64,000 nt of DNA from Mesorhizobium escarrei. GTDB lineage: Bacteria > Pseudomonadota > Alphaproteobacteria > Rhizobiales > Rhizobiaceae. Both the position numbers and the translations under genes were made by a program. Below, in pieces: positions 1-64,000 of this stretch. The stretch spans positions 1 through 64,000 of the forward strand of contig NZ_CAKXZT010000166.1 of assembly GCF_935825525.1 (NCBI RefSeq), in the 5' to 3' direction. The notes beneath the pieces were generated by a model that did not search any database, was not told the origin of the DNA, and was given only the letters and a program-made list of their open reading frames with translations. Numbering within the stretch: position 1 is the first letter of the stretch; every line of letters starts with the position of its first letter.

Positions 1-532
1 ACATCACTGTGAAAAGGTACTAGTATGCCGGTTTGGCTGGGAATTGCGTAGTTCGACATGTATCCCAAGATTGTTTCAGCGCCATCGAACTGGCGTTTTT
101 GTTTCCGGCAAGTCAAACTGGGATGTTCCAACGCTTCGCAAGGCAGCGTCTTGGATGACGACGCTGACTCCGGCGTTCATCACGCGGCTGTCTCGATATG
201 CATCGGCTAGGCGATGGGGAAGTCTTTGTCGCGTTCCAACATCAAGGATGGGCCGCCCAGGCGACGCTGGTCTCTTCGCAGTCGCTGGCAACCGAGCCCG
301 TTAATTGCGCCCGAGGAAAGCCGTCTCTCGCAATGAAGACTGCAGGGGCTGGCCCGAGGCCATGACGGTTCCCAAGAGCCCGCCCATTCGCCTCACTGCA
401 GGCGATAGGCCAGTTCGGGCGTACCAACACCCCGCACAACTCGACGAACTCGCTCGGGATAAATCCTGACGTGACCGCACCCGCCGCTGCAGAGCAGCGG
501 CGGGTGCAAGGTCAGGCGCTGGCGCCTACCTA
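1..532. other. Left edge, no gene recognised
   Basis: No convincing coding region. Short open frames exist on both strands but they overlap each other, lack good ribosome binding sites and show no recognisable domain. Given the broken genes immediately to the right, this is probably more decayed or intergenic DNA. Confidence 0.4.
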
Positions 533-748
533 TTAACGATTGTAGGGGCTGCCGTAGTGCTTCACGCCCAGAGGCGTCGGGTAGTGGTGAAACGAGTCAA
601 TGCCGTCAAACCAACGCTTCTGGGCGAAGTCTCCGTAAGCGCTGCTGCCGCGGCCCTCGCCATGGCCACCGCCCGCGGCAAAGGCCCCGGTCAGCGGAAT
701 GGCGATGAGCATCGCGGCAAGCGCCGCCTTCACAGTGATAGAACGCAT
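533..748 (-). CDS. Small secreted hypothetical protein
   Basis: A 71-residue protein with an N-terminal signal peptide: positive MRSITVK, a hydrophobic core and an AFA-A cleavage-type site near residue 24. The predicted mature part is short, rich in Gly, His and Tyr, and ends in HYGSPYNR. An AAGG ribosome site lies 9-10 bases before the ATG. Small periplasmic proteins of this build are common hypotheticals in rhizobia. No family is recognised and no function can be given. It stands alone, with an AT-rich stretch upstream at about 890-950. Confidence 0.65.
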   Translation of the reverse strand: MRSITVKAALAAMLIAIPLTGAFAAGGGHGEGRGSSAYGDFAQKRWFDGIDSFHHYPTPLGVKHYGSPYNR

Positions 749-964
749 GATTACATGTCCTTTTCGATGAGGAAGGCGGCTAATTGTCCGCCGCGCATTC
801 CGGTTACAGGCTCTCGGGAACCGTCAAACGCGAGTCATCTCGTTCTCACAGGTCCCGGCCTTCATCGAATATCTAGGGAGAAAATGCAGCAATCTGTAAT
901 ATATTAAGGTATAGTCTTATGTATAAAATAGTATGGACTGTTGCTTGCGATCCGTGATCTAGAC

Positions 965-1501
965 TCAAGCCAGACCCGCTGGCATGGGTATTCGGCAAGG
1001 AGGGAGGAGATCACGCGCGCCTGTTCGAACCCCGCGGCCGGCGTAACCTTCGTAGAGAAACCACGTGCGTCGCTCGGTCTCGTCAATCCAGACCTCAAGA
1101 AGGCTCGCCGTTGCTAGGTCATGATAACCGTCGCAGGTATTATGTACCTCGCGCATCGCCGACGTGAGACGTAGATTGTCGTCCCTCAACTCGGCGGGCA
1201 TATCCTGCGGCTCGACGTATTCGGCATCATTGTCGGCGATGCGCTGAGTCCGCGCAATTTGCCCGATGGATCGCAGTGTGGTGCCGCCAATTTTGCGGAC
1301 CCTCTCGGCAACCGGATCGGTCATTGCGTAGATCTGATCACCATGCTCATCAAGCAGGAGATGATAGTCGGGAAAATGCGGACCGGTCATGCGCCAGTGA
1401 AAGTCTTTCGTCTTTAGGTAGGTGGCGAAGACGTCGGCAAGCAGGCCGTTAAGTGCGGCGCTGATGTCGCGGGCTACATCCGAAGAGAGGTCGGTTATAC
1501 C
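965..1501 (-). pseudogene. Dps-family ferritin-like protein, 5' end damaged
   Basis: The frame encodes a Dps/MrgA-type four-helix ferritin (DNA protection and iron storage in starved cells). Visible family residues include KDFHWRMTGPHF, the following YHLLLDEHGDQ helix that would carry the ferroxidase ligands, the RKIGGTTLRSIG segment and a C-terminal WIDETERRTWFLYE. The open frame extends upstream only by running into a relic of another gene (XapX-type), and there is no ATG or GTG near the expected N-terminus. The tail after WFLYE is not family-like. I infer a gene that lost its start and perhaps its last codons. It could still be expressed from a non-standard start, so pseudogene status is likely but not certain. 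Confidence 0.6.
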
Positions 1502-1705
1502 GGCCGCCGGGTGGGCGCCTGGGCAGGCAGGGCATCGTAAAGCTGGTTGCCGAAATGGTGTAGGGCAAGAAGGACGCCGCGTTCCCCCGCCAGCATCCCG
1601 AGCAGCCCCCAAAAGGGCAATCGCCGGTGGCGCCGGGGAACGGACCCCGCACAGCCCGTAGCCTATCCCGACGGCCGACCCAGTGGAAAGTGCTGCCGGG
1701 AGCAT
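1495..1705 (-). pseudogene. XapX-domain (DUF1427) small membrane protein, frameshifted
   Basis: XapX proteins are short membrane proteins with a GVRSPAPP signature. Here the first part (frame starting at 1705) reads GIGYGLCGVRSPAPPAIALL. The family sequence then continues in another frame as GLLGMLAGERGVLLALHHFG, ending at a TAA at 1495-1497. One frameshift therefore splits the gene. The upstream frame continues by accident into the Dps relic, which makes an artificial long ORF. Function of the family is unknown. Confidence 0.55.
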
Positions 1706-1711
1706 GGCGGT

Positions 1712-2240
1712 TCATCCTTGCGGCCGCAGCACGACCCGTCCGGCCTGCCCATCCGCCAAGGATTCGTAGGCCGCTGCCTCGTGTTGCCGGCGGCGATCAG
1801 GTCCAGCTTCAAGGTATCCACGCCGAAAATCCGGCTCTCATTGTGATAGAAACCCGCGAGGTTGAATTTCACCTCCGCTGACCCGGTCGCGCTGATCTCG
1901 ATCAGGCATCCCTGCGGCGCGAGGCAGGCCAACGAAGTACGAAACAAGGCCCCACGGCGTCGAACACCACATCTGCGCCACTGCCGCCGAGCGCCTTACG
2001 CACGGCGGCTGCAGTTTCTGATGCGCCGGCAATGAATGCGTCCGTTGCCTTGCGATTGCCGAGGCCGGGTCGGGGGCCGACCATCCACGCCAACGATCTT
2101 GCTTGCCCCCTGCGCCGCGCGATTTGGGCCACTGCACTCCCCACGCCAGCACCCGCCCCAATGATCGCGAGTGTCTCGCCGCTGCGCAGGGCGCCTGCAT
2201 CCACCGGGCCGCGCTGTGCTGCAAGGTAGTTCACGCGCAC
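1712..2240 (-). pseudogene. Zinc-type alcohol dehydrogenase / quinone oxidoreductase relic (MDR family)
   Basis: Three reading frames in order give consecutive pieces of an MDR oxidoreductase. The first is the nucleotide-binding region, LAIIGAGAGVGSAVAQIARR, then GGSGADVVFDAVG (frame starting at 2240). The second is LACLAPQGCLIEISATGS and FYHNESRIFGVDTLK (frame at about 1947). The third is the C-terminus, YESLADGQAGRVVLRPQG, ending at a TGA at 1712-1714. Between pieces two and three, around 1770-1790, some 20-30 residues expected in the family are missing. The N-terminal catalytic domain is absent. This is a decayed gene with frameshifts and an internal deletion. Confidence 0.75.
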
Positions 2241-2347
2241 CGAGGCAGCCTCGTTTTCTAATGCCCGCGGCCGGAGCGGTTGCCGAGATCAGGTGAGTTC
2301 GTAGGGTTTCGCCCCCGTCCCAGCGAGCACGCCACTATCACGGCGAG

Positions 2348-3874
2348 CTAACCGTTGTCGGACGGCAAAGCGATGAATGTCTGCTGTCCGCCGCGTTCAA
2401 TCAGCAACAGCACCGACTTCTTACTGGATTTTGCCGCAGCACTGATGGCCTGACTTGTCTCTTTTGCAGTCGTCACAGGCACCTGATTGACCGCGACGAT
2501 GACATCGCCCAATGCAATGCCGGTGGTGGCTGCCGGCTGGTCCGGATCGATCCCTTCTACCACGGCACCACGCACGCGCGAGGACACATTCAAGGCCTGG
2601 CGAACGGTTTTATCAAGGTCACCAAGCGCTAAACCGAGGGTTGGAGAACTGGAATGCTCCGGCTGCGAAGAGCTGGTTGCGGCCACCGGCTTAACACTGT
2701 CATCGTTGCCACCAATCACTACCGACAAAGCAACTGTCTTCCCATCGCGCCAAACGGACAGGGCTTCCTTCATCCCCGGCAGGAGATCCGCCACAGCTCG
2801 AGACAGGGTCTTAGGATTCCTGATGGTTTGACCGGCAAATCCTGTAATGACGTCCCCGGTCTCAATGCCGGCATGGGCGGCGGGCGATCCATCGCCGACA
2901 TGAGCGACCAATGCACCTTCAGATGTCGGGAGGCCGAGGGCGTTGGCGAGGTCCGGTGTGACCGGCTGCATCTCGATGCCGATCAGCCCATGTTCGATCG
3001 AACCGCTTTTCACCAGCTTCGCGACGATCCGTTCGGCCTCATGGGAAGGGATCGCAAATCCGACGCCGACGCTGCCGCCATTGGGCGAATAGATTGCTGT
3101 GTTGATACCCACGACGGCGCCGTTGGTGTCGACAAGAGGCCCACCCGAATTGCCGTGGTTGATTGGTGCGTCGATCTGCAGGAAATCGTCGTAGGGACCA
3201 CTGTTTAGGTCGCGCCCGCGGGCGGAAACGATTCCCGCTGTGACTGTCGTTCCGATGCCGAACGGATTGCCGATCGCCAGAATCGGGTCGCCCGCCCTGA
3301 GCCTGTCGGAATCACCCCAGGCAAGAGTGGGAAGAGGCTTCGCAGTGGTCACTTTCAGGACCGCGAGGTCCGACTTTGCATCTCGGCCGACAAGGGTTGC
3401 CGGGAGTTCGGTTCCATCTTCAAGCGTCACCTTGATGTCCGAAGCTCCGTCGATGACATGGTTGTTGGTTACGATGGTGCCATCTGAACTAATAATGAAG
3501 CCGGACCCGAGGGCCTCTGCCAGTTGGGTCGCTCCTTCCGGCGGCGCCTTAGGCGCCGGGATTCCCCGGTCGTCGAAGAATTGAGGCAACTGCTCGTCGG
3601 AAGAAGGGCCGCTATCGGAGGGCTGGGTTTGGTCATCGGCCACCGATGAAGCTTTCATGATGGAGGTGATGGTCACTACCGCCGGCTTGTCGGCCGCAAT
3701 GATCGGAGCATAGGAGGGGGATGAAACCCGAATGGCGGAAGCGACCTGGGAGGAGCGCGTCTCCGAATTGGCGAAGCTCGCTTTCAGAGCGATCCCAACG
3801 GCGAACGGCGCTACGAGCCCCGCGAAGACAAGCAGCTCGGCGCGGCGCCTGCGAAGAATGCTGGAATTTGACAT
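2348..3874 (-). CDS. degP: DegP/HtrA-type periplasmic serine protease
   Basis: A trypsin-like periplasmic protease/chaperone that degrades misfolded envelope proteins. The protein starts MSNSSILRRRRAELL followed by a hydrophobic signal/anchor. The catalytic triad is visible: His in TNNHVID, Asp in KSDLAVLK and Ser in GNSGGPLVD. Two PDZ domains follow, the first around GDGSPAAHAGIETGDVI and the second around DQPAATTGIALGDVI. A Gln/Pro/Asp-rich linker precedes the protease domain. The frame is open further upstream to a TTG at 3991, but the extra 39 residues look non-coding and would bury the signal sequence, so the ATG at 3874 is preferred. It stands alone; the next gene upstream is on the same strand but about 280 bases away. 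Confidence 0.9.
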   Translation of the reverse strand: MSNSSILRRRRAELLVFAGLVAPFAVGIALKASFANSETRSSQVASAIRVSSPSYAPIIAADKPAVVTITSIMKASSVADDQTQPSDSGPSSDEQLPQFFDDRGIPAPKAPPEGATQLAEALGSGFIISSDGTIVTNNHVIDGASDIKVTLEDGTELPATLVGRDAKSDLAVLKVTTAKPLPTLAWGDSDRLRAGDPILAIGNPFGIGTTVTAGIVSARGRDLNSGPYDDFLQIDAPINHGNSGGPLVDTNGAVVGINTAIYSPNGGSVGVGFAIPSHEAERIVAKLVKSGSIEHGLIGIEMQPVTPDLANALGLPTSEGALVAHVGDGSPAAHAGIETGDVITGFAGQTIRNPKTLSRAVADLLPGMKEALSVWRDGKTVALSVVIGGNDDSVKPVAATSSSQPEHSSSPTLGLALGDLDKTVRQALNVSSRVRGAVVEGIDPDQPAATTGIALGDVIVAVNQVPVTTAKETSQAISAAAKSSKKSVLLLIERGGQQTFIALPSDNG

Positions 3875-4153
3875 GGTCGCAATCCGGGCATGGCCTTGAT
3901 CCAGGCGCCGTGGCGTGTTCTTCGTGAGGAACCGTCTATCCGGCGTATGGCCGATCGGACGCGCTGGCCTTGCTGTTAAGCTTCCGATCAAGCCGATTTA
4001 CTTAAGCTATTGCTGGTTGGTTCTGAATTGTACTTTTCATTTCAGTACTACATAGGTTAACTTGGAACCGATGCATCGTGTTTCAAGAAAATTTGATGGT
4101 CGATCGTGAAGGCGCCTCATCGCTGGAACCGTTCCCATTCATCCCGCAAGGCT

Positions 4154-4426
4154 TCAGTCAACTTTGGCCACGTCAGCTGCTTGATCTGGAACTAAAAGCA
4201 CGTGGTAGGTCATGCCCTCGCACTTGAGCAGGTATACGGTTTGGTTCGGGGTGGACTCAGCTTCAATGCGCTCCGCTGAACTTGGATTTTTGCAAGGGAA
4301 GCCTTGGCTTCGCACTTGGTCGGCAACGATGGTCGCCACGGTGTCCTGGGCTGTGGCAGTCGCAACCGTACCGGCGAGACAGATCGATATGAACGGAATA
4401 CGCAACAATGCTAGGTTGCAGCCCAT
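4154..4426 (-). CDS. Small secreted hypothetical protein
   Basis: A 90-residue protein with a signal peptide (hydrophobic LALLRIPFISICLAG, then ATATAQD as a plausible cleavage region). The mature part has two cysteines, in GFPCKNP and LLKCEGM, that could form a disulfide. The start at 4426 is supported by GGAG eight bases upstream. The same frame is open upstream to an ATG at 4588 that belongs to a relic of a dehydrogenase gene (separate entry), so a 144-residue fused product is possible. Secreted small proteins with a CxxP...Y-L-C-EG pattern are common rhizobial hypotheticals. No function is known. Confidence 0.7.
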   Translation of the reverse strand: MGCNLALLRIPFISICLAGTVATATAQDTVATIVADQVRSQGFPCKNPSSAERIEAESTPNQTVYLLKCEGMTYHVLLVPDQAADVAKVD

Positions 4427-4484
4427 TTGCAGTCTCCATGTTAGGCCCGCCGGCAACTGGTACGGCAGAGAATCGATGGCTTGA

Positions 4485-4588
4485 CCTTGAAACGCGTCCG
4501 GTTGAAGACGGTCACATCGTGACCGACTTTCAACCGGTTCGATGCCCTCAGCGCCCCTTGCGCCCAACCCGATGAATCCGACATTCAT
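4485..4588 (-). pseudogene. Relic of a 3-hydroxyisobutyrate/6-phosphogluconate dehydrogenase 5' end (copy 1)
   Basis: A well-placed ribosome site (GAGAGG) and ATG begin MNVGFIGLGARG, the NAD-binding start of the HIBADH/6PGDH family. After a frameshift the family sequence continues as LKVGHDVTVFNRTRFK, then stops resembling it. Only about 35 codons remain. The first frame stays open and runs in frame into the small secreted protein that starts at 4426. A second relic of the same gene lies at 8995-9120. Confidence 0.65.
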
Positions 4589-4636
4589 CTGCTTGCCTCT
4601 CCCAAGCTGCGTTCCATCACGCTCAGCAGCAAAATA

Positions 4637-4700
4637 CCGGCAGGTTGATGGAAAGGCTTTGTCGCCTTTGCGGCGGCTAGTCCGTCCTTGCGGTTATCAC
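4637..4700. repeat. Diverged repeat, copy 1 (partner at 9470-9533)
   Basis: On the minus strand both copies share ACCGCAAG, then CCGCCGCAA, then GACAAAGCC, then ACC-GCCGG in the same order with small gaps. By eye this is roughly 70 percent identical over about 60 bases. Each copy lies upstream, on the minus strand, of a dehydrogenase relic, which suggests an old duplicated cassette. Confidence 0.4.
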
Positions 4701-4894
4701 CCCTTTGAGTCGCAGAGCCTATCCGTCGGTGGATCCGGAGTGTCCAGTCCCGGACGTGTCGGTCCCACTGATGTTCGGCAGACTGGGATCAATTCGACCT
4801 GCCGGTGCCTGGCGATCCACGCGCTTCAGCGTGACCTGGTGCTGCCCGCCCAGTTCGCGGTGCTGCGGCAGCGACGCTGCGAGCGAGGCTTCGG

Positions 4895-6250
4895 TCAGCG
4901 TATCCGTGCGGTGATTCGGTTGGCCAGCGCCGCATAGTCATCATCGAAGTGATGTCCGCCGTCCATTTCGACGACGTCGGCGCCGCTGCCGGCGAGTTTG
5001 GCGCAGACGCTTTCGTCGTCATCCGCACCGTAAACACATTGAAGGATCGACGCGGGAATTTTCGCGACGTCGGGAAGCGTCGGGTGCGAAGTGTCTCCGT
5101 CAATACCGAGCCAGCCGCTGACGTCGAACTCGAACTCCGCCGAAGAGCTCAGCGCCAGCAATGAAATCAGGGAGACGCGATTCCTTTCTGCCGGAGGCAA
5201 TTGGTTGTAAGCCGCAGGCAGGGCGTCGGCACCGAACGAATAGCCGACCAAGGCCACACGCCGGACCTTCCAGGTCTTGGTGAAGTGCTCGATGATTCGG
5301 GCCAGGTCCGCGGCGATCGCCTCGGGCGGCTTGCGCGTCCAGAAATAGCGCAACGAATCGATCCCGACGGTTGGAACCCCCGCTTGCGAGAGCGCTACTC
5401 CCACTTCACTATCAATGTCGCGCCAGCCTCCGTCACCCGACAACACGATCGCCATCGTATCGTGACTGGCCGCTGCAGGGAGCACGGTCAGCGGTAGATC
5501 TGCCAAGGCATCACCAGCCGGCGCAGCCGGTTGCGTGAGAGCGTGTTCGACCGCAGCGGTCAACGCAATCGTCTCCCCCGCTGCTGTGACGCGATCGATC
5601 GGAAATCCTTGGGCAATCAAATCGGAGACGTGGGCCTGCCCCGCAGGATCTGCTTTCGGCGTCTGGACGACGGTGATCGGTGCGGGCAGCGCGCCTTCCT
5701 GCAGGCCGTAGATCCAGCCTTTCTTGTTTGCGGCCCGCAGGTGAGGAGCATCGCTGCAGAGCTCCTGCGGAAGCGGCAAATCCGCCTTTGGATCGACGGC
5801 GACTGCTCGTCCCACCGTCGCGTCCGGCGACTGCCCCATGATTGCCATCACCATCGAACCCCCGGCGCCGATCCCCGCGATGATGGGATTGAGATAGGTC
5901 TGGGCGCCGGCAGAGCGTTGGATCAACTGACTTAGCTGTTCGATATCAGAGACGAAATAGACGCAATCGGATTCCGATTGAACTTTGGCGAAGCTCTTGC
6001 GCAGATCGATGCCGACGACCAGCGCGCCGGCCGCCGCGAGCTCGCGAGCGGTCTGCGCATCGCCCCCAGTGTACCCGTCTACGCCTGAGAAGAGGAACAC
6101 TATGCCTTTGGCAGCCTGTTTCGGATTGACGAGGTCGGCGACCGCCAAGGTATCGGTGTCGGGCAGAGGCTCGGGGCGCATCCAGTACACGGTGAAGGCG
6201 GTCGCGCCGATGATCGCTGCCAAGCCGAGGCGAAACCACAGGGGTCTCAC
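4895..6250 (-). CDS. acvB: AcvB/VirJ-family lysyl-phosphatidylglycerol hydrolase
   Basis: AcvB-type proteins are periplasmic serine hydrolases that in Agrobacterium remove the lysyl group from lysyl-phosphatidylglycerol and so limit the product of LpiA. The predicted 451 residues match the long AcvB form rather than the shorter VirJ. An N-terminal hydrophobic segment (GLAAIIGATAFTVYW) exports or anchors it. The N-terminal half has FLFSGVDGYTGG. The C-terminal half has LSGDGGWRDID and the nucleophile motif VGYSFGAD, and ends with a GGHHFDDDY segment. The start is taken as the GTG at 6250, which overlaps the stop of the upstream lysyltransferase gene (GTGA), so the two are translationally coupled. 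The frame is open further upstream but only as a shadow of that gene. Confidence 0.88.
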   Translation of the reverse strand: MRPLWFRLGLAAIIGATAFTVYWMRPEPLPDTDTLAVADLVNPKQAAKGIVFLFSGVDGYTGGDAQTARELAAAGALVVGIDLRKSFAKVQSESDCVYFVSDIEQLSQLIQRSAGAQTYLNPIIAGIGAGGSMVMAIMGQSPDATVGRAVAVDPKADLPLPQELCSDAPHLRAANKKGWIYGLQEGALPAPITVVQTPKADPAGQAHVSDLIAQGFPIDRVTAAGETIALTAAVEHALTQPAAPAGDALADLPLTVLPAAASHDTMAIVLSGDGGWRDIDSEVGVALSQAGVPTVGIDSLRYFWTRKPPEAIAADLARIIEHFTKTWKVRRVALVGYSFGADALPAAYNQLPPAERNRVSLISLLALSSSAEFEFDVSGWLGIDGDTSHPTLPDVAKIPASILQCVYGADDDESVCAKLAGSGADVVEMDGGHHFDDDYAALANRITARIR

Positions 6251-9120
6251 TTGGAAATCACTCCGCGAATTCCGCCGCCGATCAGAACCGTGACGTCGGC
6301 GATCGCGAGCAATGGACTCAAGCCGCTGGCCACGGCCATGTAGCGCGCCGTCCAGATCGGATCGAATTTGTTCTTGAAGGCACGCAGGCCCCGAAAGTTG
6401 TAGAAGGCTTCTCCGTGGTCGTAGGCGGCTCTGCCGACGCGATGCCAGATCGGCGCGGCCGGATTCGCGGAGAGTCCGGCAAGGGGCGCCATGCCCAGCG
6501 AAAACCATTTGTAACCCTCCTGCTTGAAATGCATGAGCAGGCGCGCCAACAGGACTTCCATGCTGCCGTTCGGCGCTTGCGGATCGAAGCGCATGAGATC
6601 GATCGTCGCTTCCTGCTTCTGAGCCGTCGTCATGACATTGGCGAAGGCGAGGATGCGGCCCTGCCGCTTCAACACGGCAACCGGCTGAGTGGCGATGTAT
6701 CCGCGCTCGAATGCGCCGAGTGAGAAAGCCTTCTCACGCACCGCGTGCTCGGCGAGCCAAGCTACGGAGACGCGCTCAAGTTCGTCAATCACCTCGCCGA
6801 CGCAGTCGACGGGCAAGAGCTCGAACACGATACCGTCACGTTCGGCCTTGTTGAGCGCCGTCCGGATCGAGGCGCGCCGGGAACCCTTGAGATCGAAGGA
6901 CTCCAGCCCGACGCGCGCCTCCTCTCCGAGTTTGAAGGCCGAAAGGCCGGCATCGGCGTATACAGAAAGGCTCTCCCCCGGCACTTCGTAGAACACGGCG
7001 CGCCCCCCATGCCGCCTCGCCAGCTCGACGAAACGCCAGATCAATTCCGAATGAGCGGCGGGATTGCCGATTGGACCGTACAAGGCAACCCAGGAACGCC
7101 CTCGTTTGCGGTACATCAGGAAGGCGTCATCATTATCGGAAAAAAGCAGACTCTTGTCGCTGGTCCGCACGAGATTGGCATCCGCCAGGGGCTGATTGTC
7201 GATGATCGAGATGGCTGCACGTACCTCGTCCAGAGTCGGTCGAGGGCTTCTGCCTGCGGGCGCGCGGGTCAGCAACCAGACGGCTGCACACCCGGCGGTC
7301 ACGCCGACGCCGAGCACAGCCCGGAGGCTTCGTGGGGCGGTTGCGGTGAATTCGAACTGCCACCATAGGTCATGCGAATAGCCGACGTCCTTGTACACGA
7401 AGAACAGTATCGCCAGCGCCATAGCGATGATGGTGCCGACGCAAAGCCACCATCCGGGCGACAGTCGATCCTCGATGAGCGAGGCGGGCCGGCTGAAGAT
7501 GTTGCGAGTCAACAAGAGTGTTACGAGAAGGATGGCAAGCAGCACCGCCTCGCCGACCTCAAAGCCCTTGACGAAGGCGAGCACGATCGAGCTCGCCGCA
7601 AGCACGACTGTCAGCCACCACGCGCCGTCGAGCCGATGCACGAGTCCGCGGCCGGCCAGAACCATGAGGACGCCGAGAATGCTGGCAATGAAGTGGCCTG
7701 CCTCGACGATCGGAAGTGGAAATGCGGATTGTAGCCAATCCAGCTTCTGGTCGGAGGCGGGCGTGACACCCGAGAAGACGAGCGTCGCTCCGAGCATCAC
7801 CGCAAAGGCCGACAGAACAGGCGGTACCAGCGCCACCGTCCCCCGGGCGAGAGCCGAATTTGCCGCTGCTGCGCGCCTGACCTCCGTAACCGTGAGGACG
7901 ATTACCGCCACCGCCAGTGGCATCACATAGTAGATCACGCGGTAAAGAACCAACGCACCGACCAGCCCATCGAGCGGCACCGCGGTGCCAAGCGTGCCAA
8001 GGATGACCGCCTCGAAAACACCGGCACCGCCAGGTACGTGGCTCAGTATGCCGAGCCCGATTGCCACGGCGTAAATGGAGAGCATCGAGGGAAAGTCGAT
8101 CGCATCTGCAGGAAGCAATATCCACAAGACAAACGCCGAGGCAATCAGATCCGACGCTGTCGCGGCGAGTTGAAAAGCCAGCGCTCCCGGACCTGGCAGA
8201 GCAACCCTGCGCGCGAAAACCGTCACCTGCCTCGGACCGACCGTCGCTGCGACGAACACCGCGCCGACGAAAGCGAGAATTGCTATAGCGGTCACGCGCA
8301 ACGCAATCGCCGGCAAGCCGACAAGCGCAGCAAGCTTTGCGTCCGCCATCAGAAGGCCAAGCCCGGTCACGAACAGAAGGCCGAAGCCAAATGCCGCTGC
8401 GACATAGCCGACGATGCGCGCAACGTCCTCCGGCGACACGCCAAGAGGCGAGTAGAAGCGGTAGCGGATCGTTCCACCGGTCAAGGGACCGAAACCGGCG
8501 ACGTTGCCCACGGCAAATGCGCAAAAGCTGGTCAGGGCTACATAGCTGAACGGCACCTTGTGTGCCACGAGAGCGAGCGCTTGCCGATCATAGATCGAGA
8601 GGGCAGCAAAGCTGAGTGAGGTGAAAAGCAACGCAAGGCCGATATTCAGCCATGAAGTGTCCTGAATCGCAATGACGAGGTCGTCGTTGTTGACGTCGGC
8701 CAGAATGCGATTGAGCGCCAGCACCGAAAGTGCCACCACGGCAACGACAGCCAGGGCGAGGAAGCGCGGACGGTTGCGGCTCCAAAAACCGCGCTTTTCG
8801 GCTTCGCTAACGCCTTCGTCGGCGCTTTCCACGTCGATGCCGATCGAAAAAGGTCCTTTTAACTCGGCATCCACGGCTCGAAGCGACGCGGGCTTGTCCA
8901 GTTCGCTCGGGGCCGAGAATGCCCGTTGAGCCTTCATCGAGCGGAGCATGCGATATCTCACAGAAGCGGACATCCGTTGGGACGCGCCACGGCTGAACGC
9001 GACGAGCATTCCAGCTTTCGAACGCGTCCGGCTGTGAGTCGTCACGTCATGACCGCCTTTTAACAGGTTCGCTGCCCTACCGAGGCCAATGCGTCTTAGT
9101 CCGGTGAATCCGAGTTTCAT
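6247..9120 (-). CDS. lpiA: Lysyl-phosphatidylglycerol synthase/flippase (MprF/LpiA)
   Basis: MprF/LpiA transfers lysine from Lys-tRNA to phosphatidylglycerol and flips the product, giving resistance to cationic peptides and acid. A long N-terminal membrane domain (about residues 135-610 of this frame, with GPLTGGTIRYRFYSPLG and HVPGGAGVFEAVILG) is followed by the cytosolic DUF2156 aminoacyl-transferase domain (YGPIGNPAAHSELIWRF, FSLGMAPLAGL, FNFRG-type FYNFRGLRAFK). acvB follows in the same operon. The N-terminus is odd: the first 40 or so residues are a relic of a 3-hydroxyisobutyrate dehydrogenase start fused in frame, with a good GAGG ribosome site at that ATG. Internal ATGs at 8973 and 8937 are alternatives with weak ribosome sites, so the true start is unresolved. 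The body of the protein is certain. Confidence 0.9.
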   Translation of the reverse strand: MKLGFTGLRRIGLGRAANLLKGGHDVTTHSRTRSKAGMLVAFSRGASQRMSASVRYRMLRSMKAQRAFSAPSELDKPASLRAVDAELKGPFSIGIDVESADEGVSEAEKRGFWSRNRPRFLALAVVAVVALSVLALNRILADVNNDDLVIAIQDTSWLNIGLALLFTSLSFAALSIYDRQALALVAHKVPFSYVALTSFCAFAVGNVAGFGPLTGGTIRYRFYSPLGVSPEDVARIVGYVAAAFGFGLLFVTGLGLLMADAKLAALVGLPAIALRVTAIAILAFVGAVFVAATVGPRQVTVFARRVALPGPGALAFQLAATASDLIASAFVLWILLPADAIDFPSMLSIYAVAIGLGILSHVPGGAGVFEAVILGTLGTAVPLDGLVGALVLYRVIYYVMPLAVAVIVLTVTEVRRAAAANSALARGTVALVPPVLSAFAVMLGATLVFSGVTPASDQKLDWLQSAFPLPIVEAGHFIASILGVLMVLAGRGLVHRLDGAWWLTVVLAASSIVLAFVKGFEVGEAVLLAILLVTLLLTRNIFSRPASLIEDRLSPGWWLCVGTIIAMALAILFFVYKDVGYSHDLWWQFEFTATAPRSLRAVLGVGVTAGCAAVWLLTRAPAGRSPRPTLDEVRAAISIIDNQPLADANLVRTSDKSLLFSDNDDAFLMYRKRGRSWVALYGPIGNPAAHSELIWRFVELARRHGGRAVFYEVPGESLSVYADAGLSAFKLGEEARVGLESFDLKGSRRASIRTALNKAERDGIVFELLPVDCVGEVIDELERVSVAWLAEHAVREKAFSLGAFERGYIATQPVAVLKRQGRILAFANVMTTAQKQEATIDLMRFDPQAPNGSMEVLLARLLMHFKQEGYKWFSLGMAPLAGLSANPAAPIWHRVGRAAYDHGEAFYNFRGLRAFKNKFDPIWTARYMAVASGLSPLLAIADVTVLIGGGIRGVISK
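8995..9120 (-). pseudogene. Relic of a 3-hydroxyisobutyrate dehydrogenase 5' end (copy 2), fused to lpiA
   Basis: The frame begins MKLGFTGLRRIGLGRAANLL and continues KGGHDVTTHSRTRSKAG, which is the NAD-binding N-terminus of the HIBADH/6PGDH family with the glycine pattern partly damaged (GLRRIG instead of GLGxMG). It ends after about 40 codons and the same frame continues into the lysyl-PG synthase. A GAGG ribosome site precedes the ATG. It is related to copy 1 at 4485-4588: the GGTCA-GA-GTGAC and CCGGACGCGTT blocks are shared. Confidence 0.65.
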
Positions 9121-9132
9121 TTCCTACCTCGC

Positions 9133-9379
9133 TTCTCGGCATGCCGGGATCAGGAACGGCAGGCTAGCGATCATGCCGCCGATGCTGGTCGCTACGCTTG
9201 TAGTGGCACCGCGACGCAGCGGGCCACCCTGTACCCCTTCCACCACAGGCTTCCGAGCATCCCATACTGATGGTGGCCCCGAGCGATGCGACAACCCCGA
9301 CCAAAGATGCGCTCAAAGGCCGGCCGATCAGACTCACCATTGCGGGATCAGCAACAAGTCGAGACCGAGTATCCATCAA
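9133..9379 (-). pseudogene. Membrane-protein relic, family not identified
   Basis: The minus strand reads IGRPLSASLVGVVASLGATI in one frame and then EGVQGGPLRRGATTSVATSI with GGMIASLPFLIPA in another. This is the pattern of hydrophobic helices of one protein interrupted by a frameshift. I do not recognise the family. It lies just upstream of dehydrogenase relic copy 2 and may belong to the same old cassette. Confidence 0.3.
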
Positions 9380-9469
9380 TCCCAGGAGCCTCGGCTAATT
9401 CCTGGAAACATTCATTTGCAGGGACGATCGGTTACCATTGGATTTTCAAGAGACATTTGGCTCTTATAG

Positions 9470-9533
9470 GTGCCGGTTTGTCGAAGGGCTTTGTCTCGGT
9501 TGCGGCGGCTGGCATCTTCTTGCGGTAAACAGC
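9470..9533. repeat. Diverged repeat, copy 2 (partner at 4637-4700)
   Basis: See copy 1. On the minus strand this copy would encode the end of a short frame containing YRKKMPAAATETKPF, while copy 1 gives YRKDGLAAAKATKPF. The similarity at peptide level suggests both derive from a coding sequence. Confidence 0.4.
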
Positions 9534-9621
9534 AACGGTTCGAATGTCCGGCGATCTGTCGAGTGCAGCCGTATGGAGGTTGTGTGCGTCAGGTTCTGGA
9601 AAAGGGCGGCCCTGGGGCTGG

Positions 9622-9732
9622 TCATTCGGCTTGGCGCAGAGCAAGCTTCTTGTGCTCGCGCAGGTCGTCCATGTTGATGTAGCGGTTTGCCTCCTCAGCA
9701 GCGCTGGTCGATTTACCTTCTATCTTGGTCAC
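9622..9732 (-). CDS. 36-residue small protein overlapping the end of the histidine kinase gene
   Basis: A GTG at 9732 opens a frame of 36 codons (VTKIEGKSTSAAEEANRY at the start, then NMDDLREHKKLALRQAE before a TGA). It is preceded by GGAGG at a plausible distance and overlaps the last 20 bases of the upstream kinase gene in another frame, so it could be translationally coupled. The product would be charged, helical and soluble. I recognise no family. The coupling and the strong ribosome site are the reasons to list it. Confidence 0.45.
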   Translation of the reverse strand: MTKIEGKSTSAAEEANRYINMDDLREHKKLALRQAE

Positions 9733-11548
9733 AGTGGCGTTCCTCCGGGTGATGCGACTGCAAGGCGAACTGGAACGTCGCACCAGGCCCGGCATTGCGC
9801 GAGGCCCACAATTTGCCCCCGTGGTTCTCCATGATCGAGCGGCAGATCGACAGCCCCATACCCATGCCGCTAGGCTTGGTCGTGAAGAAGGGGTCGAAGA
9901 GCTGCCTTACATTGCCCGGGTCGATGCCAACGCCGGCGTCTTCGACCGCGACAAGTACCTGGCCGGCGTCGTCCAGTTGCGATCGGATCACCAGCTCGTG
10001 CGACCGGTCGGTGATGGGCGCCATGGCCTCCACGCCGTTGACGATCAGATTGATGATCACCTGCTGCAGTTGGACGCGATCGCCGAGCACGGCGGGCAAC
10101 GCCGGCGCCAGTTCCAGGCGCAGTGACACCCCACGGCTGAGCACCTCCTGGTGCATGAGCGGGATCACCTCCCTGATCGCGTGGTTGATGTCCAGTCCCA
10201 CCTTCTGGGTCTCGGTCCTCTTGGAAAGCGCGCGAAGCCGATGGATGATCTCGCCTGCCCGCCTGCCATTGCTGATCATGTCATGAAGAGCCTCACGCAC
10301 CTCGGCCAGATCAGGCACCTCGCGGTCGAGCCACTGCAGGCCGACCTCGCCATTGGTCACGATGGCGGCAAGCGGCTGGTTGACTTCATGGGCGATCGAG
10401 GCGGTCAGCTCGCCCAGCGTCGTCACGCGTGAGACATGCGCCAGCTCCGCCTGCGACTGGCGCAACGCTTCTTCTGCCCTCCTGGTTGCCGTGACGTCCG
10501 TCACCGCCCCGACAAACTCCACGTCCTCCGATGCGCCTTTCGTCGCGTGTGCCACGGCGTGGACATGCCTCACGGAGCCATCCGGCATCAGCAAACGATA
10601 TTCATGAGAGAAATCCTTTCCGTCGCGAGCCGCACGGTCGACGGTCTGTCGTACGGCAGCGCGATCGTCCGGATGGGTGCGTTGAACGATCATGTCGACG
10701 GTGACAGAAGGAGCCTTGTCGTATCCAAAGATCCGGAAAGTCTCGTCCGACCAGATGATCTCGCCGGTGGCGACACTCCAGCCAAAGCTCCCCGTGTGGC
10801 TCAATCTCTGCGCTTCGGTCAAAAAGGCTTCGCTTCGCCGCAGGGCATCTTCAGCCCGCTTGCGCTCCGTGATGTCGTTGTTGGTCTCGAGGATCGCCAC
10901 CGGGCGTCCACCGTCGTCCCTCTGCAGGGACCAACGGCTGGCAACCACCAGCGGACGCCCGTCTCGCCTGGCGTGGACGAGTTCTCCCTCCCAGCGGCCG
11001 GTGCGGAGCAACTCCGTGTTGATTTCTTCAAGCGGCGCCGGGAAGACCGTCCGCATGAGCTGGTGAGCCACCTGGCCGATAGCCTGATGGCTCTGCCATC
11101 CATAGCGTTCCGCAGCGCCCAGATTCCAGTAGGTGATCTTGTCCTCCATATCACGGACGAAGATCGTGTCGTGCGTCAGGTCCAGGAGGTCGGCACGCTC
11201 GCGCGACACGGCCGCTCCTGCTTGATTCTTCACGGCGAGGAACGCTGTCGTTCCAATCGCCAGGAGGCTGACGAGAAGCCTGACAAAGGGGTCACCCGCG
11301 TAAGACGGACCGTGCTGCAGCAAATAGCCAAGGATCGCCAGTGCGGCGCATCCCAACGATAAGAACAACACACCGCGCCAGTGGAGGAAGTTGACCGACA
11401 GCAGTACAACGACGACGTAGAGCGCCGCTGTCGCATCCGGCCTGAGGACAAGGGTGTCGACTGCGAAAATCCCGATGGCAAGTAACCCGGCAGCCACAGG
11501 AAAGAGGATGCTGCTGACGGAGGCCAGCGGAGACAGCATTTGGGCCAT
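9713..11548 (-). CDS. Membrane PAS-domain sensor histidine kinase
   Basis: Hybrid membrane sensor. About four N-terminal transmembrane helices (residues 10-100, for example LYVVVVLLSVNFLHW) lead into a first PAS domain (TIFVRDMEDKITYWN) and a second PAS/PAC domain (GYDKAPSVTVDMI to FVGAVTDVTATRRAEE). The HisKA domain has LGELTASIAHEVNQPLAAI, with the phospho-accepting His near residue 387. The ATPase domain has an N box at NLIVNGVEA, a G1 box at VEDAGVGID and GMGMGLSICRS. The layout resembles rhizobial NodV/FixL/TodS-type kinases. The ATG at 11548 has AAGG upstream; an earlier ATG at 11581 would add 11 residues. No response regulator gene is adjacent. Fragments of kinases of this kind lie at 16.1, 21.2 and 27.1 kb. 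Confidence 0.88.
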   Translation of the reverse strand: MAQMLSPLASVSSILFPVAAGLLAIGIFAVDTLVLRPDATAALYVVVVLLSVNFLHWRGVLFLSLGCAALAILGYLLQHGPSYAGDPFVRLLVSLLAIGTTAFLAVKNQAGAAVSRERADLLDLTHDTIFVRDMEDKITYWNLGAAERYGWQSHQAIGQVAHQLMRTVFPAPLEEINTELLRTGRWEGELVHARRDGRPLVVASRWSLQRDDGGRPVAILETNNDITERKRAEDALRRSEAFLTEAQRLSHTGSFGWSVATGEIIWSDETFRIFGYDKAPSVTVDMIVQRTHPDDRAAVRQTVDRAARDGKDFSHEYRLLMPDGSVRHVHAVAHATKGASEDVEFVGAVTDVTATRRAEEALRQSQAELAHVSRVTTLGELTASIAHEVNQPLAAIVTNGEVGLQWLDREVPDLAEVREALHDMISNGRRAGEIIHRLRALSKRTETQKVGLDINHAIREVIPLMHQEVLSRGVSLRLELAPALPAVLGDRVQLQQVIINLIVNGVEAMAPITDRSHELVIRSQLDDAGQVLVAVEDAGVGIDPGNVRQLFDPFFTTKPSGMGMGLSICRSIMENHGGKLWASRNAGPGATFQFALQSHHPEERHCDQDRR

Positions 11549-12239
11549 TGCAATCGTGCCTTTTTGCCTGCCGCAACTCATCTGACTTCACGGCCGCTCC
11601 ACGCTGGCGGGAATCGACGCAGAGAAGTGCTGCTGAGCATGGCCGACCTATTCTGGCGCCCCGTGGGAACTAAAACAATGGAGATGCATCCCTTGCCAAT
11701 AGCAATGAAAATTTTTGGTGGAACAGATTCCTCAGAGTTGGAGCAGGCAAAATTGGGCCGGTGATAATAAGTCACCAAGGCCATGCTTGCGTTATGGTGA
11801 GACGTTTGAAGGAAGCGAGGGCGTAGTGTGTTTGGCCAAGAACACTGTGCGGAATGGAAGCGCGGCATCACGTGGCAAGCCGGAAGTGCCGAGGGCCGTG
11901 GTCCCCTTCAGCCCAACGACGGATGCGCATAGTCGCCGAAGCTCTTTCTGAAACACCTGGCCGAGGCGAAGCGATCTGATTGCGGCTTACAATGCTCGTG
12001 GGGACCATGGCGACCTGGTCTTTCCAATTCGCACAGCGTCTCGCACATACTAAGGTTTAAGCTTCCCAGACAGATCAGATACCCGATTAAACGCTAGTAG
12101 AATGGAAGGCACCCCGACTCCTGCAATAGTCTGCAAGGCTAATAGCAGGTGCAAACAAATACACCCGTTGGCACGAAGGTTGAAATCGACCGCAGGGCTG
12201 GCTGAGAGGTCAGCCTTCGTCCAAAATTCGGAGGTCCGG
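11549..12239. other. Intergenic region, no gene recognised
   Basis: About 690 bases between the divergent histidine kinase and the 12.2 kb operon. Short frames on both strands show no family. It must hold the promoters of both units, but I cannot place them with confidence. Confidence 0.4.
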
Positions 12240-12593
12240 ATGTCCAACCAAGTTCAGGTTAAATCACGTTTTGAGTTGACGCCTATCAAAGCCACGAGCG
12301 CGGCAGTCATGCTGGTCGCTATGTCCACCATTCCTGTGGCGGCCGCGACACAATCACCTCTGTGCGGCTCGCGGCCGGAACTCTTGAAGCAACTTTCCAA
12401 ACGATTCAATGAAGCGCCCTCTGCCCTCGGTTTGGCCAAGGATGGTTCAATCATTGAAGTGCTGACCAGCGACGACGGCTCGACGTGGACGATTATGATC
12501 AGCCAGCCGAACGGCTCGAGCTGCCTCGTGGCGGTCGGCGAAGGCTGGGAAGAAGTGAAGCATGTCGCCACCAAGGGCGAGCGTGGCGCCTGA
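12240..12593 (+). CDS. Secreted hypothetical protein, first gene of a four-gene envelope operon
   Basis: 117 residues with an unusually long N-terminal region before a hydrophobic export segment (ATSAAVMLVAMSTIPVAAA). Two cysteines remain in the mature part (SPLCGSRPE and SSCLVAVGEGW). The mature region reads like a small beta-rich periplasmic domain. The start at 12240 has GGAGG five bases upstream; the frame is open further upstream but without a ribosome site. The next gene, an ExbB/MotA-like channel protein, begins 21 bases after the stop, so a joint operon is likely. Family not identified. Confidence 0.75.
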   Translation: MSNQVQVKSRFELTPIKATSAAVMLVAMSTIPVAAATQSPLCGSRPELLKQLSKRFNEAPSALGLAKDGSIIEVLTSDDGSTWTIMISQPNGSSCLVAVGEGWEEVKHVATKGERGA

Positions 12594-12614
12594 TCGCATA
12601 GAAGGAAAGTCAAA

Positions 12615-13196
12615 ATGGTTGATACCTATTTCCGGGAAAGCGTGTCGCGGCAGAAGTTGCGGCCCATCGTTGGTCCGATCTCCCAGAAGCCAGGGCAAGA
12701 GCAGCCAGGCGACCTGGGCTCGCAAGCCGTTGCCCGCAAGCTGTGGGACAAGAGCCCTGACGACACACACGGCACTCCGCTGGCGTTTCTCTCGCGGTTC
12801 ATCGTTCTTCAGACGATCGGCGCCGCCGGGATCGCCGGCCTGTGGATCGCTGGCATTGCCGGCAAACCGTTCGTCGGGGACAACGCGTTTCTGTGCTGGT
12901 TGATCGCAGCCATCGGAGCCTTGGGCATTCTGTGCGTTTTCCTTCGACGCTGGCACGACGTCGACTGGCTGGCGACCCATGTGGTGCGGATCGGGCTGCT
13001 CGGAACCGTGGTCGGGCTCATTGTCGCTTTCTCTGCGGCGCGCGCCGGCGGCTCGGCCGACCCCAATGCGATCCGCCCGATGATCGCGTCGGTCATCGAC
13101 GGCATGTATGTCGCGCTCTATGCGACGCTGCTCGGCATAGCCACGAACCTGTGGCTAAAGATCAACCTTCGTCTGCTGGGTAACGTCGATGGATGA
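12615..13196 (+). CDS. MotA/TolQ/ExbB proton-channel-like membrane protein
   Basis: 193 residues with a soluble N-terminus (1-55), then hydrophobic helices near 60-80, 90-110 and two more in the C-terminal part, ATHVVRIGLLGTVVGLIVAF and DGMYVALYATLLGIATNLWL. The conserved GLLGTVVGLI helix and the following helix are the MotA/TolQ/ExbB hallmark, where these proteins form the proton channel that powers a partner across the envelope. It is short for the family. Its stop overlaps the start of the next gene by 8 bases. The partner that would replace TolR/ExbD is probably the following single-span protein. Confidence 0.75.
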   Translation: MVDTYFRESVSRQKLRPIVGPISQKPGQEQPGDLGSQAVARKLWDKSPDDTHGTPLAFLSRFIVLQTIGAAGIAGLWIAGIAGKPFVGDNAFLCWLIAAIGALGILCVFLRRWHDVDWLATHVVRIGLLGTVVGLIVAFSAARAGGSADPNAIRPMIASVIDGMYVALYATLLGIATNLWLKINLRLLGNVDG

Positions 13197-13779
13197 GGAA
13201 ACTCTCACCGTCTGGCTCGACACCGCTCTCTTGATGCTCGGCGGCTTCGTCCTCATGACCGTCCTCATGATGACGGTGATGAACCCGCCTGCCAAGGCGA
13301 GCGAAACCGATGGCGTCACAGCGCCCGGAAACGTGACCGTCGAAACGCAGTGGCCCGACAGACTCGACGCCGATGTCGATCTGTGGGTCCAGGCACCCGG
13401 CGATGTGCCGGTCGGCTACTCCAACAAGAGCGGCAGAGTGTTCGACCTGCTGCGCGACGACCTGGGCATGGCGCAAGACATCACCGACTCCAACCATGAG
13501 GTCGCCTATTCGCGGGGCGCTCCCGCGGGCGAATACGTCGTCAATGTTCACATGTATCGCGGCGTGAACGTCAAATATCCCGTCCCGGTGAGGTTGACCG
13601 TCAATGTAAAGGGCGATTCCACCAAGTCGTCAGCGCCGCTGGCCACAACGAAGGTCGAGCTGCGCAAGCGAAACCAGGAGCTTACCGCTGTGAGATTCCG
13701 GCTCGATTCGACTGGCCAACTGGTGCCAGGCAGCATCAACAGCATCTTCAAACCCCTACGCGTGGCGGCCACCCAATGA
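13189..13779 (+). CDS. Single-span membrane protein, likely partner of the ExbB-like protein
   Basis: 196 residues. One transmembrane helix near the N-terminus (DTALLMLGGFVLMTVLMMTV) is followed by an extracytoplasmic domain containing LDADVDLWVQAPGD, VGYSNKSGRVFDLLRDD and GEYVVNVHMYRG. That pattern recalls DUF2135/YfaP-like beta domains (D-x-D-LWV, GEY-V-V). The topology is that of TolR/ExbD, but the periplasmic domain is different. It overlaps the gene before it by 8 bases and the gene after it by 4, so the three are tightly coupled. Assigning it as the energised partner is inference. Confidence 0.65.
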   Translation: MDEETLTVWLDTALLMLGGFVLMTVLMMTVMNPPAKASETDGVTAPGNVTVETQWPDRLDADVDLWVQAPGDVPVGYSNKSGRVFDLLRDDLGMAQDITDSNHEVAYSRGAPAGEYVVNVHMYRGVNVKYPVPVRLTVNVKGDSTKSSAPLATTKVELRKRNQELTAVRFRLDSTGQLVPGSINSIFKPLRVAATQ

Positions 13780-14270
13780 TGATCGCTCCCATCATCTTCG
13801 CCCTGCTGCTGGGCGCGTTCATCTTCGTCATCCTGCCGCATGCAGGTTTTGCCCGCCGCACCCTCTCGGTCGGCATCTTCCTGGCGCTGATTGCCGTCGT
13901 CTATGTCGGCGCCACCGAGCTTCTTGGCCGTCCGAAGCCGTTGACGCTCGAGTGGCGCGACACGGCAAAAGTCCAGGTGGTGGGGGCGGTTCCGATTGAG
14001 AACGAGGCCATCTACCTTTGGCTCACCACGCCCGGTTCGACTGAGCCGCGCTCATATGTGCTGCCCTGGAGCCAGCAAGCCGCGCAACAGCTGCAAGATG
14101 CGATGGGCAAGGCGGAGGCCGACGGCACCGGGGTTGAGATGAAGATGGCTGGCGGTCCCGGCCTCGATACCCGCGAGCCGATGTTCTACGCACGGCCGCA
14201 ACCGGCCCTACCGGCAAAGGACTATCAGGGCGGCGTTGGCCCCCTCGTGTATACGCAGCCGGGGTTGTGA
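13776..14270 (+). CDS. Membrane protein, last gene of the ExbB-like operon
   Basis: 164 residues with two N-terminal transmembrane helices (PIIFALLLGAFIFVILPHAG and LSVGIFLALIAVVYVGA) and a C-terminal region with LEWRDTAKVQVVGAVPIENE and IYLWLTTPGSTEPRSYVLPW, probably extracytoplasmic. The start ATG overlaps the stop of the previous gene (ATGA). The family is not recognised. Its place at the end of a four-gene set suggests it works with the ExbB-like channel and its single-span partner. Confidence 0.65.
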   Translation: MMIAPIIFALLLGAFIFVILPHAGFARRTLSVGIFLALIAVVYVGATELLGRPKPLTLEWRDTAKVQVVGAVPIENEAIYLWLTTPGSTEPRSYVLPWSQQAAQQLQDAMGKAEADGTGVEMKMAGGPGLDTREPMFYARPQPALPAKDYQGGVGPLVYTQPGL

Positions 14271-14611
14271 TCGAATTTCCCGCCGAGCACGTATTCCCCT
14301 CCGGCAGTTTGGCAGGATAGCGCGGTTGGCCTATTTCCGTCCGCCGAAAAGCGCCGGTCCTCTCTATTTCTGGCACCCTCACTGGCGAGGTCTATCCCGC
14401 TATGCTCAAGACCGTTTGCAGTTCTCGCGAGCCCCAAGTTAAATTACTCTGCTCGAAGTCTATGGCAAGCATCTGCCCAAGCGCGCCTAATGATCCAAAG
14501 CCGATGAACGGGCGGAACGGCAAAATGCATTGGGCACACAGAGAGACGCGAAACCCCACCCGGCATAAAGTCGCAATCTTGATGCTCGCAGAAATGGTGC
14601 CGGATGCTTAG
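14271..14611. other. Intergenic, no gene recognised
   Basis: Short unsupported frames only. No terminator hairpin is obvious by eye after the operon end. Confidence 0.35.
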
Positions 14612-14916
14612 CGCCGTCGTGTTGCAGAACCCGACGAGCGACACAAATGGTGGTTCAGCGCAAACTTCAGCGGGTGGAAAACCAACTGGCACGGCTGGCG
14701 TCGCCAAGCTGGCCAGAAGACGTTTGGTAAGATTGATCGTGATAAAGCCAAGGCGGGCAAGGCGCTATTCACGGCGTATCGCGTAAGCTGCCACAACGCC
14801 TGGCCCTATCGCTGGACTGAAGCGAACAAATACGGCAAGCGCTTCGTCTTGGTCGGACTGACGCCGCAAACATACGTCAGCACAGACAGAGCACAGTTTG
14901 ATGCCCTAACACGATG
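14612..14916 (+). pseudogene. Cytochrome c family relic
   Basis: An open frame without a start codon encodes KIDRDKAKAGKALFTAYR and VSCHNAWPYRWTEANKYGKR followed by FVLVGLTPQTYVSTD. This matches the haem-binding part of a di-haem cytochrome c family in which the motif should read CxxCHNAWPYRW. Here the first Cys is Arg (CGC for TGC), which would abolish haem attachment. The upstream and downstream parts of the protein are missing. A decayed fragment. Confidence 0.5.
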
Positions 14917-15280
14917 ACCCGGGTCCCAACCTGCTCGAGCGTGACAACATGCCCTGCATTGTCGTCGAGTTCGATACACGGCGTGTGCGGATTTACGCGA
15001 ATTCACCTATCCACCTGTCCTGCGGCTGTCGCGCTGCGTCTTTCTGCTGGCCAACAAGGCGCCACCGACGGGCCGCTGTCAGATCTAAGCGCGCGCTGTC
15101 GGCGGCTACGTCTCTGGCCTTGCCCTCTCACCTTCGCTTGTTTGCAAACAAAATTAAGCCGTTCACCGCAATCTTGAAAAAGTCAGGCTGGCCTACCCAG
15201 GCTATAGCGGGTCGGCATTAATTACGCGAAATAAGCGCAGGCTATGCGCGCATCTTGGCTGCGTCACGAAGGAGGTTGTC
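14917..15280. other. Intergenic, no gene recognised
   Basis: Follows the cytochrome relic. Frames of 80-90 codons exist but carry no recognisable domain. The last 30 bases hold the strong ribosome site of the AhpD-like gene. Confidence 0.35.
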
Positions 15281-15628
15281 ATGCATATGATCGATTGGAA
15301 CACCTATCGCCAGCAGGTCGTCGCTGGGGTCGGCGGCTTTGGCAAGCTTAGCCCAGAGACGGTCAGGGGCTATGGGGCGATGGGTGGCGCTGGCCAGAAG
15401 ACCGGCCAGCTCGACGCGAAAACCCGTGAGCTGATTGCGATCGCGGTCGCGATCACCCTACGATGCGACGGCTGTATCACCGTCCACACCGACGCCGCCC
15501 ACAAACTCGGCGCAACCAAGGAGGAGGTCGCGGAGGCGCTGGGCGTCGCTGTCAGTGTCAACGCCGGTGCCGCCATCGTCTACTCGACCCGCACGCTCGA
15601 TGCCTATGCCGCCTCGGATGAAGCCTGA
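15281..15628 (+). CDS. Carboxymuconolactone decarboxylase / AhpD-like protein
   Basis: 115 residues of the AhpD-like superfamily, small helical proteins with a redox-active CxxC. The signature RCDGCITVHTDAAHKLGA carries C-x-x-C followed by His, as in alkylhydroperoxidase-type members rather than true decarboxylases. The rest (KTRELIAIAVAI, EEVAEALGVAVSV) fits the family and the length is normal. GGAGG sits seven bases before the ATG. The neighbours are gene relics, so context gives no pathway. A thiol-based antioxidant role is the family-based expectation. Confidence 0.9.
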   Translation: MHMIDWNTYRQQVVAGVGGFGKLSPETVRGYGAMGGAGQKTGQLDAKTRELIAIAVAITLRCDGCITVHTDAAHKLGATKEEVAEALGVAVSVNAGAAIVYSTRTLDAYAASDEA

Positions 15629-15740
15629 CCCGCTCAAAGGGGTCCCGTCATGAACATGCAGATCCGTCGCATTCTTCGCCTCCTTTCCAGTTAGAGATCG
15701 GACTGGATCGGCCTTCACGGGATGCGCGTTGCCATCGCAA

Positions 15741-16057
15741 GGGACGAACTTCAGGTCACCAATCCACGAAGACGATGGCGCGAGGCAGGCAGCATCACGC
15801 CGTTTGTCGCGACTGAAGTTCGATCCGGAGTTGCTCTATACGGGCGATGTTCCACGACATGGGTCTGACCAAGGCCCACAGCAGCGCCGATGAACGCTTC
15901 GGGTCGGCGGCCGCCAATGCGGCGCGGGATTCCTGAAAGCGGCACGGGATTCACACAGACGGACATCGAGACGGTATGGACCGCGATCGCGCTGCACACG
16001 AGGCTCGGCATTCCGAAGCACATGCATCCGGTCGTCGCGCTGGTGACGGCGGGGGTC
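15741..16057 (+). pseudogene. HD-domain phosphohydrolase relic
   Basis: Pieces of one HD-type hydrolase appear in successive frames: SRLKFDPELLYTG, then MFHDMGLTKAHSSADERF (the His-Asp metal motif is in HDMG), then TDIETVWTAIALHTRLGIPK with HMHPVVALVTAGV. At least two frameshifts separate them, one between YTG and MFHD and one after NAARD. The 3' end is cut where a histidine kinase fragment begins on the other strand at about 16070. Confidence 0.65.
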
Positions 16058-16069
16058 GTCGTAGAAGGC

Positions 16070-16183
16070 TTGGAGGATGTCCTCCAGTCGCTGGATGATC
16101 TCGCTTGCCCGCCCGCCATTGCTCATCATGTCACCGACGCAATCGCGGACCTCGGCCAGGTCAGGCACCTCAGGCCCAAGTCC
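16070..16183 (-). pseudogene. Histidine kinase fragment (HisKA region)
   Basis: The minus strand encodes PDLAEVRDCVGDMMSNGGRA followed by SEIIQRLEDILQ. This corresponds to the segment PDLAEVREALHDMISNGRRA just after the phospho-accepting helix of the 9.7-11.5 kb kinase. Nothing else of a kinase is present on either side, so this is an isolated fragment joined to the HD relic. Confidence 0.65.
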
Positions 16184-16231
16184 GGTGGGCCACCTCTTTC
16201 TGACTCAGTAAGACTAGGCCCCGAAATCAAC

Positions 16232-16402
16232 ATGGGTTACAGTTCGGGCTCCGTCAGCGCCGGTCACATGGTCCAGATGGAGCATGCCAGCAAGGCTAAT
16301 GCGCTGATCAAGGCGCAATCACCGGACAGCAGGTTCAAGAACCGGGGTGAGGGCTCAAAGGGCCCACAAACAGCCGCGAAGGGGAAGCCGCGAACCAAAT
16401 AG
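16232..16402 (+). CDS. Possible 56-residue leader protein before the sugar ABC operon
   Basis: An ATG at 16232 opens a frame that ends 14 bases before the ABC substrate-binding gene. The product is hydrophilic (MGYSSGSVSAGHMVQMEH at the start, a Lys/Gly-rich end). No ribosome site is visible and no family is recognised. It is listed because of its position and clean spacing; it may be non-coding. Confidence 0.3.
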   Translation: MGYSSGSVSAGHMVQMEHASKANALIKAQSPDSRFKNRGEGSKGPQTAAKGKPRTK

Positions 16403-16416
16403 GGGAGTGAAACGCA

Positions 16417-17946
16417 ATGTTCTACGTGCCGAAAGAGGCCGTTTTCAGGCGAATTAGCCGGCGCAAGTTTCTCGAATTGGGAGGCGGGGCCGCTTCCTCT
16501 CTGGGCGTGGGGTCGATGACTTTGGGCCTCGGCTCAACCATCACGCGTCGGCGTGTTCAGGCCCAGTCGTCCGACGATGCGAAATGGAAGCAGTATGCTG
16601 GCTCGAAGCTCACCTTCTTGTCGGAGAACACGCCGCCGTCCTTCGCCGTCCGCGATAACATCAAGACCTTTCAGGACCTGACCGGCATCGAGGTCACCAT
16701 CCTGACCGACGATCTGCCGGTGGTGCAGCAGAAGGTCGGCATCGACCTGCGCAGCGGCAAGGCCGACTATTTGCTCAACTACGTGCAGGACAAGCCGATC
16801 GGCGCGCCCTTCGCCGAGTTCTATGCCGACATGACGCCGCTATTCGGCGACGCCACGCTGCCGCAGGATCCCGACGGCTACGGCGACGACGCCTGGTTTG
16901 AGAACTTCCTGTCGGCCTGCGGCCGCTTCTATACGGAAGGCAAGATCGTTGCGCTTCCCTATGACTGCGCCGTGGCCTGCACCTTCTACCGCCAGGACAT
17001 CTTCGAGGCGAACAGCAAGGACTTCGAAGCCGAGCACGGCTACCGTCTCGAGTTCACCAAGGATTCCACCTGGAAGAACGTGATCGACATGGCCGCCTTC
17101 TTCAAGAAGGCGAAGGAGGCGGGCAAAGACGTGCCGTACGGCTATGCCCAGCACCATGGCTCATTCGCCTGGACGACGCAGCTCGACATCCAGCGCTTGC
17201 TCTTCGCCAACGGCCGTTGGATGGATTGGAATATCGATGACGTCTATGGCTCGAAAGAGCCGGGCAAGACCAACTGGGGTGACGAGCAGTCGGTCCTGAT
17301 TATGACGAAGTTCAAGGAACTGGCTGACGTCTGCCACCCCGACAACCTCGCCAACGGTACGCTCGAGCTCAACACCGTCTATCAGGCCGGCAACATCGCC
17401 ATGCAAACGCAGTATCACGAGTTTGCCGCGTCGATCGAGGATGAGAAGACATCGCGCGCCGCCGGCGGCAAGACCGCTTATGCGGTCTGCCCAAAGGGCG
17501 AGGCGAGCTGGATCAAGAACGGTGGCGAGGCGGTCAATGGCTGCAACTTGGGCATCGGCGGCATCGGAATCAACGGCAATGCCTCCGACGACCTGAAGCG
17601 CGCGGCCTATACATTCGCCATCTGGTCCGTTTCGCGGGAGAACCAGTTCAACGACCTGAAGGGCCTCGGCGGTACGCCGACCCGCAAGTCCGTGTTCGCG
17701 ATGGAAGAAGTGAAGAAGTCGATGGTGCGCCCGACCACCATGCCAAATGCGCTCACCTTCGACGCCGTCTACAACTACTGCATCAAGAACCCGCACATCG
17801 TGCTAGGCCCGAAGATCCCGCAGGCCAACGAGTATCACTCCATCCTCGCCGCTGAAGTCCAGAAGTGCCTCTCCAACGAGCAGACGCCCGAGGAGGCTTG
17901 CAAGTCGATCCAGACCCAGCTCGACGAGCTGAACGGCGCGGGTTGA
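16417..17946 (+). CDS. ABC sugar-type extracellular solute-binding protein
   Basis: 509 residues. A twin-arginine-like leader (RRISRRKFLELGGG) and a hydrophobic stretch ending AQAQ-like (RVQAQSSDD) direct it to the periplasm. The mature part resembles family 1 (MalE/UgpB-like) binding proteins: KLTFLSENTPPSFAVRDN, LTGIEVTILTDDLPVVQQK, GKIVALPYDCAVACTFYR. A GGGGAG ribosome site precedes the ATG. Two MalF/MalG-type permeases and a MalK-type ATPase follow, so the importer is complete. Family and context point to a carbohydrate or polyol; the ligand cannot be told. The number of internal cysteines is high for this family. Confidence 0.88.
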   Translation: MFYVPKEAVFRRISRRKFLELGGGAASSLGVGSMTLGLGSTITRRRVQAQSSDDAKWKQYAGSKLTFLSENTPPSFAVRDNIKTFQDLTGIEVTILTDDLPVVQQKVGIDLRSGKADYLLNYVQDKPIGAPFAEFYADMTPLFGDATLPQDPDGYGDDAWFENFLSACGRFYTEGKIVALPYDCAVACTFYRQDIFEANSKDFEAEHGYRLEFTKDSTWKNVIDMAAFFKKAKEAGKDVPYGYAQHHGSFAWTTQLDIQRLLFANGRWMDWNIDDVYGSKEPGKTNWGDEQSVLIMTKFKELADVCHPDNLANGTLELNTVYQAGNIAMQTQYHEFAASIEDEKTSRAAGGKTAYAVCPKGEASWIKNGGEAVNGCNLGIGGIGINGNASDDLKRAAYTFAIWSVSRENQFNDLKGLGGTPTRKSVFAMEEVKKSMVRPTTMPNALTFDAVYNYCIKNPHIVLGPKIPQANEYHSILAAEVQKCLSNEQTPEEACKSIQTQLDELNGAG

Positions 17947-18013
17947 TCCCACGCGAAAATTCCGGCGGCGGCAGTGACCCCTGCCGGATTTGGTACGGAG
18001 ACGGACTGGAAAG

Positions 18014-19003
18014 ATGAACTCGATAGCAGCGGATAGGGCCAAGCCCGGCGCCGGCCTGTTCCGCGTCCGCCAGATCCTCGACAATGTCGAGGCCAAGCCG
18101 GTCTCGACGGCGCTGACATGGCCGGCGACGCTCAATCCGGCGGCCTCGAAACGCTATTATTTCTGGTTGGTGGCGCCCGCCGTGGCGCTGCTCGCCTTCA
18201 TCTCGATCTATCCCTTCTTCTGGATGATCTACATGGGCCTTCACGATGTCGAAATCGGCAGCGTGGTGTGGAACGATTTCGCGAACTTCACCCGGCTCCC
18301 GAGCGACTCGCGCTATGTCGGCGGCTGGTTGCTATTGTTCCAGTACAGCGCCATGTGCTTGGCGCTACAGATCGGTATAGGCGTGTTCCTCGCCGTGGCG
18401 CTGAACGGATTGCGCCACGAAAAGATCCTGGTGACGATGCTTTTGATGCCGATGATGATTGCGCCCCTCGTCGCCGGCATGGTTTGGTACTTTCTCTATA
18501 ACGGCACCTTCGGCTGGTATCATTGGCTTCTGCAGAGTGTCGGAATCCTGGGGCCAAAATCCATTCTCGGCAGTCCCGACACGGCGATGCTCGCCATCGT
18601 CATCATTGACGTTTGGCAGTGGACGCCCTTGATCACGCTGATCACGCTGGCCGGCTTGAAACGCGTGCCGCAAGATCAGCTCGAAGCGAACATGGTGGAC
18701 GGCGCCTCGCCCTTCGTTAACTTCATCTCGGTGACGCTGCCCAATCTCTATCCCGTGCTGCTGATCGCCATCATGCTGCGGTTCATGGACAATTTTCGCT
18801 TCATCGACTCGGCCCTGGTGCTCACCGGCGGCGGCCCCGGCAATGCCACGAAGATCCTGCCGATCTATCTCTTCGAGGTGTCGTTCAAGTTCTTCAAGCT
18901 CGGGCGCGGCGCCGCCATCGCGCTCACTCTACTCGTCGTGACCATCATCCTCGGCATGATCCTGGCGAAGGTCTTTGACCGGCTGCACCCGAAACGGACA
19001 TAG
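18014..19003 (+). CDS. ABC sugar transporter permease (MalF/UgpA-type)
   Basis: 329 residues of an inner-membrane permease with six predicted helices. The first is YYFWLVAPAVALLAFISIY. The cytoplasmic EAA loop is at LEANMVDGASPFVNFISVTLP, where the ATPase docks. It begins about 65 bases after the binding-protein gene. An extended soluble N-terminus of about 50 residues precedes the first helix. The permease for the second half of the channel begins three bases after its stop. Confidence 0.9.
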   Translation: MNSIAADRAKPGAGLFRVRQILDNVEAKPVSTALTWPATLNPAASKRYYFWLVAPAVALLAFISIYPFFWMIYMGLHDVEIGSVVWNDFANFTRLPSDSRYVGGWLLLFQYSAMCLALQIGIGVFLAVALNGLRHEKILVTMLLMPMMIAPLVAGMVWYFLYNGTFGWYHWLLQSVGILGPKSILGSPDTAMLAIVIIDVWQWTPLITLITLAGLKRVPQDQLEANMVDGASPFVNFISVTLPNLYPVLLIAIMLRFMDNFRFIDSALVLTGGGPGNATKILPIYLFEVSFKFFKLGRGAAIALTLLVVTIILGMILAKVFDRLHPKRT

Positions 19004-19006
19004 CCG

Positions 19007-19885
19007 ATGGCCTCCCGCGATATCGTTCAGTACCAGGCGCCCCTAAGCCGGGCCTTCGGATGGTTCTCCGCCGTCTTCCTCGCGCTCTACCTAGTGTGGA
19101 CGCTGCTGCCGATCCTTGTGATGTTCATATCGTCCTTCAAGGACCTCCTCGAAGCATTCAAGATCCCGCCGGTGGGCGACTGGGCGGGCGTCACCCTGTT
19201 CTTCGACTTCACGCCGACCTTTAAGCACTACGAGAACCTGTTCGTAAACCTCAACTTCAGCCAGTACATGGCCAACAGCCTGATCGCCGCCGGCGGTTCG
19301 GCGGCGATCTCGGTGATCCTCGGATCGATGGCCGCCTACAGCCTGTCGCGCATCGATTTCCACGGCAAGAGCGACCTGCTCTTCTGGATCATTTCGACGC
19401 GCATGGCGCCGGTCGTCGCGGTGATGGTACCGCTCTACTGGATTTTCCGCGAATTGGAGCTGGTCGGCACCTTGCCCGGCCTCATCCTCGCCTACACTAC
19501 CTTCAACCTGCCCTTCGCCATTTGGATCCTGAAAGGTTTCTTCGACGACGTGCCCTATGCGATCGAGGAGGCGCAGATGGTGGACGGCGCCACGCGCTTC
19601 CAGGCTTTCCTGTCGATCCTGCCGCTGGTCGGCCCGGGCATCGGTGCCGTCGTCGTTCTATGCATCCTGTTCGCCTGGAACGACTACCTCTTCGCCGCCA
19701 TCATCGGGTCCGGCGGCGCCAAAACGCTGTCCGTCGCCACCCGCGAGTTGGTGCAGCCTCAGAACATCCAATGGGGCCCGATCATGGCTGCCGGCGTCGT
19801 CACCACCCTGCCCATGATGCTCCTGGGCCTGGTCATTCGCCGGTACCTGGTCGCCGGTCTCACCATGGGCGCGGTCAAGGAATAG
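19007..19885 (+). CDS. ABC sugar transporter permease (MalG/UgpE-type)
   Basis: 292 residues, six predicted helices (first WFSAVFLALYLVWTLLPILV). The EAA loop is at EEAQMVDGATRFQAFLSILP, typical of MalG-type subunits. It pairs with the preceding permease to form the membrane channel. The ATPase gene starts 11 bases downstream. The length and fold are normal for the family. Confidence 0.9.
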   Translation: MASRDIVQYQAPLSRAFGWFSAVFLALYLVWTLLPILVMFISSFKDLLEAFKIPPVGDWAGVTLFFDFTPTFKHYENLFVNLNFSQYMANSLIAAGGSAAISVILGSMAAYSLSRIDFHGKSDLLFWIISTRMAPVVAVMVPLYWIFRELELVGTLPGLILAYTTFNLPFAIWILKGFFDDVPYAIEEAQMVDGATRFQAFLSILPLVGPGIGAVVVLCILFAWNDYLFAAIIGSGGAKTLSVATRELVQPQNIQWGPIMAAGVVTTLPMMLLGLVIRRYLVAGLTMGAVKE

Positions 19886-19896
19886 CGGGAGTTGGG

Positions 19897-20991
<1,095 letters not shown>

Positions 20992-21084
20992 GTTGGCGGG
21001 CCGGCAGTATTTGAATGGCGTTTCCCAGACATCAAGGTTTTGGTGCTTGCCCCTCAATCTGGCTCGCTCGCCCTCAGTCAGCTC

Positions 21085-21190
21085 AAACTGAAGCGCCGTC
21101 TTGCAATTCGAAGACATTCTGAATCGGCCGATCATGCCGCTACGCCCAGAGAAGATGCCCCGTTGTTGCGTCGATCAGCTGCGCGGTAAT
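21085..21190 (-). pseudogene. Relic of a TPR-type adenylate cyclase tail region
   Basis: The minus strand reads ITAQLIDATTGHLLWA, a stop, then RHDRPIQNVFELQDG. This is the segment (V/I)TAQLIDA-TG-HLWAERYDR found in class III cyclase/TPR hybrid proteins, here with an in-frame stop. It abuts and overlaps a histidine kinase fragment in another frame. Confidence 0.45.
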
Positions 21191-21275
21191 CCCCCTCGAG
21201 TTCCGTCTGCACCGAGACGTCGTTCTTCACCACCTCGCCATGGGTCAGGGCAATAACCTCGAGGATTGCTTCGCA
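21132..21275 (-). pseudogene. Histidine kinase fragment (between HisKA and ATPase domains)
   Basis: EAILEVIALTHGEVVKNDVS followed by VQTELEG closely resembles EAVLEIVALTHAEVVKNGVA in the adjacent 21.5-27.0 kb hybrid kinase. Similarity stops at LEGDY, where the cyclase-like relic begins. It is a detached piece of a paralogous kinase gene. Confidence 0.6.
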
Positions 21276-21495
21276 CTCCGCCGCGCATGTCCAAGCCGGC
21301 ATCGGCCCCGAAGGGAATTGAAGTAGCCTCGATCGCCGAGTTAGAGTTTTATGCCGATCGGCGGATCTACACGCATCTTGCGGCCGGCGATCGGAGGAAA
21401 TGCTGATAGTCTTCCCAGCCCTGCCGAGCCACTCATTGCTGTAGGTGGCGAAAATGAAGGCAGCAATCGACAAGCGCAAGGCGCCAGCGCGTCGA

Positions 21496-24400
21496 TCACT
21501 CCGCAAGATCTGGATGGGCAGGGACAGTGAATTGAAAGATGGCGCCGCGGGGAACGTTCGCGCTTGCCCACAATCGTCCGCCCCGCGCTTCGATGATCGA
21601 ACGGCAGATCGACAGCCCCAACCCCAAACCGCTTGGCTTCGTCGTGTAGAACGCCTGGAACAGCCGTTCGAGATCAGCTGGAGCCAACCCAGGACCCGAA
21701 TCTCGCACGGAGACGAGCACGCCACCCAACTCGGCATGCCCGGTACTGATCAGCAATTCCCGGGTCCGCTCGCTGACGCTGCTCATTGCCTCAACGGCGT
21801 TCACGATCAAGTTCAGGATCACCTGCTGCATCTCAACCCGATCTCCCTGAATCGGCGGCAGGCCGTTGGCGAGATCAGTGTGGACTGCAACTCCATTCTT
21901 CACAACTTCGGCATGGGTCAGCGCGACAATCTCAAGGACTGCTTCGTTGATCTCCAAGCGATCGTTGCGCACCGGCGCCCTCGCGATCAGGGCGCGGATG
22001 CGGCCTATGACCTCGCCCGCTCGATTGCCATCCTTGACGATGCTCGCGAGCACCTGGCGCAGCTCCTCCAGATCCGGCATCCGGCCAGCGAGAATGCGCA
22101 GCCCCGTCTGGGCGTTGATGACCGTCGCCGCGATGGGCTGGTTCACATCGTGGGCGATCGATGCCGTGAGCTCACCCATGGTTGCAACGCGGCTTGCGTG
22201 CGCCAGTTCCAGCTGCACCTCGCGGTAGCGCCGCTCGCTCTCGTGTGCCTCAGCTTCCGCCCGCTTGCGCTCTGTCAAATCGAGGACAAAGGCTACGCCC
22301 TGGTCTGCCCGTACGCCGAAGGTCGCCCCGCCGACGAAGACGGGAACCCGGATGCCGTCTTTGCGAAAGAACTCCTTCTCGAAGGGCTTGGACGATCCGG
22401 TCGCCCTGAGCTCTGCCAGGGCTCGTTCGTCGGCCGAGCTCCATTCGTTCGGGGTCAGCGCCGACCAACTCAGACGACCCGAAACGAGATCGTCGCGGCT
22501 TTGCCCCATCATGTGCAGAAAGGCTTCGTTCGCCTCGATGATGCGGCCTTCAAAGTCCCAGATGAAGATCCCAATGATGTTGGAATCGACCAGGCGTCGG
22601 ACCTTTGCCTCCCGTTCCTGCAGATCGCCGTAGAGACGCGTGTTCTCCAGCGAGATTGCCGCTTGCGCCGCCAGCAGCTCCAGGACCGCGATTCGATTCG
22701 GAGTGAACGCGAACGAGGTCAATGTGTTTTCCAGATAGAGCAGGCCCGTCAACTGCCCCTGCTTGAGCAGCGGGAGGCAGAGCATCGACTTGGCTTGTCG
22801 GCCGCGAAGATAATCGTCCTCGAAGGAGAGGTTCGGCCTCGAAGAATCATCGAGGATCACGCTTTCGTGCGTGCGGATGACATAGCGGACGAGGGATTCT
22901 GGACAGGTGATCCCAGTGATCGACTTTTGGCACAGCTCGACCTCGACCTGATCGCCGGTAGCCCGGCCCTCTGCTTGAATCAGATAGTCTTCCTCTGCCG
23001 GCAGGATCAAAAGGCCGCGATCCGCGCCTGCGTTTTCGAGCGCGATCATCATCAGCCGCTCGATCAACTTGGGTAAGATGATCTCGCTGGACACGGCCTG
23101 AGAGGCTTTGACGATGCTCGCCACATCGAGCTGCTGGATTGGAGAGCCAATGGACGCAGTGGGAAGGTGGCCCTCCGCAGCGGCCAAATGCGGATGAAGC
23201 CGATCGAGCTGCTTCACCTTGCCCTCGGCACCCCAGCGGAGATAACAGGACCTGGCGTTCCGGAGATAGGTGTGGGCGATGGTCTCGAAGCCGCGCGCCG
23301 CATAGAACCGCGAGGCAAGTTCATTGCTAAGTCCCTCGTTCTGCACGAAGCCGCGGTCGCGTGCCAGCCGAATTGCGTCTTCGTAAAGGCGTTCGGCATC
23401 GACTACGCGCTCTTCAAGGCGCGCAATCTCTGCCGCAAGAAGCGCCCGGCGATCCGCGAAATTCTCCGGGCAATGGCGAGCCCAGAGATCCAGTTGCCGA
23501 TAGTGCGCTGCCAGGGCTTCTAGGTGTGGGGCGCTCTCCTCCGCCGGTATCATGCTCGAGCGGGCTGCTTGCGCCAACCCGGCGTAGAAATGATATTCTG
23601 CGTACTCAAAGAACGGCCGCAATGTCCACAGGAGCTCTTGCGTCTTTGCGGCCGCCCCAAGGGCGGACAAATAGTCGCCCGCCCAGACATGCGCCTCGAG
23701 TTTTCGGACCCAATAGAAGCCGGCGGGAAGGGTCAGATTTGGATTTTCCTCAAGGTGCTGTTCGAACGCGGCCTCATCGAACTCCGCGTCATTGAATGAG
23801 GTGAATTCGTTGGTCAGGCCCCGCAACATCCGGATCAGGCGCAGCTGGCTGGTGATCATGTCAACGACGATACCGAACCGCAGCTTCCGGGCAAAATCGA
23901 GCCCTTTCACCGCTTCGCGCTCTACCTCGCTCAGGGGTTCGCCGGAACCCAGAGAAATCGTGACCAGGTTGTTCCAGCAATGGCCCGCATAGACGAGGTC
24001 GCCGACTCTGTTTGCCGCCTCAAAAGCACGCTCGAAGAACGTACGGCTGGACCGGACGTCCCGCATCCAGGCATTGGCTTGTCCAAAGTTCAGGTAAACG
24101 CGAGCCCTGAATGCGTCCAGCCCGCGTTTTTCAACCAGATCGACGCTGAGCTGGCCGAAGCGGAACGCCGAGGGATAGTCGCCGGAGTACGCCCCCAGGG
24201 TCACACCAAGCCAGACATAGCCGCAGCACGATGCGTTGTCGTTGCCATTCTCCAGGCTGAGGTTCACCATGCGTGTGGCCATCAGGCGGCCGAGGTTTTC
24301 ATCGCTCATAAAGGCAAAGGGCATGAGCTTTGTCAGGACATCCATTGTTGCGCGAGTCGCGGGGTCGCTCATGAGGGTCAAGTCGATGAGTTCCTCGATC

Positions 24401-26997
24401 GGGCGGTCTCCGAGCTTCCGCCACATCCGCTCGTATTCCTGCCGTACTTCCTCGTCTCTCGGATGCGGCGACCACTCGATCCCGACGCGCCGGAGGTACT
24501 CGAGACATACGGCGACCGCGCGGTCGGTCTGAACGAGCAAATAATAAAGATCCATGCGTAAACACGTAACCGCGGCTTCGTCCGTGAGGTTTCCCGGGCG
24601 GCGCGAGAGCGCCAACAGCCGCGCTTCGGCCGCTGCAAGATCGCCAATTAGAAACTCACATTCCGCGCGATGTAGCTCGAGCGGGAAGGCGAGGTCATAG
24701 CGCCGCTCCCAGCGGTCCTCCGCCAGCAGCGCAGTTCCGGCGACAAGATACTTCAGAGCCGAGGCATAGGCGCTGGCGTTCTTGGCGCGCTTGCCCGCCA
24801 TGAGGTTGAGCTCGGCGACGTGCTCGCGCTCTTGCTGCGTCAGGATCATCTCCGCTCCGCGGTTGAGGTGGTTCACGACGTCGAAGACGACTTCCTCGAG
24901 TGCTTCCGGTGCGATACGCGATACGAGCGCCCGGCCAATCCGGAGATGCGTGGCGGCCCTCTCACTCTCGGGAATTAGCGCATAGGCAGCCTCCTGGACC
25001 CGGTCGTGAAGGAACACATAGCTGTCACCTAGGCGGAAGACGAGACCGGCCCGAACCGCTTCCCACAATCCCTCATGGACCTTCTGCTCGGATTCCCCGT
25101 GTACCAACGTCATGGTCACGATCTGGGCAGCGTTGCCCAGACAAGCGAGTTGTCCCAAGGCGTCCTGCGTAGCATCCGGCAGCCGGCTCAGCTTCGCTGC
25201 CATCAGATCGGCCACATTGTCCGTGTAGCCCCTGGCGTGTATGCGATTGAGGTCCCAGCTCCATCGCGCCTCGCCCTGATCGAACGTGAGCAATCCATCT
25301 TCGGCAAGGGTGGAAAGGAACTGGATGGCGAAGAATGGATTGCCGGTCGTTTTCTCGTGTACGAGTCCAGCCAGCTGAGCGGATTGCTCGAATTCGAGCT
25401 GAATTGCGTCAGCAATCAACTGCCCCAAGTCCTCGCGCAATAGCGGTTTAAGTACAATATCCTGGACTTTCCCCCCGGCTTTTCGGATCGCTTCGAGCTT
25501 GCGCATAAGGGGGTGAGCGCGATCCACCTCATTGTCTCGGTAGGCACCGATCAGCATCAAATGTCGGACATCTGGCCTCGTTAATAGATCCTCGAGTAAA
25601 TTGAGCGTCGCCGCGTCGAGCCATTGCAAATCATCGAGAAAGAGTGCCAGTGGGTGTTCGGGACGTGCGAAGACGCCGATGAGCTGTCGGAACACGAGTT
25701 GGAAGCGGTTTTGTGCTTGTTGCGGCTCAAGCTCCGGGACGGGCGGTTGTTCACCGATGATAAACTTCAGTTCAGGGACCAGATCGACCATCAGCCGTCC
25801 GTTTGGGCCAAGCGCTTCTAGCAGGGCATCGCGCCAACTCGCCAACTCGGCATCGCTCTTGCTGAGAAGAGGTCGCACAAGGCTCTGAAACGCCTGCACC
25901 AGCGTCGAGTAGGGGATGTCGCGCTTGTACTGGTCGAACTTCCCTGCTGCGAAGAGCCCACGCGGCGGCACCAGCACCCTATGCAGTTCATTGACGAGCG
26001 AGGATTTGCCGATACCTGAATATCCGGAGACCAGCACCAACTCCGGCGCGCCGCCCTTGACGATCCGATCGAAGGCTGCGAGCAAGGCATCGACCTCGTC
26101 CGCTCTCCCATACAGTTTCTCAGGAATGAGAAGGCGGCCTGGCGTGTCGTGTTCCCCCAACGGGAAATCATCGATCCGGCGCTCAGCCTCCCAGGCGGCA
26201 AGGCAGCGCCCAAGGTCGCTCTCCAGGCCAGCCGCGGTCTGATAGCGTTCCTCGGGGGTCTTGCAGAGCAGTTTCATTACGATCGCCGAGGTGGCGCCAG
26301 GGACCTCCTTCAGCCGCTCGTCGGGGGCCACAGGCATCCTTGCAATGTGGCAGTGGACCCAATCCATTGGATCGGCCGCGGTAAACAGGAGATGACCGGT
26401 GAGCATCTGATAAAGCGTTGCTCCAAGAGAGTAGAGGTCGCTGCGGGAATCGATCGAGCGATTCATTCGTCCGGTCTGTTCGGGTGCCATGTAGGCGAGC
26501 GTGCCGACGATGGTCTCCGGGGGCCCGGGCGATTGGCGATCGCGCTGCAGACGCGAGGCGACGCCAAACCCGGTGAGCCGGACCTGTCCGTCCGCGCAGT
26601 TAGCCAAAATATTGGCGGGCTTGATGTCCTTGTGGATAAGGCCGCGCTGGTGAATCTTGCCCACAGCCCCGGTGATGCCGATAGCGAGGCGCAAGAAGCT
26701 TCCCACCTCCATGGGCGCGCCGAGCAGTCGGTCGAGAGGTTCGCCGCCGGGATCCTCGAGTACCAACGCCATGCGGCCATCGTGGCGGGACAAGTCTACC
26801 GGCCGGACAGCCCAGTCAGCATCCAGTTCGGCCTTGAGGTCATGTTCATGTTCGAGCCGCTTGAGAGACTCACGCGCGAAGTATTCCCCGATGGGCGCGA
26901 GCAGCAGGATCGGGTCCAAGCCGTCGCCCGAGCCGCGGTAGAGTGTGAACTCGCCTCCCCGCAACGCCGAGAATACATAGCCCGAAAGCTCCGTCAC
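21496..26997 (-). CDS. Giant hybrid: Ser/Thr kinase-like, AAA ATPase, GAF, PAS, histidine kinase
   Basis: 1833 residues in one chain. Residues 1-260 are a protein-kinase-like domain (IHKDIKPANIL at about 121-131, APEQTGRMN at 171-179). The metal-binding DFG Asp is Gly here (LTGFGVAS, about 141-148) and no clear glycine loop or VAIK lysine is seen, so it may be a pseudokinase. Residues 280-600 are a MalT/AcvR-type AAA ATPase with Walker A GYSGIGKSS (325-333) and Walker B LFLDDLQWLD (about 452-461). A long helical repeat region follows to about 1250, then GAF (LIERLMMIALENAGADRGLL onward), PAS (DSNIIGIFIWDFEGRIIEAN), HisKA with the His near 1616 (MGELTASIAHDVNQPIAA) and the ATPase domain (RDSGPGLAP, GLGLGLSICRS). 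The GTG start has AGGAGG upstream. It probably phosphorelays to an unlinked regulator. Confidence 0.9.
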   Translation of the reverse strand: MTELSGYVFSALRGGEFTLYRGSGDGLDPILLLAPIGEYFARESLKRLEHEHDLKAELDADWAVRPVDLSRHDGRMALVLEDPGGEPLDRLLGAPMEVGSFLRLAIGITGAVGKIHQRGLIHKDIKPANILANCADGQVRLTGFGVASRLQRDRQSPGPPETIVGTLAYMAPEQTGRMNRSIDSRSDLYSLGATLYQMLTGHLLFTAADPMDWVHCHIARMPVAPDERLKEVPGATSAIVMKLLCKTPEERYQTAAGLESDLGRCLAAWEAERRIDDFPLGEHDTPGRLLIPEKLYGRADEVDALLAAFDRIVKGGAPELVLVSGYSGIGKSSLVNELHRVLVPPRGLFAAGKFDQYKRDIPYSTLVQAFQSLVRPLLSKSDAELASWRDALLEALGPNGRLMVDLVPELKFIIGEQPPVPELEPQQAQNRFQLVFRQLIGVFARPEHPLALFLDDLQWLDAATLNLLEDLLTRPDVRHLMLIGAYRDNEVDRAHPLMRKLEAIRKAGGKVQDIVLKPLLREDLGQLIADAIQLEFEQSAQLAGLVHEKTTGNPFFAIQFLSTLAEDGLLTFDQGEARWSWDLNRIHARGYTDNVADLMAAKLSRLPDATQDALGQLACLGNAAQIVTMTLVHGESEQKVHEGLWEAVRAGLVFRLGDSYVFLHDRVQEAAYALIPESERAATHLRIGRALVSRIAPEALEEVVFDVVNHLNRGAEMILTQQEREHVAELNLMAGKRAKNASAYASALKYLVAGTALLAEDRWERRYDLAFPLELHRAECEFLIGDLAAAEARLLALSRRPGNLTDEAAVTCLRMDLYYLLVQTDRAVAVCLEYLRRVGIEWSPHPRDEEVRQEYERMWRKLGDRPIEELIDLTLMSDPATRATMDVLTKLMPFAFMSDENLGRLMATRMVNLSLENGNDNASCCGYVWLGVTLGAYSGDYPSAFRFGQLSVDLVEKRGLDAFRARVYLNFGQANAWMRDVRSSRTFFERAFEAANRVGDLVYAGHCWNNLVTISLGSGEPLSEVEREAVKGLDFARKLRFGIVVDMITSQLRLIRMLRGLTNEFTSFNDAEFDEAAFEQHLEENPNLTLPAGFYWVRKLEAHVWAGDYLSALGAAAKTQELLWTLRPFFEYAEYHFYAGLAQAARSSMIPAEESAPHLEALAAHYRQLDLWARHCPENFADRRALLAAEIARLEERVVDAERLYEDAIRLARDRGFVQNEGLSNELASRFYAARGFETIAHTYLRNARSCYLRWGAEGKVKQLDRLHPHLAAAEGHLPTASIGSPIQQLDVASIVKASQAVSSEIILPKLIERLMMIALENAGADRGLLILPAEEDYLIQAEGRATGDQVEVELCQKSITGITCPESLVRYVIRTHESVILDDSSRPNLSFEDDYLRGRQAKSMLCLPLLKQGQLTGLLYLENTLTSFAFTPNRIAVLELLAAQAAISLENTRLYGDLQEREAKVRRLVDSNIIGIFIWDFEGRIIEANEAFLHMMGQSRDDLVSGRLSWSALTPNEWSSADERALAELRATGSSKPFEKEFFRKDGIRVPVFVGGATFGVRADQGVAFVLDLTERKRAEAEAHESERRYREVQLELAHASRVATMGELTASIAHDVNQPIAATVINAQTGLRILAGRMPDLEELRQVLASIVKDGNRAGEVIGRIRALIARAPVRNDRLEINEAVLEIVALTHAEVVKNGVAVHTDLANGLPPIQGDRVEMQQVILNLIVNAVEAMSSVSERTRELLISTGHAELGGVLVSVRDSGPGLAPADLERLFQAFYTTKPSGLGLGLSICRSIIEARGGRLWASANVPRGAIFQFTVPAHPDLAE

Positions 26998-27108
26998 CAG
27001 GGCCTCCTGTCAGCCCCCCATTGGCACTCAGTTATCCCTTGGCAATTGACTAGTTACATTGCTGCTGCCCGTCAATCCATCAACCGGGAATTGCCAATCC
27101 GTTCGCGG

Positions 27109-27195
27109 TCACAGACGGGTCTCGTGATGCGACCGCAAGGCGATCTGAAAGGTAGCATTTGGCCCGGCATTGCACGAGGCCCGCAACGTCCGCCG
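27109..27195 (-). pseudogene. Histidine kinase C-terminal fragment
   Basis: The minus strand encodes RTLRASCNAGPNATFQIALR and SHHETRL before a TGA. It matches LWASRNAGPGATFQFALQSHHPEE at the extreme C-terminus of the 9.7-11.5 kb kinase. Only the last 28 codons remain. It lies just upstream of the hybrid kinase gene. Confidence 0.65.
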
Positions 27196-27263
27196 TGGGG
27201 TCGCTGAACCCGATCGGACGAGGCCGGCTAACTTTGATGGGTCATCCTGAAAGCACAACATCG

Positions 27264-28070
27264 TCACACTCTGGTGGCCAGCGAAAGTCCGAGATGGGGT
27301 CGAGACGCGATCTTCGCGGCATCACCGGCAAAGGTCCGAACGTTTCGGGATGCCGGCGATCCACGTGGTCCGTGGCGCCGGGTCGAAAGCCTCCAGGGAA
27401 CGAACCCGCGGGATGAAGAGCGCGGTTCGGTCTCTATGGGATTTAACGTTTGTGCTTGGTCGCTGCGGCCGCGGTGATGCGGCCGGCGGAGGGGAATGAT
27501 GATGGTGACGGCCGAGTGAGCCGCACCGGTGCCGCCGATGCTGCGGCGTAGCGGTTGCAGGGCGGACGATTTTGGCGTGTTGAGTTGCAACGTGGCGTGT
27601 TGGTGGGCGCTGGCGCACGAAAGCCGCCGATCCGGCGACGATGGGGTCCATCGGCAGGGATACGCCGTGGTGGGCGGGTTGCCGTCATGGCATTCGGGCT
27701 GCGCTTGTAGAGCCAGCTGATGGCGGCGCTCGGGCGTCATTGCCGCGCTCGAAGGTCTCGATGACGATCATCCTGCCGCCGCAGCACGGGCATGGCGGCC
27801 GCCAGTCCGTGGGAGCGGCATCGGCGCAGCCCGTTTCGCAACGTTCGGCCTCAGGCTGGGATGCGGCGAGAAGCTCGCGGGCGCGTGCGATGTTGGCGCT
27901 GACGTGCGCGCTGGCGAGCAGGCCATAGTGGCGGATGCGGTGGAAGCCCTTGGGCAGGATGTGGAGCAGGAAGCGGCGGATGAACTCGCTGGGATCGGGC
28001 GTCATGGACCGGTATCGCTCGCTGCCGTTAATCCTTGTAGCGGAACGTCACGCCGGCCGCAATGAAATCA
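27264..28070 (-). mobile_element. IS91-type element relic (transposase C-terminus)
   Basis: Minus-strand frames encode GVTFRYKD, then (after a stop/frameshift) SEFIRRFLLHILPKGFHRIR and HYGLLASAHVSANIARAREL with a CPCCGGRMIVIETFERG zinc-finger-like end. This is the C-terminal part of the Y2 transposase of IS91-family elements. The N-terminal two-tyrosine catalytic region is absent, so the element cannot move by itself. The downstream segment (27264-27690) contains the typical Pro/Arg-rich frames seen after IS91 transposases. The left end is not defined; the right truncation is near 28070, at a short inverted repeat. Confidence 0.75.
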
Positions 28071-28114
28071 ATATTTTGGTGGGCCCGGAGGACGGAGCAG
28101 GTGCATTGATTTCA
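28062..28114. repeat. 10-bp inverted repeat at the IS91 relic boundary
   Basis: TGAAATCAAT at 28062-28071 is inverted as ATTGATTTCA at 28105-28114, separated by 33 bases. It marks the point where transposase similarity ends and the accessory island begins. Whether it is a transposition scar or a regulatory dyad is unknown. Confidence 0.45.
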
Positions 28115-28205
28115 CTAGTTTTTTCGCGGGCCGAAATCGGAAGCTTTCCCTCACCATTCCGTACCATTCCGCGGGCGTGAATTCATTTTTGCTTCACGAC
28201 CCGAG

Positions 28206-29243
28206 ATGTCTCGTCCACCATTTACGCTGTTAGACCCTAGTGCCATCTCGTTTGGGGCGATGGGGTCGCAGGCTCAGATCCAGCCACTCCGATCAAAAAA
28301 ACAGTGGGCTACCGATCGCGCATTTCCGCTACCTCACGGATATCCCCACAGATATGACGAAAATGCCCCAACGCCGCTCAGCGCTGGGGTGACGATGTCG
28401 CACGCGATCTATATGGGATTGGGTCATCAGCGAACAACAAGATGTCAGGGATACCGGATGGGCTGCCTCCCCGCTCATGGGCGCATCGACTGCACTTCAT
28501 GCTACAGGGGCGAGAATGTCCTGTTCGGCCGTAGTCGTCGAGAGAGTCAGGATTGGCGCATCACTGCTAATCCTTTAGCCTGGGGTAACCCCAACGCCCG
28601 GATCATCATTCTCGGATTCTCGAAGGGACCGACCCAAGCTGAAAGCTTTGCAAGGACGCCTCATGACCAGATAGCTTACAAAGGAAGCCGTCCGAACGTC
28701 GGGCGAATTCTGGCACACGTGGGACTTGTGAAAAAAGGGACACGCGAATCCCAGGCAGCCGCGGTCGATTCTATGATCGCCGACAAGAACGGGCTGTTCC
28801 ACTTCGGCTCTCTTATCAGGTGCAGCGTTGAGCGTTACGACCGAGGGGAGCGGGAATGGAAAGGGTCGGGTGGCGGCATGCTCGATAGATTTGTCGCGAC
28901 ACCATTCGGCTCCGAGGTTGCCAGAAACTGCGCTTCCCGATTCTTGGTCAACCTTCCGAGGGCAACTAAGCTCGTCGTGATGTTCGGGATGGGATCACAC
29001 CAGAATTACGTCCGGGAGACACGCACCTTGCTCTCGGCCGTTCGCGGCAAAACCATGAGGGAGATCAATGCTGTGGCCTACGAGGATGACCTCATTACGG
29101 TTGTGCATGTAGAGCATTTTGCTTCACAGGGCGACCTAATCCCCCAGTGGCTCGGCGAAGGGAAATATCGCGATCATCCACGAAGCCAGTTTGGTAGGCT
29201 AGCCCGCGCTTCGGTGAATCGCGCAATCGATCGGTTCGCCTAA
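28206..29243 (+). CDS. Unrecognised protein with a Cys cluster and faint uracil-DNA-glycosylase-like features
   Basis: 345 residues, no confident family. A cysteine cluster lies near residues 80-100 (CQGYRMGCLPAHGRIDCTSC: C-x6-C-x8-C-x2-C). It is followed by NARIIILGFSKGPTQ, NVGRILAHVGL, FHFGSLIRCSVERYD, KLVVMFGMGSHQNYV and VVHVEHFASQGDLIPQWLGE. The order (a hydrophobic strand ending in a Gly turn, a helix for a bound partner, a second LG/FGMG strand, and a late V-HVEH strand) recalls the uracil-DNA-glycosylase superfamily. Some members of that superfamily bind a 4Fe-4S cluster through four cysteines. This is inference only. Codon use and GC look lower than in the flanking operons, consistent with transfer next to the IS91 relic. 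Confidence 0.6.
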   Translation: MSRPPFTLLDPSAISFGAMGSQAQIQPLRSKKQWATDRAFPLPHGYPHRYDENAPTPLSAGVTMSHAIYMGLGHQRTTRCQGYRMGCLPAHGRIDCTSCYRGENVLFGRSRRESQDWRITANPLAWGNPNARIIILGFSKGPTQAESFARTPHDQIAYKGSRPNVGRILAHVGLVKKGTRESQAAAVDSMIADKNGLFHFGSLIRCSVERYDRGEREWKGSGGGMLDRFVATPFGSEVARNCASRFLVNLPRATKLVVMFGMGSHQNYVRETRTLLSAVRGKTMREINAVAYEDDLITVVHVEHFASQGDLIPQWLGEGKYRDHPRSQFGRLARASVNRAIDRFA

Positions 29244-29591
29244 GTTGGTGGTTAGCAGCCGGACGCTGCGGTGGTGCCCCTAGCCGGGAGGCAAGATTTG
29301 AACCTTTTCAACGCTCAATTTCGAAAGTGGGACAGAATAGGCCATTCAAGATCCTTATCTTTTTCGTCGAGATTGTCTCACCGAAACCTAGCTAGGACAG
29401 GACCTCTTCGATGCCTGACCGGGACCAATCGATAGCGATCGACCGGCTAACTTGCACGGCAAAGGGGTCGCAAGTTCAAACCGTGCCGCTGTAGACGTCA
29501 CAGCATCGGAAAGGCTTGAAAGGGGCCGGAAGCGGATAGTCCGGTTGAAGGTTGGCGAGGCCGGAAATAAGACGATTGTGTTGGACGTAGT
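29244..29591. other. Intergenic in the accessory island, no gene recognised
   Basis: No convincing frame. Two patches resemble tRNA T-loops but no cloverleaf can be drawn around them. Confidence 0.35.
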
Positions 29592-29977
29592 TTACTCAGT
29601 TTCGCGCCGCATCACTTCGAGCTTGCTGTCGATCTTGACCGGGTTGTCATCTTGCCCGCCGAGGTTGATCGACTGATGCGGTCTGACATCCAGATGTTCC
29701 AGCACCCGGTTTATCGCGAACGGGTCTCCCTCAGCTGCCTTGATCGAAGGTTCAGCGCAATCTTGCGGCCGACCGGCATCTCCGCTTCCAGCTCGTCGGA
29801 CAGCGGGTTGTGCTCGTTTTTCAGGGCGATGTTGATGATCTTTTGCAGCTCGGTCTTGACGCTAACTGACCCTCTAGGCCGACCATCGGGACTACCGGAC
29901 TGGCCGGGTTGGAACGGACGCTTCAGGTTAGCGACGCGTCTCGCTATTCCTTCGGTGCTAGCGGTCGTTTTCTTCAC
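29592..29977 (-). pseudogene. DUF5681 (phage/mobile-element associated) protein, frameshifted
   Basis: The frame from 29977 reads KRPFQPGQSGSPDGRPRGS, the DUF5681 signature of small DNA-packaging-like or mobile-element proteins, through EMPVGRKIALNL. The family sequence then continues one base out of frame as IKAAEGDPFAINRVLEHLD and DNPVKIDSKLEVMRRETE to a TAA at 29592. A single frameshift near 29744 therefore breaks an otherwise complete gene. The HEPN-like gene begins about 40 bases away on the opposite strand. Confidence 0.65.
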
Positions 29978-30017
29978 TGCTCGGAATCATGAGTCAGGAA
30001 TGGTATGCTGGCAAGGT

Positions 30018-30740
30018 ATGGGCAAAAAACGGGGGATGGCACTGAACTCTCAGGGCTTCGACTTTGACAAGGCGACCGCAGAGCTTGTGCCGCTCCGTGA
30101 TTTTATTGACTTCGTGAACGCCCAGGTCGGCGTTTATATGGACTGTCTGTCCAGCTTTCGAGGCAACACCGTTCGGATCGAGCGTCAGGTGGCGCGGGTA
30201 AACCGGCCAAGGCCCGGGATGAAGGATGGGCATCCCGTCATGATAATGGAAAGCTTCGAGGACCCCTCGCAGCCGGATGCAATTCACCACCGCATCATTG
30301 CAGCCAGCGACTTCTTGAAGGCGAACCGGGACGGCGGATTTAGCCACCGGCAGATATGCTGGTCGATCATTGTATTCATGTTTGCTTATTGGGACGAGGA
30401 AATCCGGCCTCAGATCGCTAAGATACGCGAAATCGAGCCAAACGATCTTAAGGTGGATACCCTTGGCGACCTACGCATCCTCAGAAAATCAATTGTCCAT
30501 AACAAGGGCATTCTGACCCAAGCCGACCATGCGAAGCTCAAAGAGCTGGGCGACCTGGTGCAGCCGGAAAAGCGGATCGCATTATCCCATGATGACATGC
30601 AGAAGCTGTTCGCTCGGATAAAAAAGGCGATTGCTGTGCTCCTGTTGGAGAAAACCAAGGGCTTTCCCGGTGCGCCAGACCTTTCGGAGATCGCCAGCGT
30701 AGCGATTCAGAACGCTGGACCTCCCTACGGTGATGACTGA
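30018..30740 (+). CDS. HEPN-like protein with an RX4H motif
   Basis: 240 residues, mostly helical, no confident family. Around residue 155 it has LRILRKSIVHNKGIL, in which R-K-S-I-V-H fits the R-X4-6-H active-site motif of HEPN endoribonucleases. It is preceded by a long helix (ICWSIIVFMFAYWDEEIRPQ) as in HEPN domains. An N-terminal helical region (DFIDFVNAQVGVYMDCLSSF) and a Lys-rich C-terminal helix flank it. HEPN proteins commonly cut RNA in toxin-antitoxin and abortive-infection systems. The next gene, an Abi-alpha-like protein, begins 15 bases later. The start may be the ATG at 30018 or at 30036. The assignment rests on motif and context only. Confidence 0.55.
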   Translation: MGKKRGMALNSQGFDFDKATAELVPLRDFIDFVNAQVGVYMDCLSSFRGNTVRIERQVARVNRPRPGMKDGHPVMIMESFEDPSQPDAIHHRIIAASDFLKANRDGGFSHRQICWSIIVFMFAYWDEEIRPQIAKIREIEPNDLKVDTLGDLRILRKSIVHNKGILTQADHAKLKELGDLVQPEKRIALSHDDMQKLFARIKKAIAVLLLEKTKGFPGAPDLSEIASVAIQNAGPPYGDD

Positions 30741-30755
30741 ATTCGAGGGCGACCA

Positions 30756-31460
30756 ATGATTAGCGACGAAGAAGCAAAGGCGGCTCAGGAGCTTGCTAAG
30801 CTAGGCCAGAAGAGCGTCGAGGCGGCGTCTGACGCGGGTGGCTGGCTGACCAAAACCTTCGGCAAAGCCTTTGACCACATGTCGGAGGCTTTCGCTGATA
30901 AAGCTGCAGCCTACCGGGTTCGCAATCGCGCAACCGTCGTTGCAAAAACTCGCGCGCATCTGGAAAAGCTGGGAGTGACAGACTTTAAGGCCATCGACTT
31001 CCGCAACGGAATTCCTTTGCTGGAAAGCATCTCTGACGAGCCTGAGGAATCGGTCCAGGACTTGTGGGCAGCCTACCTTGCTAACGCTCTGGACTCTTCC
31101 CAGCAATCGGTTGTCATCAATCGCCTCATCATCAACGTGATCAAGAATCTTGAGCCGACCGACCTCCCTGTGATCCGGCGTCTAGCGGCCGAGGACCTTT
31201 CCATTCCCGTCCACGACCCGATACGCCTAGACCACGAGCACTTTTCGGTTGAGGAGCCAGACCTTTCGAACACTTTCGCGAGACTGACAGCGTTGGGTCT
31301 GTTCGCGTTCGAGAATAGCGGCAGCGTTGGATTTGCGCCTGACCCAGAATGGAAAGTAGCGTGCCAGATGGAGGTTAACACCGAGCTTGGCGAGTTCCGG
31401 GCAACGCCTCTCCTGATGTTGTTCAACCGGTCTATCCAGCAACCACCGTCGTCAAACTAG
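30756..31460 (+). CDS. Abi-alpha (DUF4393) family protein
   Basis: 234 residues. The N-terminal helix AAQELAKLGQKSVEAASDAG followed by GWLTKTFGKAFDHM and the central IPLLESISDEPEESVQDLWA with AAYLANALDS are the pattern of DUF4393/Abi-alpha proteins, which occur in abortive-infection-type loci. A GAGGG ribosome site precedes the ATG. With the HEPN-like gene 15 bases upstream it forms a two-gene unit. The C-terminal third (FARLTALGLFAFENSG) looks like a winged or helical extension. Biochemical role in the family is not established; a sensor or antitoxin for the HEPN partner is one possibility. Confidence 0.7.
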   Translation: MISDEEAKAAQELAKLGQKSVEAASDAGGWLTKTFGKAFDHMSEAFADKAAAYRVRNRATVVAKTRAHLEKLGVTDFKAIDFRNGIPLLESISDEPEESVQDLWAAYLANALDSSQQSVVINRLIINVIKNLEPTDLPVIRRLAAEDLSIPVHDPIRLDHEHFSVEEPDLSNTFARLTALGLFAFENSGSVGFAPDPEWKVACQMEVNTELGEFRATPLLMLFNRSIQQPPSSN

Positions 31461-31490
31461 CACAGATCACCAGCGAATATCGTCATTCGG

Positions 31491-31823
31491 CTAGGTGGTC
31501 AGCTTCACCGTGTTTCTGCCGGGGCCAATGTGACGGCGCACAATGCGTGCCATTTCCGACAAGCCATGTGCTTCTAGACTAAGAGCCAGTTCGGGCAACT
31601 GATGGGCCAGCCCGTTCGATTTCAAGAATTCGACTACAACCGGAACCAGACTTTCAATCTGGTCGGGAGCTTCTACAGCCTGGGCACGCAACCTTTCAGC
31701 AACGATGCTCTGTCTCTGAAATTCACCGGTGGGGTCCGCCTCGGGCATGAGAGTTGACACCTTCGGCCATGTCGGCTTCCAGACGAACAGAATTTCGGGC
31801 TCAACGTCCGAGATGCGGCGCAA
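31491..31823 (-). CDS. Hypothetical protein
   Basis: About 110 residues from a TTG at 31823; no family recognised. The frame stays coding-like upstream (IILKSDFRRATALRRISD) without an ATG, so the N-terminus may lie a little further upstream at a rare start, or be lost. The C-terminal half is helical (VPVVVEFLKSNGLAHQLPEL, LSLEAHGLSEMARIVRRHIG). It converges on the Abi-alpha gene with 30 bases between the stops. A short coding-like frame (ITGQLKPSDSITRSDLLQTF) lies just upstream on the same strand, ending near its start, and may be the damaged remainder of an upstream partner. Confidence 0.5.
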   Translation of the reverse strand: MRRISDVEPEILFVWKPTWPKVSTLMPEADPTGEFQRQSIVAERLRAQAVEAPDQIESLVPVVVEFLKSNGLAHQLPELALSLEAHGLSEMARIVRRHIGPGRNTVKLTT

Positions 31824-31863
31824 AGCTGTCGCCCGTCGGAAGTCGCTCTTCAGTATGATTGTC

Positions 31864-32769
31864 CCTTGATCTCTCCTTTAGGGAAGGTCTGCAATAGGTC
31901 GGAACGGGTAATTGAGTCGGACGGCTTGAGCTGCCCCGTGATCTCAATCGCGAGCCCGGCTTAGTCCACCATCTTGTAGGCGCTGCCGGCGTTGACCGCG
32001 TTTCGATCCCGTGAGCGGTAACACCTTTCGACGTTCTTTCATGTTATCCGATGACGCGCATCATGACGCTGAAGGGCTGAGCGAACTCTTGGCGCCCGAC
32101 GCTCAATATGCCTGCCTTGACAGGTGCCCAACGTATCGTCGACCCGTCGCGCTTCACGCAGGGGGTGGTTTAACATCCACAAGCATATTGCAACGCGTTG
32201 CATTTCATTTTGGTGTTGAAGATGCGCAACCCCAGTTCTGCGGCGATACTCGAATAGCCCGCGACCTTGACCCAGCTTTTCGCTTTGCTGCCTCGCTTTC
32301 GACCCCAGGAGACAGCCCGCAATCTTCTCAGAAATATCCTTCGATAATGCGCTTGCAGAACCGGCAGAAACAGCAGCGTCAAGGTATGCCGCACTCAGCC
32401 GCTGAAAGCGGTTTTGCAACGGGTTGCACCAAGCTGGCCTTCGGTAAGGCTAGGGCGCCGAGTCTCTCGTCGGCTAAGGTGCCAATTGGTGCCAAATGAA
32501 CCCGCAATCTATCTACATTCGTCCTCGTGCTGAAGCATGGCTCAACTCCCGCCAACTGTTCGTTCTTTTCGGTGTAGCCCTGCCCCATGAAGGGGCGGCT
32601 GCGGACGGAGGGCCGTCATGATGTCGGTCGGGAGGATATCGACACCACGACGGCAAAATCGTCAGGCGACGAGAACGAACATCCGGTTCACCGCAACTAC
32701 GATCGTCGGCGGATCGGCCATCCGGCTCAGGCCTCTGTCGGCATCGAACCAACAGCCAGTGCCAGCCCG
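31864..32769. other. Accessory-island DNA without an intact gene
   Basis: The minus strand shows short coding-like stretches broken by stops, for example GLAIEITGQLKPSDSITRSD near 31900 and RMADPPTIVVAVNRMFVLVA near 32700, but no family is recognised. Two copies of a 14-base palindrome occur (separate entry). This looks like decayed accessory sequence. Confidence 0.4.
32189..32428. repeat. Pair of 14-bp palindromes TGCAACGCGTTGCA
   Basis: A perfect palindrome TGCAACGCGTTGCA at 32189-32202 and a one-mismatch copy TGCAACGGGTTGCA at 32415-32428, 226 bases apart. The sequences between are not obviously related. Such pairs can be operator, resolvase or partition sites. Confidence 0.5.
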
Positions 32770-33261
32770 TCAAACGGCGTTTGTGTGGAACATAACCTTC
32801 CAATCGCCGTCTTGGCATACCGTCCCCAACTGATTTCGCACCTCGACCCAGAAGGTGACGATTCCGCGGTTCGGGTCGGAGGTCAGCCGCACAGCATCGA
32901 CACGCTGATAGACATGAATCGTATCGCCCATCTTTACGGGAGCTTTCAGGTTCCAGGTCATGCCGAGAAAGGCGATAGCCGTACCCTCCTTAAGGCCGAG
33001 ACGGAATTCCAAGCCCGTCGCGATGGCGAAAACGGCAGGTCCGTGCAGGATTCGCGTTCCGAAGGGTGACCGCTTCGCAAACTCTTCGTCCGTATGGACG
33101 GGATTGTAATCGCCGGTCAGCCCCGCAAACATAACGATGTCTGCTTCCGAGATCGTTCGACGCGGTGTCAGCCAGCTCTGTCCGACTTTGAAATCATCGA
33201 AAAACAATGCGTTCGGCCCAACCGTGATTTTTGGGCCTTCCTGCTTCGTGCGGGCATCCAT
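32770..33261 (-). CDS. MaoC-family dehydratase
   Basis: 163 residues of a hot-dog-fold enoyl-CoA hydratase-like protein. The catalytic Asp/His pair lies in FAGLTGDYNPVHTDEEFA and the family segments FGTRILHGPAVFAIATGL and KAPVKMGDTIHV follow. Members hydrate 2-enoyl-CoA or dehydrate 3-hydroxyacyl-CoA. AGGAG lies six bases before the ATG. It marks the left edge of the catabolic region and has a TTCGAC-type box about 100 bases upstream. The length is normal. Confidence 0.9.
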   Translation of the reverse strand: MDARTKQEGPKITVGPNALFFDDFKVGQSWLTPRRTISEADIVMFAGLTGDYNPVHTDEEFAKRSPFGTRILHGPAVFAIATGLEFRLGLKEGTAIAFLGMTWNLKAPVKMGDTIHVYQRVDAVRLTSDPNRGIVTFWVEVRNQLGTVCQDGDWKVMFHTNAV

Positions 33262-33360
33262 GGGTCTCTCCTGATTTCCGGTATTTATGCCATCCTCGCG
33301 AATGCGCGAAATTGCCAGACGATGCGCAGGGGGCAGATTACATACTTTTAAGACTTAATT

Positions 33361-33379
33361 TTCGACCAATGAGTTAGTT
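33361..33379. promoter_or_regulatory. Operator-like box upstream of the MaoC gene
   Basis: TTCGACCAATGAGTTAGTT lies in an AT-rich stretch about 100 bases upstream of the MaoC start. It resembles boxes at 33614 and 41407. A role as binding site for a TetR regulator of this region is inferred. Confidence 0.4.
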
Positions 33380-33382
33380 TTG

Positions 33383-33574
33383 TCAAGCGATGAAAACCTT
33401 GGGGTGGCGATGCCCTGTGTTCACGACAGCGATGGCCGATGAGAAGTCGATGTAGCGGCATCCCTCGATTTCCCAGATCTCTGCATTCTCAGCACGAGCG
33501 GCGTAGACCGTTGTTGTCGCGCCAACACCGCGGGAGATGGCGGCCGATCGATAATTGGCGCATCTGTTGAGCAT
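33383..33574 (-). pseudogene. 4-aminobutyrate aminotransferase (GabT) N-terminal fragment
   Basis: The frame gives RGVGATTTVYAARAENAEIW followed by EIEGCRYIDFSSAIAVVNTG and HRHPK, the first part of class III aminotransferases of the GabT type. It stops after about 60 codons; the PLP-binding part is absent. It is a truncated gene at the edge of the catabolic region. Confidence 0.7.
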
Positions 33575-33613
33575 TTCGTTCTTTTTTAGCGGGCGAACTC
33601 CAGGATCCAGATT

Positions 33614-33632
33614 TTCGACTAATTAGTCAAAT
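33614..33632. promoter_or_regulatory. Operator-like box with perfect 12-bp palindrome
   Basis: TTCGACTAATTAGTCAAAT; the core GACTAATTAGTC at 33617-33628 is a perfect palindrome. It lies upstream of both the GabT fragment and the thioesterase gene. It shares the TTCGAC-(C/T)-AGT pattern with the 33361 and 41407 boxes. Confidence 0.45.
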
Positions 33633-33851
33633 ATAAAATCTTGCAAGTCAAACCAATTCGCCTTAGGCAGCAGCTTGGCTCCTCATTGGCTGCATCCCAA
33701 TGCGATGCCACTCAGAACCCAAAAAGACTTTTAACTTGACTGTTGAGTATGCTGGAGTGCGAACGGGCGCGCTTGCGGCCTGGGAAACCAAGACGTTAGT
33801 TCTTCCAGTCCCTCCGCACAGGAAGAGCCATTCAGATGGAAGGGGAATTGT

Positions 33852-34265
33852 ATGCGGACCTATTCGGGCGTCGTCTATCCCGCGCAGACCGATGCGATGG
33901 GCCATATGACGGTTCAGTACTATGTCGCGGCGTTCGACCAAGCGATGTGGCATCTGGTTCACGCGCTCGGATACCGACCTGAATGGCAGACGGAGCGCGG
34001 AGAAGGTTGGGCCGACGTACGCCATGACGTGACGTTCTCCAAGGAGCTGCGTGTCGGCGGCCTGTTTTGGGTCGAGAGCTCTGTCGTCGCGATCGGCAAG
34101 ACATCCCTTTCGACGCGTCATCGGCTTTTCGACCCCGGCGGCGAGCTTTCGTCCACCGACGACGTGAAGTCGGTCTACTTCGACCTCAACGGGCGGAAGG
34201 CGCTTCCGCTGCCCGAACAAATTCGGATGTCAGCGAACGACCGCCTGACCGATGCACGCGGTTAA
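33852..34265 (+). CDS. Hot-dog acyl-CoA thioesterase (4-hydroxybenzoyl-CoA thioesterase-like)
   Basis: 137 residues. The active-site segment YPAQTDAMGHMTVQYYVAAF has the Asp-x-x-Gly-His-x pattern of the 4HBT family (usually D-x-x-G-H-V-N). The later strands (DVTFSKELRVGGLFWVESSV) also fit. GGAAGGGG lies six bases before the ATG. It would release free acids from CoA thioesters. It stands between the MaoC gene and the GMC dehydrogenase, which is on the opposite strand. The length is normal. Confidence 0.85.
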   Translation: MRTYSGVVYPAQTDAMGHMTVQYYVAAFDQAMWHLVHALGYRPEWQTERGEGWADVRHDVTFSKELRVGGLFWVESSVVAIGKTSLSTRHRLFDPGGELSSTDDVKSVYFDLNGRKALPLPEQIRMSANDRLTDARG

Positions 34266-34345
34266 CGTCGATCGGAAAAGGTCAGCGAGGGAGACTTTCT
34301 CCTAAGGCATTCCAGCTGCTCTACGCACTTTGAACGGAATGGAAC

Positions 34346-36001
34346 CTATTGAGTTTTGGCTCGGTAAAACGCCGCGTCGGACGGCGGCAGCGAGGTCCGT
34401 CTGATGAGATCCGCCGCCTTCTCCGCGATCATGATCGTGGGAGCGTTCGTGTTGCCGTTCGTCACCTCGGGCATGACCGACGCATCGATAACACGCAACT
34501 TGTCGATCCCGTGAACCTTGAGGTCTCCATCCACTACAGCGCGGCTGTCGCTTCCCATCTTGCAGGTGCCGACGTAGTGATAGCCGCTCTCAGCGTGATT
34601 GCGAATGAATTCGTCGAGGCGAGCGGTGCCGGAAATGTCGAATCCAGGCTTTAGCTCCTTTCCCCTGTAAGGGCGCAGCGCGTCCTGTTGGAGTATTTCG
34701 CGCGATAGCCGAATGGCGTTCCGTGAATCCACCCAATCCTCTTCCTCCGCCAGATAGTTCGGCTGGATGGCAGGATAGTCTCTTGGTCGGGACGATCTCA
34801 GTGATACCGTGCCGCGGCTCTTCGGACGCTGCGGTCCAAGATGTACCTGGAAACTGTGACCGGGAGCGGAAAGCCGTCCGGAATACTCCGCGGCCAAGCC
34901 CACGAAATGAAGTTGGACGTCCGGCCATGGTTTATCCGGAGAGCTCCTGACGAAGCCACCTGCTTCGAAGAAGTTGGATGCGCCAAGGCCAGTCTTTGTG
35001 GCGTACCATTGCACGCCGATCTTCGCCTGGTTGAGCGGCTTCGTCGCCTCAAAATACGAGAGCGGCTTGGTGCATTCATAAGCTACGATGTATTCGAGGT
35101 GGTCCCCGAGATTCTGTCCGACGCCGGGCAGGTCCAACACGACGTCGATTCCGTGTCGCCTCAGCGCATCGGCGTCGCCGATGCCGGACAGCATGAGTAG
35201 CTGCGGCGACTGGATCGCTCCCGCGCTCAGAAGGACCTCGCGCTCCGCCTGCACGGTGCGTATCGCGTTTTCGCTCTTGAACTCGACACCTCTTGCCACC
35301 CCACCGTCGACGACGATCTTCGAAACCAGCGCTCCAGTTACGAGCTCCAGGTTCGGCCGCCTCATCGCCGGGTGCAGATAGGCGCGGGCGGCGCTTTCCC
35401 GGACTCCGTTATGCACGGTCATGTCCATGCGCCCGAAGCCCTCCTGGCGGTATCCGTTCATGTCGCCGGCGGGCGCGTACCCGGCCTGGTAGGCGGCCTC
35501 CAGAAAAATCTGGTACAGCGGGCTCCGGGCGATCCCCTTGGTGACGTGCAGCGGACCGTCTCCGCCCCTGTATTCATCCGCACCCTGGTCGTAGGTTTCG
35601 GAACGGCGGAAGTAGGGCAGGCAGTGCGCATAGGACCAGTGCGCCAGCGCCTGATCCTTCGCCCAGTTGTCGAAGTCCATGGGATTGCCTCGAACATAGA
35701 CCATGCCGTTGATCGTGGATGAGCCGCCGAGGACTTTGCCGCGGAAGAGCGGAATACGGCGGCCGCCGAGCGCGGCAACCGGCTCGGAGACGAATTGCCA
35801 GTTGTAGGTCTTGCCGTTCAGGGGGTAGACCAGCGCGGCAGGCATTTGAATCCGAAAATCCCACCACCTGTCCGGCCCGCCGGCTTCGATCACCAGAACG
35901 CTCGTGTCGGGATCTTCCGTCAATCGGCTTGCAAGGACGCAGCCGGCGGAACCCGCTCCTATGATGATATAGTCATATGCTGCTTTTCCGCCATCCGACA
36001 T
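34346..36001 (-). CDS. GMC-family FAD alcohol/choline dehydrogenase
   Basis: 551 residues. FAD-binding YDYIIIGAGSAGCVLASRL at the N-terminus, GMC signature 1 (KVLGGSSTINGMVYVRGNP), signature 2 (LSAGAIQSPQLLMLSGIG) and a C-terminal active-site region with YHYVGTCKMG (catalytic His) and TNGNTNAPTIMIAEKAADL. Members oxidise alcohols such as choline or long-chain alcohols. Ribosome site GGAGG supports the ATG at 36001; the preceding TTG is unlikely. A second GMC enzyme lies at 41.6 kb on the other side of the Liv-type transporter, so the two may act on related substrates. Confidence 0.92.
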   Translation of the reverse strand: MSDGGKAAYDYIIIGAGSAGCVLASRLTEDPDTSVLVIEAGGPDRWWDFRIQMPAALVYPLNGKTYNWQFVSEPVAALGGRRIPLFRGKVLGGSSTINGMVYVRGNPMDFDNWAKDQALAHWSYAHCLPYFRRSETYDQGADEYRGGDGPLHVTKGIARSPLYQIFLEAAYQAGYAPAGDMNGYRQEGFGRMDMTVHNGVRESAARAYLHPAMRRPNLELVTGALVSKIVVDGGVARGVEFKSENAIRTVQAEREVLLSAGAIQSPQLLMLSGIGDADALRRHGIDVVLDLPGVGQNLGDHLEYIVAYECTKPLSYFEATKPLNQAKIGVQWYATKTGLGASNFFEAGGFVRSSPDKPWPDVQLHFVGLAAEYSGRLSAPGHSFQVHLGPQRPKSRGTVSLRSSRPRDYPAIQPNYLAEEEDWVDSRNAIRLSREILQQDALRPYRGKELKPGFDISGTARLDEFIRNHAESGYHYVGTCKMGSDSRAVVDGDLKVHGIDKLRVIDASVMPEVTNGNTNAPTIMIAEKAADLIRRTSLPPSDAAFYRAKTQ

Positions 36002-36040
36002 CAATTGCCTCCAAAACGCATCGTTGTTCGTGACTGGTGG

Positions 36041-36775
36041 CTAGAGCCATGCAATGGGCGTCGCGGCGAATCCGAAGCGCAGCACGCTCTCAATTTTCCT
36101 CGGCCGTGACCAGATTTCCGGCATGTCGTCAGGGTATGCGGCGGCCCGATCGGCTATCGTCGAAAGGCGCCGCGACATCTCCTCGCAGAGGACCGATCGC
36201 CCCAGGCTGGACGCCCAGGTGGCGCAGGCAAGCTCGATCGTGCCCAGACCGGGAAGGCGAGCCGATAACCTGCCGCGCCATTCATCGGCGATCGCTGACG
36301 CCTCGGCCAGCGCCCCGGATGTCTCGCCGCCTGCCTGCAGTACCATGGCGTGGAAAAACCTGCCCTTCAGGCGGCTTGCCTCCCCCCATTGGGCCAAGGC
36401 GCCCTGTTCCACGCTCCGATAGTATTCGGCATGCCGGCTGGCCAAGCGCATATGGAACGCATTCGATCTGGGCGTCAGGAGCGGCCTCGCAACCATGTCA
36501 GACGCAAGCACGACACCCCATCGCCGTTCAGCCTCCTCCGCCATCTCGAGCGCAAGGCCGAGCCCGCCGAGCTTGAAGGCGCAGATGGAACTCAGGTGGC
36601 GCGCGACGGCGGTGGCCACCTCGCGTTCGGTGTCCGGAAGAGAGCTCAGGTCTTGGTCTCTGACCGTAGCCTGCAAGCTCCCCCCGGACTTGACCAGCTG
36701 GCACCACGCCCAGAGGCGGTCGATGGCATCATCGCCAGGACTGCTTTCAGACTCCAATGTAGGCGACACGGACAT
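36041..36775 (-). CDS. Hypothetical helical protein, coupled to livF
   Basis: 244 residues, strongly helical and rich in Ala, Arg and Glu (SSICAFKLGGLGLALEMAEE, ARLPGLGTIELACATWASSL). The start overlaps the 3' end of the livF gene by 29 bases in another frame, so it belongs to the transporter operon. No family is recognised. The pattern of repeated helices could be TPR-like. It sits at the end of the operon, between the transporter and the GMC dehydrogenase. Confidence 0.6.
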   Translation of the reverse strand: MSVSPTLESESSPGDDAIDRLWAWCQLVKSGGSLQATVRDQDLSSLPDTEREVATAVARHLSSICAFKLGGLGLALEMAEEAERRWGVVLASDMVARPLLTPRSNAFHMRLASRHAEYYRSVEQGALAQWGEASRLKGRFFHAMVLQAGGETSGALAEASAIADEWRGRLSARLPGLGTIELACATWASSLGRSVLCEEMSRRLSTIADRAAAYPDDMPEIWSRPRKIESVLRFGFAATPIAWL

Positions 36776-37451
36776 GTTCGTCGTCCTTCATCAACGCGGC
36801 CTTTCCGGCAAGGGAAATTCGGCCCTGTTCGAGGACCGCCGCATCCTCGCTGAGCGACAGGGCCACGTTGGCGTTCTGCTCCACCAGAAGCACGGACCTG
36901 CCTTCGGCGTTGATGCTGCGGATGATGTCGCCCATGGTCGCGACCATTACTGGCGACAGCCCCATGGATGGCTCGTCCATGAGGACGAGGCGGGGTGCCG
37001 CCATGATTGCTCGCCCGATGGCCAGCATCTGCTGCTCGCCGCCGCTGAGCGTGTTGGCGAATTGCTTTCTGCGCTCGGCGAGCCTGGGAAAAGCTCCGCA
37101 GATGGCATCGAAATCGCGCTTGACCGCGGCCGCATCGGCACGGAGGTATGCTCCGATCTTGAGGTTCTCCTCGACCGTGAGTTCCGGGAACACGTGCCTG
37201 CCCTCCGGAACATGGGCGATGCCCCGTTCGACGATCTGCTTCGGCGTCAGATTCTGGATGGGCTCGCCTTCGAACACGATCTGCCCCGAACTTGGGCGCA
37301 CCAGCCCGGAAATCGTCCGAAGTATCGTGCTCTTCCCCGCGCCGTTCGACCCTATGATGCAGTTCACCGTGCCCGACGGGAATGACAGGGACACGTCGTT
37401 GACCGCGATCGCGCGACCATAGTGAACGCTAAGATTCCTGAGCTCGATCAC
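36747..37451 (-). CDS. livF: Branched-chain amino acid-type ABC transporter ATPase LivF
   Basis: 234 residues. Walker A GSNGAGKST, signature LSGGEQQMLAIGRA, Walker B LVLMDEPSMGLSP, H-loop LVEQNANVAL. This compact ATPase of the LivF type works with LivG in importers of branched-chain amino acids, amides or related compounds. The GTG start overlaps the livG stop (GTGA). The last residues (VRVAYIGV) fit the family end. Confidence 0.93.
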   Translation of the reverse strand: MIELRNLSVHYGRAIAVNDVSLSFPSGTVNCIIGSNGAGKSTILRTISGLVRPSSGQIVFEGEPIQNLTPKQIVERGIAHVPEGRHVFPELTVEENLKIGAYLRADAAAVKRDFDAICGAFPRLAERRKQFANTLSGGEQQMLAIGRAIMAAPRLVLMDEPSMGLSPVMVATMGDIIRSINAEGRSVLLVEQNANVALSLSEDAAVLEQGRISLAGKAALMKDDEHVRVAYIGV

Positions 37452-38200
37452 GCGGCGCTCCCGAGATAGGCCGCCATGACCTCAGGGTGACGCCGGACCT
37501 GCTCCGGAGTGCCTTCGGTCAGCACGCTGCCGAAATTCAGAACCGTGATTACGTCGCAGAGGCGCATCACAGTCCTCATGTCGTGCTCCACGAGCACGAT
37601 CGTCGCGCCGTCTTCGCGGATGCGTCGCAGCATCTCCGCCAATCGGTTTTTCTCCGAAGCGGTCATACCGGTGAACGGTTCGTCTAGGAGCAGCAAGCGG
37701 GGCTTCGCGGCCAACGCGATCGCGATCCCGAGCACCCGCTGCTGGCCATGGGACAGGTCTTTGGCGCCTACGTTCCGCAGGTCGGACAGTCGGGCATAGT
37801 CCATGATCGCGGCCGCCCGCTCCTGCCGTGAACTCCTTGAGGCCGGACTCTCGAAGAGCCAATCCGTCCATGGCGACGAGCTCTCAGCGAGCATGCCGTT
37901 CGCGATATTCTCCTCCACGGTGAGGTCGGAAAACAGAACGGTGCCCTGAAACGTCCTCACCAGTCCCTTGCGAGCTCGGGCGCTTGTCGAGAGGCGGGTT
38001 ATATCCTCGCCGTCAAGCTCTACCCGCCCCATGGTGGGCCGATAAAATCCCGTGATGAGGGAAAACAGGGTTGTTTTCCCGGCACCGTTCGGTCCGATCA
38101 GTCCGTGGATCGAACCAGGCTCGACGGAAAAGGTGGCCCTGTTGACCGCCACCAGGCCTCCAAAGGCCTTGGTCACCTCGTGGAGCGACAGGATCGGCAT
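37448..38200 (-). CDS. livG: Branched-chain amino acid-type ABC transporter ATPase LivG
   Basis: 250 residues. Walker A GPNGAGKTT, Q-loop region GLVRTFQGTVLF, signature LSHGQQRVLGIAIAL, Walker B LLLLDEPFTGMT, H-loop LVEHDMRTVM, and the short C-terminal extension ending EVMAAYLGSAA. The signature has LSHGQ rather than LSYGQ or LSGGQ. The ATG at 38200 overlaps the livM stop (TGATG-type). The second ATPase of the importer. Confidence 0.93.
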   Translation of the reverse strand: MPILSLHEVTKAFGGLVAVNRATFSVEPGSIHGLIGPNGAGKTTLFSLITGFYRPTMGRVELDGEDITRLSTSARARKGLVRTFQGTVLFSDLTVEENIANGMLAESSSPWTDWLFESPASRSSRQERAAAIMDYARLSDLRNVGAKDLSHGQQRVLGIAIALAAKPRLLLLDEPFTGMTASEKNRLAEMLRRIREDGATIVLVEHDMRTVMRLCDVITVLNFGSVLTEGTPEQVRRHPEVMAAYLGSAA

Positions 38201-39189
38201 CAAGCGCCTCCCTCGGAAGAAACCGGGGCAGCCTTGGACACGCCGCGGCCGTAGAGACCCGTCCAGCCGATCAATCGCTCCAAGCCCTGAGGCCAGAACA
38301 ACATGACCAGGATGAGAATCACGCCGTACACGCCCGGCCGAAGCTGCTCGGCGAAACGAAGCGATTCATCGAAGGCCATCAGGACGATACCACCGACGAT
38401 CACACCAAAAAACGTCCGGGTTCCGCCTACGATGGCCCAGATCATGAGATAGAGGGCGAAGTTGAGGCTGAACCTGTTCGGAGTGACCGATCCGAACGCA
38501 TATGCCAGGAGCACGCCCGCGATCCCGGCGAACGCCGCCGCAATGACGAAGGCGATACGTCGATAGCGGCGCGTGTCGATGCCGACGGATTGCGCCAGCA
38601 CGTCCTGCTGCTCGATTGTTTTCCAGACTTTCCCGAGGCGAGACCGTTCGAGCCGCCATAGGAGCACCAGGCATGCCGCAACGACCGCCAGCGTCAGAAA
38701 GTAATAGTTCGCCGACCTTCCGAAATCGATCTGGACGCCGCCGAAGTCGAAATATGGGGCGGAGATGCCGGAGAACCCTCTCGTGCCGCCGAAATACGTG
38801 AACTTGCGCCAAAGAAGCCGGATCGCTTCCGCGGCGGCGAAGGTGCCCATCAGGAAATAGAAACCGCGCATCTTCAGCAGCGGCATGCTGAGCACCGCCG
38901 CTATCGCGGCGGCGACGATGCTTCCAGCCACCAGAGAAATAGGGAAGGATGCGCCGTGGTCTTTGACCATGATCGCTGCAGTATAGGCACCGGCACCCTG
39001 GAGAACGACATGCGCGAATGACCATTCGCCTGTAAGCACCACGATCCTGTAGCTCGAGAGCATCAGGACCGTGATGGCGATCTCGGTCGCGAAGGACGTG
39101 TAATAGTCTCCCGCGACGAAAGGTACCGCGCATGCGGCGATCGCCAGGGTGGTCGTCAAGATTGCGTTGCTTTGATTTGATCTGGCCAA
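38200..39189 (-). CDS. livM: Branched-chain amino acid-type ABC transporter permease LivM
   Basis: 329 residues with about nine to ten hydrophobic helices (AILTTTLAIAACAVPFVAGD near the N-terminus). The family regions SGISAPYFDFGGVQ and the C-terminal FFGVIVGGIVLMAFDESLRF fit LivM. The first codon is a TTG at 39189 with no strong ribosome site, three bases after livH; the exact start is the only doubt. It pairs with LivH to form the channel. Confidence 0.9.
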   Translation of the reverse strand: MARSNQSNAILTTTLAIAACAVPFVAGDYYTSFATEIAITVLMLSSYRIVVLTGEWSFAHVVLQGAGAYTAAIMVKDHGASFPISLVAGSIVAAAIAAVLSMPLLKMRGFYFLMGTFAAAEAIRLLWRKFTYFGGTRGFSGISAPYFDFGGVQIDFGRSANYYFLTLAVVAACLVLLWRLERSRLGKVWKTIEQQDVLAQSVGIDTRRYRRIAFVIAAAFAGIAGVLLAYAFGSVTPNRFSLNFALYLMIWAIVGGTRTFFGVIVGGIVLMAFDESLRFAEQLRPGVYGVILILVMLFWPQGLERLIGWTGLYGRGVSKAAPVSSEGGA

Positions 39190-39192
39190 GGC

Positions 39193-40059
39193 TCACACTT
39201 TCTGGGCCTTGCCCATAAGGCCGCTGGGCTTGACGATGAGTACGGCGAGCATGAGGCAAAGGCCGGCGACGTTGGCTATGGTTGTATCGAAATAGACGGA
39301 CACGAAGGTGAAGAAGGTGGAGTAGATCACAGCTGCGACGATCGCCCCTTCCATCGACCCTATGCCGCCGAGGATGATGACGATGAACGCGGTGATGATC
39401 ACTGGCTGCCCCATGAACGGGCTGATCCGGACGATTGGCGCCATCAACGATCCCGCGGCGCCTGCGAGCGCCGCGCTGAGAGCCATGGCAGACATGGATA
39501 TCCTGCCTATCGAAATACCCTGAAGGTTGGCGGCATCCTTGTCTTGCGCCACGGCCCTAAGAGCCCAGCCGAACTTCGTGGTACGCAGAATCACAGTCAA
39601 GGCCGTGAGAATGAGCACAGCTGCCGCGATGACGACGATCCTGTGCCAAGGCATGTTGAACCCGCCAAGGCTGAGGACGCCTGACACAGGAGCGTCGACC
39701 AGAAGATTGCTGTTGATCCCGAAGAACCAGGCGGCTCCGGTCTGCAGGATCAGCAGGACGCCGATGGTGACGATGAGCGCTCCCATTGGATTATTCCGCA
39801 ATCGTCGCAAAAGCAGGATTTCAATCGCTGCGCCGAGAACGGCGGTTACCAGTATCGCGGCGGCGAATCCCACCCAGTAGCCCGCCCCGAACGAGGTACC
39901 GAAGAGCCACGTCGCATATGCGCCGACCATGTAAAGCTCTCCGTGCGCGAAGTTCTCTATGCGCATGACCCCGAATATCAGGGCCAGCCCGACAACCACG
40001 AGCGCGGTGGACGCGCTCGCCATCGCGGAGTTCAGAACGGTCTCTACAAGGAACTGCAT
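39193..40059 (-). CDS. livH: Branched-chain amino acid-type ABC transporter permease LivH
   Basis: 288 residues, about eight hydrophobic helices. The family signature GLALIFGVMRIENFAHGELY near residues 26-45 and GGIGSMEGAIVAAVIYSTFF near the end match LivH-type permeases. It lies 18 bases downstream of the substrate-binding gene. Length normal. Confidence 0.92.
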   Translation of the reverse strand: MQFLVETVLNSAMASASTALVVVGLALIFGVMRIENFAHGELYMVGAYATWLFGTSFGAGYWVGFAAAILVTAVLGAAIEILLLRRLRNNPMGALIVTIGVLLILQTGAAWFFGINSNLLVDAPVSGVLSLGGFNMPWHRIVVIAAAVLILTALTVILRTTKFGWALRAVAQDKDAANLQGISIGRISMSAMALSAALAGAAGSLMAPIVRISPFMGQPVIITAFIVIILGGIGSMEGAIVAAVIYSTFFTFVSVYFDTTIANVAGLCLMLAVLIVKPSGLMGKAQKV

Positions 40060-40077
40060 TGGAATCAGCCAGCGCGG

Positions 40078-41355
40078 TCAACGCTTCTGGTCGGGCATCA
40101 GCTTTTCTTCGCGGAAACGCTTTTCGACAATCGCCTTATGCGCTTCGAACCAAGCAGCCTGATCGCCGATCTCCACAATCTCGACGCTGCCGTTTTTGAC
40201 GGCGACGATCGGCCAGTTGCCGACGAGCGCATTGTCGATCCCGAACAACTCCTTGCCCCACCACCTTGCGGCGCCGAAGATGTGCTTCGGCGGGTTAGCC
40301 TTAAGGCTGGCAAGGAGGTCGTCAGGCTCGAAGGTCCCGGCGGTTTCGACACCTTGCTTCCAGACCTCGAGGCAGCCGGGGAACTCCCAAGACGTGTTGT
40401 TCCACTGCTTGGGGAACTGCTTTTCGAACTGTTTATAGAAGCCTGCCGCGTCGGAGAAACCATTTGCCGACGCGTTGATGTTGGGATCGTCAAATCGAGG
40501 GAAGAAGGCGATTGAGCCTTCCATGAATTCCTTGCTCGTCCGGGCGACCATGTCCGGAAGCAGTTCCAGGCCGGCGTGAAGGATGCGGCCCTTGTACCCC
40601 TGCGTGAACAACTGCTCGACCAGCAGAAGCGCTACCGACGGATAGGTCGTGTCGATGCAGACGGTATCGGGCTTTGCCTGCAGCATGGAGCTCACGATAG
40701 GCGCGAAATCGGTTGTGCTGTTATCGAAATATGCGTCGCTGACGATCTCGAATCCGTGCGCGTCGAAGCCCGCGCGCCAGTAGGCGAGAGACGTGCGGCC
40801 GGTGATATCGTCCTGGGCGCACAGCGCCGCCGTCTTCAGGTTTGGCTCGACCTTGCGAAGATATTCGACGCCGAGGCCGAAATAGAATGGGTGAACCTCT
40901 ACGGGCGCCAGCAGATACTTGCTGGTCGGGTTGAGGTCGGAGACGTACAGAGTGGACGTCAGCATCTTATTGCGGTTCGAAAAGTCCTGGAGCGCGGACC
41001 AATCGTCGCCGCCGATGACCATCGTGTATTTGACGTCTTGATCCACAAACGCCCGCGCGCCCTGGAGCGTCTTCTCCGCGACATACGCTCCGTCGAAGGA
41101 GACCACCTGTACATCGTAGCGCTCGCCCTTGACGTTGATTCCGCCGGTCTTGTTGACTTGATTCGCCCAAACCTCGGCCCCGTTCTTGGCCGGAATGCCC
41201 CAGAGCGCGAGGTCTCCCGTGAGAGGAGCAAGCGCACCAACTTTCACGATCTTATTCGCTGCCCGCAGCACGCTCGGCATGGCAAGCGCTGAGGTAGTGG
41301 CCACGGCGCCGACGAGTGCCTGCCGGCGCGTCAAATGCAGATTGATTCTGGACAT
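40078..41355 (-). CDS. ABC transporter periplasmic binding protein (LivK/amide-type)
   Basis: 425 residues, type I periplasmic binding fold. N-terminal leader with adjacent arginines (LTRRQALVGAVATTSALA), then VKVGALAPLTGDLALWGIPA and the lobe segments DVQVVSFDGAYVAEKTLQGA and KTAALCAQDDITGRTSLAYW. A GAGGAG ribosome site precedes the ATG. It is first in a five- or six-gene operon with the two permeases and two ATPases. The divergent GMC dehydrogenase shares its promoter region, which has two TTCGAC-type boxes. Ligands of this family include branched-chain amino acids, amides, urea and aromatic acids; the ligand here is unknown. Confidence 0.9.
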   Translation of the reverse strand: MSRINLHLTRRQALVGAVATTSALAMPSVLRAANKIVKVGALAPLTGDLALWGIPAKNGAEVWANQVNKTGGINVKGERYDVQVVSFDGAYVAEKTLQGARAFVDQDVKYTMVIGGDDWSALQDFSNRNKMLTSTLYVSDLNPTSKYLLAPVEVHPFYFGLGVEYLRKVEPNLKTAALCAQDDITGRTSLAYWRAGFDAHGFEIVSDAYFDNSTTDFAPIVSSMLQAKPDTVCIDTTYPSVALLLVEQLFTQGYKGRILHAGLELLPDMVARTSKEFMEGSIAFFPRFDDPNINASANGFSDAAGFYKQFEKQFPKQWNNTSWEFPGCLEVWKQGVETAGTFEPDDLLASLKANPPKHIFGAARWWGKELFGIDNALVGNWPIVAVKNGSVEIVEIGDQAAWFEAHKAIVEKRFREEKLMPDQKR

Positions 41356-41385
41356 GTTCGCTCCTCTGATGGTCCGGCCATTTTT

Positions 41386-41425
41386 ATCGACTGAGCAATC
41401 TGTGAATTCGACCGACGAGTCAGAT
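41386..41425. promoter_or_regulatory. Two operator-like boxes between livK-type and GMC genes
   Basis: ATCGACTGAGCAATCTG at 41386 and TTCGACCGACGAGTCAGAT at 41407, about 21 bases apart centre to centre (two helical turns). They lie in the AT-rich divergent promoter region of the transporter and second GMC dehydrogenase. The second box shares TTCGAC-AGTC with the box at 33614. Confidence 0.45.
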
Positions 41426-41639
41426 TATGAACATTTTGCGGCTCCCCGCAAGGTGGATTTTCAGCGATTTTTGCAAATGCAGATTTAGCACAACTTGCTG
41501 TTTCAAAACGATTTTATGCGTCTTTCAGGTCAAGTGGGACAATTGACCCAGTTACCGAGATATGCGAAGGGTCGCCGGAAAGCACTGAGTTTCGCCAGCC
41601 CAAGGGGGGCTGGCGGCATCGACAGAGGGGACTGCGCAG

Positions 41640-43298
41640 TTGGATGAAGCTTTCGATTACATCGTCATTGGCGCCGGATCCGCGGGCTGCGTGCTGGCGT
41701 CGAGACTTACGGAAAACGGCGAAAACTCCGTGCTGCTCCTGGAAGCAGGAGGGACCCACAAGGGATGGGACGTAGACATGCCGCTCGCGGTCGAGCGGCT
41801 CCTGCGTGACGGCCCGCGGAATTGGAACTTCGTCACTGAGGAGGAACCGCACATCGCGCACCGACGGATCACGCATCCCAGAGGCCGTATGCTCGGCGGT
41901 TCGTCTTCAATCAACGGAATGGTCTACACCAGGGGGCACGCCCTGGATTTCGAGCGCTGGGAAAAAGAGTTCGGATGTTCCGAATGGGGCTACGCCGACG
42001 TGCTTCCCTATTTCAAGCGAGCCGAGACGTCTTCGAGAGGCGGCAACGCCTATCGAGGCCAAGGCGGGCCGCTGAAAGTTCAGCATCCGGATTTGAGCCG
42101 GGACCCCCTCAACGCTGCCTTCGTCAAGGCTGGGCAGCAAGCCGGGTATCCTGTGACCGTCGACAGCAATGCCCGCATGATGGAAGGTTTCGGCCCCAAC
42201 GATCAGACGATCGCCAGAGGACGCAGGCAAAGCGCCGCGCGAGCTTACCTCGACGGAGCGATGGACAGGAAGAACCTTACTGTCCGGAGCAGTGTCCTCG
42301 TGGGCACGATTGCCGTCAGCAACGGCGCAGCTGCGGGGGTAGTCTATTTCGGCGGGAACGCGCGACTGACTGCGAGGGCAACGCGCGAGATCGTGGTGTG
42401 CTGCGGCGCATTCGGCTCGCCCGCATTGCTTCTGCGCTCGGGGATTGGGCCCGTTGATGAATTGAGACAGCTCGGCATCACCCCTGCCGTCGACAGCCCC
42501 GAGGTCGGAAAGAACTTGCAGGACCACCCGGATGTGACGATCCGGTTTCGGTGCAAAACGCCGCACGGCCTGTATGCGACAACCCGGAATCCGCGGAGGA
42601 CGCTGGTGGGGCTGCAGTGGTTTCTTCTGAAGTCCGGGCCAGCCGCCAGCAACCAGTTCGAGGCGGCCGCTTACATCAGGAGCCGAGCGGGCGTCGAGTA
42701 TCCCGACATCAAGCTCGAATTGCTGCCGCTGGCATTCGAAGAAAGCGGCTTCACTCCCCACAAGGGCCCGTCGTTTCAAATCCATATGACCTTGCTCCGT
42801 GCGAAAAGCAGGGGACATGTGGCCTTGAAGAGCCGCGATCCGCGTGAAAGTCCCGCCATCCTTTTCAACTACCTCGAGGATGAGAGGGACATCCAGGTAA
42901 TGAGGGAGGCAATACGTCTTACGCGCGAGATCGTTGCTCAACCAGCATTCAAGGACATCGCCGGCGATGAGATCGCGCCTGGCCGCGAAATGACGGCCCC
43001 CAGCGATATCGACCAATGGTTACGCCAACATGTAGCGACGGCCTATCATCCTGCGGGAACCTGCAGGATGGGTGGCGACGAAAAAAGCGTGGTCGATCCC
43101 GAACTGCGCGTCCGAGGGATTCGAGGCCTGCGGATCGCCGATGCCTCGATCATGCCGCTGGAGGTGAGCGCGAACCTGAACGCATCCACCATCATGATCG
43201 GCGAAAAGGCATCCGACTTGATACTGGGAAATCGGCCGCCCGAAAGCGAGAACGCCGAGTGGTGGGTCAATCCCAACTGGCGCACCCAGCAAAGGTGA
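41640..43298 (+). CDS. GMC-family FAD alcohol/choline dehydrogenase (second copy)
   Basis: 552 residues. FAD motif FDYIVIGAGSAGCVLASRL, GMC signature 1 (RMLGGSSSINGMVYTRGHA), signature 2 (CCGAFGSPALLLRSGIGPVD) and the C-terminal TAYHPAGTCRMGGDE with LNASTIMIGEKASDLI. The TTG start at 41640 follows GAGGGG and no ATG in frame is near. It is clearly paralogous to the 34.3-36.0 kb enzyme but well diverged. It is divergent from the Liv-type transporter and ends 20 bases before the convergent TetR gene. Confidence 0.92.
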   Translation: MDEAFDYIVIGAGSAGCVLASRLTENGENSVLLLEAGGTHKGWDVDMPLAVERLLRDGPRNWNFVTEEEPHIAHRRITHPRGRMLGGSSSINGMVYTRGHALDFERWEKEFGCSEWGYADVLPYFKRAETSSRGGNAYRGQGGPLKVQHPDLSRDPLNAAFVKAGQQAGYPVTVDSNARMMEGFGPNDQTIARGRRQSAARAYLDGAMDRKNLTVRSSVLVGTIAVSNGAAAGVVYFGGNARLTARATREIVVCCGAFGSPALLLRSGIGPVDELRQLGITPAVDSPEVGKNLQDHPDVTIRFRCKTPHGLYATTRNPRRTLVGLQWFLLKSGPAASNQFEAAAYIRSRAGVEYPDIKLELLPLAFEESGFTPHKGPSFQIHMTLLRAKSRGHVALKSRDPRESPAILFNYLEDERDIQVMREAIRLTREIVAQPAFKDIAGDEIAPGREMTAPSDIDQWLRQHVATAYHPAGTCRMGGDEKSVVDPELRVRGIRGLRIADASIMPLEVSANLNASTIMIGEKASDLILGNRPPESENAEWWVNPNWRTQQR

Positions 43299-43318
43299 GC
43301 GCTGATCCTGCGTAAATC

Positions 43319-43996
43319 TCACATGTCCGAGTTTCGGATACTGCTGGACCTGGCAATGCCCGCGCTTTCAAGCAAAAGTCCAACGAGTTCGCCGCATAGC
43401 GAGCGTGCGTTGGAAGTCGGGTCAGAAAGATATTGAAGGCTGCATCCATCGATGACCGCCAGCAGCGCTCGCGAGAGCCGCTCCAGATCCCATTGGCAAG
43501 TCTCCCCCCCAAGTGATAGCGACTTGGCGAGCATCGATTTGAGCTCGGCAATGTACATTGGATAGATCGTCGAGGCCAGGTCGCGCGACTTCTCTCTCCT
43601 CACGGCCCAGAGCGCGAGCTCGAACTGAGCCAGGAGGTCCTCAGGCATCGCTTCGAACGCTGCCCAGTATGCGTCCAGCATCGCCTGAACCGATGACCGA
43701 ATCCCTCGGTTTACATGAACGTTGACGGCATCGTTAATCATCAACTTGAGCCACCGCCCTATTGCCGCTCCGAGCAAGGCATTCTTGCTTTCAAAGCAAT
43801 AGTGCACTGCGGCAAGCGACGCATTTGCTTCCGTGGCCACAGCCCGCATGGTTACTGATCGCACGCCGTCCCGTCTCATCACCTGGATCGTCGCATCGAT
43901 GAGCTGCTCTCTTCGATCAGCTACAGGGATCCTCACGACGTTCCTCGTTCTTGATTGTTTTCTTGCTTTCACGCGAGGGTTGGGTTTCTGCCGCAT
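43319..43996 (-). CDS. TetR-family transcriptional regulator
   Basis: 225 residues. The N-terminal helix-turn-helix is REQLIDATIQVMRRDGVRSV with TMRAVATEANASLAAVHYCF, as in TetR proteins; the usual Tyr-Tyr-F becomes HYCF. A ligand-binding helical domain follows. The frame is open to an ATG at 44128, but the extra N-terminal 44 residues are basic and look non-coding; the ATG at 43996 has AGGG upstream. It converges with the GMC gene. It may regulate the surrounding catabolic operons, but no target site is proven. Confidence 0.85.
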   Translation of the reverse strand: MRQKPNPRVKARKQSRTRNVVRIPVADRREQLIDATIQVMRRDGVRSVTMRAVATEANASLAAVHYCFESKNALLGAAIGRWLKLMINDAVNVHVNRGIRSSVQAMLDAYWAAFEAMPEDLLAQFELALWAVRREKSRDLASTIYPMYIAELKSMLAKSLSLGGETCQWDLERLSRALLAVIDGCSLQYLSDPTSNARSLCGELVGLLLESAGIARSSSIRNSDM

Positions 43997-44343
43997 TCCA
44001 TGCATCCCTATTGATGTCGCGTAGACGTGTAGCTCCAATCTGACGGCGACTGAACGCCGACGACGTTCAATCTGAGGATCCTGTCCCACCAGGAAAGTTG
44101 CCCGAAAGATCTGGGCGGAGATCTTCATTTAAGCATCCCGAATGGAATCCTCGCATTGCCCTTTGGTGATTACAAACAGTCGGGTAAATAGTCGTAAAGC
44201 GGGACCACCACGGCCGGACTGGACACCTTGAAGGCCAAAGACGGCCACGGTGAAGAGGCCCACAGAAATCAGTTATGTCCATCCACGGCGATCGCTGCGC
44301 GCGCCCTTGAACTCCGCCTTTAGAATCGTAACCCTTGTGTCCT
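43997..44343. other. Intergenic, no gene recognised
   Basis: Upstream of the TetR gene. Minus-strand frames exist but show no family. It separates the TetR gene from the cyclodeaminase fragment. Confidence 0.35.
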
Positions 44344-44595
44344 TCAATGCGAGACTGCCCACTCGAACAAGAACATGGCGACGGCCAGGTCCTCATATCC
44401 CCCTCCTCCCGATTTGAAGACGGTGATTTCACGTTCCGACCGCCTGCCTGGCTTGGGTCCTTGGGCTAGCTCGAAGAGGTCGGCGACGTCGTCCGGCTGA
44501 ATCAGACCTTTCTTGAGCGGCTCGGTGACGTCGCCGGAAATCCCTATCGTTGACGACCTTTCACCGACGAACGGGCGGCCTGCCTTGCACACCAC
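44344..44595 (-). pseudogene. Ornithine cyclodeaminase / mu-crystallin C-terminal fragment
   Basis: About 70 codons encode ISGDVTEPLKKGLIQPDDVA, DLFELAQGPKPGRRSEREIT and VFKSGGGGYEDLAVAMFLFE, the C-terminal part of the ornithine cyclodeaminase family (NAD-dependent; ornithine to proline, or pyrroline carboxylate reductases). The NAD-binding domain is missing. The family His after GGGG is Tyr here. A gene remnant downstream of the flavoenzyme pair. Confidence 0.65.
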
Positions 44596-44628
44596 GGCGC
44601 GGAGTTACGGTGAAGGCTGCGGCGCCTA

Positions 44629-45789
44629 TCAGGTGTTGTACTGGCCAGCATGCCAACGACGCTTCTCGCGCCAGTCGGACGTGATATGGCGGAATCGGTT
44701 CAGGGAAAGGTGCTCGATCGGAAGGCTTGTGGCGCCCTTCAGGGCGAGGTCCGCCATGGCTACGCCGACAGCTGGCGCCATACCGAATCCGTGCCCTGAC
44801 GCGGCGACGGTCAGCAGTCCCTCGGGGTTGTCGAAAAGGTGGATCGTCGTCATCTGATCGGGCGCCATGTCGACGATCCCTGCCCAGGAGCGCAGGAACT
44901 GCGCGCCCTTGAGGAGTGGGATCGTCTCGATAGCGCGGCGCAGGATGTTGCGCACGATCGGCGTCGTCGGCTTGGGCGATTCCTTGTCGATTTCGAGGTC
45001 GATCCACTCGTATGGGCCGCCGTTCATGTGGAGGTTGCCGCGCTTCGTCTGTCGGACCGACAGGCCGTTGCCGATGAAGCACTGATCGAACAGCGGCGGC
45101 ATTGGCGTCGTCACGAGCGCTTCGAGCCGCACGGGCGCAAGCGGAAACAAAATGCCGAAGGGGGCGAGCAGGAGCGTGTTGTGCGCAGCCGCGCAGAGCG
45201 CGACCCGAGGCGCGTGTATTTCGCCATAGGGCGTCTTGACGCCCTTAACGCGGCCGCCGGTCGCCAGGACCTCGAGCACAGGCGTGTATTCGCGGATTTC
45301 GCCGCCAAGGTCCGTGAAGGCCCAGGCGAATGCCTGCGACGTCCGCTGGGGATTCGCGTGTCCGGACCGAGGGGTGTGGATGCCGCCGAGGCAGCTGTCC
45401 GTGAGGCTCGGGATCATCTTCCTGAGCGCCTGGCCGTCGACGAACTCGAACGCTATGTCGGTCTTTTCGAACGACTGGTAGAGCTCTTTCAGTTCGGCGA
45501 GCTCCCGCTCATTCACTGCGGCCCAAATACGCCCTCTCTGCGTCCACTCGGTCGGGTAGCCGAGTTCCTCGTCCAGCCCGTCCCATAGCTTCTCGGCCAT
45601 CTGGGCAAGCGGGCTTTCCTCCGGCGTCTCGCCCCGAAGGCTCAAGTAGCCGGTCGCCCTCGAAGAGGCCTCGTATGCCGTGGCGCCTTTGTCGAGAACG
45701 ACGACCTTCGCCCCCGCTTTGCGAGCCTGGTAGGCGGTCGCCAGGCCGAGGATGCCAGCGCCGACGACGATGAGATCATAGTTCTGCAT
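44629..45789 (-). CDS. FAD-dependent amine/amino-acid oxidase, HcnC/OoxB-like
   Basis: 386 residues of the DAO family (glycine oxidase, sarcosine oxidase beta, HcnC, opine oxidase B). N-terminal FAD motif YDLIVVGAGILGLATAYQAR; middle GHANPQRTSQAFAWAFTDLG; C-terminal GIVDMAPDQMTTIHLFDN and VAASGHGFGMAPAVGVAMADL. These enzymes oxidise C-N bonds of amino acids, sarcosine or opines. It lies 19 bases downstream of a gene for the matching FAD/NAD(P)-binding 2Fe-2S-type subunit. An HcnA-type small ferredoxin subunit is not seen next to them. Confidence 0.85.
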   Translation of the reverse strand: MQNYDLIVVGAGILGLATAYQARKAGAKVVVLDKGATAYEASSRATGYLSLRGETPEESPLAQMAEKLWDGLDEELGYPTEWTQRGRIWAAVNERELAELKELYQSFEKTDIAFEFVDGQALRKMIPSLTDSCLGGIHTPRSGHANPQRTSQAFAWAFTDLGGEIREYTPVLEVLATGGRVKGVKTPYGEIHAPRVALCAAAHNTLLLAPFGILFPLAPVRLEALVTTPMPPLFDQCFIGNGLSVRQTKRGNLHMNGGPYEWIDLEIDKESPKPTTPIVRNILRRAIETIPLLKGAQFLRSWAGIVDMAPDQMTTIHLFDNPEGLLTVAASGHGFGMAPAVGVAMADLALKGATSLPIEHLSLNRFRHITSDWREKRRWHAGQYNT

Positions 45790-45808
45790 GATTGCTACCC
45801 AATACGGC

Positions 45809-47242
45809 TCAGGCGTTGCGGGTTTCGTACGGCCACATCTGCCAGTTCAACCGAATGTCGTCGGTCTCGTCGTCGTCGGCGATCAGGGACAGGTCGACGG
45901 GGCGAAGCGGGAAGCGATAGCTTCCGGGCCGGATGTCCTCGGCATCGATGCCAAAGCGTTGCACCAGCGTGAAAGCCGCTTCATCGCGGCAGCGCTTGCC
46001 TTGGCAGTGTCCCATGCCAACCCGCGTCATGCGCTTGACGAGGTCCTGATCAAGGCGCGGCGCATGGGGGTTGTCCGTTTGATTGGTCGGTGTCTGCGAG
46101 GTTCGCATCCCTTGGCCAAGATACTTGGGGGGCTCGAGATGACAGAATTCGCCCCGCGTCACGCTCTCGCACTGGCACATGATCACGTCCGGACCGCCAG
46201 TCTGATGGAGCGACTTGATCCATTGCTGGATGTACGAACTCGCGTCCGCAAGGGTTAAGCTGGACGGCTGCCACTCCGCGCGTGCGGCACCTGAGATTCT
46301 CGCGAGCATCGCTTCGATCATTGCCTCGTCGGCCTTGGGAGCGAGATAGAACACGTCGTCAACGCTAGTCTCACCCTGGATGGAAACCTCAGGCACCCAG
46401 GACGCGAGTTCCGTCGAGAACCGCATCCCGCATCCCATCGCGGCGGGGAGCTCGACGTTGGGAAGCGTGGCGACCGCGACCGCGATGGAATCGCAGGCGA
46501 TCTCTTCGCTTCCCGTGCCGTCGAGCGTGACGAGCCGCGCTCCTTCCACGGCAACCTTGCCCTTGGCGGAAGCGATGACTTTGCCGAAGTGGACCGGAAT
46601 GCCCTCGCCCTCGATCCATGCGGCGGCTTCCGGACCCGCCGCGATACTGCTGCCGGGTTCCACGACGCCGGCGACGGTGATCTGCTTGGACCTGAGCGAT
46701 CGCATCAGGCGCAGGGCGATATCCGAGGTTCCAAGGATCAGAACGCGTTCGCCCTCGAAAACCCCGTAGTAATCCAGAAGCGCGAGGCCCGCCTTTGCGC
46801 CGAAGACGCCTGGCAGCTCCCAGCCGAGGAACGACGGCACGAAATCGCGCACGCCGGAGGCGATGACGAGGACGTCGTGATCGAGAAGTTCGTTACCCTC
46901 TCGGGAAACGAGCCCCGCTTTCGGCGTTCCAATGTGGATCGAATTCTCGCCGTTGCGGAAAGCTCCCCAGAGGATGGTCGACAAGCGGACGTCGATTCCG
47001 CTTTCGAGACACTCCATCAGTTCGGGATTTGCCTCCAGAAACGACTGCGCGATGGCATTGGCATTGTTGAGAGCCGCAGGCAGTCCGGCCCCGTAAAAAT
47101 ATGGCGCGTCTATGGACATGTCCTTGAGCGCTTGCGGATGTTCGTCGACCAGGGTCACCCGATGGCCTGCCGCGTTGGCGGCAAGCGCAAAGCGACACCC
47201 TACCCCACTGGCGCCGAGAACAACGACGGTACGCGGAGACAT
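45809..47242 (-). CDS. FAD/NAD(P)-binding oxidoreductase subunit, HcnB/OoxA-like
   Basis: 477 residues. N-terminal dinucleotide motif RTVVVLGASGVGCRFALAA, which is altered from the usual GxGxxG-x-A series. Second binding motif GVFEGERVLILGTSDIALRL. The C-terminus from about residue 385 has a BFD-like 2Fe-2S cluster pattern, C-x-C in IMCQCESVTRGE and C-x4-C in GHCQGKRCRDEA. This is the alpha subunit of HcnBC, opine oxidase or related two-subunit amine dehydrogenases. A GGAAGGGG site precedes the ATG. It is the partner of the downstream DAO-family subunit. Confidence 0.85.
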   Translation of the reverse strand: MSPRTVVVLGASGVGCRFALAANAAGHRVTLVDEHPQALKDMSIDAPYFYGAGLPAALNNANAIAQSFLEANPELMECLESGIDVRLSTILWGAFRNGENSIHIGTPKAGLVSREGNELLDHDVLVIASGVRDFVPSFLGWELPGVFGAKAGLALLDYYGVFEGERVLILGTSDIALRLMRSLRSKQITVAGVVEPGSSIAAGPEAAAWIEGEGIPVHFGKVIASAKGKVAVEGARLVTLDGTGSEEIACDSIAVAVATLPNVELPAAMGCGMRFSTELASWVPEVSIQGETSVDDVFYLAPKADEAMIEAMLARISGAARAEWQPSSLTLADASSYIQQWIKSLHQTGGPDVIMCQCESVTRGEFCHLEPPKYLGQGMRTSQTPTNQTDNPHAPRLDQDLVKRMTRVGMGHCQGKRCRDEAAFTLVQRFGIDAEDIRPGSYRFPLRPVDLSLIADDDETDDIRLNWQMWPYETRNA

Positions 47243-47264
47243 CTTTTCTGCCCCTTCCTTGCGT

Positions 47265-48377
47265 TCAGTCTTCGTTGACCTGGGAGAGACGGTCCATCGC
47301 TTCGGCGTATTCCAGGATCATGTCGTAGATGACGGTCTTGACCGAGACGGGCTCGTTGACCAGTTCGACGATCTGGCCGGCGGCGTACGTCATCCAGTCC
47401 TTCCGATGAGCGCGCTCCGCGCGGCGGAACGGCTCGCCGGAAAGGATCGACTGCATCGGGACTGCCTTCAGCGGCTTCGGGGCATCGGAACGCTTCCAGG
47501 CTTCCGTATACTTCGATCGGATGGCGCGGCAGGGCTTGCCTGTATAGCCATAGGTGATGACCGCATCGTCTGCCTTTGCCGCGTAGAGCACGTCCCGCAT
47601 GTCGGGCGCGAGCTCACTTTCGACGGTTCCGAGCCAGATCGTTCCGCACCACACGCCTTCGGCGCCGAGGGCGATGGCGGCGGCCATCTGGCGGCCTCGG
47701 CCGATTCCGCCCGCGGCAAGCACAGGGACCGGAGCGACGGCATCGACGATCTGCGGCCATAGCACGAGCGAGGAAATCTCGCCCGTATGCCCGCCCGCCT
47801 CCGATCCCTGCGCGACGATGATATCGACCCCGGCGGCCACCTGCTTCTGCGCCTGTCTTGCGCTGCCGACGAGCGCCCCGAATTTTGCCCCATAGTCATG
47901 AACGCGCTTGATGACGTGATCGGGCGCGACGCCCAGCGCGCTGACGACGAGCTTGACGGGGTGGCGCAGCGCGACATCGAGCAGCGCCTCGCTCGCCTCG
48001 GGACTGAAGGCCAGATTGCGCGCATATTCCGCATACCAGCCCTTGGCATCCTCTTCCGAGAGCGGCGGCACCCCGTCCTGATCCATCAGTTCGTTGATGA
48101 AGCGGCGGTTTTCCTCCGGAACGAGCTCGCGCGGCGTCTCCTTGAAGTCGACGGCCGTCGCCGTGGAGGAGAACACCATGTCGACGCCGTAGGGCCGACC
48201 CTCGACATGATCGTCGATCCACTTCAATTCCTGCTCAAGGTGTTCGGGCGTCATCCAGGCTGCGCCCAGAACACCGAAGCCTCCCGCCTTGGAGGTTGCG
48301 GCGACGACATCCCTGCAGTGGCTGAAAGCGAAGATCGGCGCTTCGATATCGAGGAGTTCCGTGGCGGCGGTTTTCAT
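47265..48377 (-). CDS. FMN-dependent nitronate monooxygenase-like (NPD) oxidoreductase
   Basis: 370 residues of the 2-nitropropane dioxygenase/nitronate monooxygenase family (TIM barrel, FMN). Family segments: PIFAFSHCRDVVAATSKAGG near the start, GVDIIVAQGSEAGGHTGEIS, and VPVLAAGGIGRGRQMAAAIA with LGAEGVWCGTIWLGTVES for the phosphate-binding end. The catalytic His equivalent lies in AGGHTG. The frame is open to 48500, but that stretch contains the operator-like motifs and is probably upstream DNA; the ATG at 48377 has a weak ribosome site. First gene of the operon with the HcnB- and HcnC-like genes. The true substrate is unknown; many family members do not act on nitronates. Confidence 0.85.
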   Translation of the reverse strand: MKTAATELLDIEAPIFAFSHCRDVVAATSKAGGFGVLGAAWMTPEHLEQELKWIDDHVEGRPYGVDMVFSSTATAVDFKETPRELVPEENRRFINELMDQDGVPPLSEEDAKGWYAEYARNLAFSPEASEALLDVALRHPVKLVVSALGVAPDHVIKRVHDYGAKFGALVGSARQAQKQVAAGVDIIVAQGSEAGGHTGEISSLVLWPQIVDAVAPVPVLAAGGIGRGRQMAAAIALGAEGVWCGTIWLGTVESELAPDMRDVLYAAKADDAVITYGYTGKPCRAIRSKYTEAWKRSDAPKPLKAVPMQSILSGEPFRRAERAHRKDWMTYAAGQIVELVNEPVSVKTVIYDMILEYAEAMDRLSQVNED

Positions 48378-48457
48378 CGAAGGATTTGAACCTTTGCTTG
48401 TTGGGGACCCAGCGTTCGAAGCAGCTTCGTCTCGGCTGACGCGCTTTCCCAAAGAAC

Positions 48458-48492
48458 ATACCCGTTGGTATCTTATACAGTCCGGTCGGTAT
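48458..48492. promoter_or_regulatory. Two TetR-type operator-like dyads upstream of the NPD operon
   Basis: ATACCCGTTGGTAT at 48458-48471 (ATACC...GGTAT dyad) and ATACAGTCCGGTCGGTAT at 48475-48492 (near-perfect dyad), 19 bases apart. The first, read on the minus strand, is ATACCAACGGGTAT and recurs as GTACCAACAGGTAC at 54274. A regulator-binding role is inferred. Confidence 0.5.
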
Positions 48493-48518
48493 GTGGTCAA
48501 CCGGCGAGACTTCGTGGC

Positions 48519-50009
48519 TTAGCTTTGCAGCCTCGCCTTGAGAGCTTTCTTGTCGAACTTCCCTGTCAGGCCAAGGGGAAGTTCGGTCTCGAAATGGATC
48601 GTGCGCGGGACCTTGAAGTCGGACAAAGTCTTCTCGGCGTACGCGATGAGGTCTTCCTGCGCGACGCTTGCGCCGTGCCGAAGCACGACGAAAGCAATCG
48701 GCACCTCGCCGAAGATCCTGTCGGGGCCGCCTACGACGGCGACGTCCTGGACAGCCGGATGCGATGACAGGACAGCTTCGACTTCGGGAGGCGAGATGTT
48801 CGCTCCGCCGCGGATGATGATGTCCTTGATGCGTCCCGTGAGATAAAAATATCCGTCGCTGTCACGGCGGCCGAGATCACCCGTGCGGAACAACCCCTCG
48901 CGAAACGCCGCGTCAGTCTGCTCCGGATTGTTCAGATAGCGCTTCATCGTCGCGGCTGCGCGCACAAGAACTTCGCCGTCCTCGTTGTCGGCGCAGTCCG
49001 TTCCGTCGGAACGGATGATGCGAACCTGAAGCCCTGGCGCCGCCCGTCCGACCGCGCCCTTCGGAATTGGCCTCGGATCGTTGGCGAAGGCGCCGAAAAC
49101 GGGAGTGCTCTCGGTCGTGGCGTAGTAGTTCTGAATCTCCTTGCCAAAGCGCTTCGCGAACCGTTCCTGCATTTCCTCGGGCAGCGGTGCGCCGGCGCAG
49201 ATGAAAGCGCGCACGCCCGAAAGGTCATATCTCAGGTCGCGCTGCTCGCAATACTCGAGCATCATCGAAAACATCGTGGGCACGCCGTGAAACACGGTCG
49301 CGGAATGCGACAGCAACCCCCCGAGTACATCCCGCGGATGGAAGCGCCGAAGGATTGCCACGGCACCACCTGATTGCAGCCCGACCGCCGCGCCCGTCGA
49401 GAGGCCGTACAGGTAGCCAAGCGGCAGCGCGACGAGCGTGATGTCCTCGGGCGTCAGCCCCCACATGCTGGCAAGCGCCGTCGCCGCTCCCACCTGTGCC
49501 GCATGGTCGAGCAGGATCGCCTTGGGCACGCCCGTGCTACCGGAGGTGTAGATGATGAGAAAGTCGTCGCCGGGCGCGACGACTGACTCTTCGAGAGCTG
49601 GAAGTCCGTCTGCCGGAGCCCTCAACGCCTTCAGGCCGCGCAGCGACCCCTCGGGAACGGCCGCCCGCGCGACATCGGCTGCGAAGTCGTCATGAAAAAG
49701 GATGGTCGCGCCGGAATGCCTGAAGGCATATTCGACTTCGGAAGCGGTCAGGTTTGGATTGAGCGGCACGAATACCGCCCCAAGACGCGCGGCGGCGTAA
49801 TAGGCGATCATGATTTCGGTGCAGTTTTGAGCATATGCCGAGAATGTCGTGCCCTTGCCGATCCCAAGCGCTTGCAGATGTCGGGCCGCAATTTCCACGG
49901 CCGCACCGAACGCGCCGTAGGTGAGGGTCTCGGCTTCGAAGCGGACGGCAACCTTGCCGCCCTGGCGGTCGATGATTCTGGCCAAATGCGAGTATACGGT
50001 TTGGGTCAT
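48519..50009 (-). CDS. Class I adenylate-forming acyl-CoA synthetase/ligase
   Basis: 496 residues. AMP-binding motif FLIIYTSGSTGVPKAILLDH (P-loop TSGSTGVPK), NYYATTES-type acceptor region, RTGDLGRRDSDGYFYLTGR and IKDIIIRGGANISPPEVE. The C-terminal subdomain ends with the catalytic Lys in LGLTGKFDKKALK. It activates a carboxylic acid as CoA thioester, a usual first step of aromatic or fatty acid breakdown. It follows the CrtI-like gene by 3 bases and the RidA gene further upstream, so these three form a unit. Confidence 0.92.
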   Translation of the reverse strand: MTQTVYSHLARIIDRQGGKVAVRFEAETLTYGAFGAAVEIAARHLQALGIGKGTTFSAYAQNCTEIMIAYYAAARLGAVFVPLNPNLTASEVEYAFRHSGATILFHDDFAADVARAAVPEGSLRGLKALRAPADGLPALEESVVAPGDDFLIIYTSGSTGVPKAILLDHAAQVGAATALASMWGLTPEDITLVALPLGYLYGLSTGAAVGLQSGGAVAILRRFHPRDVLGGLLSHSATVFHGVPTMFSMMLEYCEQRDLRYDLSGVRAFICAGAPLPEEMQERFAKRFGKEIQNYYATTESTPVFGAFANDPRPIPKGAVGRAAPGLQVRIIRSDGTDCADNEDGEVLVRAAATMKRYLNNPEQTDAAFREGLFRTGDLGRRDSDGYFYLTGRIKDIIIRGGANISPPEVEAVLSSHPAVQDVAVVGGPDRIFGEVPIAFVVLRHGASVAQEDLIAYAEKTLSDFKVPRTIHFETELPLGLTGKFDKKALKARLQS

Positions 50010-50012
50010 TGT

Positions 50013-51689
50013 TCAACTGCGAAGGGATGAAGGGAATTCTGGAAGGGCCTCGCGACTTGTGCGTTTAGCCTTGCGCGAGGGGCGTTTGTCCGCGGGAAAC
50101 GGCTTTCCCAAATCAGCGAGAATCTCCCGAGCGGCATTATGCCCTGCCACGCCGTTGACACCGCCTCCCGGATGGCAAGCAGCTCCGCACAGATACATGC
50201 CTTTGACGGGAGTCCGATAGTCGGCGTAGTGCGCGATCGGGCGACGGAAGAACACCTGGTCGAGGCTCATCTCGCCGTGATGCACGTGGCCGTCGGTCAT
50301 CGCGAACATCTCTTCGATGTCCTTGGGAGTCAGGATTTGAGCGTGCAGCACTTCCTTGTCGAAACCTGGCGCGTATCTGCAAATCTGAGCAAGAACGATG
50401 TCGAGGAGTTCCTTCTTGGACTCCTCGTTCCAATCGCGGCCGTTGAGCTTGTACGGGACGTGCCCTCCCATGATCTGAACGACATGCTTCCCTTCGGGAG
50501 CGACCGTGTCGTCGAAGGCGCTCGGCGTGGTGATCCACAGATACGGGTGGCGCGACATCTCGCCGTTTTGCGCCGACTGGAAAGCTTCCTCCAGTTCGTC
50601 GGTGTTTTCCGCGATCGTCACGGATCCAGGAGTTGGTTGGTTCAGTCGGCGAGTTCTGTAGGCGGTCCAATCCGGCAGGGCCTTGCAGGCGAGATTGATC
50701 TTGAATGCGATCGATTTGGTGCGGTGCCGCTCGACTTGGGCAATGACCTCCTCTGTCAGGTTCTCCCGTCCTATCAGGTCGAAATAGGTCATCCTCGCGC
50801 CAGCGTTGGAGATAACGACGCGGGACCTGATCAGGTGGCCATTGTCCAGGATGACTCCCTGAGCGCGCCCGTTCTCGATACTGACTTTCGCGACCTTGTG
50901 TCCGGTTATGACCTCGACGCCGTGCTCGGCGGCAACCTTCCTGAGCGCCTCCGAAATGCTGCCCATGCCTCCTCGGATGAGGCCCCCCGGCCCCATCGGG
51001 GTCGTATTGTCGCGCAGGTAGGGCCGTAGAAGCACATAGGCCGACCCTGGGGCCTTCGGGCTGAGGAATCCCGCCGAGCCAGAGGCGTAGCTGCCGAAAG
51101 CCGTAAGCATCTGGTCGCTTTCAAACCAGCGCTTCAGGTAGTCGTGGGCGCTGAGCGTCAGCACGTCCCATATGTCGAAGAGGTGGGGCGCCGCGTCACG
51201 CAGACGCCAGGCGAGCCCCATTGTCTTCGCTAGATCCTTCACCTTGCGCGTCGTCGGATCGACGGGCGTCTCGAACATGATCCGCCGAATGAAGGGAACG
51301 AGCTTCTGCATGTGCGCCGAGAATTTGGGGTAGTTTTCCGCGTCCTTTCTCGAGAATTTGGCGATCTCCTCGACCATGCGGGTTTCGTCGGGCCAGAAGA
51401 CGAGGCTTTCGCCGCTCTCGAACGGCTGGAAAGAGGGCGGCACAGGGATCACCTCGACGCCGTTCTTGAGGAGTTCGAGATCCATCATGATCTTGGGCTG
51501 CAGCATGCTCATCCAATAGGACGCGACGGAGACCTTGAACCCTGGCCAGACCTCGCGCGAGATAGCGGCGCCCCCGACGAACGGCTGGCGTTCGATGACG
51601 ACGACCTTCTGCCCCGCCTTGGCTAGATAACAGGCGCAGACCAGGCCATTGTGCCCGGCGCCGATTATGATGGCATCATAGGATTCCAT
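50013..51689 (-). CDS. FAD-dependent oxidoreductase, phytoene-desaturase (CrtI)-like
   Basis: 558 residues. N-terminal FAD motif YDAIIIGAGHNGLVCACYLA and KVVVIERQPFVGGAA; C-terminal KGMYLCGAACHPGGGVNGVA with GHNAAREILADLG. This is the phytoene desaturase-like (CrtI/COG1233) branch, whose members in catabolic operons oxidise diverse compounds rather than carotenoids. No carotenoid genes are nearby. A GAGGAAG ribosome site precedes the ATG. It lies between the RidA gene (16 bases) and the acyl-CoA ligase. Confidence 0.88.
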   Translation of the reverse strand: MESYDAIIIGAGHNGLVCACYLAKAGQKVVVIERQPFVGGAAISREVWPGFKVSVASYWMSMLQPKIMMDLELLKNGVEVIPVPPSFQPFESGESLVFWPDETRMVEEIAKFSRKDAENYPKFSAHMQKLVPFIRRIMFETPVDPTTRKVKDLAKTMGLAWRLRDAAPHLFDIWDVLTLSAHDYLKRWFESDQMLTAFGSYASGSAGFLSPKAPGSAYVLLRPYLRDNTTPMGPGGLIRGGMGSISEALRKVAAEHGVEVITGHKVAKVSIENGRAQGVILDNGHLIRSRVVISNAGARMTYFDLIGRENLTEEVIAQVERHRTKSIAFKINLACKALPDWTAYRTRRLNQPTPGSVTIAENTDELEEAFQSAQNGEMSRHPYLWITTPSAFDDTVAPEGKHVVQIMGGHVPYKLNGRDWNEESKKELLDIVLAQICRYAPGFDKEVLHAQILTPKDIEEMFAMTDGHVHHGEMSLDQVFFRRPIAHYADYRTPVKGMYLCGAACHPGGGVNGVAGHNAAREILADLGKPFPADKRPSRKAKRTSREALPEFPSSLRS

Positions 51690-51704
51690 GAAGATCTTCC
51701 TCGC

Positions 51705-52094
51705 TCACGGGACGACTGCGATGAGTTCTGCCTCGATGAGCAGCCTGTCGTCGTAGAGGCCTGCCTGCACGGCGATGCTTGTCGGCGGACAGGTCTGGTT
51801 GAGATACCGCGAGCGAACCGCGCGATACGTGGACATGAAATCGGGGTCGAACGATTTGAGATAGGCCTTGATCTGGGCGACGTGCTCGAAGTCTAGCCCC
51901 GCCGATGCCAGGGTTGCCTTGAGATTCTCGAAAAGCGCGACGACCTGGTCTTCCACCGAAGTCGTGACAGGCTCACCTTGAGCGTCCGTTCCGGTGTGGC
52001 CGGTCGTCAGAAAGAGGCCGCTTCCGGTCACGGCTAGGCCCATGGAGACGCCTGGCCACGCAGCCCCCTCTGGATTTGCTGGAACGAGCGGCAT
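51705..52094 (-). CDS. RidA-family protein
   Basis: 129 residues of the RidA/YjgF/UK114 family, small trimeric enamine/imine deaminases that clear reactive imines made by flavoenzymes and PLP enzymes. Family parts: LFLTTGHTGTDAQGEPVTTS, VEDQVVALFENLKATLASAG, and the C-terminal TCPPTSIAVQAGLYDDRLLI with the subunit-interface residues ending IEAELIAVVP. The canonical Arg is replaced in PPTSIAV (usually P-x-R-x-x), so true deaminase activity is uncertain. GGGGAG lies before the ATG. Its presence fits a pathway with imine intermediates from the amine oxidases nearby. Confidence 0.88.
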   Translation of the reverse strand: MPLVPANPEGAAWPGVSMGLAVTGSGLFLTTGHTGTDAQGEPVTTSVEDQVVALFENLKATLASAGLDFEHVAQIKAYLKSFDPDFMSTYRAVRSRYLNQTCPPTSIAVQAGLYDDRLLIEAELIAVVP

Positions 52095-52199
52095 GCATTT
52101 CTCCCCTATGGATTCCCGTGGTGTCCCGACCTGTGATGCGTGCTAGGCATCAGCATTCTTGCCGACTGCAGCCGCGGTCGCCGAACCATACGAATGAAC

Positions 52200-52234
52200 A
52201 TACCAGCAAGTCAAATAAATTGTTCAATCGGTAT
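52200..52234. promoter_or_regulatory. Possible operator upstream of the RidA-CrtI-ligase operon
   Basis: ATACC at 52200-52204 and inverted GGTAT at 52230-52234 flank an AT-rich stretch containing TTGTTCAA. This resembles half-sites of the dyads at 48458 and 54274. Weaker than those two. Confidence 0.3.
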
Positions 52235-52368
52235 TTTTATCTCATCCCGCTTCGCGTCGTCAGGTCAGAGGCCGCAGCCAGCTCGCGGATTGAAGCTTGA
52301 GGAACGCAACGAGCGGCGCCATGCGCCACTCGCCGATGCAGCCCCTGGTGTTGCGCCACCCCGGGCTT

Positions 52369-53190
52369 TCAGGCCCAGCCGCAATCTTCCATGTCGCGAG
52401 CCAGGTCACGGTGGTCTTGGGTGCAGTCGGAGTTCGTGTCAGGGATGATGCGGTTGACGACCCCCGACTGCAGCTCTTCCGAGATGTGAGCGATCAGGCC
52501 TGGGAACGTCGACATCAGCGCGAGCCCCGTCATTTCGGGCGGAGTGAAACCCATCTGGGTCATGATCGCCGCAAGCATGCCGACATCGTTGAGGACGAGA
52601 TCGGGCTTGTTCGCGGCGCGTTGGAAAGCGCGATGGACTGCTTCGTAGAATTCGTTCGCTTCGCCCCAAATGCCCTGCTTGATCGCGATCGCCTTTAGTT
52701 TTTCGGCGCGGGGATCGACGCCGCGGAAGACCTGATGGCCAAAGCCTGGAATCCGGCGCCTGCCTGCCCGGTAATCCGCGACGAGCCTTTCGGCGCATGC
52801 CTCCATCGGGTCGCCGGACGCCTTCCACGCCCGGATGCTGTCGGCGATGAATCGGCCTGTATCCTCTGGAGAGACGGCGTATTCGCCTGCGCCTAGCATG
52901 CCGGCGGCAAGGCCGGCCGTCATGCGCGGATTCACCGACACGACCGATCGAGCAGCAATTGTCCCCGATTTCTGCAGGGCGTAGTCGAGGATGGACGACA
53001 AAATGACGTCCATCATTTTGGCCTCGCGCGGGGTCGGGAGGCATCCTCGAACCAGGAGGAAGCTGATCGCGGAGAAAGGCAGTTCGCCGACCAGGGAACG
53101 CATCGGATAGCCGCGGATAAAGATGTCCTCCGAGGTGATTTCACTGACCCTGGAGACCCAATGGGAGGGCGTGTTCTTTGTCATGGTCAT
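52369..53190 (-). CDS. Citryl-CoA lyase-like protein (citrate synthase superfamily)
   Basis: 273 residues, shorter than citrate synthase and like citryl-CoA lyases or the lyase part of ATP-citrate lyase. The signature RRIPGFGHQVFRGVDPRAEK carries the active-site His (GFGH). Other family parts are VNPRMTAGLAAGMLGAGEYA and TPPEMTGLALMSTFPGLIAH. Substrate-side residues cannot be judged. Members cleave citryl-CoA-like thioesters to acetyl-CoA and a keto acid. The ATG at 53184 is an alternative start with better spacing from GAAGG. It lies 48 bases downstream of the racemase-family gene. Confidence 0.8.
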   Translation of the reverse strand: MTMTKNTPSHWVSRVSEITSEDIFIRGYPMRSLVGELPFSAISFLLVRGCLPTPREAKMMDVILSSILDYALQKSGTIAARSVVSVNPRMTAGLAAGMLGAGEYAVSPEDTGRFIADSIRAWKASGDPMEACAERLVADYRAGRRRIPGFGHQVFRGVDPRAEKLKAIAIKQGIWGEANEFYEAVHRAFQRAANKPDLVLNDVGMLAAIMTQMGFTPPEMTGLALMSTFPGLIAHISEELQSGVVNRIIPDTNSDCTQDHRDLARDMEDCGWA

Positions 53191-53238
53191 CCTTCAGTTG
53201 GAGGAAGCGACGGCCATCGAAAATGGCGGAGGTCGCGG

Positions 53239-54066
53239 TCAGTCCTTGGCGCTGGCCGCGAAAGTCTTTTGCAGCGTCGGGCGAGCGGAATGCCAAGCTT
53301 GGCGGGTCTTCTGACTGAGCCCGCTGAAGTAGTCGTTGTGAGGCTGCATATAGTAACCGAGGCGCGAGATTCCGTAGGCGCCCTTCTGACGGAGATGGGC
53401 CATCGATTCAGCCATCGTCAGTGCCATCAGGTTCGGATTCAGGATCGGGAACGGCGCGGGTTTTCCGCCACCCATTAGGTACTTTTGATATGAAGCCGCG
53501 ATAATCGTGCAATTGAGGATGACGGCCTCCGCGCCTGTCCTTTCGATCGACTTGGCGGTGACCTCGACGACGTCGCGCGCAACAGCCTCGGTATCGTTCA
53601 CCATATCGCGGACGTACCAATTGATGACGTCCAGGCCGAGGACCCGATCCGAAGCGCCGTACAGTTTGACGTTATCTTTCATCTGCGAGCCGGCCTTGAC
53701 GTGGTCGGTCACGATGACCGCGGTGCGGCCGTAGTAGGATAGAAGATTGAGGGATGCCTCGAACGGTCCGATGACGGGAATGTCGACCAGTTCGCGCGCA
53801 ATCATGACGGCGGGGTCGTAGCAGCACCCACTGATGACGGCATCGTATCCATCCTCCTCGGACTGCTTTATGGCGTCTAGCAGCGAGGCTTCGACGATGT
53901 GCTTCGGATAGAAGTAATCCATGTCGGCGGGGCACGCGTCGAGATGGGTAACGTCCAGCCTGGTCCCCTCCATCGCGTAGTGCGACAGCGTTTCCTGGAT
54001 AAGGGCGTCATACGCGGTGGTGCCAAACGGATTTATAAAATTGATCCTACGGACCATCTCCGACAT
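53239..54066 (-). CDS. Asp/Glu/hydantoin racemase-family protein
   Basis: 275 residues. The family's two catalytic cysteines are in SGCCYDPAVMIA and AVILNCTIIAASY, and the N-terminal INFINPFGTTAYDALIQET with DACPADMDYFYP also fits. The family includes hydantoin racemases, maleate isomerase-like and allantoin racemase enzymes. The context (amidase, RidA, amine oxidases) would suit a hydantoin, allantoin or maleate-type substrate, but this is inference. Starts at 54066 or 54057; a longer frame to 54108 lacks support. First gene of the leftward unit, divergent from the SDR operon. Confidence 0.82.
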   Translation of the reverse strand: MSEMVRRINFINPFGTTAYDALIQETLSHYAMEGTRLDVTHLDACPADMDYFYPKHIVEASLLDAIKQSEEDGYDAVISGCCYDPAVMIARELVDIPVIGPFEASLNLLSYYGRTAVIVTDHVKAGSQMKDNVKLYGASDRVLGLDVINWYVRDMVNDTEAVARDVVEVTAKSIERTGAEAVILNCTIIAASYQKYLMGGGKPAPFPILNPNLMALTMAESMAHLRQKGAYGISRLGYYMQPHNDYFSGLSQKTRQAWHSARPTLQKTFAASAKD

Positions 54067-54134
54067 CCTTGCAAATACCAAAGCGGTGACGGACGGGCAG
54101 CAGCGCACCGCACATTCGACGTTGGCACAAATTT

Positions 54135-54152
54135 GTCGAATGAGTAGTCGAA
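54135..54152. promoter_or_regulatory. Tandem TTCGAC boxes in the divergent promoter
   Basis: On the minus strand TTCGACTACTCATTCGAC holds two TTCGAC repeats 12 bases apart, upstream of the racemase-family gene. TTCGAC alone is short, so significance depends on the other boxes (33361, 33614, 41407, 60344). Confidence 0.35.
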
Positions 54153-54273
54153 AAAGTCTACTCCGTCAATATTGGGTCAGCGCCCTCTGTCCTGACATAG
54201 ATGCAAATTTCCCGTTTCCCGGGCCTTGCGTCCTACGGACATATGATTAATTATACCAATCGTTCATTTTTGC

Positions 54274-54287
54274 GTACCTGTTGGTAC
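54274..54287. promoter_or_regulatory. 14-bp dyad GTACCTGTTGGTAC in the divergent promoter
   Basis: GTACC-TGTT-GGTAC is an interrupted palindrome 32 bases upstream of the SDR start. On the minus strand it reads GTACCAACAGGTAC and matches the 48458 dyad at 11 of 14 positions. Typical in size of TetR-family operators. Confidence 0.5.
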
Positions 54288-54319
54288 AACCTAGATGCCA
54301 CCAGATGGAGGGGCGAACA

Positions 54320-55108
54320 ATGTCAGGACTCAGCGGCCAGGCGATCGTGATCACAGGCGGAGAGACGGGTATCGGCCGGGCGGTCGTGCTGCAGTTGGCC
54401 GCAGAAGGCGCCCATGTGCTCATCGGCGGCATCCTAGCGGACGAGGCCGATGCCACTCGGCGCGCGGCTGAAGGCCTGCCCGGATCGGTGGTATTTCAGA
54501 AGGCTGACGTAAGAGAGACCGCACAAGTGGACTCCCTCGTCGATACGGCGGTCGAGAAGCATGGCCGCATCGACGGGCTCGTTTGCAACGCTGGCATCTT
54601 CGACGGCTTCGCGAGCGGGATCGACACGTCTGACCGTCTGTGGGACCAGATCATGGACGTGAATGCGCGCGGCACCTTTTTCGCGTGCCGGGCGGCCCTG
54701 CGCCACATGGTGCCCGCAGGACGCGGCAAGATCGTCAACGTCGCCTCGATTGGCGGGCTCGTCGGCATGGCGGACGGCGCGTCCTATACGGCTTCCAAGC
54801 ACGCGGTGATCGGCCTGACCAGGCACCTGGGCTGCAGCTACGCCAAATACGGAATCGCCGTTAACGCGGTCTGTCCTGGCGCGATTGAAACTCCGATCCG
54901 AAGCAATTCGATCAAGATTCTTGGTGAAGATGCCCCTCCGATGGGCGGGGTCGGAGCAGATCCGGACTGGCTGAAGCGGGCAGTCCCGCAACAGCGCAAG
55001 GGCACGCCCGACGAGATCGCGAACATGATCCTGTTCTTGCTCTCCGACAAGGCGACCTACATGGCGGGCCAATCGTTCGTGGTGGACGGTGGATGGACGG
55101 CCAAATGA
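54320..55108 (+). CDS. Short-chain dehydrogenase/reductase (SDR)
   Basis: 262 residues of a classical SDR. NAD(P) motif ITGGETGIGRAVVL (TGxxxGIG), NAG motif VCNAGIFDG, catalytic Tyr/Lys in SYTASKHAV, Ser in VNVASIGGL, and C-terminal YMAGQSFVVDGGW. It probably oxidises a hydroxyacyl or secondary alcohol. GGAGGGG lies before the ATG. First gene of the rightward operon; its stop overlaps the acyl-CoA dehydrogenase start (ATGA). Confidence 0.92.
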   Translation: MSGLSGQAIVITGGETGIGRAVVLQLAAEGAHVLIGGILADEADATRRAAEGLPGSVVFQKADVRETAQVDSLVDTAVEKHGRIDGLVCNAGIFDGFASGIDTSDRLWDQIMDVNARGTFFACRAALRHMVPAGRGKIVNVASIGGLVGMADGASYTASKHAVIGLTRHLGCSYAKYGIAVNAVCPGAIETPIRSNSIKILGEDAPPMGGVGADPDWLKRAVPQQRKGTPDEIANMILFLLSDKATYMAGQSFVVDGGWTAK

Positions 55109-56286
55109 CAGGCGAACTGCACACCCCGGAGGAGAACGAGATCATCGGGACCGTCGCCCGGTTCGTAAAGGAGCGGGTGAGGCCTTACGTCCAGCAGCTG
55201 GAACGCGAGGGTAAATACCCTCAGCATCTGGTCGGCGAGATGATGGAGCTCGGGCTCTTCGGGCTGGCGGTCCCCGAAAGCTATGGCGGACTTGGCGCTC
55301 GCATTCCCGTGCTTGCGATCATCTTGGAGGTGCTCGGCAGCGGATGGGCGACGCTCGCTGCCTATGTGAACAGCCATAGCACCGTGGCGTACGCGATCGC
55401 CACGCATGGAACCGAACAACAGAAAAGCAGATATCTTCCAAGGTTAGCGACCGGCGAGCATCGCGGCGCCCTTTGCCTGAGCGAGCCAGGTTGCGGTTCA
55501 GATCTGCAGGCGATCAAGGGTTTGGCAAAGGACGCGGGCGATCACTATGACCTGGTCGCAAGCAAGACCTACGTCACGAACGGAGCAAAGGCGACGTTGC
55601 TTCTGACGCTGGTGAAGCACCCCGCCGTGGCCGGAGAGACGAAGCCCAAGATCAGCCTTCTGATCGTAGAGAAAGCATACCCGAAGGTTTCGGTGACCTC
55701 GACGTTCGAGAAGACAGCGTTTCACTTGGTCGATACCGTGCAGATCGAAATGGACGGCGTTGCTGTTCCGAAGGCGCAATTGCTCGGTCCCGCCGAGGGA
55801 ATGGGGTTTCCCCAGCTCATGGATTCGCTAGAGATCGGTCGGGTCGCGATCGCGGCGAGCGCCGTGGGAGTTGCGGCGAACGCCCTCTCAGAGGCGAAGC
55901 GCTATGCCTCCGAACGCGTCGCGTTCGGCGTTACGATCGACCACCATCAAGCCATCCAGATGAAGCTCGCCGACATGGCCACGAAGCTCGTTGGGGCGCG
56001 GCTGATGACGATGGAGGCCGCGTCGGCGAAAGAGCGCGGCGGGCGTTGCGACATGATCACCGCGATGGCGAAGACCTATGCAAGCGATTGCGCGCTCGAG
56101 ATCGCCCATCAAGCCGTCGTCATCCACGGCGGCGCCGGCTACATTCGGGATTATGTTGTCGAGCGCTTGCATCGTGAGGCTCTGCTTTACACGATCGGCG
56201 AAGGCACCAACGATATCAACCGCATTGTCATCTCTCGCCGGATGAAAGGCGAAGAAGAGATGCAGTATCTTGGTCTGCTGCCATGA
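55105..56286 (+). CDS. Acyl-CoA dehydrogenase
   Basis: 393 residues, normal for the family. FAD/substrate segment LCLSEPGCGSDLQAI, VAVPKAQLLGP, GRVAIAASAVGVAANAL, the C-terminal VIHGGAGYIRDYVVERLHRE and the catalytic Glu in TIGEGTNDINRI. It oxidises an acyl-CoA at the alpha-beta bond and passes electrons to ETF. ATGA overlap with the SDR gene supports 55105; an ATG at 55093 adds four residues. Next gene overlaps its stop. Confidence 0.93.
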   Translation: MTGELHTPEENEIIGTVARFVKERVRPYVQQLEREGKYPQHLVGEMMELGLFGLAVPESYGGLGARIPVLAIILEVLGSGWATLAAYVNSHSTVAYAIATHGTEQQKSRYLPRLATGEHRGALCLSEPGCGSDLQAIKGLAKDAGDHYDLVASKTYVTNGAKATLLLTLVKHPAVAGETKPKISLLIVEKAYPKVSVTSTFEKTAFHLVDTVQIEMDGVAVPKAQLLGPAEGMGFPQLMDSLEIGRVAIAASAVGVAANALSEAKRYASERVAFGVTIDHHQAIQMKLADMATKLVGARLMTMEAASAKERGGRCDMITAMAKTYASDCALEIAHQAVVIHGGAGYIRDYVVERLHREALLYTIGEGTNDINRIVISRRMKGEEEMQYLGLLP

Positions 56287-57122
56287 CAAGCGTTTGCCTC
56301 ACGTTCGACTTTGACGCGGTTTCTCTCTGGGTAAGCACCTTCAAGCAGACGACCGCGACGCCTGTTTCCCGCGGTGAATACGGCGCGAATGTCGGGATCG
56401 GACGCGTGCTTGATCTCTTGCGGGAGAAGGACGTCAAAGCAACTTTCTTCGTGCCGGCGCATACCGCCGTGTCATTCCCCCGGCAGACGCGCCGCATCAT
56501 CGAGGAAGGGCATGAGATCGGTGTTCATGGCTACTGCCACGAGACGCCTATCGGATACACGCGCGAGGCCGAGGCTGACCTTCTCGATCGGTCGATAGCC
56601 AAGCTGCGCACGGTGCTTGGCAAAGATTTCGCGCCCATCGGCTACCGTTCGCCCGCCTGGGACCTTTCCGCAGACAGCGTTGAGCTGCTCGTGCAGCGCG
56701 GCTTTCTTTACGACAGCAGCATGATGGCGGACGACTTCAGGCCCTACCGCGCTCGCCGCGGCGATAGGGTCGACGAAGAGGCGTTCGTCCCGGGAGAGGT
56801 AATGCGGCTGATCGAGATGCCTGTCGCCTGGGAGCTGGATGATTTTCCGTATTTCACGTTCATCAACAAGCCGCTGTTTGGGGGTCTGCGCACCCCCGAC
56901 GACGTCTACGACTGCTGGCGCGGCGAGTTCGACTATTGCCACGAGGCAATAGACGACGGCGCTTTCACTTTGACGATGCATCCCCAAATCATTGGACGCG
57001 GCCCGCGCATCAGGATGCTGGCCCGATTGATCGAACATATGCAGTCGCAGTCCAATGTGAGCTTCACGGCGCTCGGGGACGAGGCAAGGCGTCGCGACCC
57101 GTTGTTGCCGGGCGTCGTCTGA
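56283..57122 (+). CDS. NodB-type polysaccharide deacetylase-like hydrolase
   Basis: 279 residues. The carbohydrate esterase 4 motifs are visible: metal-binding LTFDFDAVS, H-x3-H in EIGVHGYCHETP and GYRSPAWD. The family also includes PuuE allantoinases and imidase-like enzymes that act on C-N bonds, and this protein lacks a signal peptide, so a cytoplasmic amidohydrolase role fits the operon better than cell-wall work. That choice is inference. Its ATG overlaps the acyl-CoA dehydrogenase stop, and an amidase gene follows 66 bases later. Confidence 0.85.
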   Translation: MTSVCLTFDFDAVSLWVSTFKQTTATPVSRGEYGANVGIGRVLDLLREKDVKATFFVPAHTAVSFPRQTRRIIEEGHEIGVHGYCHETPIGYTREAEADLLDRSIAKLRTVLGKDFAPIGYRSPAWDLSADSVELLVQRGFLYDSSMMADDFRPYRARRGDRVDEEAFVPGEVMRLIEMPVAWELDDFPYFTFINKPLFGGLRTPDDVYDCWRGEFDYCHEAIDDGAFTLTMHPQIIGRGPRIRMLARLIEHMQSQSNVSFTALGDEARRRDPLLPGVV

Positions 57123-57188
57123 CGAACCGGGACAGGCGGCCGTCCGCTCAGGCGCACAGCTGAGAAGATTTGAAAGGGCGAAACCGAC

Positions 57189-58634
57189 GTGCGGATTACC
57201 GAATACGAAAAGCATGACGGCCTGGGGCTCGCGAAGCTGCTTCGCACCGAGGAGGTCAGCCCCGTCGAATTGATGGATTGCGCCATCTCGCTAGCTGCGG
57301 ATCGGGGCCAAGCGGTCAACGCCCTGTGCAACCAGGATTACGATTTGGGCCGGAGGCTCGCTGCGGGCGCCGAACTCAAGGGCACGTTCGGGGCAATGCC
57401 GTTCCTCCTGAAGGATTCGGGACTCGCCTCGACGCAACTTGCCTCTGACGTGGGATCGCGTTTGTTCGCCGGCATGAAGGCGAAGGTCGACTCGACGCTC
57501 AACACGCGCTTCGTGGCCGATGGCTTCCTTTCCTTCGCGAGGACGACCGTTCCGGAATTCTGCATGGCGCCGACTACTGAAGCCGTGCAGAACGGAGGGC
57601 CTACTCTCAATCCCTGGGACCGGACACGTTCGCCCGGCGGATCGAGTGGCGGCGCCGCCGCGGCGGTAGCTTTGGGCATCGTGCCGGTCGCGCATGGAAG
57701 CGACGGCGGAGGCTCCATACGCATTCCTGCATCGTGCTGCGGAGTTTTCGGCTTGAAGCCCTCTCGCGGCCTTGTGCCGCACGGCCCGGCCCGCGGCGAA
57801 GGATGGGGCGGCCTGGCTGTCGATGGCGTTCTGTCGCGGACCGTTCGCGACACGGCCGCTGCGCTCGACGGCATCGCGGGGATGGAGCTCGGTCAGCCTT
57901 ACGCGGCACCAGAGCGCCCCGATTCCTACCTGGAATACATTGATGGCGAATTCGATCGGCCCCTTCGGATCGCGAAATGGACGCAGGCCTGGAACGATAT
58001 CGATGTCGCGCCTGAATGCCTTGATGCCGTTGCAGCCGCCGAGCGCCATCTGGCGGCTCTGGGCCACGAAGTGATCGAGGCGCCGCTCCCTCAACTGAAG
58101 TACGACGCGTTTGTCGATGCGATCATCGACGTGATGGCGGCAAGCGTGGCCATGACCGTTAACGGCTACGTTCGGCTTGTCGGTCCGAAGGATTTGCCAA
58201 GCCTCCTCGAGCCCGCAATTCTCCACGCTTACCGCTTGGGCGAGGAAATGCATGCCGAGACATACGCCCTGGCAATCAATCGCTTTCACTCCGTCGCCCG
58301 GCTGATGGAGACGTATCTCGCCGACTACGACGTGATCCTGACGCCGACGCTGACGCAGCCGCCCGTCAAGCTTGGCGAGATCTCCATGAACGATGATTTC
58401 AGATCCTTCCGAAAAAGGGCTGGCCGCTATACGACCTTCCTCGCCGTCATCAATGCCTCAGGCCAGCCCGCCGCGAGCGTACCCCTTCACTGGACGGAGG
58501 GTAATTTGCCCATCGGGGTACAACTGGTCGGACGATTCGGCGCGGAGGCGACGGTTCTGCGATTGTCCACTCAACTGGAAGGCATCGCACCATGGCGCGA
58601 TCGGAGGCCCCCCGCCGTTGCGTCTCCGCACTGA
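57189..58634 (+). CDS. Amidase (amidase-signature family)
   Basis: 481 residues. The Ser-Ser-Lys triad is recognisable: Lys in MPFLLKDSG, the Gly/Ser-rich signature SPGGSSGGAAAAVALG and GSDGGGSIRIPASCCG with the acylating Ser. It hydrolyses a carboxamide. Starts at a GTG (57189) after AAAGGG. It fits a pathway that releases ammonia from an amide, together with the preceding deacetylase-type hydrolase. Length normal. Confidence 0.92.
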   Translation: MRITEYEKHDGLGLAKLLRTEEVSPVELMDCAISLAADRGQAVNALCNQDYDLGRRLAAGAELKGTFGAMPFLLKDSGLASTQLASDVGSRLFAGMKAKVDSTLNTRFVADGFLSFARTTVPEFCMAPTTEAVQNGGPTLNPWDRTRSPGGSSGGAAAAVALGIVPVAHGSDGGGSIRIPASCCGVFGLKPSRGLVPHGPARGEGWGGLAVDGVLSRTVRDTAAALDGIAGMELGQPYAAPERPDSYLEYIDGEFDRPLRIAKWTQAWNDIDVAPECLDAVAAAERHLAALGHEVIEAPLPQLKYDAFVDAIIDVMAASVAMTVNGYVRLVGPKDLPSLLEPAILHAYRLGEEMHAETYALAINRFHSVARLMETYLADYDVILTPTLTQPPVKLGEISMNDDFRSFRKRAGRYTTFLAVINASGQPAASVPLHWTEGNLPIGVQLVGRFGAEATVLRLSTQLEGIAPWRDRRPPAVASPH

Positions 58635-58681
58635 AATAGTGTCGCCTTGCGGCGCGTCTGTAGAGCCAGGAGAAGATCGAC

Positions 58682-59374
58682 GTGAGCAGTCAGGCGACTG
58701 AGGCAGACTTCGATATGCTGGTGCGCCTTATCCGCACGAGACACTCTTGCCGGGCGTTTCAAGAGCGCGCCGTGTCCGAGGCGACCATTCGGAAAATCCT
58801 GGAGACAGCACAACGGAGCGCTTCCGACTGCAACATACAGCCGTGGAAGGTGACAATCGTCAGCGGCGCGCCCTTAGATTCCCTGCGGACGGCCATGTAT
58901 CGGTGCGCAGCATCGGGCGCGCCCGGCTTGTCTGACATCCCGCCCATCGAGCAGTATTTTGGCGCCTATCAAGAACGACGCAGGGATTGCGGATGGTCCC
59001 TGTACGGCTCGCTTGGAATCGAGCGCGGTGATCGTGTCGCTTCAGGGCGGCAGGCCCTAGAGAACTTTCGTTTCTTTGGAGCCCAGCATATCGCCTTGAT
59101 CACCTCTCATGCGTCCTTGGGAATGAGAGGCGTTTTTGACAGCGGCGGGTACATCGCGCTGTTCATGCTTGCGGCGCACGCTTTGGGCGTTGCGACCGTC
59201 GCGCAAGGATCGATCGCCCACCGCGCGGATGTCATTCGCGAACACATCGCCATTCCTACCGATCATTCCATCATTTGCGGAATTGCCTTCGGTTGGTCAG
59301 ACGATGGCCATCCGGCGAACAGTTTCAGGATGAAACGCGCGTCGATCACCGATGTCGCTTCGTTCGTCGGATAG
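58682..59374 (+). CDS. Nitroreductase-family FMN oxidoreductase
   Basis: 230 residues. N-terminal LIRTRHSCRAFQERAVSEAT and ASDCNIQPWKVTIVSG contain the FMN-binding Arg-His and Asn-x-Gln-Pro-Trp; the C-terminal SIICGIAFGWSDDGHPANSF fits the family. Members reduce nitro groups, quinones or enones with NAD(P)H. GTG start with AGGAG nine bases upstream. Last gene of the rightward operon that begins with the SDR. Confidence 0.9.
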   Translation: MSSQATEADFDMLVRLIRTRHSCRAFQERAVSEATIRKILETAQRSASDCNIQPWKVTIVSGAPLDSLRTAMYRCAASGAPGLSDIPPIEQYFGAYQERRRDCGWSLYGSLGIERGDRVASGRQALENFRFFGAQHIALITSHASLGMRGVFDSGGYIALFMLAAHALGVATVAQGSIAHRADVIREHIAIPTDHSIICGIAFGWSDDGHPANSFRMKRASITDVASFVG

Positions 59375-59661
59375 CGAAGATCGCTTATAACGGAGGCCTA
59401 CCCGGCAGGTATGCAGAAGACACTGCGGTTCTCCGACAGAGGCGGTGTCGGCTCGCTCCAGGCATCGCGTCAAGAGTCATCGGCGCCGACGGGTCGAATG
59501 CGGCATCGGCGAGGCAGAAGACCTTCTCGTCAAAGCGCCATTCGATGCAGTGCTTCAGGTCCTGAAGTTGGATCTTCTGCGCACTCGATCGCAAAACTCG
59601 AGACGATATGAAACTTTAGTTAGCCCGATTCGATTAACCTAAAATCGGCGTGCCAGGCGGC

Positions 59662-60288
59662 TTATCCGGCAGACGGCGTAGATTTCAGGCAGCAGCCCTG
59701 CAGCACCAGGCTCGCGTAATGGTCGGCGATCCTATCTGGCGTCAGCGGGCCACCCGACTTGTACCAAGCGTGGGTGGAGTTGCAGATGCCGATAATGCTG
59801 TTCACAACGAGCGTCGTTGGAATGTCCTGGAAAATGCCCTGCTCGACACCTTTCTGGTAGACCTGCTTGAACAACTGATCATATTCCCTCTTCCGTTTGG
59901 TGATGACCTTCTGCTGCGCGTCAGTCAGTTCGCCTTGGTCGCGGAAATAGATCGCCGACCAGGCAGCCCGATCCATAACGTTGAGCGCGTGCTTCCGGAT
60001 CATGGACGCTAGCATGCTGTTTGGCGGGTCGTCGGTCTTGACCAGGGATTCCATGTCCGCCCACCATGCGTCGTGGATTTTGGTGAAGATCTCCCACAGG
60101 ACCTGGTTCTTGTTCTTGAAATAGTAGTAAACGACGGATTTGGTGTACCCAAGGCTCGAGGCGATATCGTCGATCGTTACCCCTCTGATCCCCCCCTCGG
60201 CGAAGAGCTTGGCCGCAGTGGCAAGTATCTCGTCTTGCACGTAGGCCTGCTTTTTCGCCTTTAGCTCTTCCCTAAGCGTCAAATTCAT
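59662..60288 (-). CDS. TetR-family transcriptional regulator
   Basis: 208 residues. Helix-turn-helix AAKLFAEGGIRGVTIDDIAS and SLGYTKSVVYYYFKNKNQVL at the N-terminus, then an effector domain with TetR_C-type helices (HALNVMDRAAWSAIYFRDQG). It lies between the SDR operon and the polar-amino-acid transporter, with a TTTCGACYGG inverted repeat about 55-95 bases upstream that could mediate autoregulation. It is the best candidate regulator for the TTCGAC boxes across the region. Its effector is unknown; CoA thioesters are common effectors of such catabolic TetR proteins. Confidence 0.88.
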   Translation of the reverse strand: MNLTLREELKAKKQAYVQDEILATAAKLFAEGGIRGVTIDDIASSLGYTKSVVYYYFKNKNQVLWEIFTKIHDAWWADMESLVKTDDPPNSMLASMIRKHALNVMDRAAWSAIYFRDQGELTDAQQKVITKRKREYDQLFKQVYQKGVEQGIFQDIPTTLVVNSIIGICNSTHAWYKSGGPLTPDRIADHYASLVLQGCCLKSTPSAG

Positions 60289-60342
60289 ACAACCTCACCA
60301 ATTCATCAGCCAACTCGAAGCGTCGATCCAAACTTATAGAAA

Positions 60343-60384
60343 TTTCGACCGGAGCGTCAACAGATTCCTGCCGCCAGTCGAAAA
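60343..60384. promoter_or_regulatory. Inverted repeat TTTCGACYGG upstream of the second TetR gene
   Basis: TTTCGACCGG at 60343-60352 is inverted as CCAGTCGAAA at 60375-60384 (one mismatch), centres 32 bases apart. It lies in the 350-base gap between the TetR gene and the transporter operon, which otherwise shows no gene. A self-regulating operator is inferred. Confidence 0.45.
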
Positions 60385-60641
60385 AACCGGAGCCTCGATA
60401 ACTCCCAGTCTCCGCCGACGTTCGGCTAGGCTAGTGGGGCCAAGGAACACCCTTCGCTACGGTTGCCTAAATCTAGGCTTTCAACCAAATCGACGCGTCG
60501 CTGGAGGGGCTGGAGCTGTTTGGATAGTGCCGGGCAAATGCCACTGATGCTTGCATTCGCCGCACGGCATCGGCCTTGCACGATTCCCCAACGGTTCTGT
60601 TGACTGTTCGGAATTTTTTACATACTCTTCGGTCAAATAAG

Positions 60642-61475
60642 ATGTCCGAAGGATATCAGTCCTCTATGATGAACCTCAACCCAGACACCCTGAAGCTGCC
60701 GCAAAGGGAGTTGGCCGGGCAAGCTGACAAGCCCATCCTGCGGCTTGAGGCGATCCGCAAAGTGTATGGCAAGCATGTCGTTCTCGACGATTTGAACCTC
60801 ACTCTGAGATCGGGTGAGGTGGTCGCCATCATCGGTCCGAGCGGATCCGGCAAGAGCACTCTTCTCCGCTGCATCAACATGCTCGGGCCGGCGACAAGCG
60901 GTCGCGTGGTCGTCGGCGATCTCGCCATCGACGAGTCGATCCCGCCGACGGCTCAGCAACTGACCTCGCTGCGCCGGTCGGTCGGCATGGTCTTTCAATC
61001 CTTCAATCTGTTCCCGCACATGTCGGTTCTGCGGAATGTGAGCCTTCCCCAGGAGCGGGTTCTGGGCCGCTCCCGCAAGGATGCCGACAAGCGGTCTCGG
61101 GAACTCCTGGCCCGCGTCGGACTGGCGGAAAAGGCGGATCAATATCCTGCCAGGTGCTCGGGCGGCCAACAGCAGCGTATCGCGATCGCTCGCGCTCTCG
61201 CCCTTGATCCGCAGATCATGCTTTTCGACGAGCCGACCTCGGCGCTCGATCCTGAACTGGGGCTGGAAGTGCTCCTGGTGATGCAGGAACTCGCCCGTTC
61301 GGGCATGACCATGCTCGTCGTGACTCATGAAATGAATTTCGCGGAAACGGTATCTGATCGCGTGATCATCATGGCCGACGGAAAGATCATCGAGGAAGGC
61401 CCTAGCAAGGAGGTCATGCGAGACCCCCAGACGGACAGGGCGAAGCGATTCCTGAAAGCGGTGAAGGACCGATGA
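60642..61475 (+). CDS. Polar amino-acid-type ABC transporter ATPase
   Basis: 277 residues. Walker A GPSGSGKST, Q-loop VGMVFQSFNLFPHMSV, signature CSGGQQQRIAIARAL, Walker B IMLFDEPTSALDPE and H-loop VVTHEMNFAE: the GlnQ/HisP pattern. An N-terminal extension of about 25 residues precedes the first strand. ATGs at 60666 and 60669 are alternatives. Its stop overlaps the first permease gene (ATGA). The partners are two permeases and a binding protein downstream. Confidence 0.92.
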   Translation: MSEGYQSSMMNLNPDTLKLPQRELAGQADKPILRLEAIRKVYGKHVVLDDLNLTLRSGEVVAIIGPSGSGKSTLLRCINMLGPATSGRVVVGDLAIDESIPPTAQQLTSLRRSVGMVFQSFNLFPHMSVLRNVSLPQERVLGRSRKDADKRSRELLARVGLAEKADQYPARCSGGQQQRIAIARALALDPQIMLFDEPTSALDPELGLEVLLVMQELARSGMTMLVVTHEMNFAETVSDRVIIMADGKIIEEGPSKEVMRDPQTDRAKRFLKAVKDR

Positions 61476-62116
61476 CCGCGGATATGTTCCTGGGTGTGGC
61501 GACGGGTATCCCCTGGACCCTCGCCGTCACTGCGGCAGCCTTCGTCCTGGGCGCCGCTCTGGGGCTGCCATTGTGCGCGATGCGTTTATCCAACGTCGCG
61601 CTGTTGCGCGTCATAGCGCTTGTCTACATCATCCTCTTCAGATCCGTTCCGCCGCTCCTCTGGGTCTTCGTCTTCTTCTTCGGGCTTGGATCTGGCTATC
61701 TGCCCATCTCGGCTTTCGAAGGCGTGGTCCTTGGCCTCGGGCTGATCACCGCCGCGAACATGGCGGAAATCTACCGCGGCGCGCTCAGTGCAATCCATGC
61801 CGGGCAATGGGAGGCATCGGAAGCGCTCGCGCTGCCGTCGTACAGCACCTACCTTGACATCATCGCGCCTCAGCTTCTGAGGGTTTCCCTCCCATCCTCC
61901 GCCAGCTACGCGGTCGGACTGCTGAAAGACTCCGCGATCGCGTCGACGATCGGTGTGACCGACATATCTTTCAACGCCAACTATATCGCGAAATCAACCT
62001 ATCAGGGGCTGCCTGTATTCGCGATCGCGGCTCTCTTCTACATAATGATCAGTTTGCCTGTCGCCGCTCTCGCCCGCGCCGCCGATCAAAAGCTTCGAGC
62101 GAGGGTCGCGCTGTGA
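61472..62116 (+). CDS. Polar amino-acid-type ABC transporter permease
   Basis: 214 residues, HisM/GlnP type with about five helices (FLGVATGIPWTLAVTAAAFV, ALVYIILFRSVPPLLWVFVF). The cytoplasmic EAA-like loop is at IHAGQWEASEALALPSY. The start overlaps the ATPase stop, and its own stop overlaps the next permease. Length typical. Confidence 0.9.
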   Translation: MTADMFLGVATGIPWTLAVTAAAFVLGAALGLPLCAMRLSNVALLRVIALVYIILFRSVPPLLWVFVFFFGLGSGYLPISAFEGVVLGLGLITAANMAEIYRGALSAIHAGQWEASEALALPSYSTYLDIIAPQLLRVSLPSSASYAVGLLKDSAIASTIGVTDISFNANYIAKSTYQGLPVFAIAALFYIMISLPVAALARAADQKLRARVAL

Positions 62117-62772
62117 ATGACCTCCTCAGTTTTTGGCTCGACAGCCTGCCGGCGCTGCTTGATGGCCTCACTGTCAGCCTGGAGGTCACAGGGGTCGCGC
62201 TCGCTATCGGTTTTCCGTTGGGGTTGCTCCTTGCTCTCGGCGTGCAGTCAAAGGCGAGATCACTCAATCTGATCTCCCTTTGTGTCGTGGAGATAGGCCG
62301 CGGCGCTCCCGCTCTCGTCGTGCTGCAGTTCGCCTATTTCGGGCTGCCTCAAGCCGGATTGACGCTCTCGTCTTTTGCCGCGGCGGTCTTCGCCCTCGCG
62401 TGGAATACGGGCGCCTACACCAGCGAGATCATCCGGGCGGGTCTGGAGTCTGTGCCGATCGGCGAAATCGAAGCCTCATCGGCCATGGGGATGATGCGGG
62501 TGGACACGTTGCGATTCGTCATCATCCCGCAGGGCCTTAGGGTCGCCGCTCCGGCGCTTCTGGGCTTTGCGACCCAGATGTTACAAGCCTCATCTCTTTG
62601 CTTCGCGATCGCACTGCCCGAACTGACGAGCAACGCATACGTCATTGGAACAAACACGTTCCGCTACATGGAAATCTTGTCTCTTGCAGGAATTCTCTAC
62701 GCCGCAATCTGCGTTCCAGCAACGATTGCGGTTGGAGTACTTGAGCAACGGCTCGGGAAACACACCCGATGA
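62113..62772 (+). CDS. Polar amino-acid-type ABC transporter permease
   Basis: 219 residues with helices starting SLEVTGVALAIGFPLGLLLA; the EAA-like loop is at VPIGEIEASSAMGMMRVDTL. A GTG start overlaps the stop of the first permease (GTGA). It forms the channel with that permease. A stretch with cysteine (LISLCVVEIGRG) follows the first helix. Confidence 0.9.
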   Translation: MNDLLSFWLDSLPALLDGLTVSLEVTGVALAIGFPLGLLLALGVQSKARSLNLISLCVVEIGRGAPALVVLQFAYFGLPQAGLTLSSFAAAVFALAWNTGAYTSEIIRAGLESVPIGEIEASSAMGMMRVDTLRFVIIPQGLRVAAPALLGFATQMLQASSLCFAIALPELTSNAYVIGTNTFRYMEILSLAGILYAAICVPATIAVGVLEQRLGKHTR

Positions 62773-62821
62773 CCGGGCAATACTAAAAAACACAATACAA
62801 GCCAAAGAGGAGAATTGGCAG

Positions 62822-63649
62822 ATGTCTTCATTCAAAAGTATTGTCGGCGCCGTCGCGGCCCTCGTAGCCGCTTCCACCGCATCCTACGCAGACGACTGTA
62901 AGCCGGCGCACGAAGTCAAGACCGTAACGCCCGGCAAGCTCACCGTCGCAATTTACAACTATCCCCCGTTCTCGATGGTGACCCAAGACAACAAAATCTC
63001 GGGCATCGACACCCAAATGGTTGAGGAGACTGCCAAGGCAAACTGTCTGGAGGTGGTACCACTCAATCTCGCTCCGGCAGCCGTTGTCCAATCCGTCGTC
63101 TCGGGGAAGGCCGATGTGGCTGTGGGGGCGTGGTATCGCTCGGAGGCCCGCACGAAGGTCGTCGGCCTTTCAGCACCGACCTATATCGATCCCATGACCT
63201 CGATCTCGAAGGACGGACTGGATACGGTCGACGCCATGATGGGGAAGTCGATCGGCACCGTCACGGGGTACACCTGGAACGCCACGCTTCAAAAGGTCTT
63301 TGGCGCGAAGCTCAAGCAATATCCTGACGGCCTTGCCATGTACACGGACCTTGAAGCTGGCCGGGTCGATGTTGCCCTCGACGGATCCGTAGCTCCTGTC
63401 GAAGCCCAGAAGAGCGGTCGCCTGAAGGGCTTCAAGACTGCGCTAGTGAAGTCTGATCCGCGCATACCCGACACCATGCAGCCGCCGCAGAGCGGGCTTC
63501 TCTATACGCTCGGCAACAAGGGTCTGGGCGAGGCGCTCGACGACACTGTCACCAGGATCCACAAGGACGGCACGCTGGCCAAGTGGCTCACGGACGCTGG
63601 CTACAAACCCGAGATGGGAGACGTGGGCGAGCCGCGGCTCGTGAAGTGA
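62822..63649 (+). CDS. Polar amino-acid-type ABC transporter binding protein
   Basis: 275 residues. Signal peptide MSSFKSIVGAVAALVAASTA ending SYA-DD, then KLTVAIYNYPPFSMVTQDN, ISGIDTQMVEETAKANCLEV and GKADVAVGAWYRSEARTKVV, the GlnH/HisJ-type fold (family 3). The mature protein has a second cysteine in DDCKPAH that may pair with NCLEV. GAGGAG lies nine bases before the ATG. Last gene of the importer, just before a Rieske oxygenase gene, so its ligand may be the oxygenase substrate. Confidence 0.9.
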   Translation: MSSFKSIVGAVAALVAASTASYADDCKPAHEVKTVTPGKLTVAIYNYPPFSMVTQDNKISGIDTQMVEETAKANCLEVVPLNLAPAAVVQSVVSGKADVAVGAWYRSEARTKVVGLSAPTYIDPMTSISKDGLDTVDAMMGKSIGTVTGYTWNATLQKVFGAKLKQYPDGLAMYTDLEAGRVDVALDGSVAPVEAQKSGRLKGFKTALVKSDPRIPDTMQPPQSGLLYTLGNKGLGEALDDTVTRIHKDGTLAKWLTDAGYKPEMGDVGEPRLVK

Positions 63650-63790
63650 CAATCGTATGGGCGCGCGTGCGGAACGGACGCGCGCCCGTCCCGCTGAGTG
63701 TCGGCCGTCGCCCAGCGGCATTGTCATAACAGTTCGGCGATCGAACGCGGCCGACTTGAAGTCGACGCTTTGGATTCGGGAGGCAAAGCC

Positions 63791-64000
63791 ATGAACGAGA
63801 TCACGAAGATTGAGCAAGCGCTGTCGTCGGACGCGAACGCCAAGGCGAGCATAGGCTCCCTTCTGGACAAGCAACGCAAGAACTACGGCCTTCAGCCGGA
63901 ATTCTATCTCTCCGACCATATCTATCGCCTCGACATCGAAAAGGTGCTGATGCCGCACTGGCAGTGCGTCAATCATGTCAGCGCCATTCCGAACGCCGGC
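63791..64000 (+). CDS. Rieske non-haem iron oxygenase alpha subunit, 5' part only
   Basis: Seventy codons at the window edge. The N-terminus contains YGLQPEFYLSDHIYRLDIEK and VLMPHWQCVNHVSAIP, the lead-in to a Rieske 2Fe-2S domain in ring-hydroxylating or amine-demethylating oxygenases. The Rieske CxH motif lies beyond the window. GGGAGG is seven bases before the ATG. Members act on aromatic acids or on quaternary amines and betaines; the pairing with a polar-amino-acid importer favours a nitrogenous substrate. Confidence 0.75.
   Translation, partial: MNEITKIEQALSSDANAKASIGSLLDKQRKNYGLQPEFYLSDHIYRLDIEKVLMPHWQCVNHVSAIPNAG

Follow-up and report, generated by a model that had tools for sequence, protein, structure and literature searches.

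The two neighbouring genes described here, gene A and gene B, seem on balance to encode a stand-alone RNase of HEPN type, from a family that has no name, and, beside it, a separate single-gene Abi-alpha abortive-infection protein. Our best reading is that of two adjacent defence genes, each standing alone; they probably do not form the new two-gene system that an earlier note on this DNA had put forward. The analysis argues against such a system. What is left is a single gene open to testing: judging by its sequence, gene A probably encodes a HEPN RNase, which none of four family libraries (Pfam, PADLOC, NCBIfam and PHROGs) names above cut-off. Relatives of gene A were seen on plasmids and in two phage contigs, where their genomic positions differ, and the gene is rare in the order (2/397 genomes, its own and G288).

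Gene A lies at positions 30018–30740 of the plus strand (240 aa) of the window, i.e. the whole stretch of 64 000 nucleotides that was analysed, and gene B at positions 30756–31460 of the same strand (234 aa). Both open reading frames are intact and are separated by 15 bases, as the earlier note had described. Alignment with one relative (L009) makes an alternative start of gene A possible at Met7 (position 30036), which would give 234 aa. The surroundings also agree with that description. The GC content is 0.54–0.57 in the six 1 kb bins of 28001–34000, compared with 0.56–0.66 in the remaining bins of the window, so that the lower-GC island is real but the dip is modest. An IS91-type transposase relic adjoins it at 27685–28005 on the minus strand (PF04986, Y2_Tnp, E 2e-10, covering profile positions 151–178 of 183 only). 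The phage-associated DUF5681 gene at 29711–29977 on the minus strand (PF18932, E 3.4e-7) looks broken from its sequence, its longer reading continuing in another frame, and this relic would be consistent with a former phage neighbourhood in the window. A scan of 29300–31900, of a type that is weak, predicted no terminator-like site between gene A and gene B; the single promoter-like site that it returned (against 1.1 expected) lies on the minus strand. Two further reading frames were noted in the same region. The first, at 28206–29243 on the plus strand, encodes 345 aa with no Pfam match; relatives with 56% identity are carried by Methylorubrum and Roseomonas plasmids. The second is a short frame at 33383–33574 on the minus strand, close to where the low-GC island ends on the right. 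It matches only positions 9–49 of 403 of PF00202, the beginning of the class III aminotransferase profile, and is apparently a truncated gene.

The RKSIVH form of the R-X4-H motif, which the earlier note had recognized in gene A, is indeed present at residues 156–161 (30483–30500, plus strand). R-X4-H occurs twice in the protein, at 156 and 186, and the motif alone is weak evidence because, when gene A is shuffled 5000 times, some R-X4-H turns up in 40% of the sequences. By itself it is not significant; the evidence is its invariance across the aligned relatives. Alignment A7 comprises 17 rows, namely gene A and 16 relatives that are 15–68% identical to it (the fragments L016 and L064 and the phage relatives L065 and L067 are omitted), with a median pairwise identity of 19%. 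Only five of its columns are invariant in 17/17 rows: W125, R130, A134, R156 and H161. Excerpts of PMC3710099 give R-X4-6-H as the HEPN motif, located at the end of helix 3 or the start of the following loop, with a polar residue directly after the arginine and with an acidic residue in helix 2, typically as Ex3[KR]. These features fit gene A if its predicted helix 110–137 is helix 2. R156-X4-H161 is present in 17/17 rows and residue 157 is polar in 17/17 (N, K, H or Q). The acidic-x3-R element (D-E-E-I-R in gene A, codons 126–130, 30393–30407, plus strand) falls inside this predicted helix, with D or E at position 126 in 16/17 rows (N in L014) and R at position 130 in 17/17. The two phage relatives also retain the R and the H of the motif, the putative RNase active site.

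The AlphaFold2 model of gene A, obtained with eight sequences, has a mean pLDDT of 70.1 and a pTM of 0.63, with blocks of residues 111–210 at pLDDT 83–96. The predicted helices span residues 16–45 (the first), 110–137, 147–161 and 191–210; residues ~48–106 are strand-rich and poorly modelled, and pLDDT is below 50 at residues 1–12, 48–61, 86–106 and 224–240. In the model, helix 147–161 terminates on H161, the blocks around the motif reaching pLDDT 91–93, and an R-X4-H closing this predicted helix is the layout described for HEPN in the excerpts of PMC3710099. The structure prediction that had been suggested as a check thus places the motif at the end of a helix, but its confidence is partial and fold searches with it were not significant: the best Foldseek matches had E 0.94 in the PDB and 0.10 in BFVD. 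A second look with VIA returned the integron protein 3jrt (Z 5.9), named a HEPN in excerpts of PMC3710099, and Csm6 (5yjc; Z 4.0). We rejected these two matches as proof of a HEPN fold since unrelated helical proteins score equally or better (up to Z 7.2); the absence of a chain from the VIA list excludes nothing.

Profile searches with gene A itself gave nothing at E 1 in PADLOC, NCBIfam or PHROGs, and Saw1 (Pfam, E 0.072) was dismissed as below cut-off. The gene A profile had five matches only among PDB sequences, MIP-type isomerases and relatives (E 0.22–1.1), and setting profiles A6 and A5 against the HEPN_Swt1 protein of L058, a single sequence, yielded nothing; the L058 protein had one match among PDB sequences (0.086). 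Ten relatives were scanned in turn. HEPN_Swt1 (PF18731), below cut-off, is the sole Pfam match of relatives P0004 (0.049) and L014 (0.085), and PADLOC RTasHEPN matches L014 (7.7e-4) and P0009 (0.025), each of these matches spanning R-X4-H; no HEPN match was obtained for 8/10 relatives in Pfam and for 8/10 in PADLOC. The Cas10d match of another relative, P0006 (PADLOC, 0.039), was taken as chance. The earlier note's HEPN-like label for gene A is therefore supported by motif conservation, predicted helix placement and the weak or sub-threshold HEPN matches of relatives, but not by a significant fold match. We consider it very likely that gene A belongs to the HEPN superfamily, and likely that it is a catalytic RNase. 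Some HEPN families are listed as motif-less or inactive in Table 1 of PMC3710099, as excerpted, and the fold of gene A has no significant match; a HEPN-fold protein that is no RNase but binds nucleotides or serves as a structural helper, its R/H pair playing another role, would agree with both points. Yet an invariant R and H together with acidic-x3-R is what the same excerpts describe for HEPN families that are active, and we regard this alternative as unlikely compared with the predicted catalytic RNase.

For gene B, the assignment to Abi-alpha (DUF4393) was confirmed, with a match to Abi_alpha (PF14337) above cut-off (37.9 versus 29 bits, E 2.5e-9, match 75–186), accompanied by a weak match to PADLOC PDC-S47 (1.1e-4) and one to phrog_2232 (2.5e-4). 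Among PDB sequences it had one match only (0.4), its model when folded alone is useless (mean pLDDT 39.7), and no relationship was found on comparing gene A with gene B. Members of PF14337 are present in 14/397 genomes of the order, its own included, and relatives are carried by mobile elements, namely plasmid pG20 (L026) and a filamentous Vibrio phage (L027). In the latter, the Abi-alpha (DUF4393) gene (L027, 6566–7285) is the apparent single cargo of the phage. The neighbours of Abi-alpha genes vary, as read from the ORFs. According to excerpts of PMC6356687, an Enterococcus faecalis Abi-alpha cloned alone leads to abortive infection, with lysis about 10 minutes earlier, and this early-lysis abortive infection was seen for EF2833 only.

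Pairing of the two genes was assessed with a profile because many Abi_alpha genes escape a tblastn search that uses only gene B as query. This profile, made from gene B and 17 relatives, recovered 17/17 in leave-one-out runs. It found no Abi_alpha gene in 20 distinct loci of gene A relatives (best E 0.75, not credible). These loci (L003–L006, L009–L016, L059–L065 and L067) were examined up to ~5–6 kb on each side; they include the fragments L016 and L064, and the downstream sequence amounts to 160 bases in L010 and none in L067. Repeat loci were counted once (L001, L007, L017, L028 and L043 are the window, L002 is L012, L008 and L029 are L015, and L066 is L065). In the converse search, at a threshold of E 1, gene A relatives were found in 0/17 Abi_alpha loci, 15 of them identified by PF14337 in the order and the others being plasmid L026 and phage L027, with some stretches shortened by contig ends (L049, 4.3 kb; L050; L053). 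There were none either in L025, a weak gene B match (E 6.4e-4, in a 1924-aa frame) that was excluded from the Abi_alpha count and searched for gene A relatives only.

These counts, 0/20 and 0/17, argue against a conserved two-gene HEPN and Abi-alpha system; as far as sampled, the pair proposed in the earlier note is not conserved together, and the toxin/sensor or effector/regulator relation suggested there had adjacency as its only basis. No paper treating HEPN and Abi-alpha together was found in the open-licence literature, an absence that is weak. We may wonder at this stage whether a real two-gene system could have been assembled recently in this lineage, with a HEPN RNase as effector and a co-transcribed Abi-alpha protein as sensor or regulator. 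The genes are intact, share a strand, lie 15 bases apart and have no predicted terminator-like site between them, which speaks for such a system. Set against this are the empty counts in both directions, the Abi_alpha profile recovering 17/17, and the fact that Abi-alpha acts alone in Enterococcus (excerpts of PMC6356687), and we hold a local two-gene system to be very unlikely. Two separate genes remain our preferred interpretation.

The distribution of gene A relatives was followed in several collections. In the phylum sample, profile A1 found 2/398 genomes (its own and G450), and in the class sample profile A6 found 2/385 (again its own and G450); the order, phylum and class samples overlap, and the genome itself is included in each count. 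A pattern scan (A4) of an 84 980-species genome collection, with a reach limited by its patterns, detected 8 loci, 40–69% identical over the best segment. The plasmid search returned four remote relatives (26–35% identity over 24–56% of the protein), and further plasmid relatives were reached by searching onward from two of the four; matches H15 and H17, equal in coverage and identity to H14 and H16, were left out. Some of the plasmids with gene A relatives are conjugative. GenBank phages contained no gene A relative, and two IMG/VR contigs did (L065 and L067), other IMG/VR searches being negative. In L065 (5019–5693, plus strand), the relative has 224 aa, is 61% identical to gene A and lies on the opposite strand to the surrounding tail genes, which encode the tape measure, minor tail proteins and central tail fibre J, with one virion structural gene; its last 4 bases are shared with the end of a minor tail gene. 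In L067 (4998–5684, plus strand), the relative follows the large-terminase gene on the same strand at a distance of 27 bases, with small terminase, head–tail adaptor and major head protein genes upstream.

Other loci are varied. Named defence or HEPN genes lie within ~5 kb in 5/20 of them, a raw count with no background rate and with neighbours partly scanned. These are an ORF for HamA (Hachiman) that starts ~0.5 kb downstream of the L013 relative, with a helicase next; a protein with DUF3644 and an EC042_2821 nuclease domain in L004; an annotated Swt1-family HEPN protein in L060; Ymh in L061; and, in L005, proteins annotated as SIR2 and retron HNH. The L005 gene may itself be damaged at its start because two overlapping genes are annotated under the match. 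By ORF reading, with no family search, the relatives in L009, L011 and L015 are among housekeeping genes and that in L012 is between ParA/ParB-like genes and a transporter. Directly upstream of three relatives are genes with no Pfam match (L010, 5447–6022; L013, 5092–5943; L014, 5103–5927). Two of these three genes have HEPN-like spacing, R-X6-H (RKLRNRVH) and R-X4-H (RSKAVH), and from their sequences could possibly be second HEPN proteins; the L014 gene matches phrog_19461 (4.1e-21), function not assigned. As relatives occupy two phage places and varied plasmid and chromosome settings, this distribution suggests that they are a self-sufficient cargo gene.

Gene A could also be an RNase toxin with a dedicated antitoxin that differs between genomes, here gene B. 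HEPN toxins with antitoxins are common according to the literature excerpts, and in L010 the upstream ORF overlaps the relative by 22 bases. On the other hand, no recurring partner was seen across the loci read, the matched neighbours in the phage contigs are structural or packaging genes, and Pfam finds no nucleotidyltransferase in gene B, so that we think this arrangement quite unlikely.

Returning to two separate genes, gene A would be a single cargo gene for a HEPN-type RNase that moves on phages and plasmids. Its product would probably stay inactive in the absence of a phage component; on sensing one, it would dimerize or rearrange and cut RNA, with R156 and H161 as the putative catalytic pair and the acidic residue 126 assisting. 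Cutting of RNA would stop growth before the phage matures. A structural phage protein as trigger is no more than a fair guess by analogy, prompted by the relatives that lie within structural modules of phages and by the example of Tha (excerpts of PMC11087260). Gene B would act separately as an Abi-alpha protein, a family in which the Enterococcus member causes early lysis. The two genes would share a small accessory island, possibly on one transcript, with neither needing the other.

How does this locus compare with known systems? Gene B resembles the Abi-alpha protein EF2833 of Enterococcus faecalis V583 prophage 6 by membership of the same family above cut-off, and its relatives are likewise on mobile elements (plasmid pG20 and the filamentous Vibrio phage); it differs in being a remote member (E 2.5e-9) known from sequence, whereas EF2833 was shown acting alone. 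A HEPN-like gene beside a second small gene recalls the HEPN/MNT toxin–antitoxin systems, but gene B is Abi_alpha and Pfam detects no nucleotidyltransferase among the 10 neighbouring ORFs of the window that were scanned, and we rejected an MNT pair. The weak, below-cut-off matches of P0004 and L014 point to a likeness to the Swt1/Abi2 branch of HEPN (PF18731), and the weak matches of L014 and P0009 to the RTasHEPN of PADLOC; gene A differs in that it has no such match itself and is not fused to another recognized domain. A DRT-associated HEPN was rejected, since the same 10 ORFs gave no Pfam match to a reverse transcriptase. Finally, excerpts of PMC11087260 present Tha as a tail-activated HEPN prophage defence of Staphylococcus aureus. 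By description, the likeness is that of a HEPN defence protein carried by phages, and the L065 relative sits inside a tail module. We tentatively suggest that gene A may represent a HEPN family, as yet without a name, whose members would be RNases that act as single genes and are triggered by phages. Phages and plasmids would have carried this family into Alphaproteobacteria, Enterobacterales and Actinomycetota, some members having come to lie within the tail and packaging modules of phages. Its trigger may be a protein with which competing phages build or package their particles, and the family would then perhaps be a counterpart of Tha outside staphylococci.
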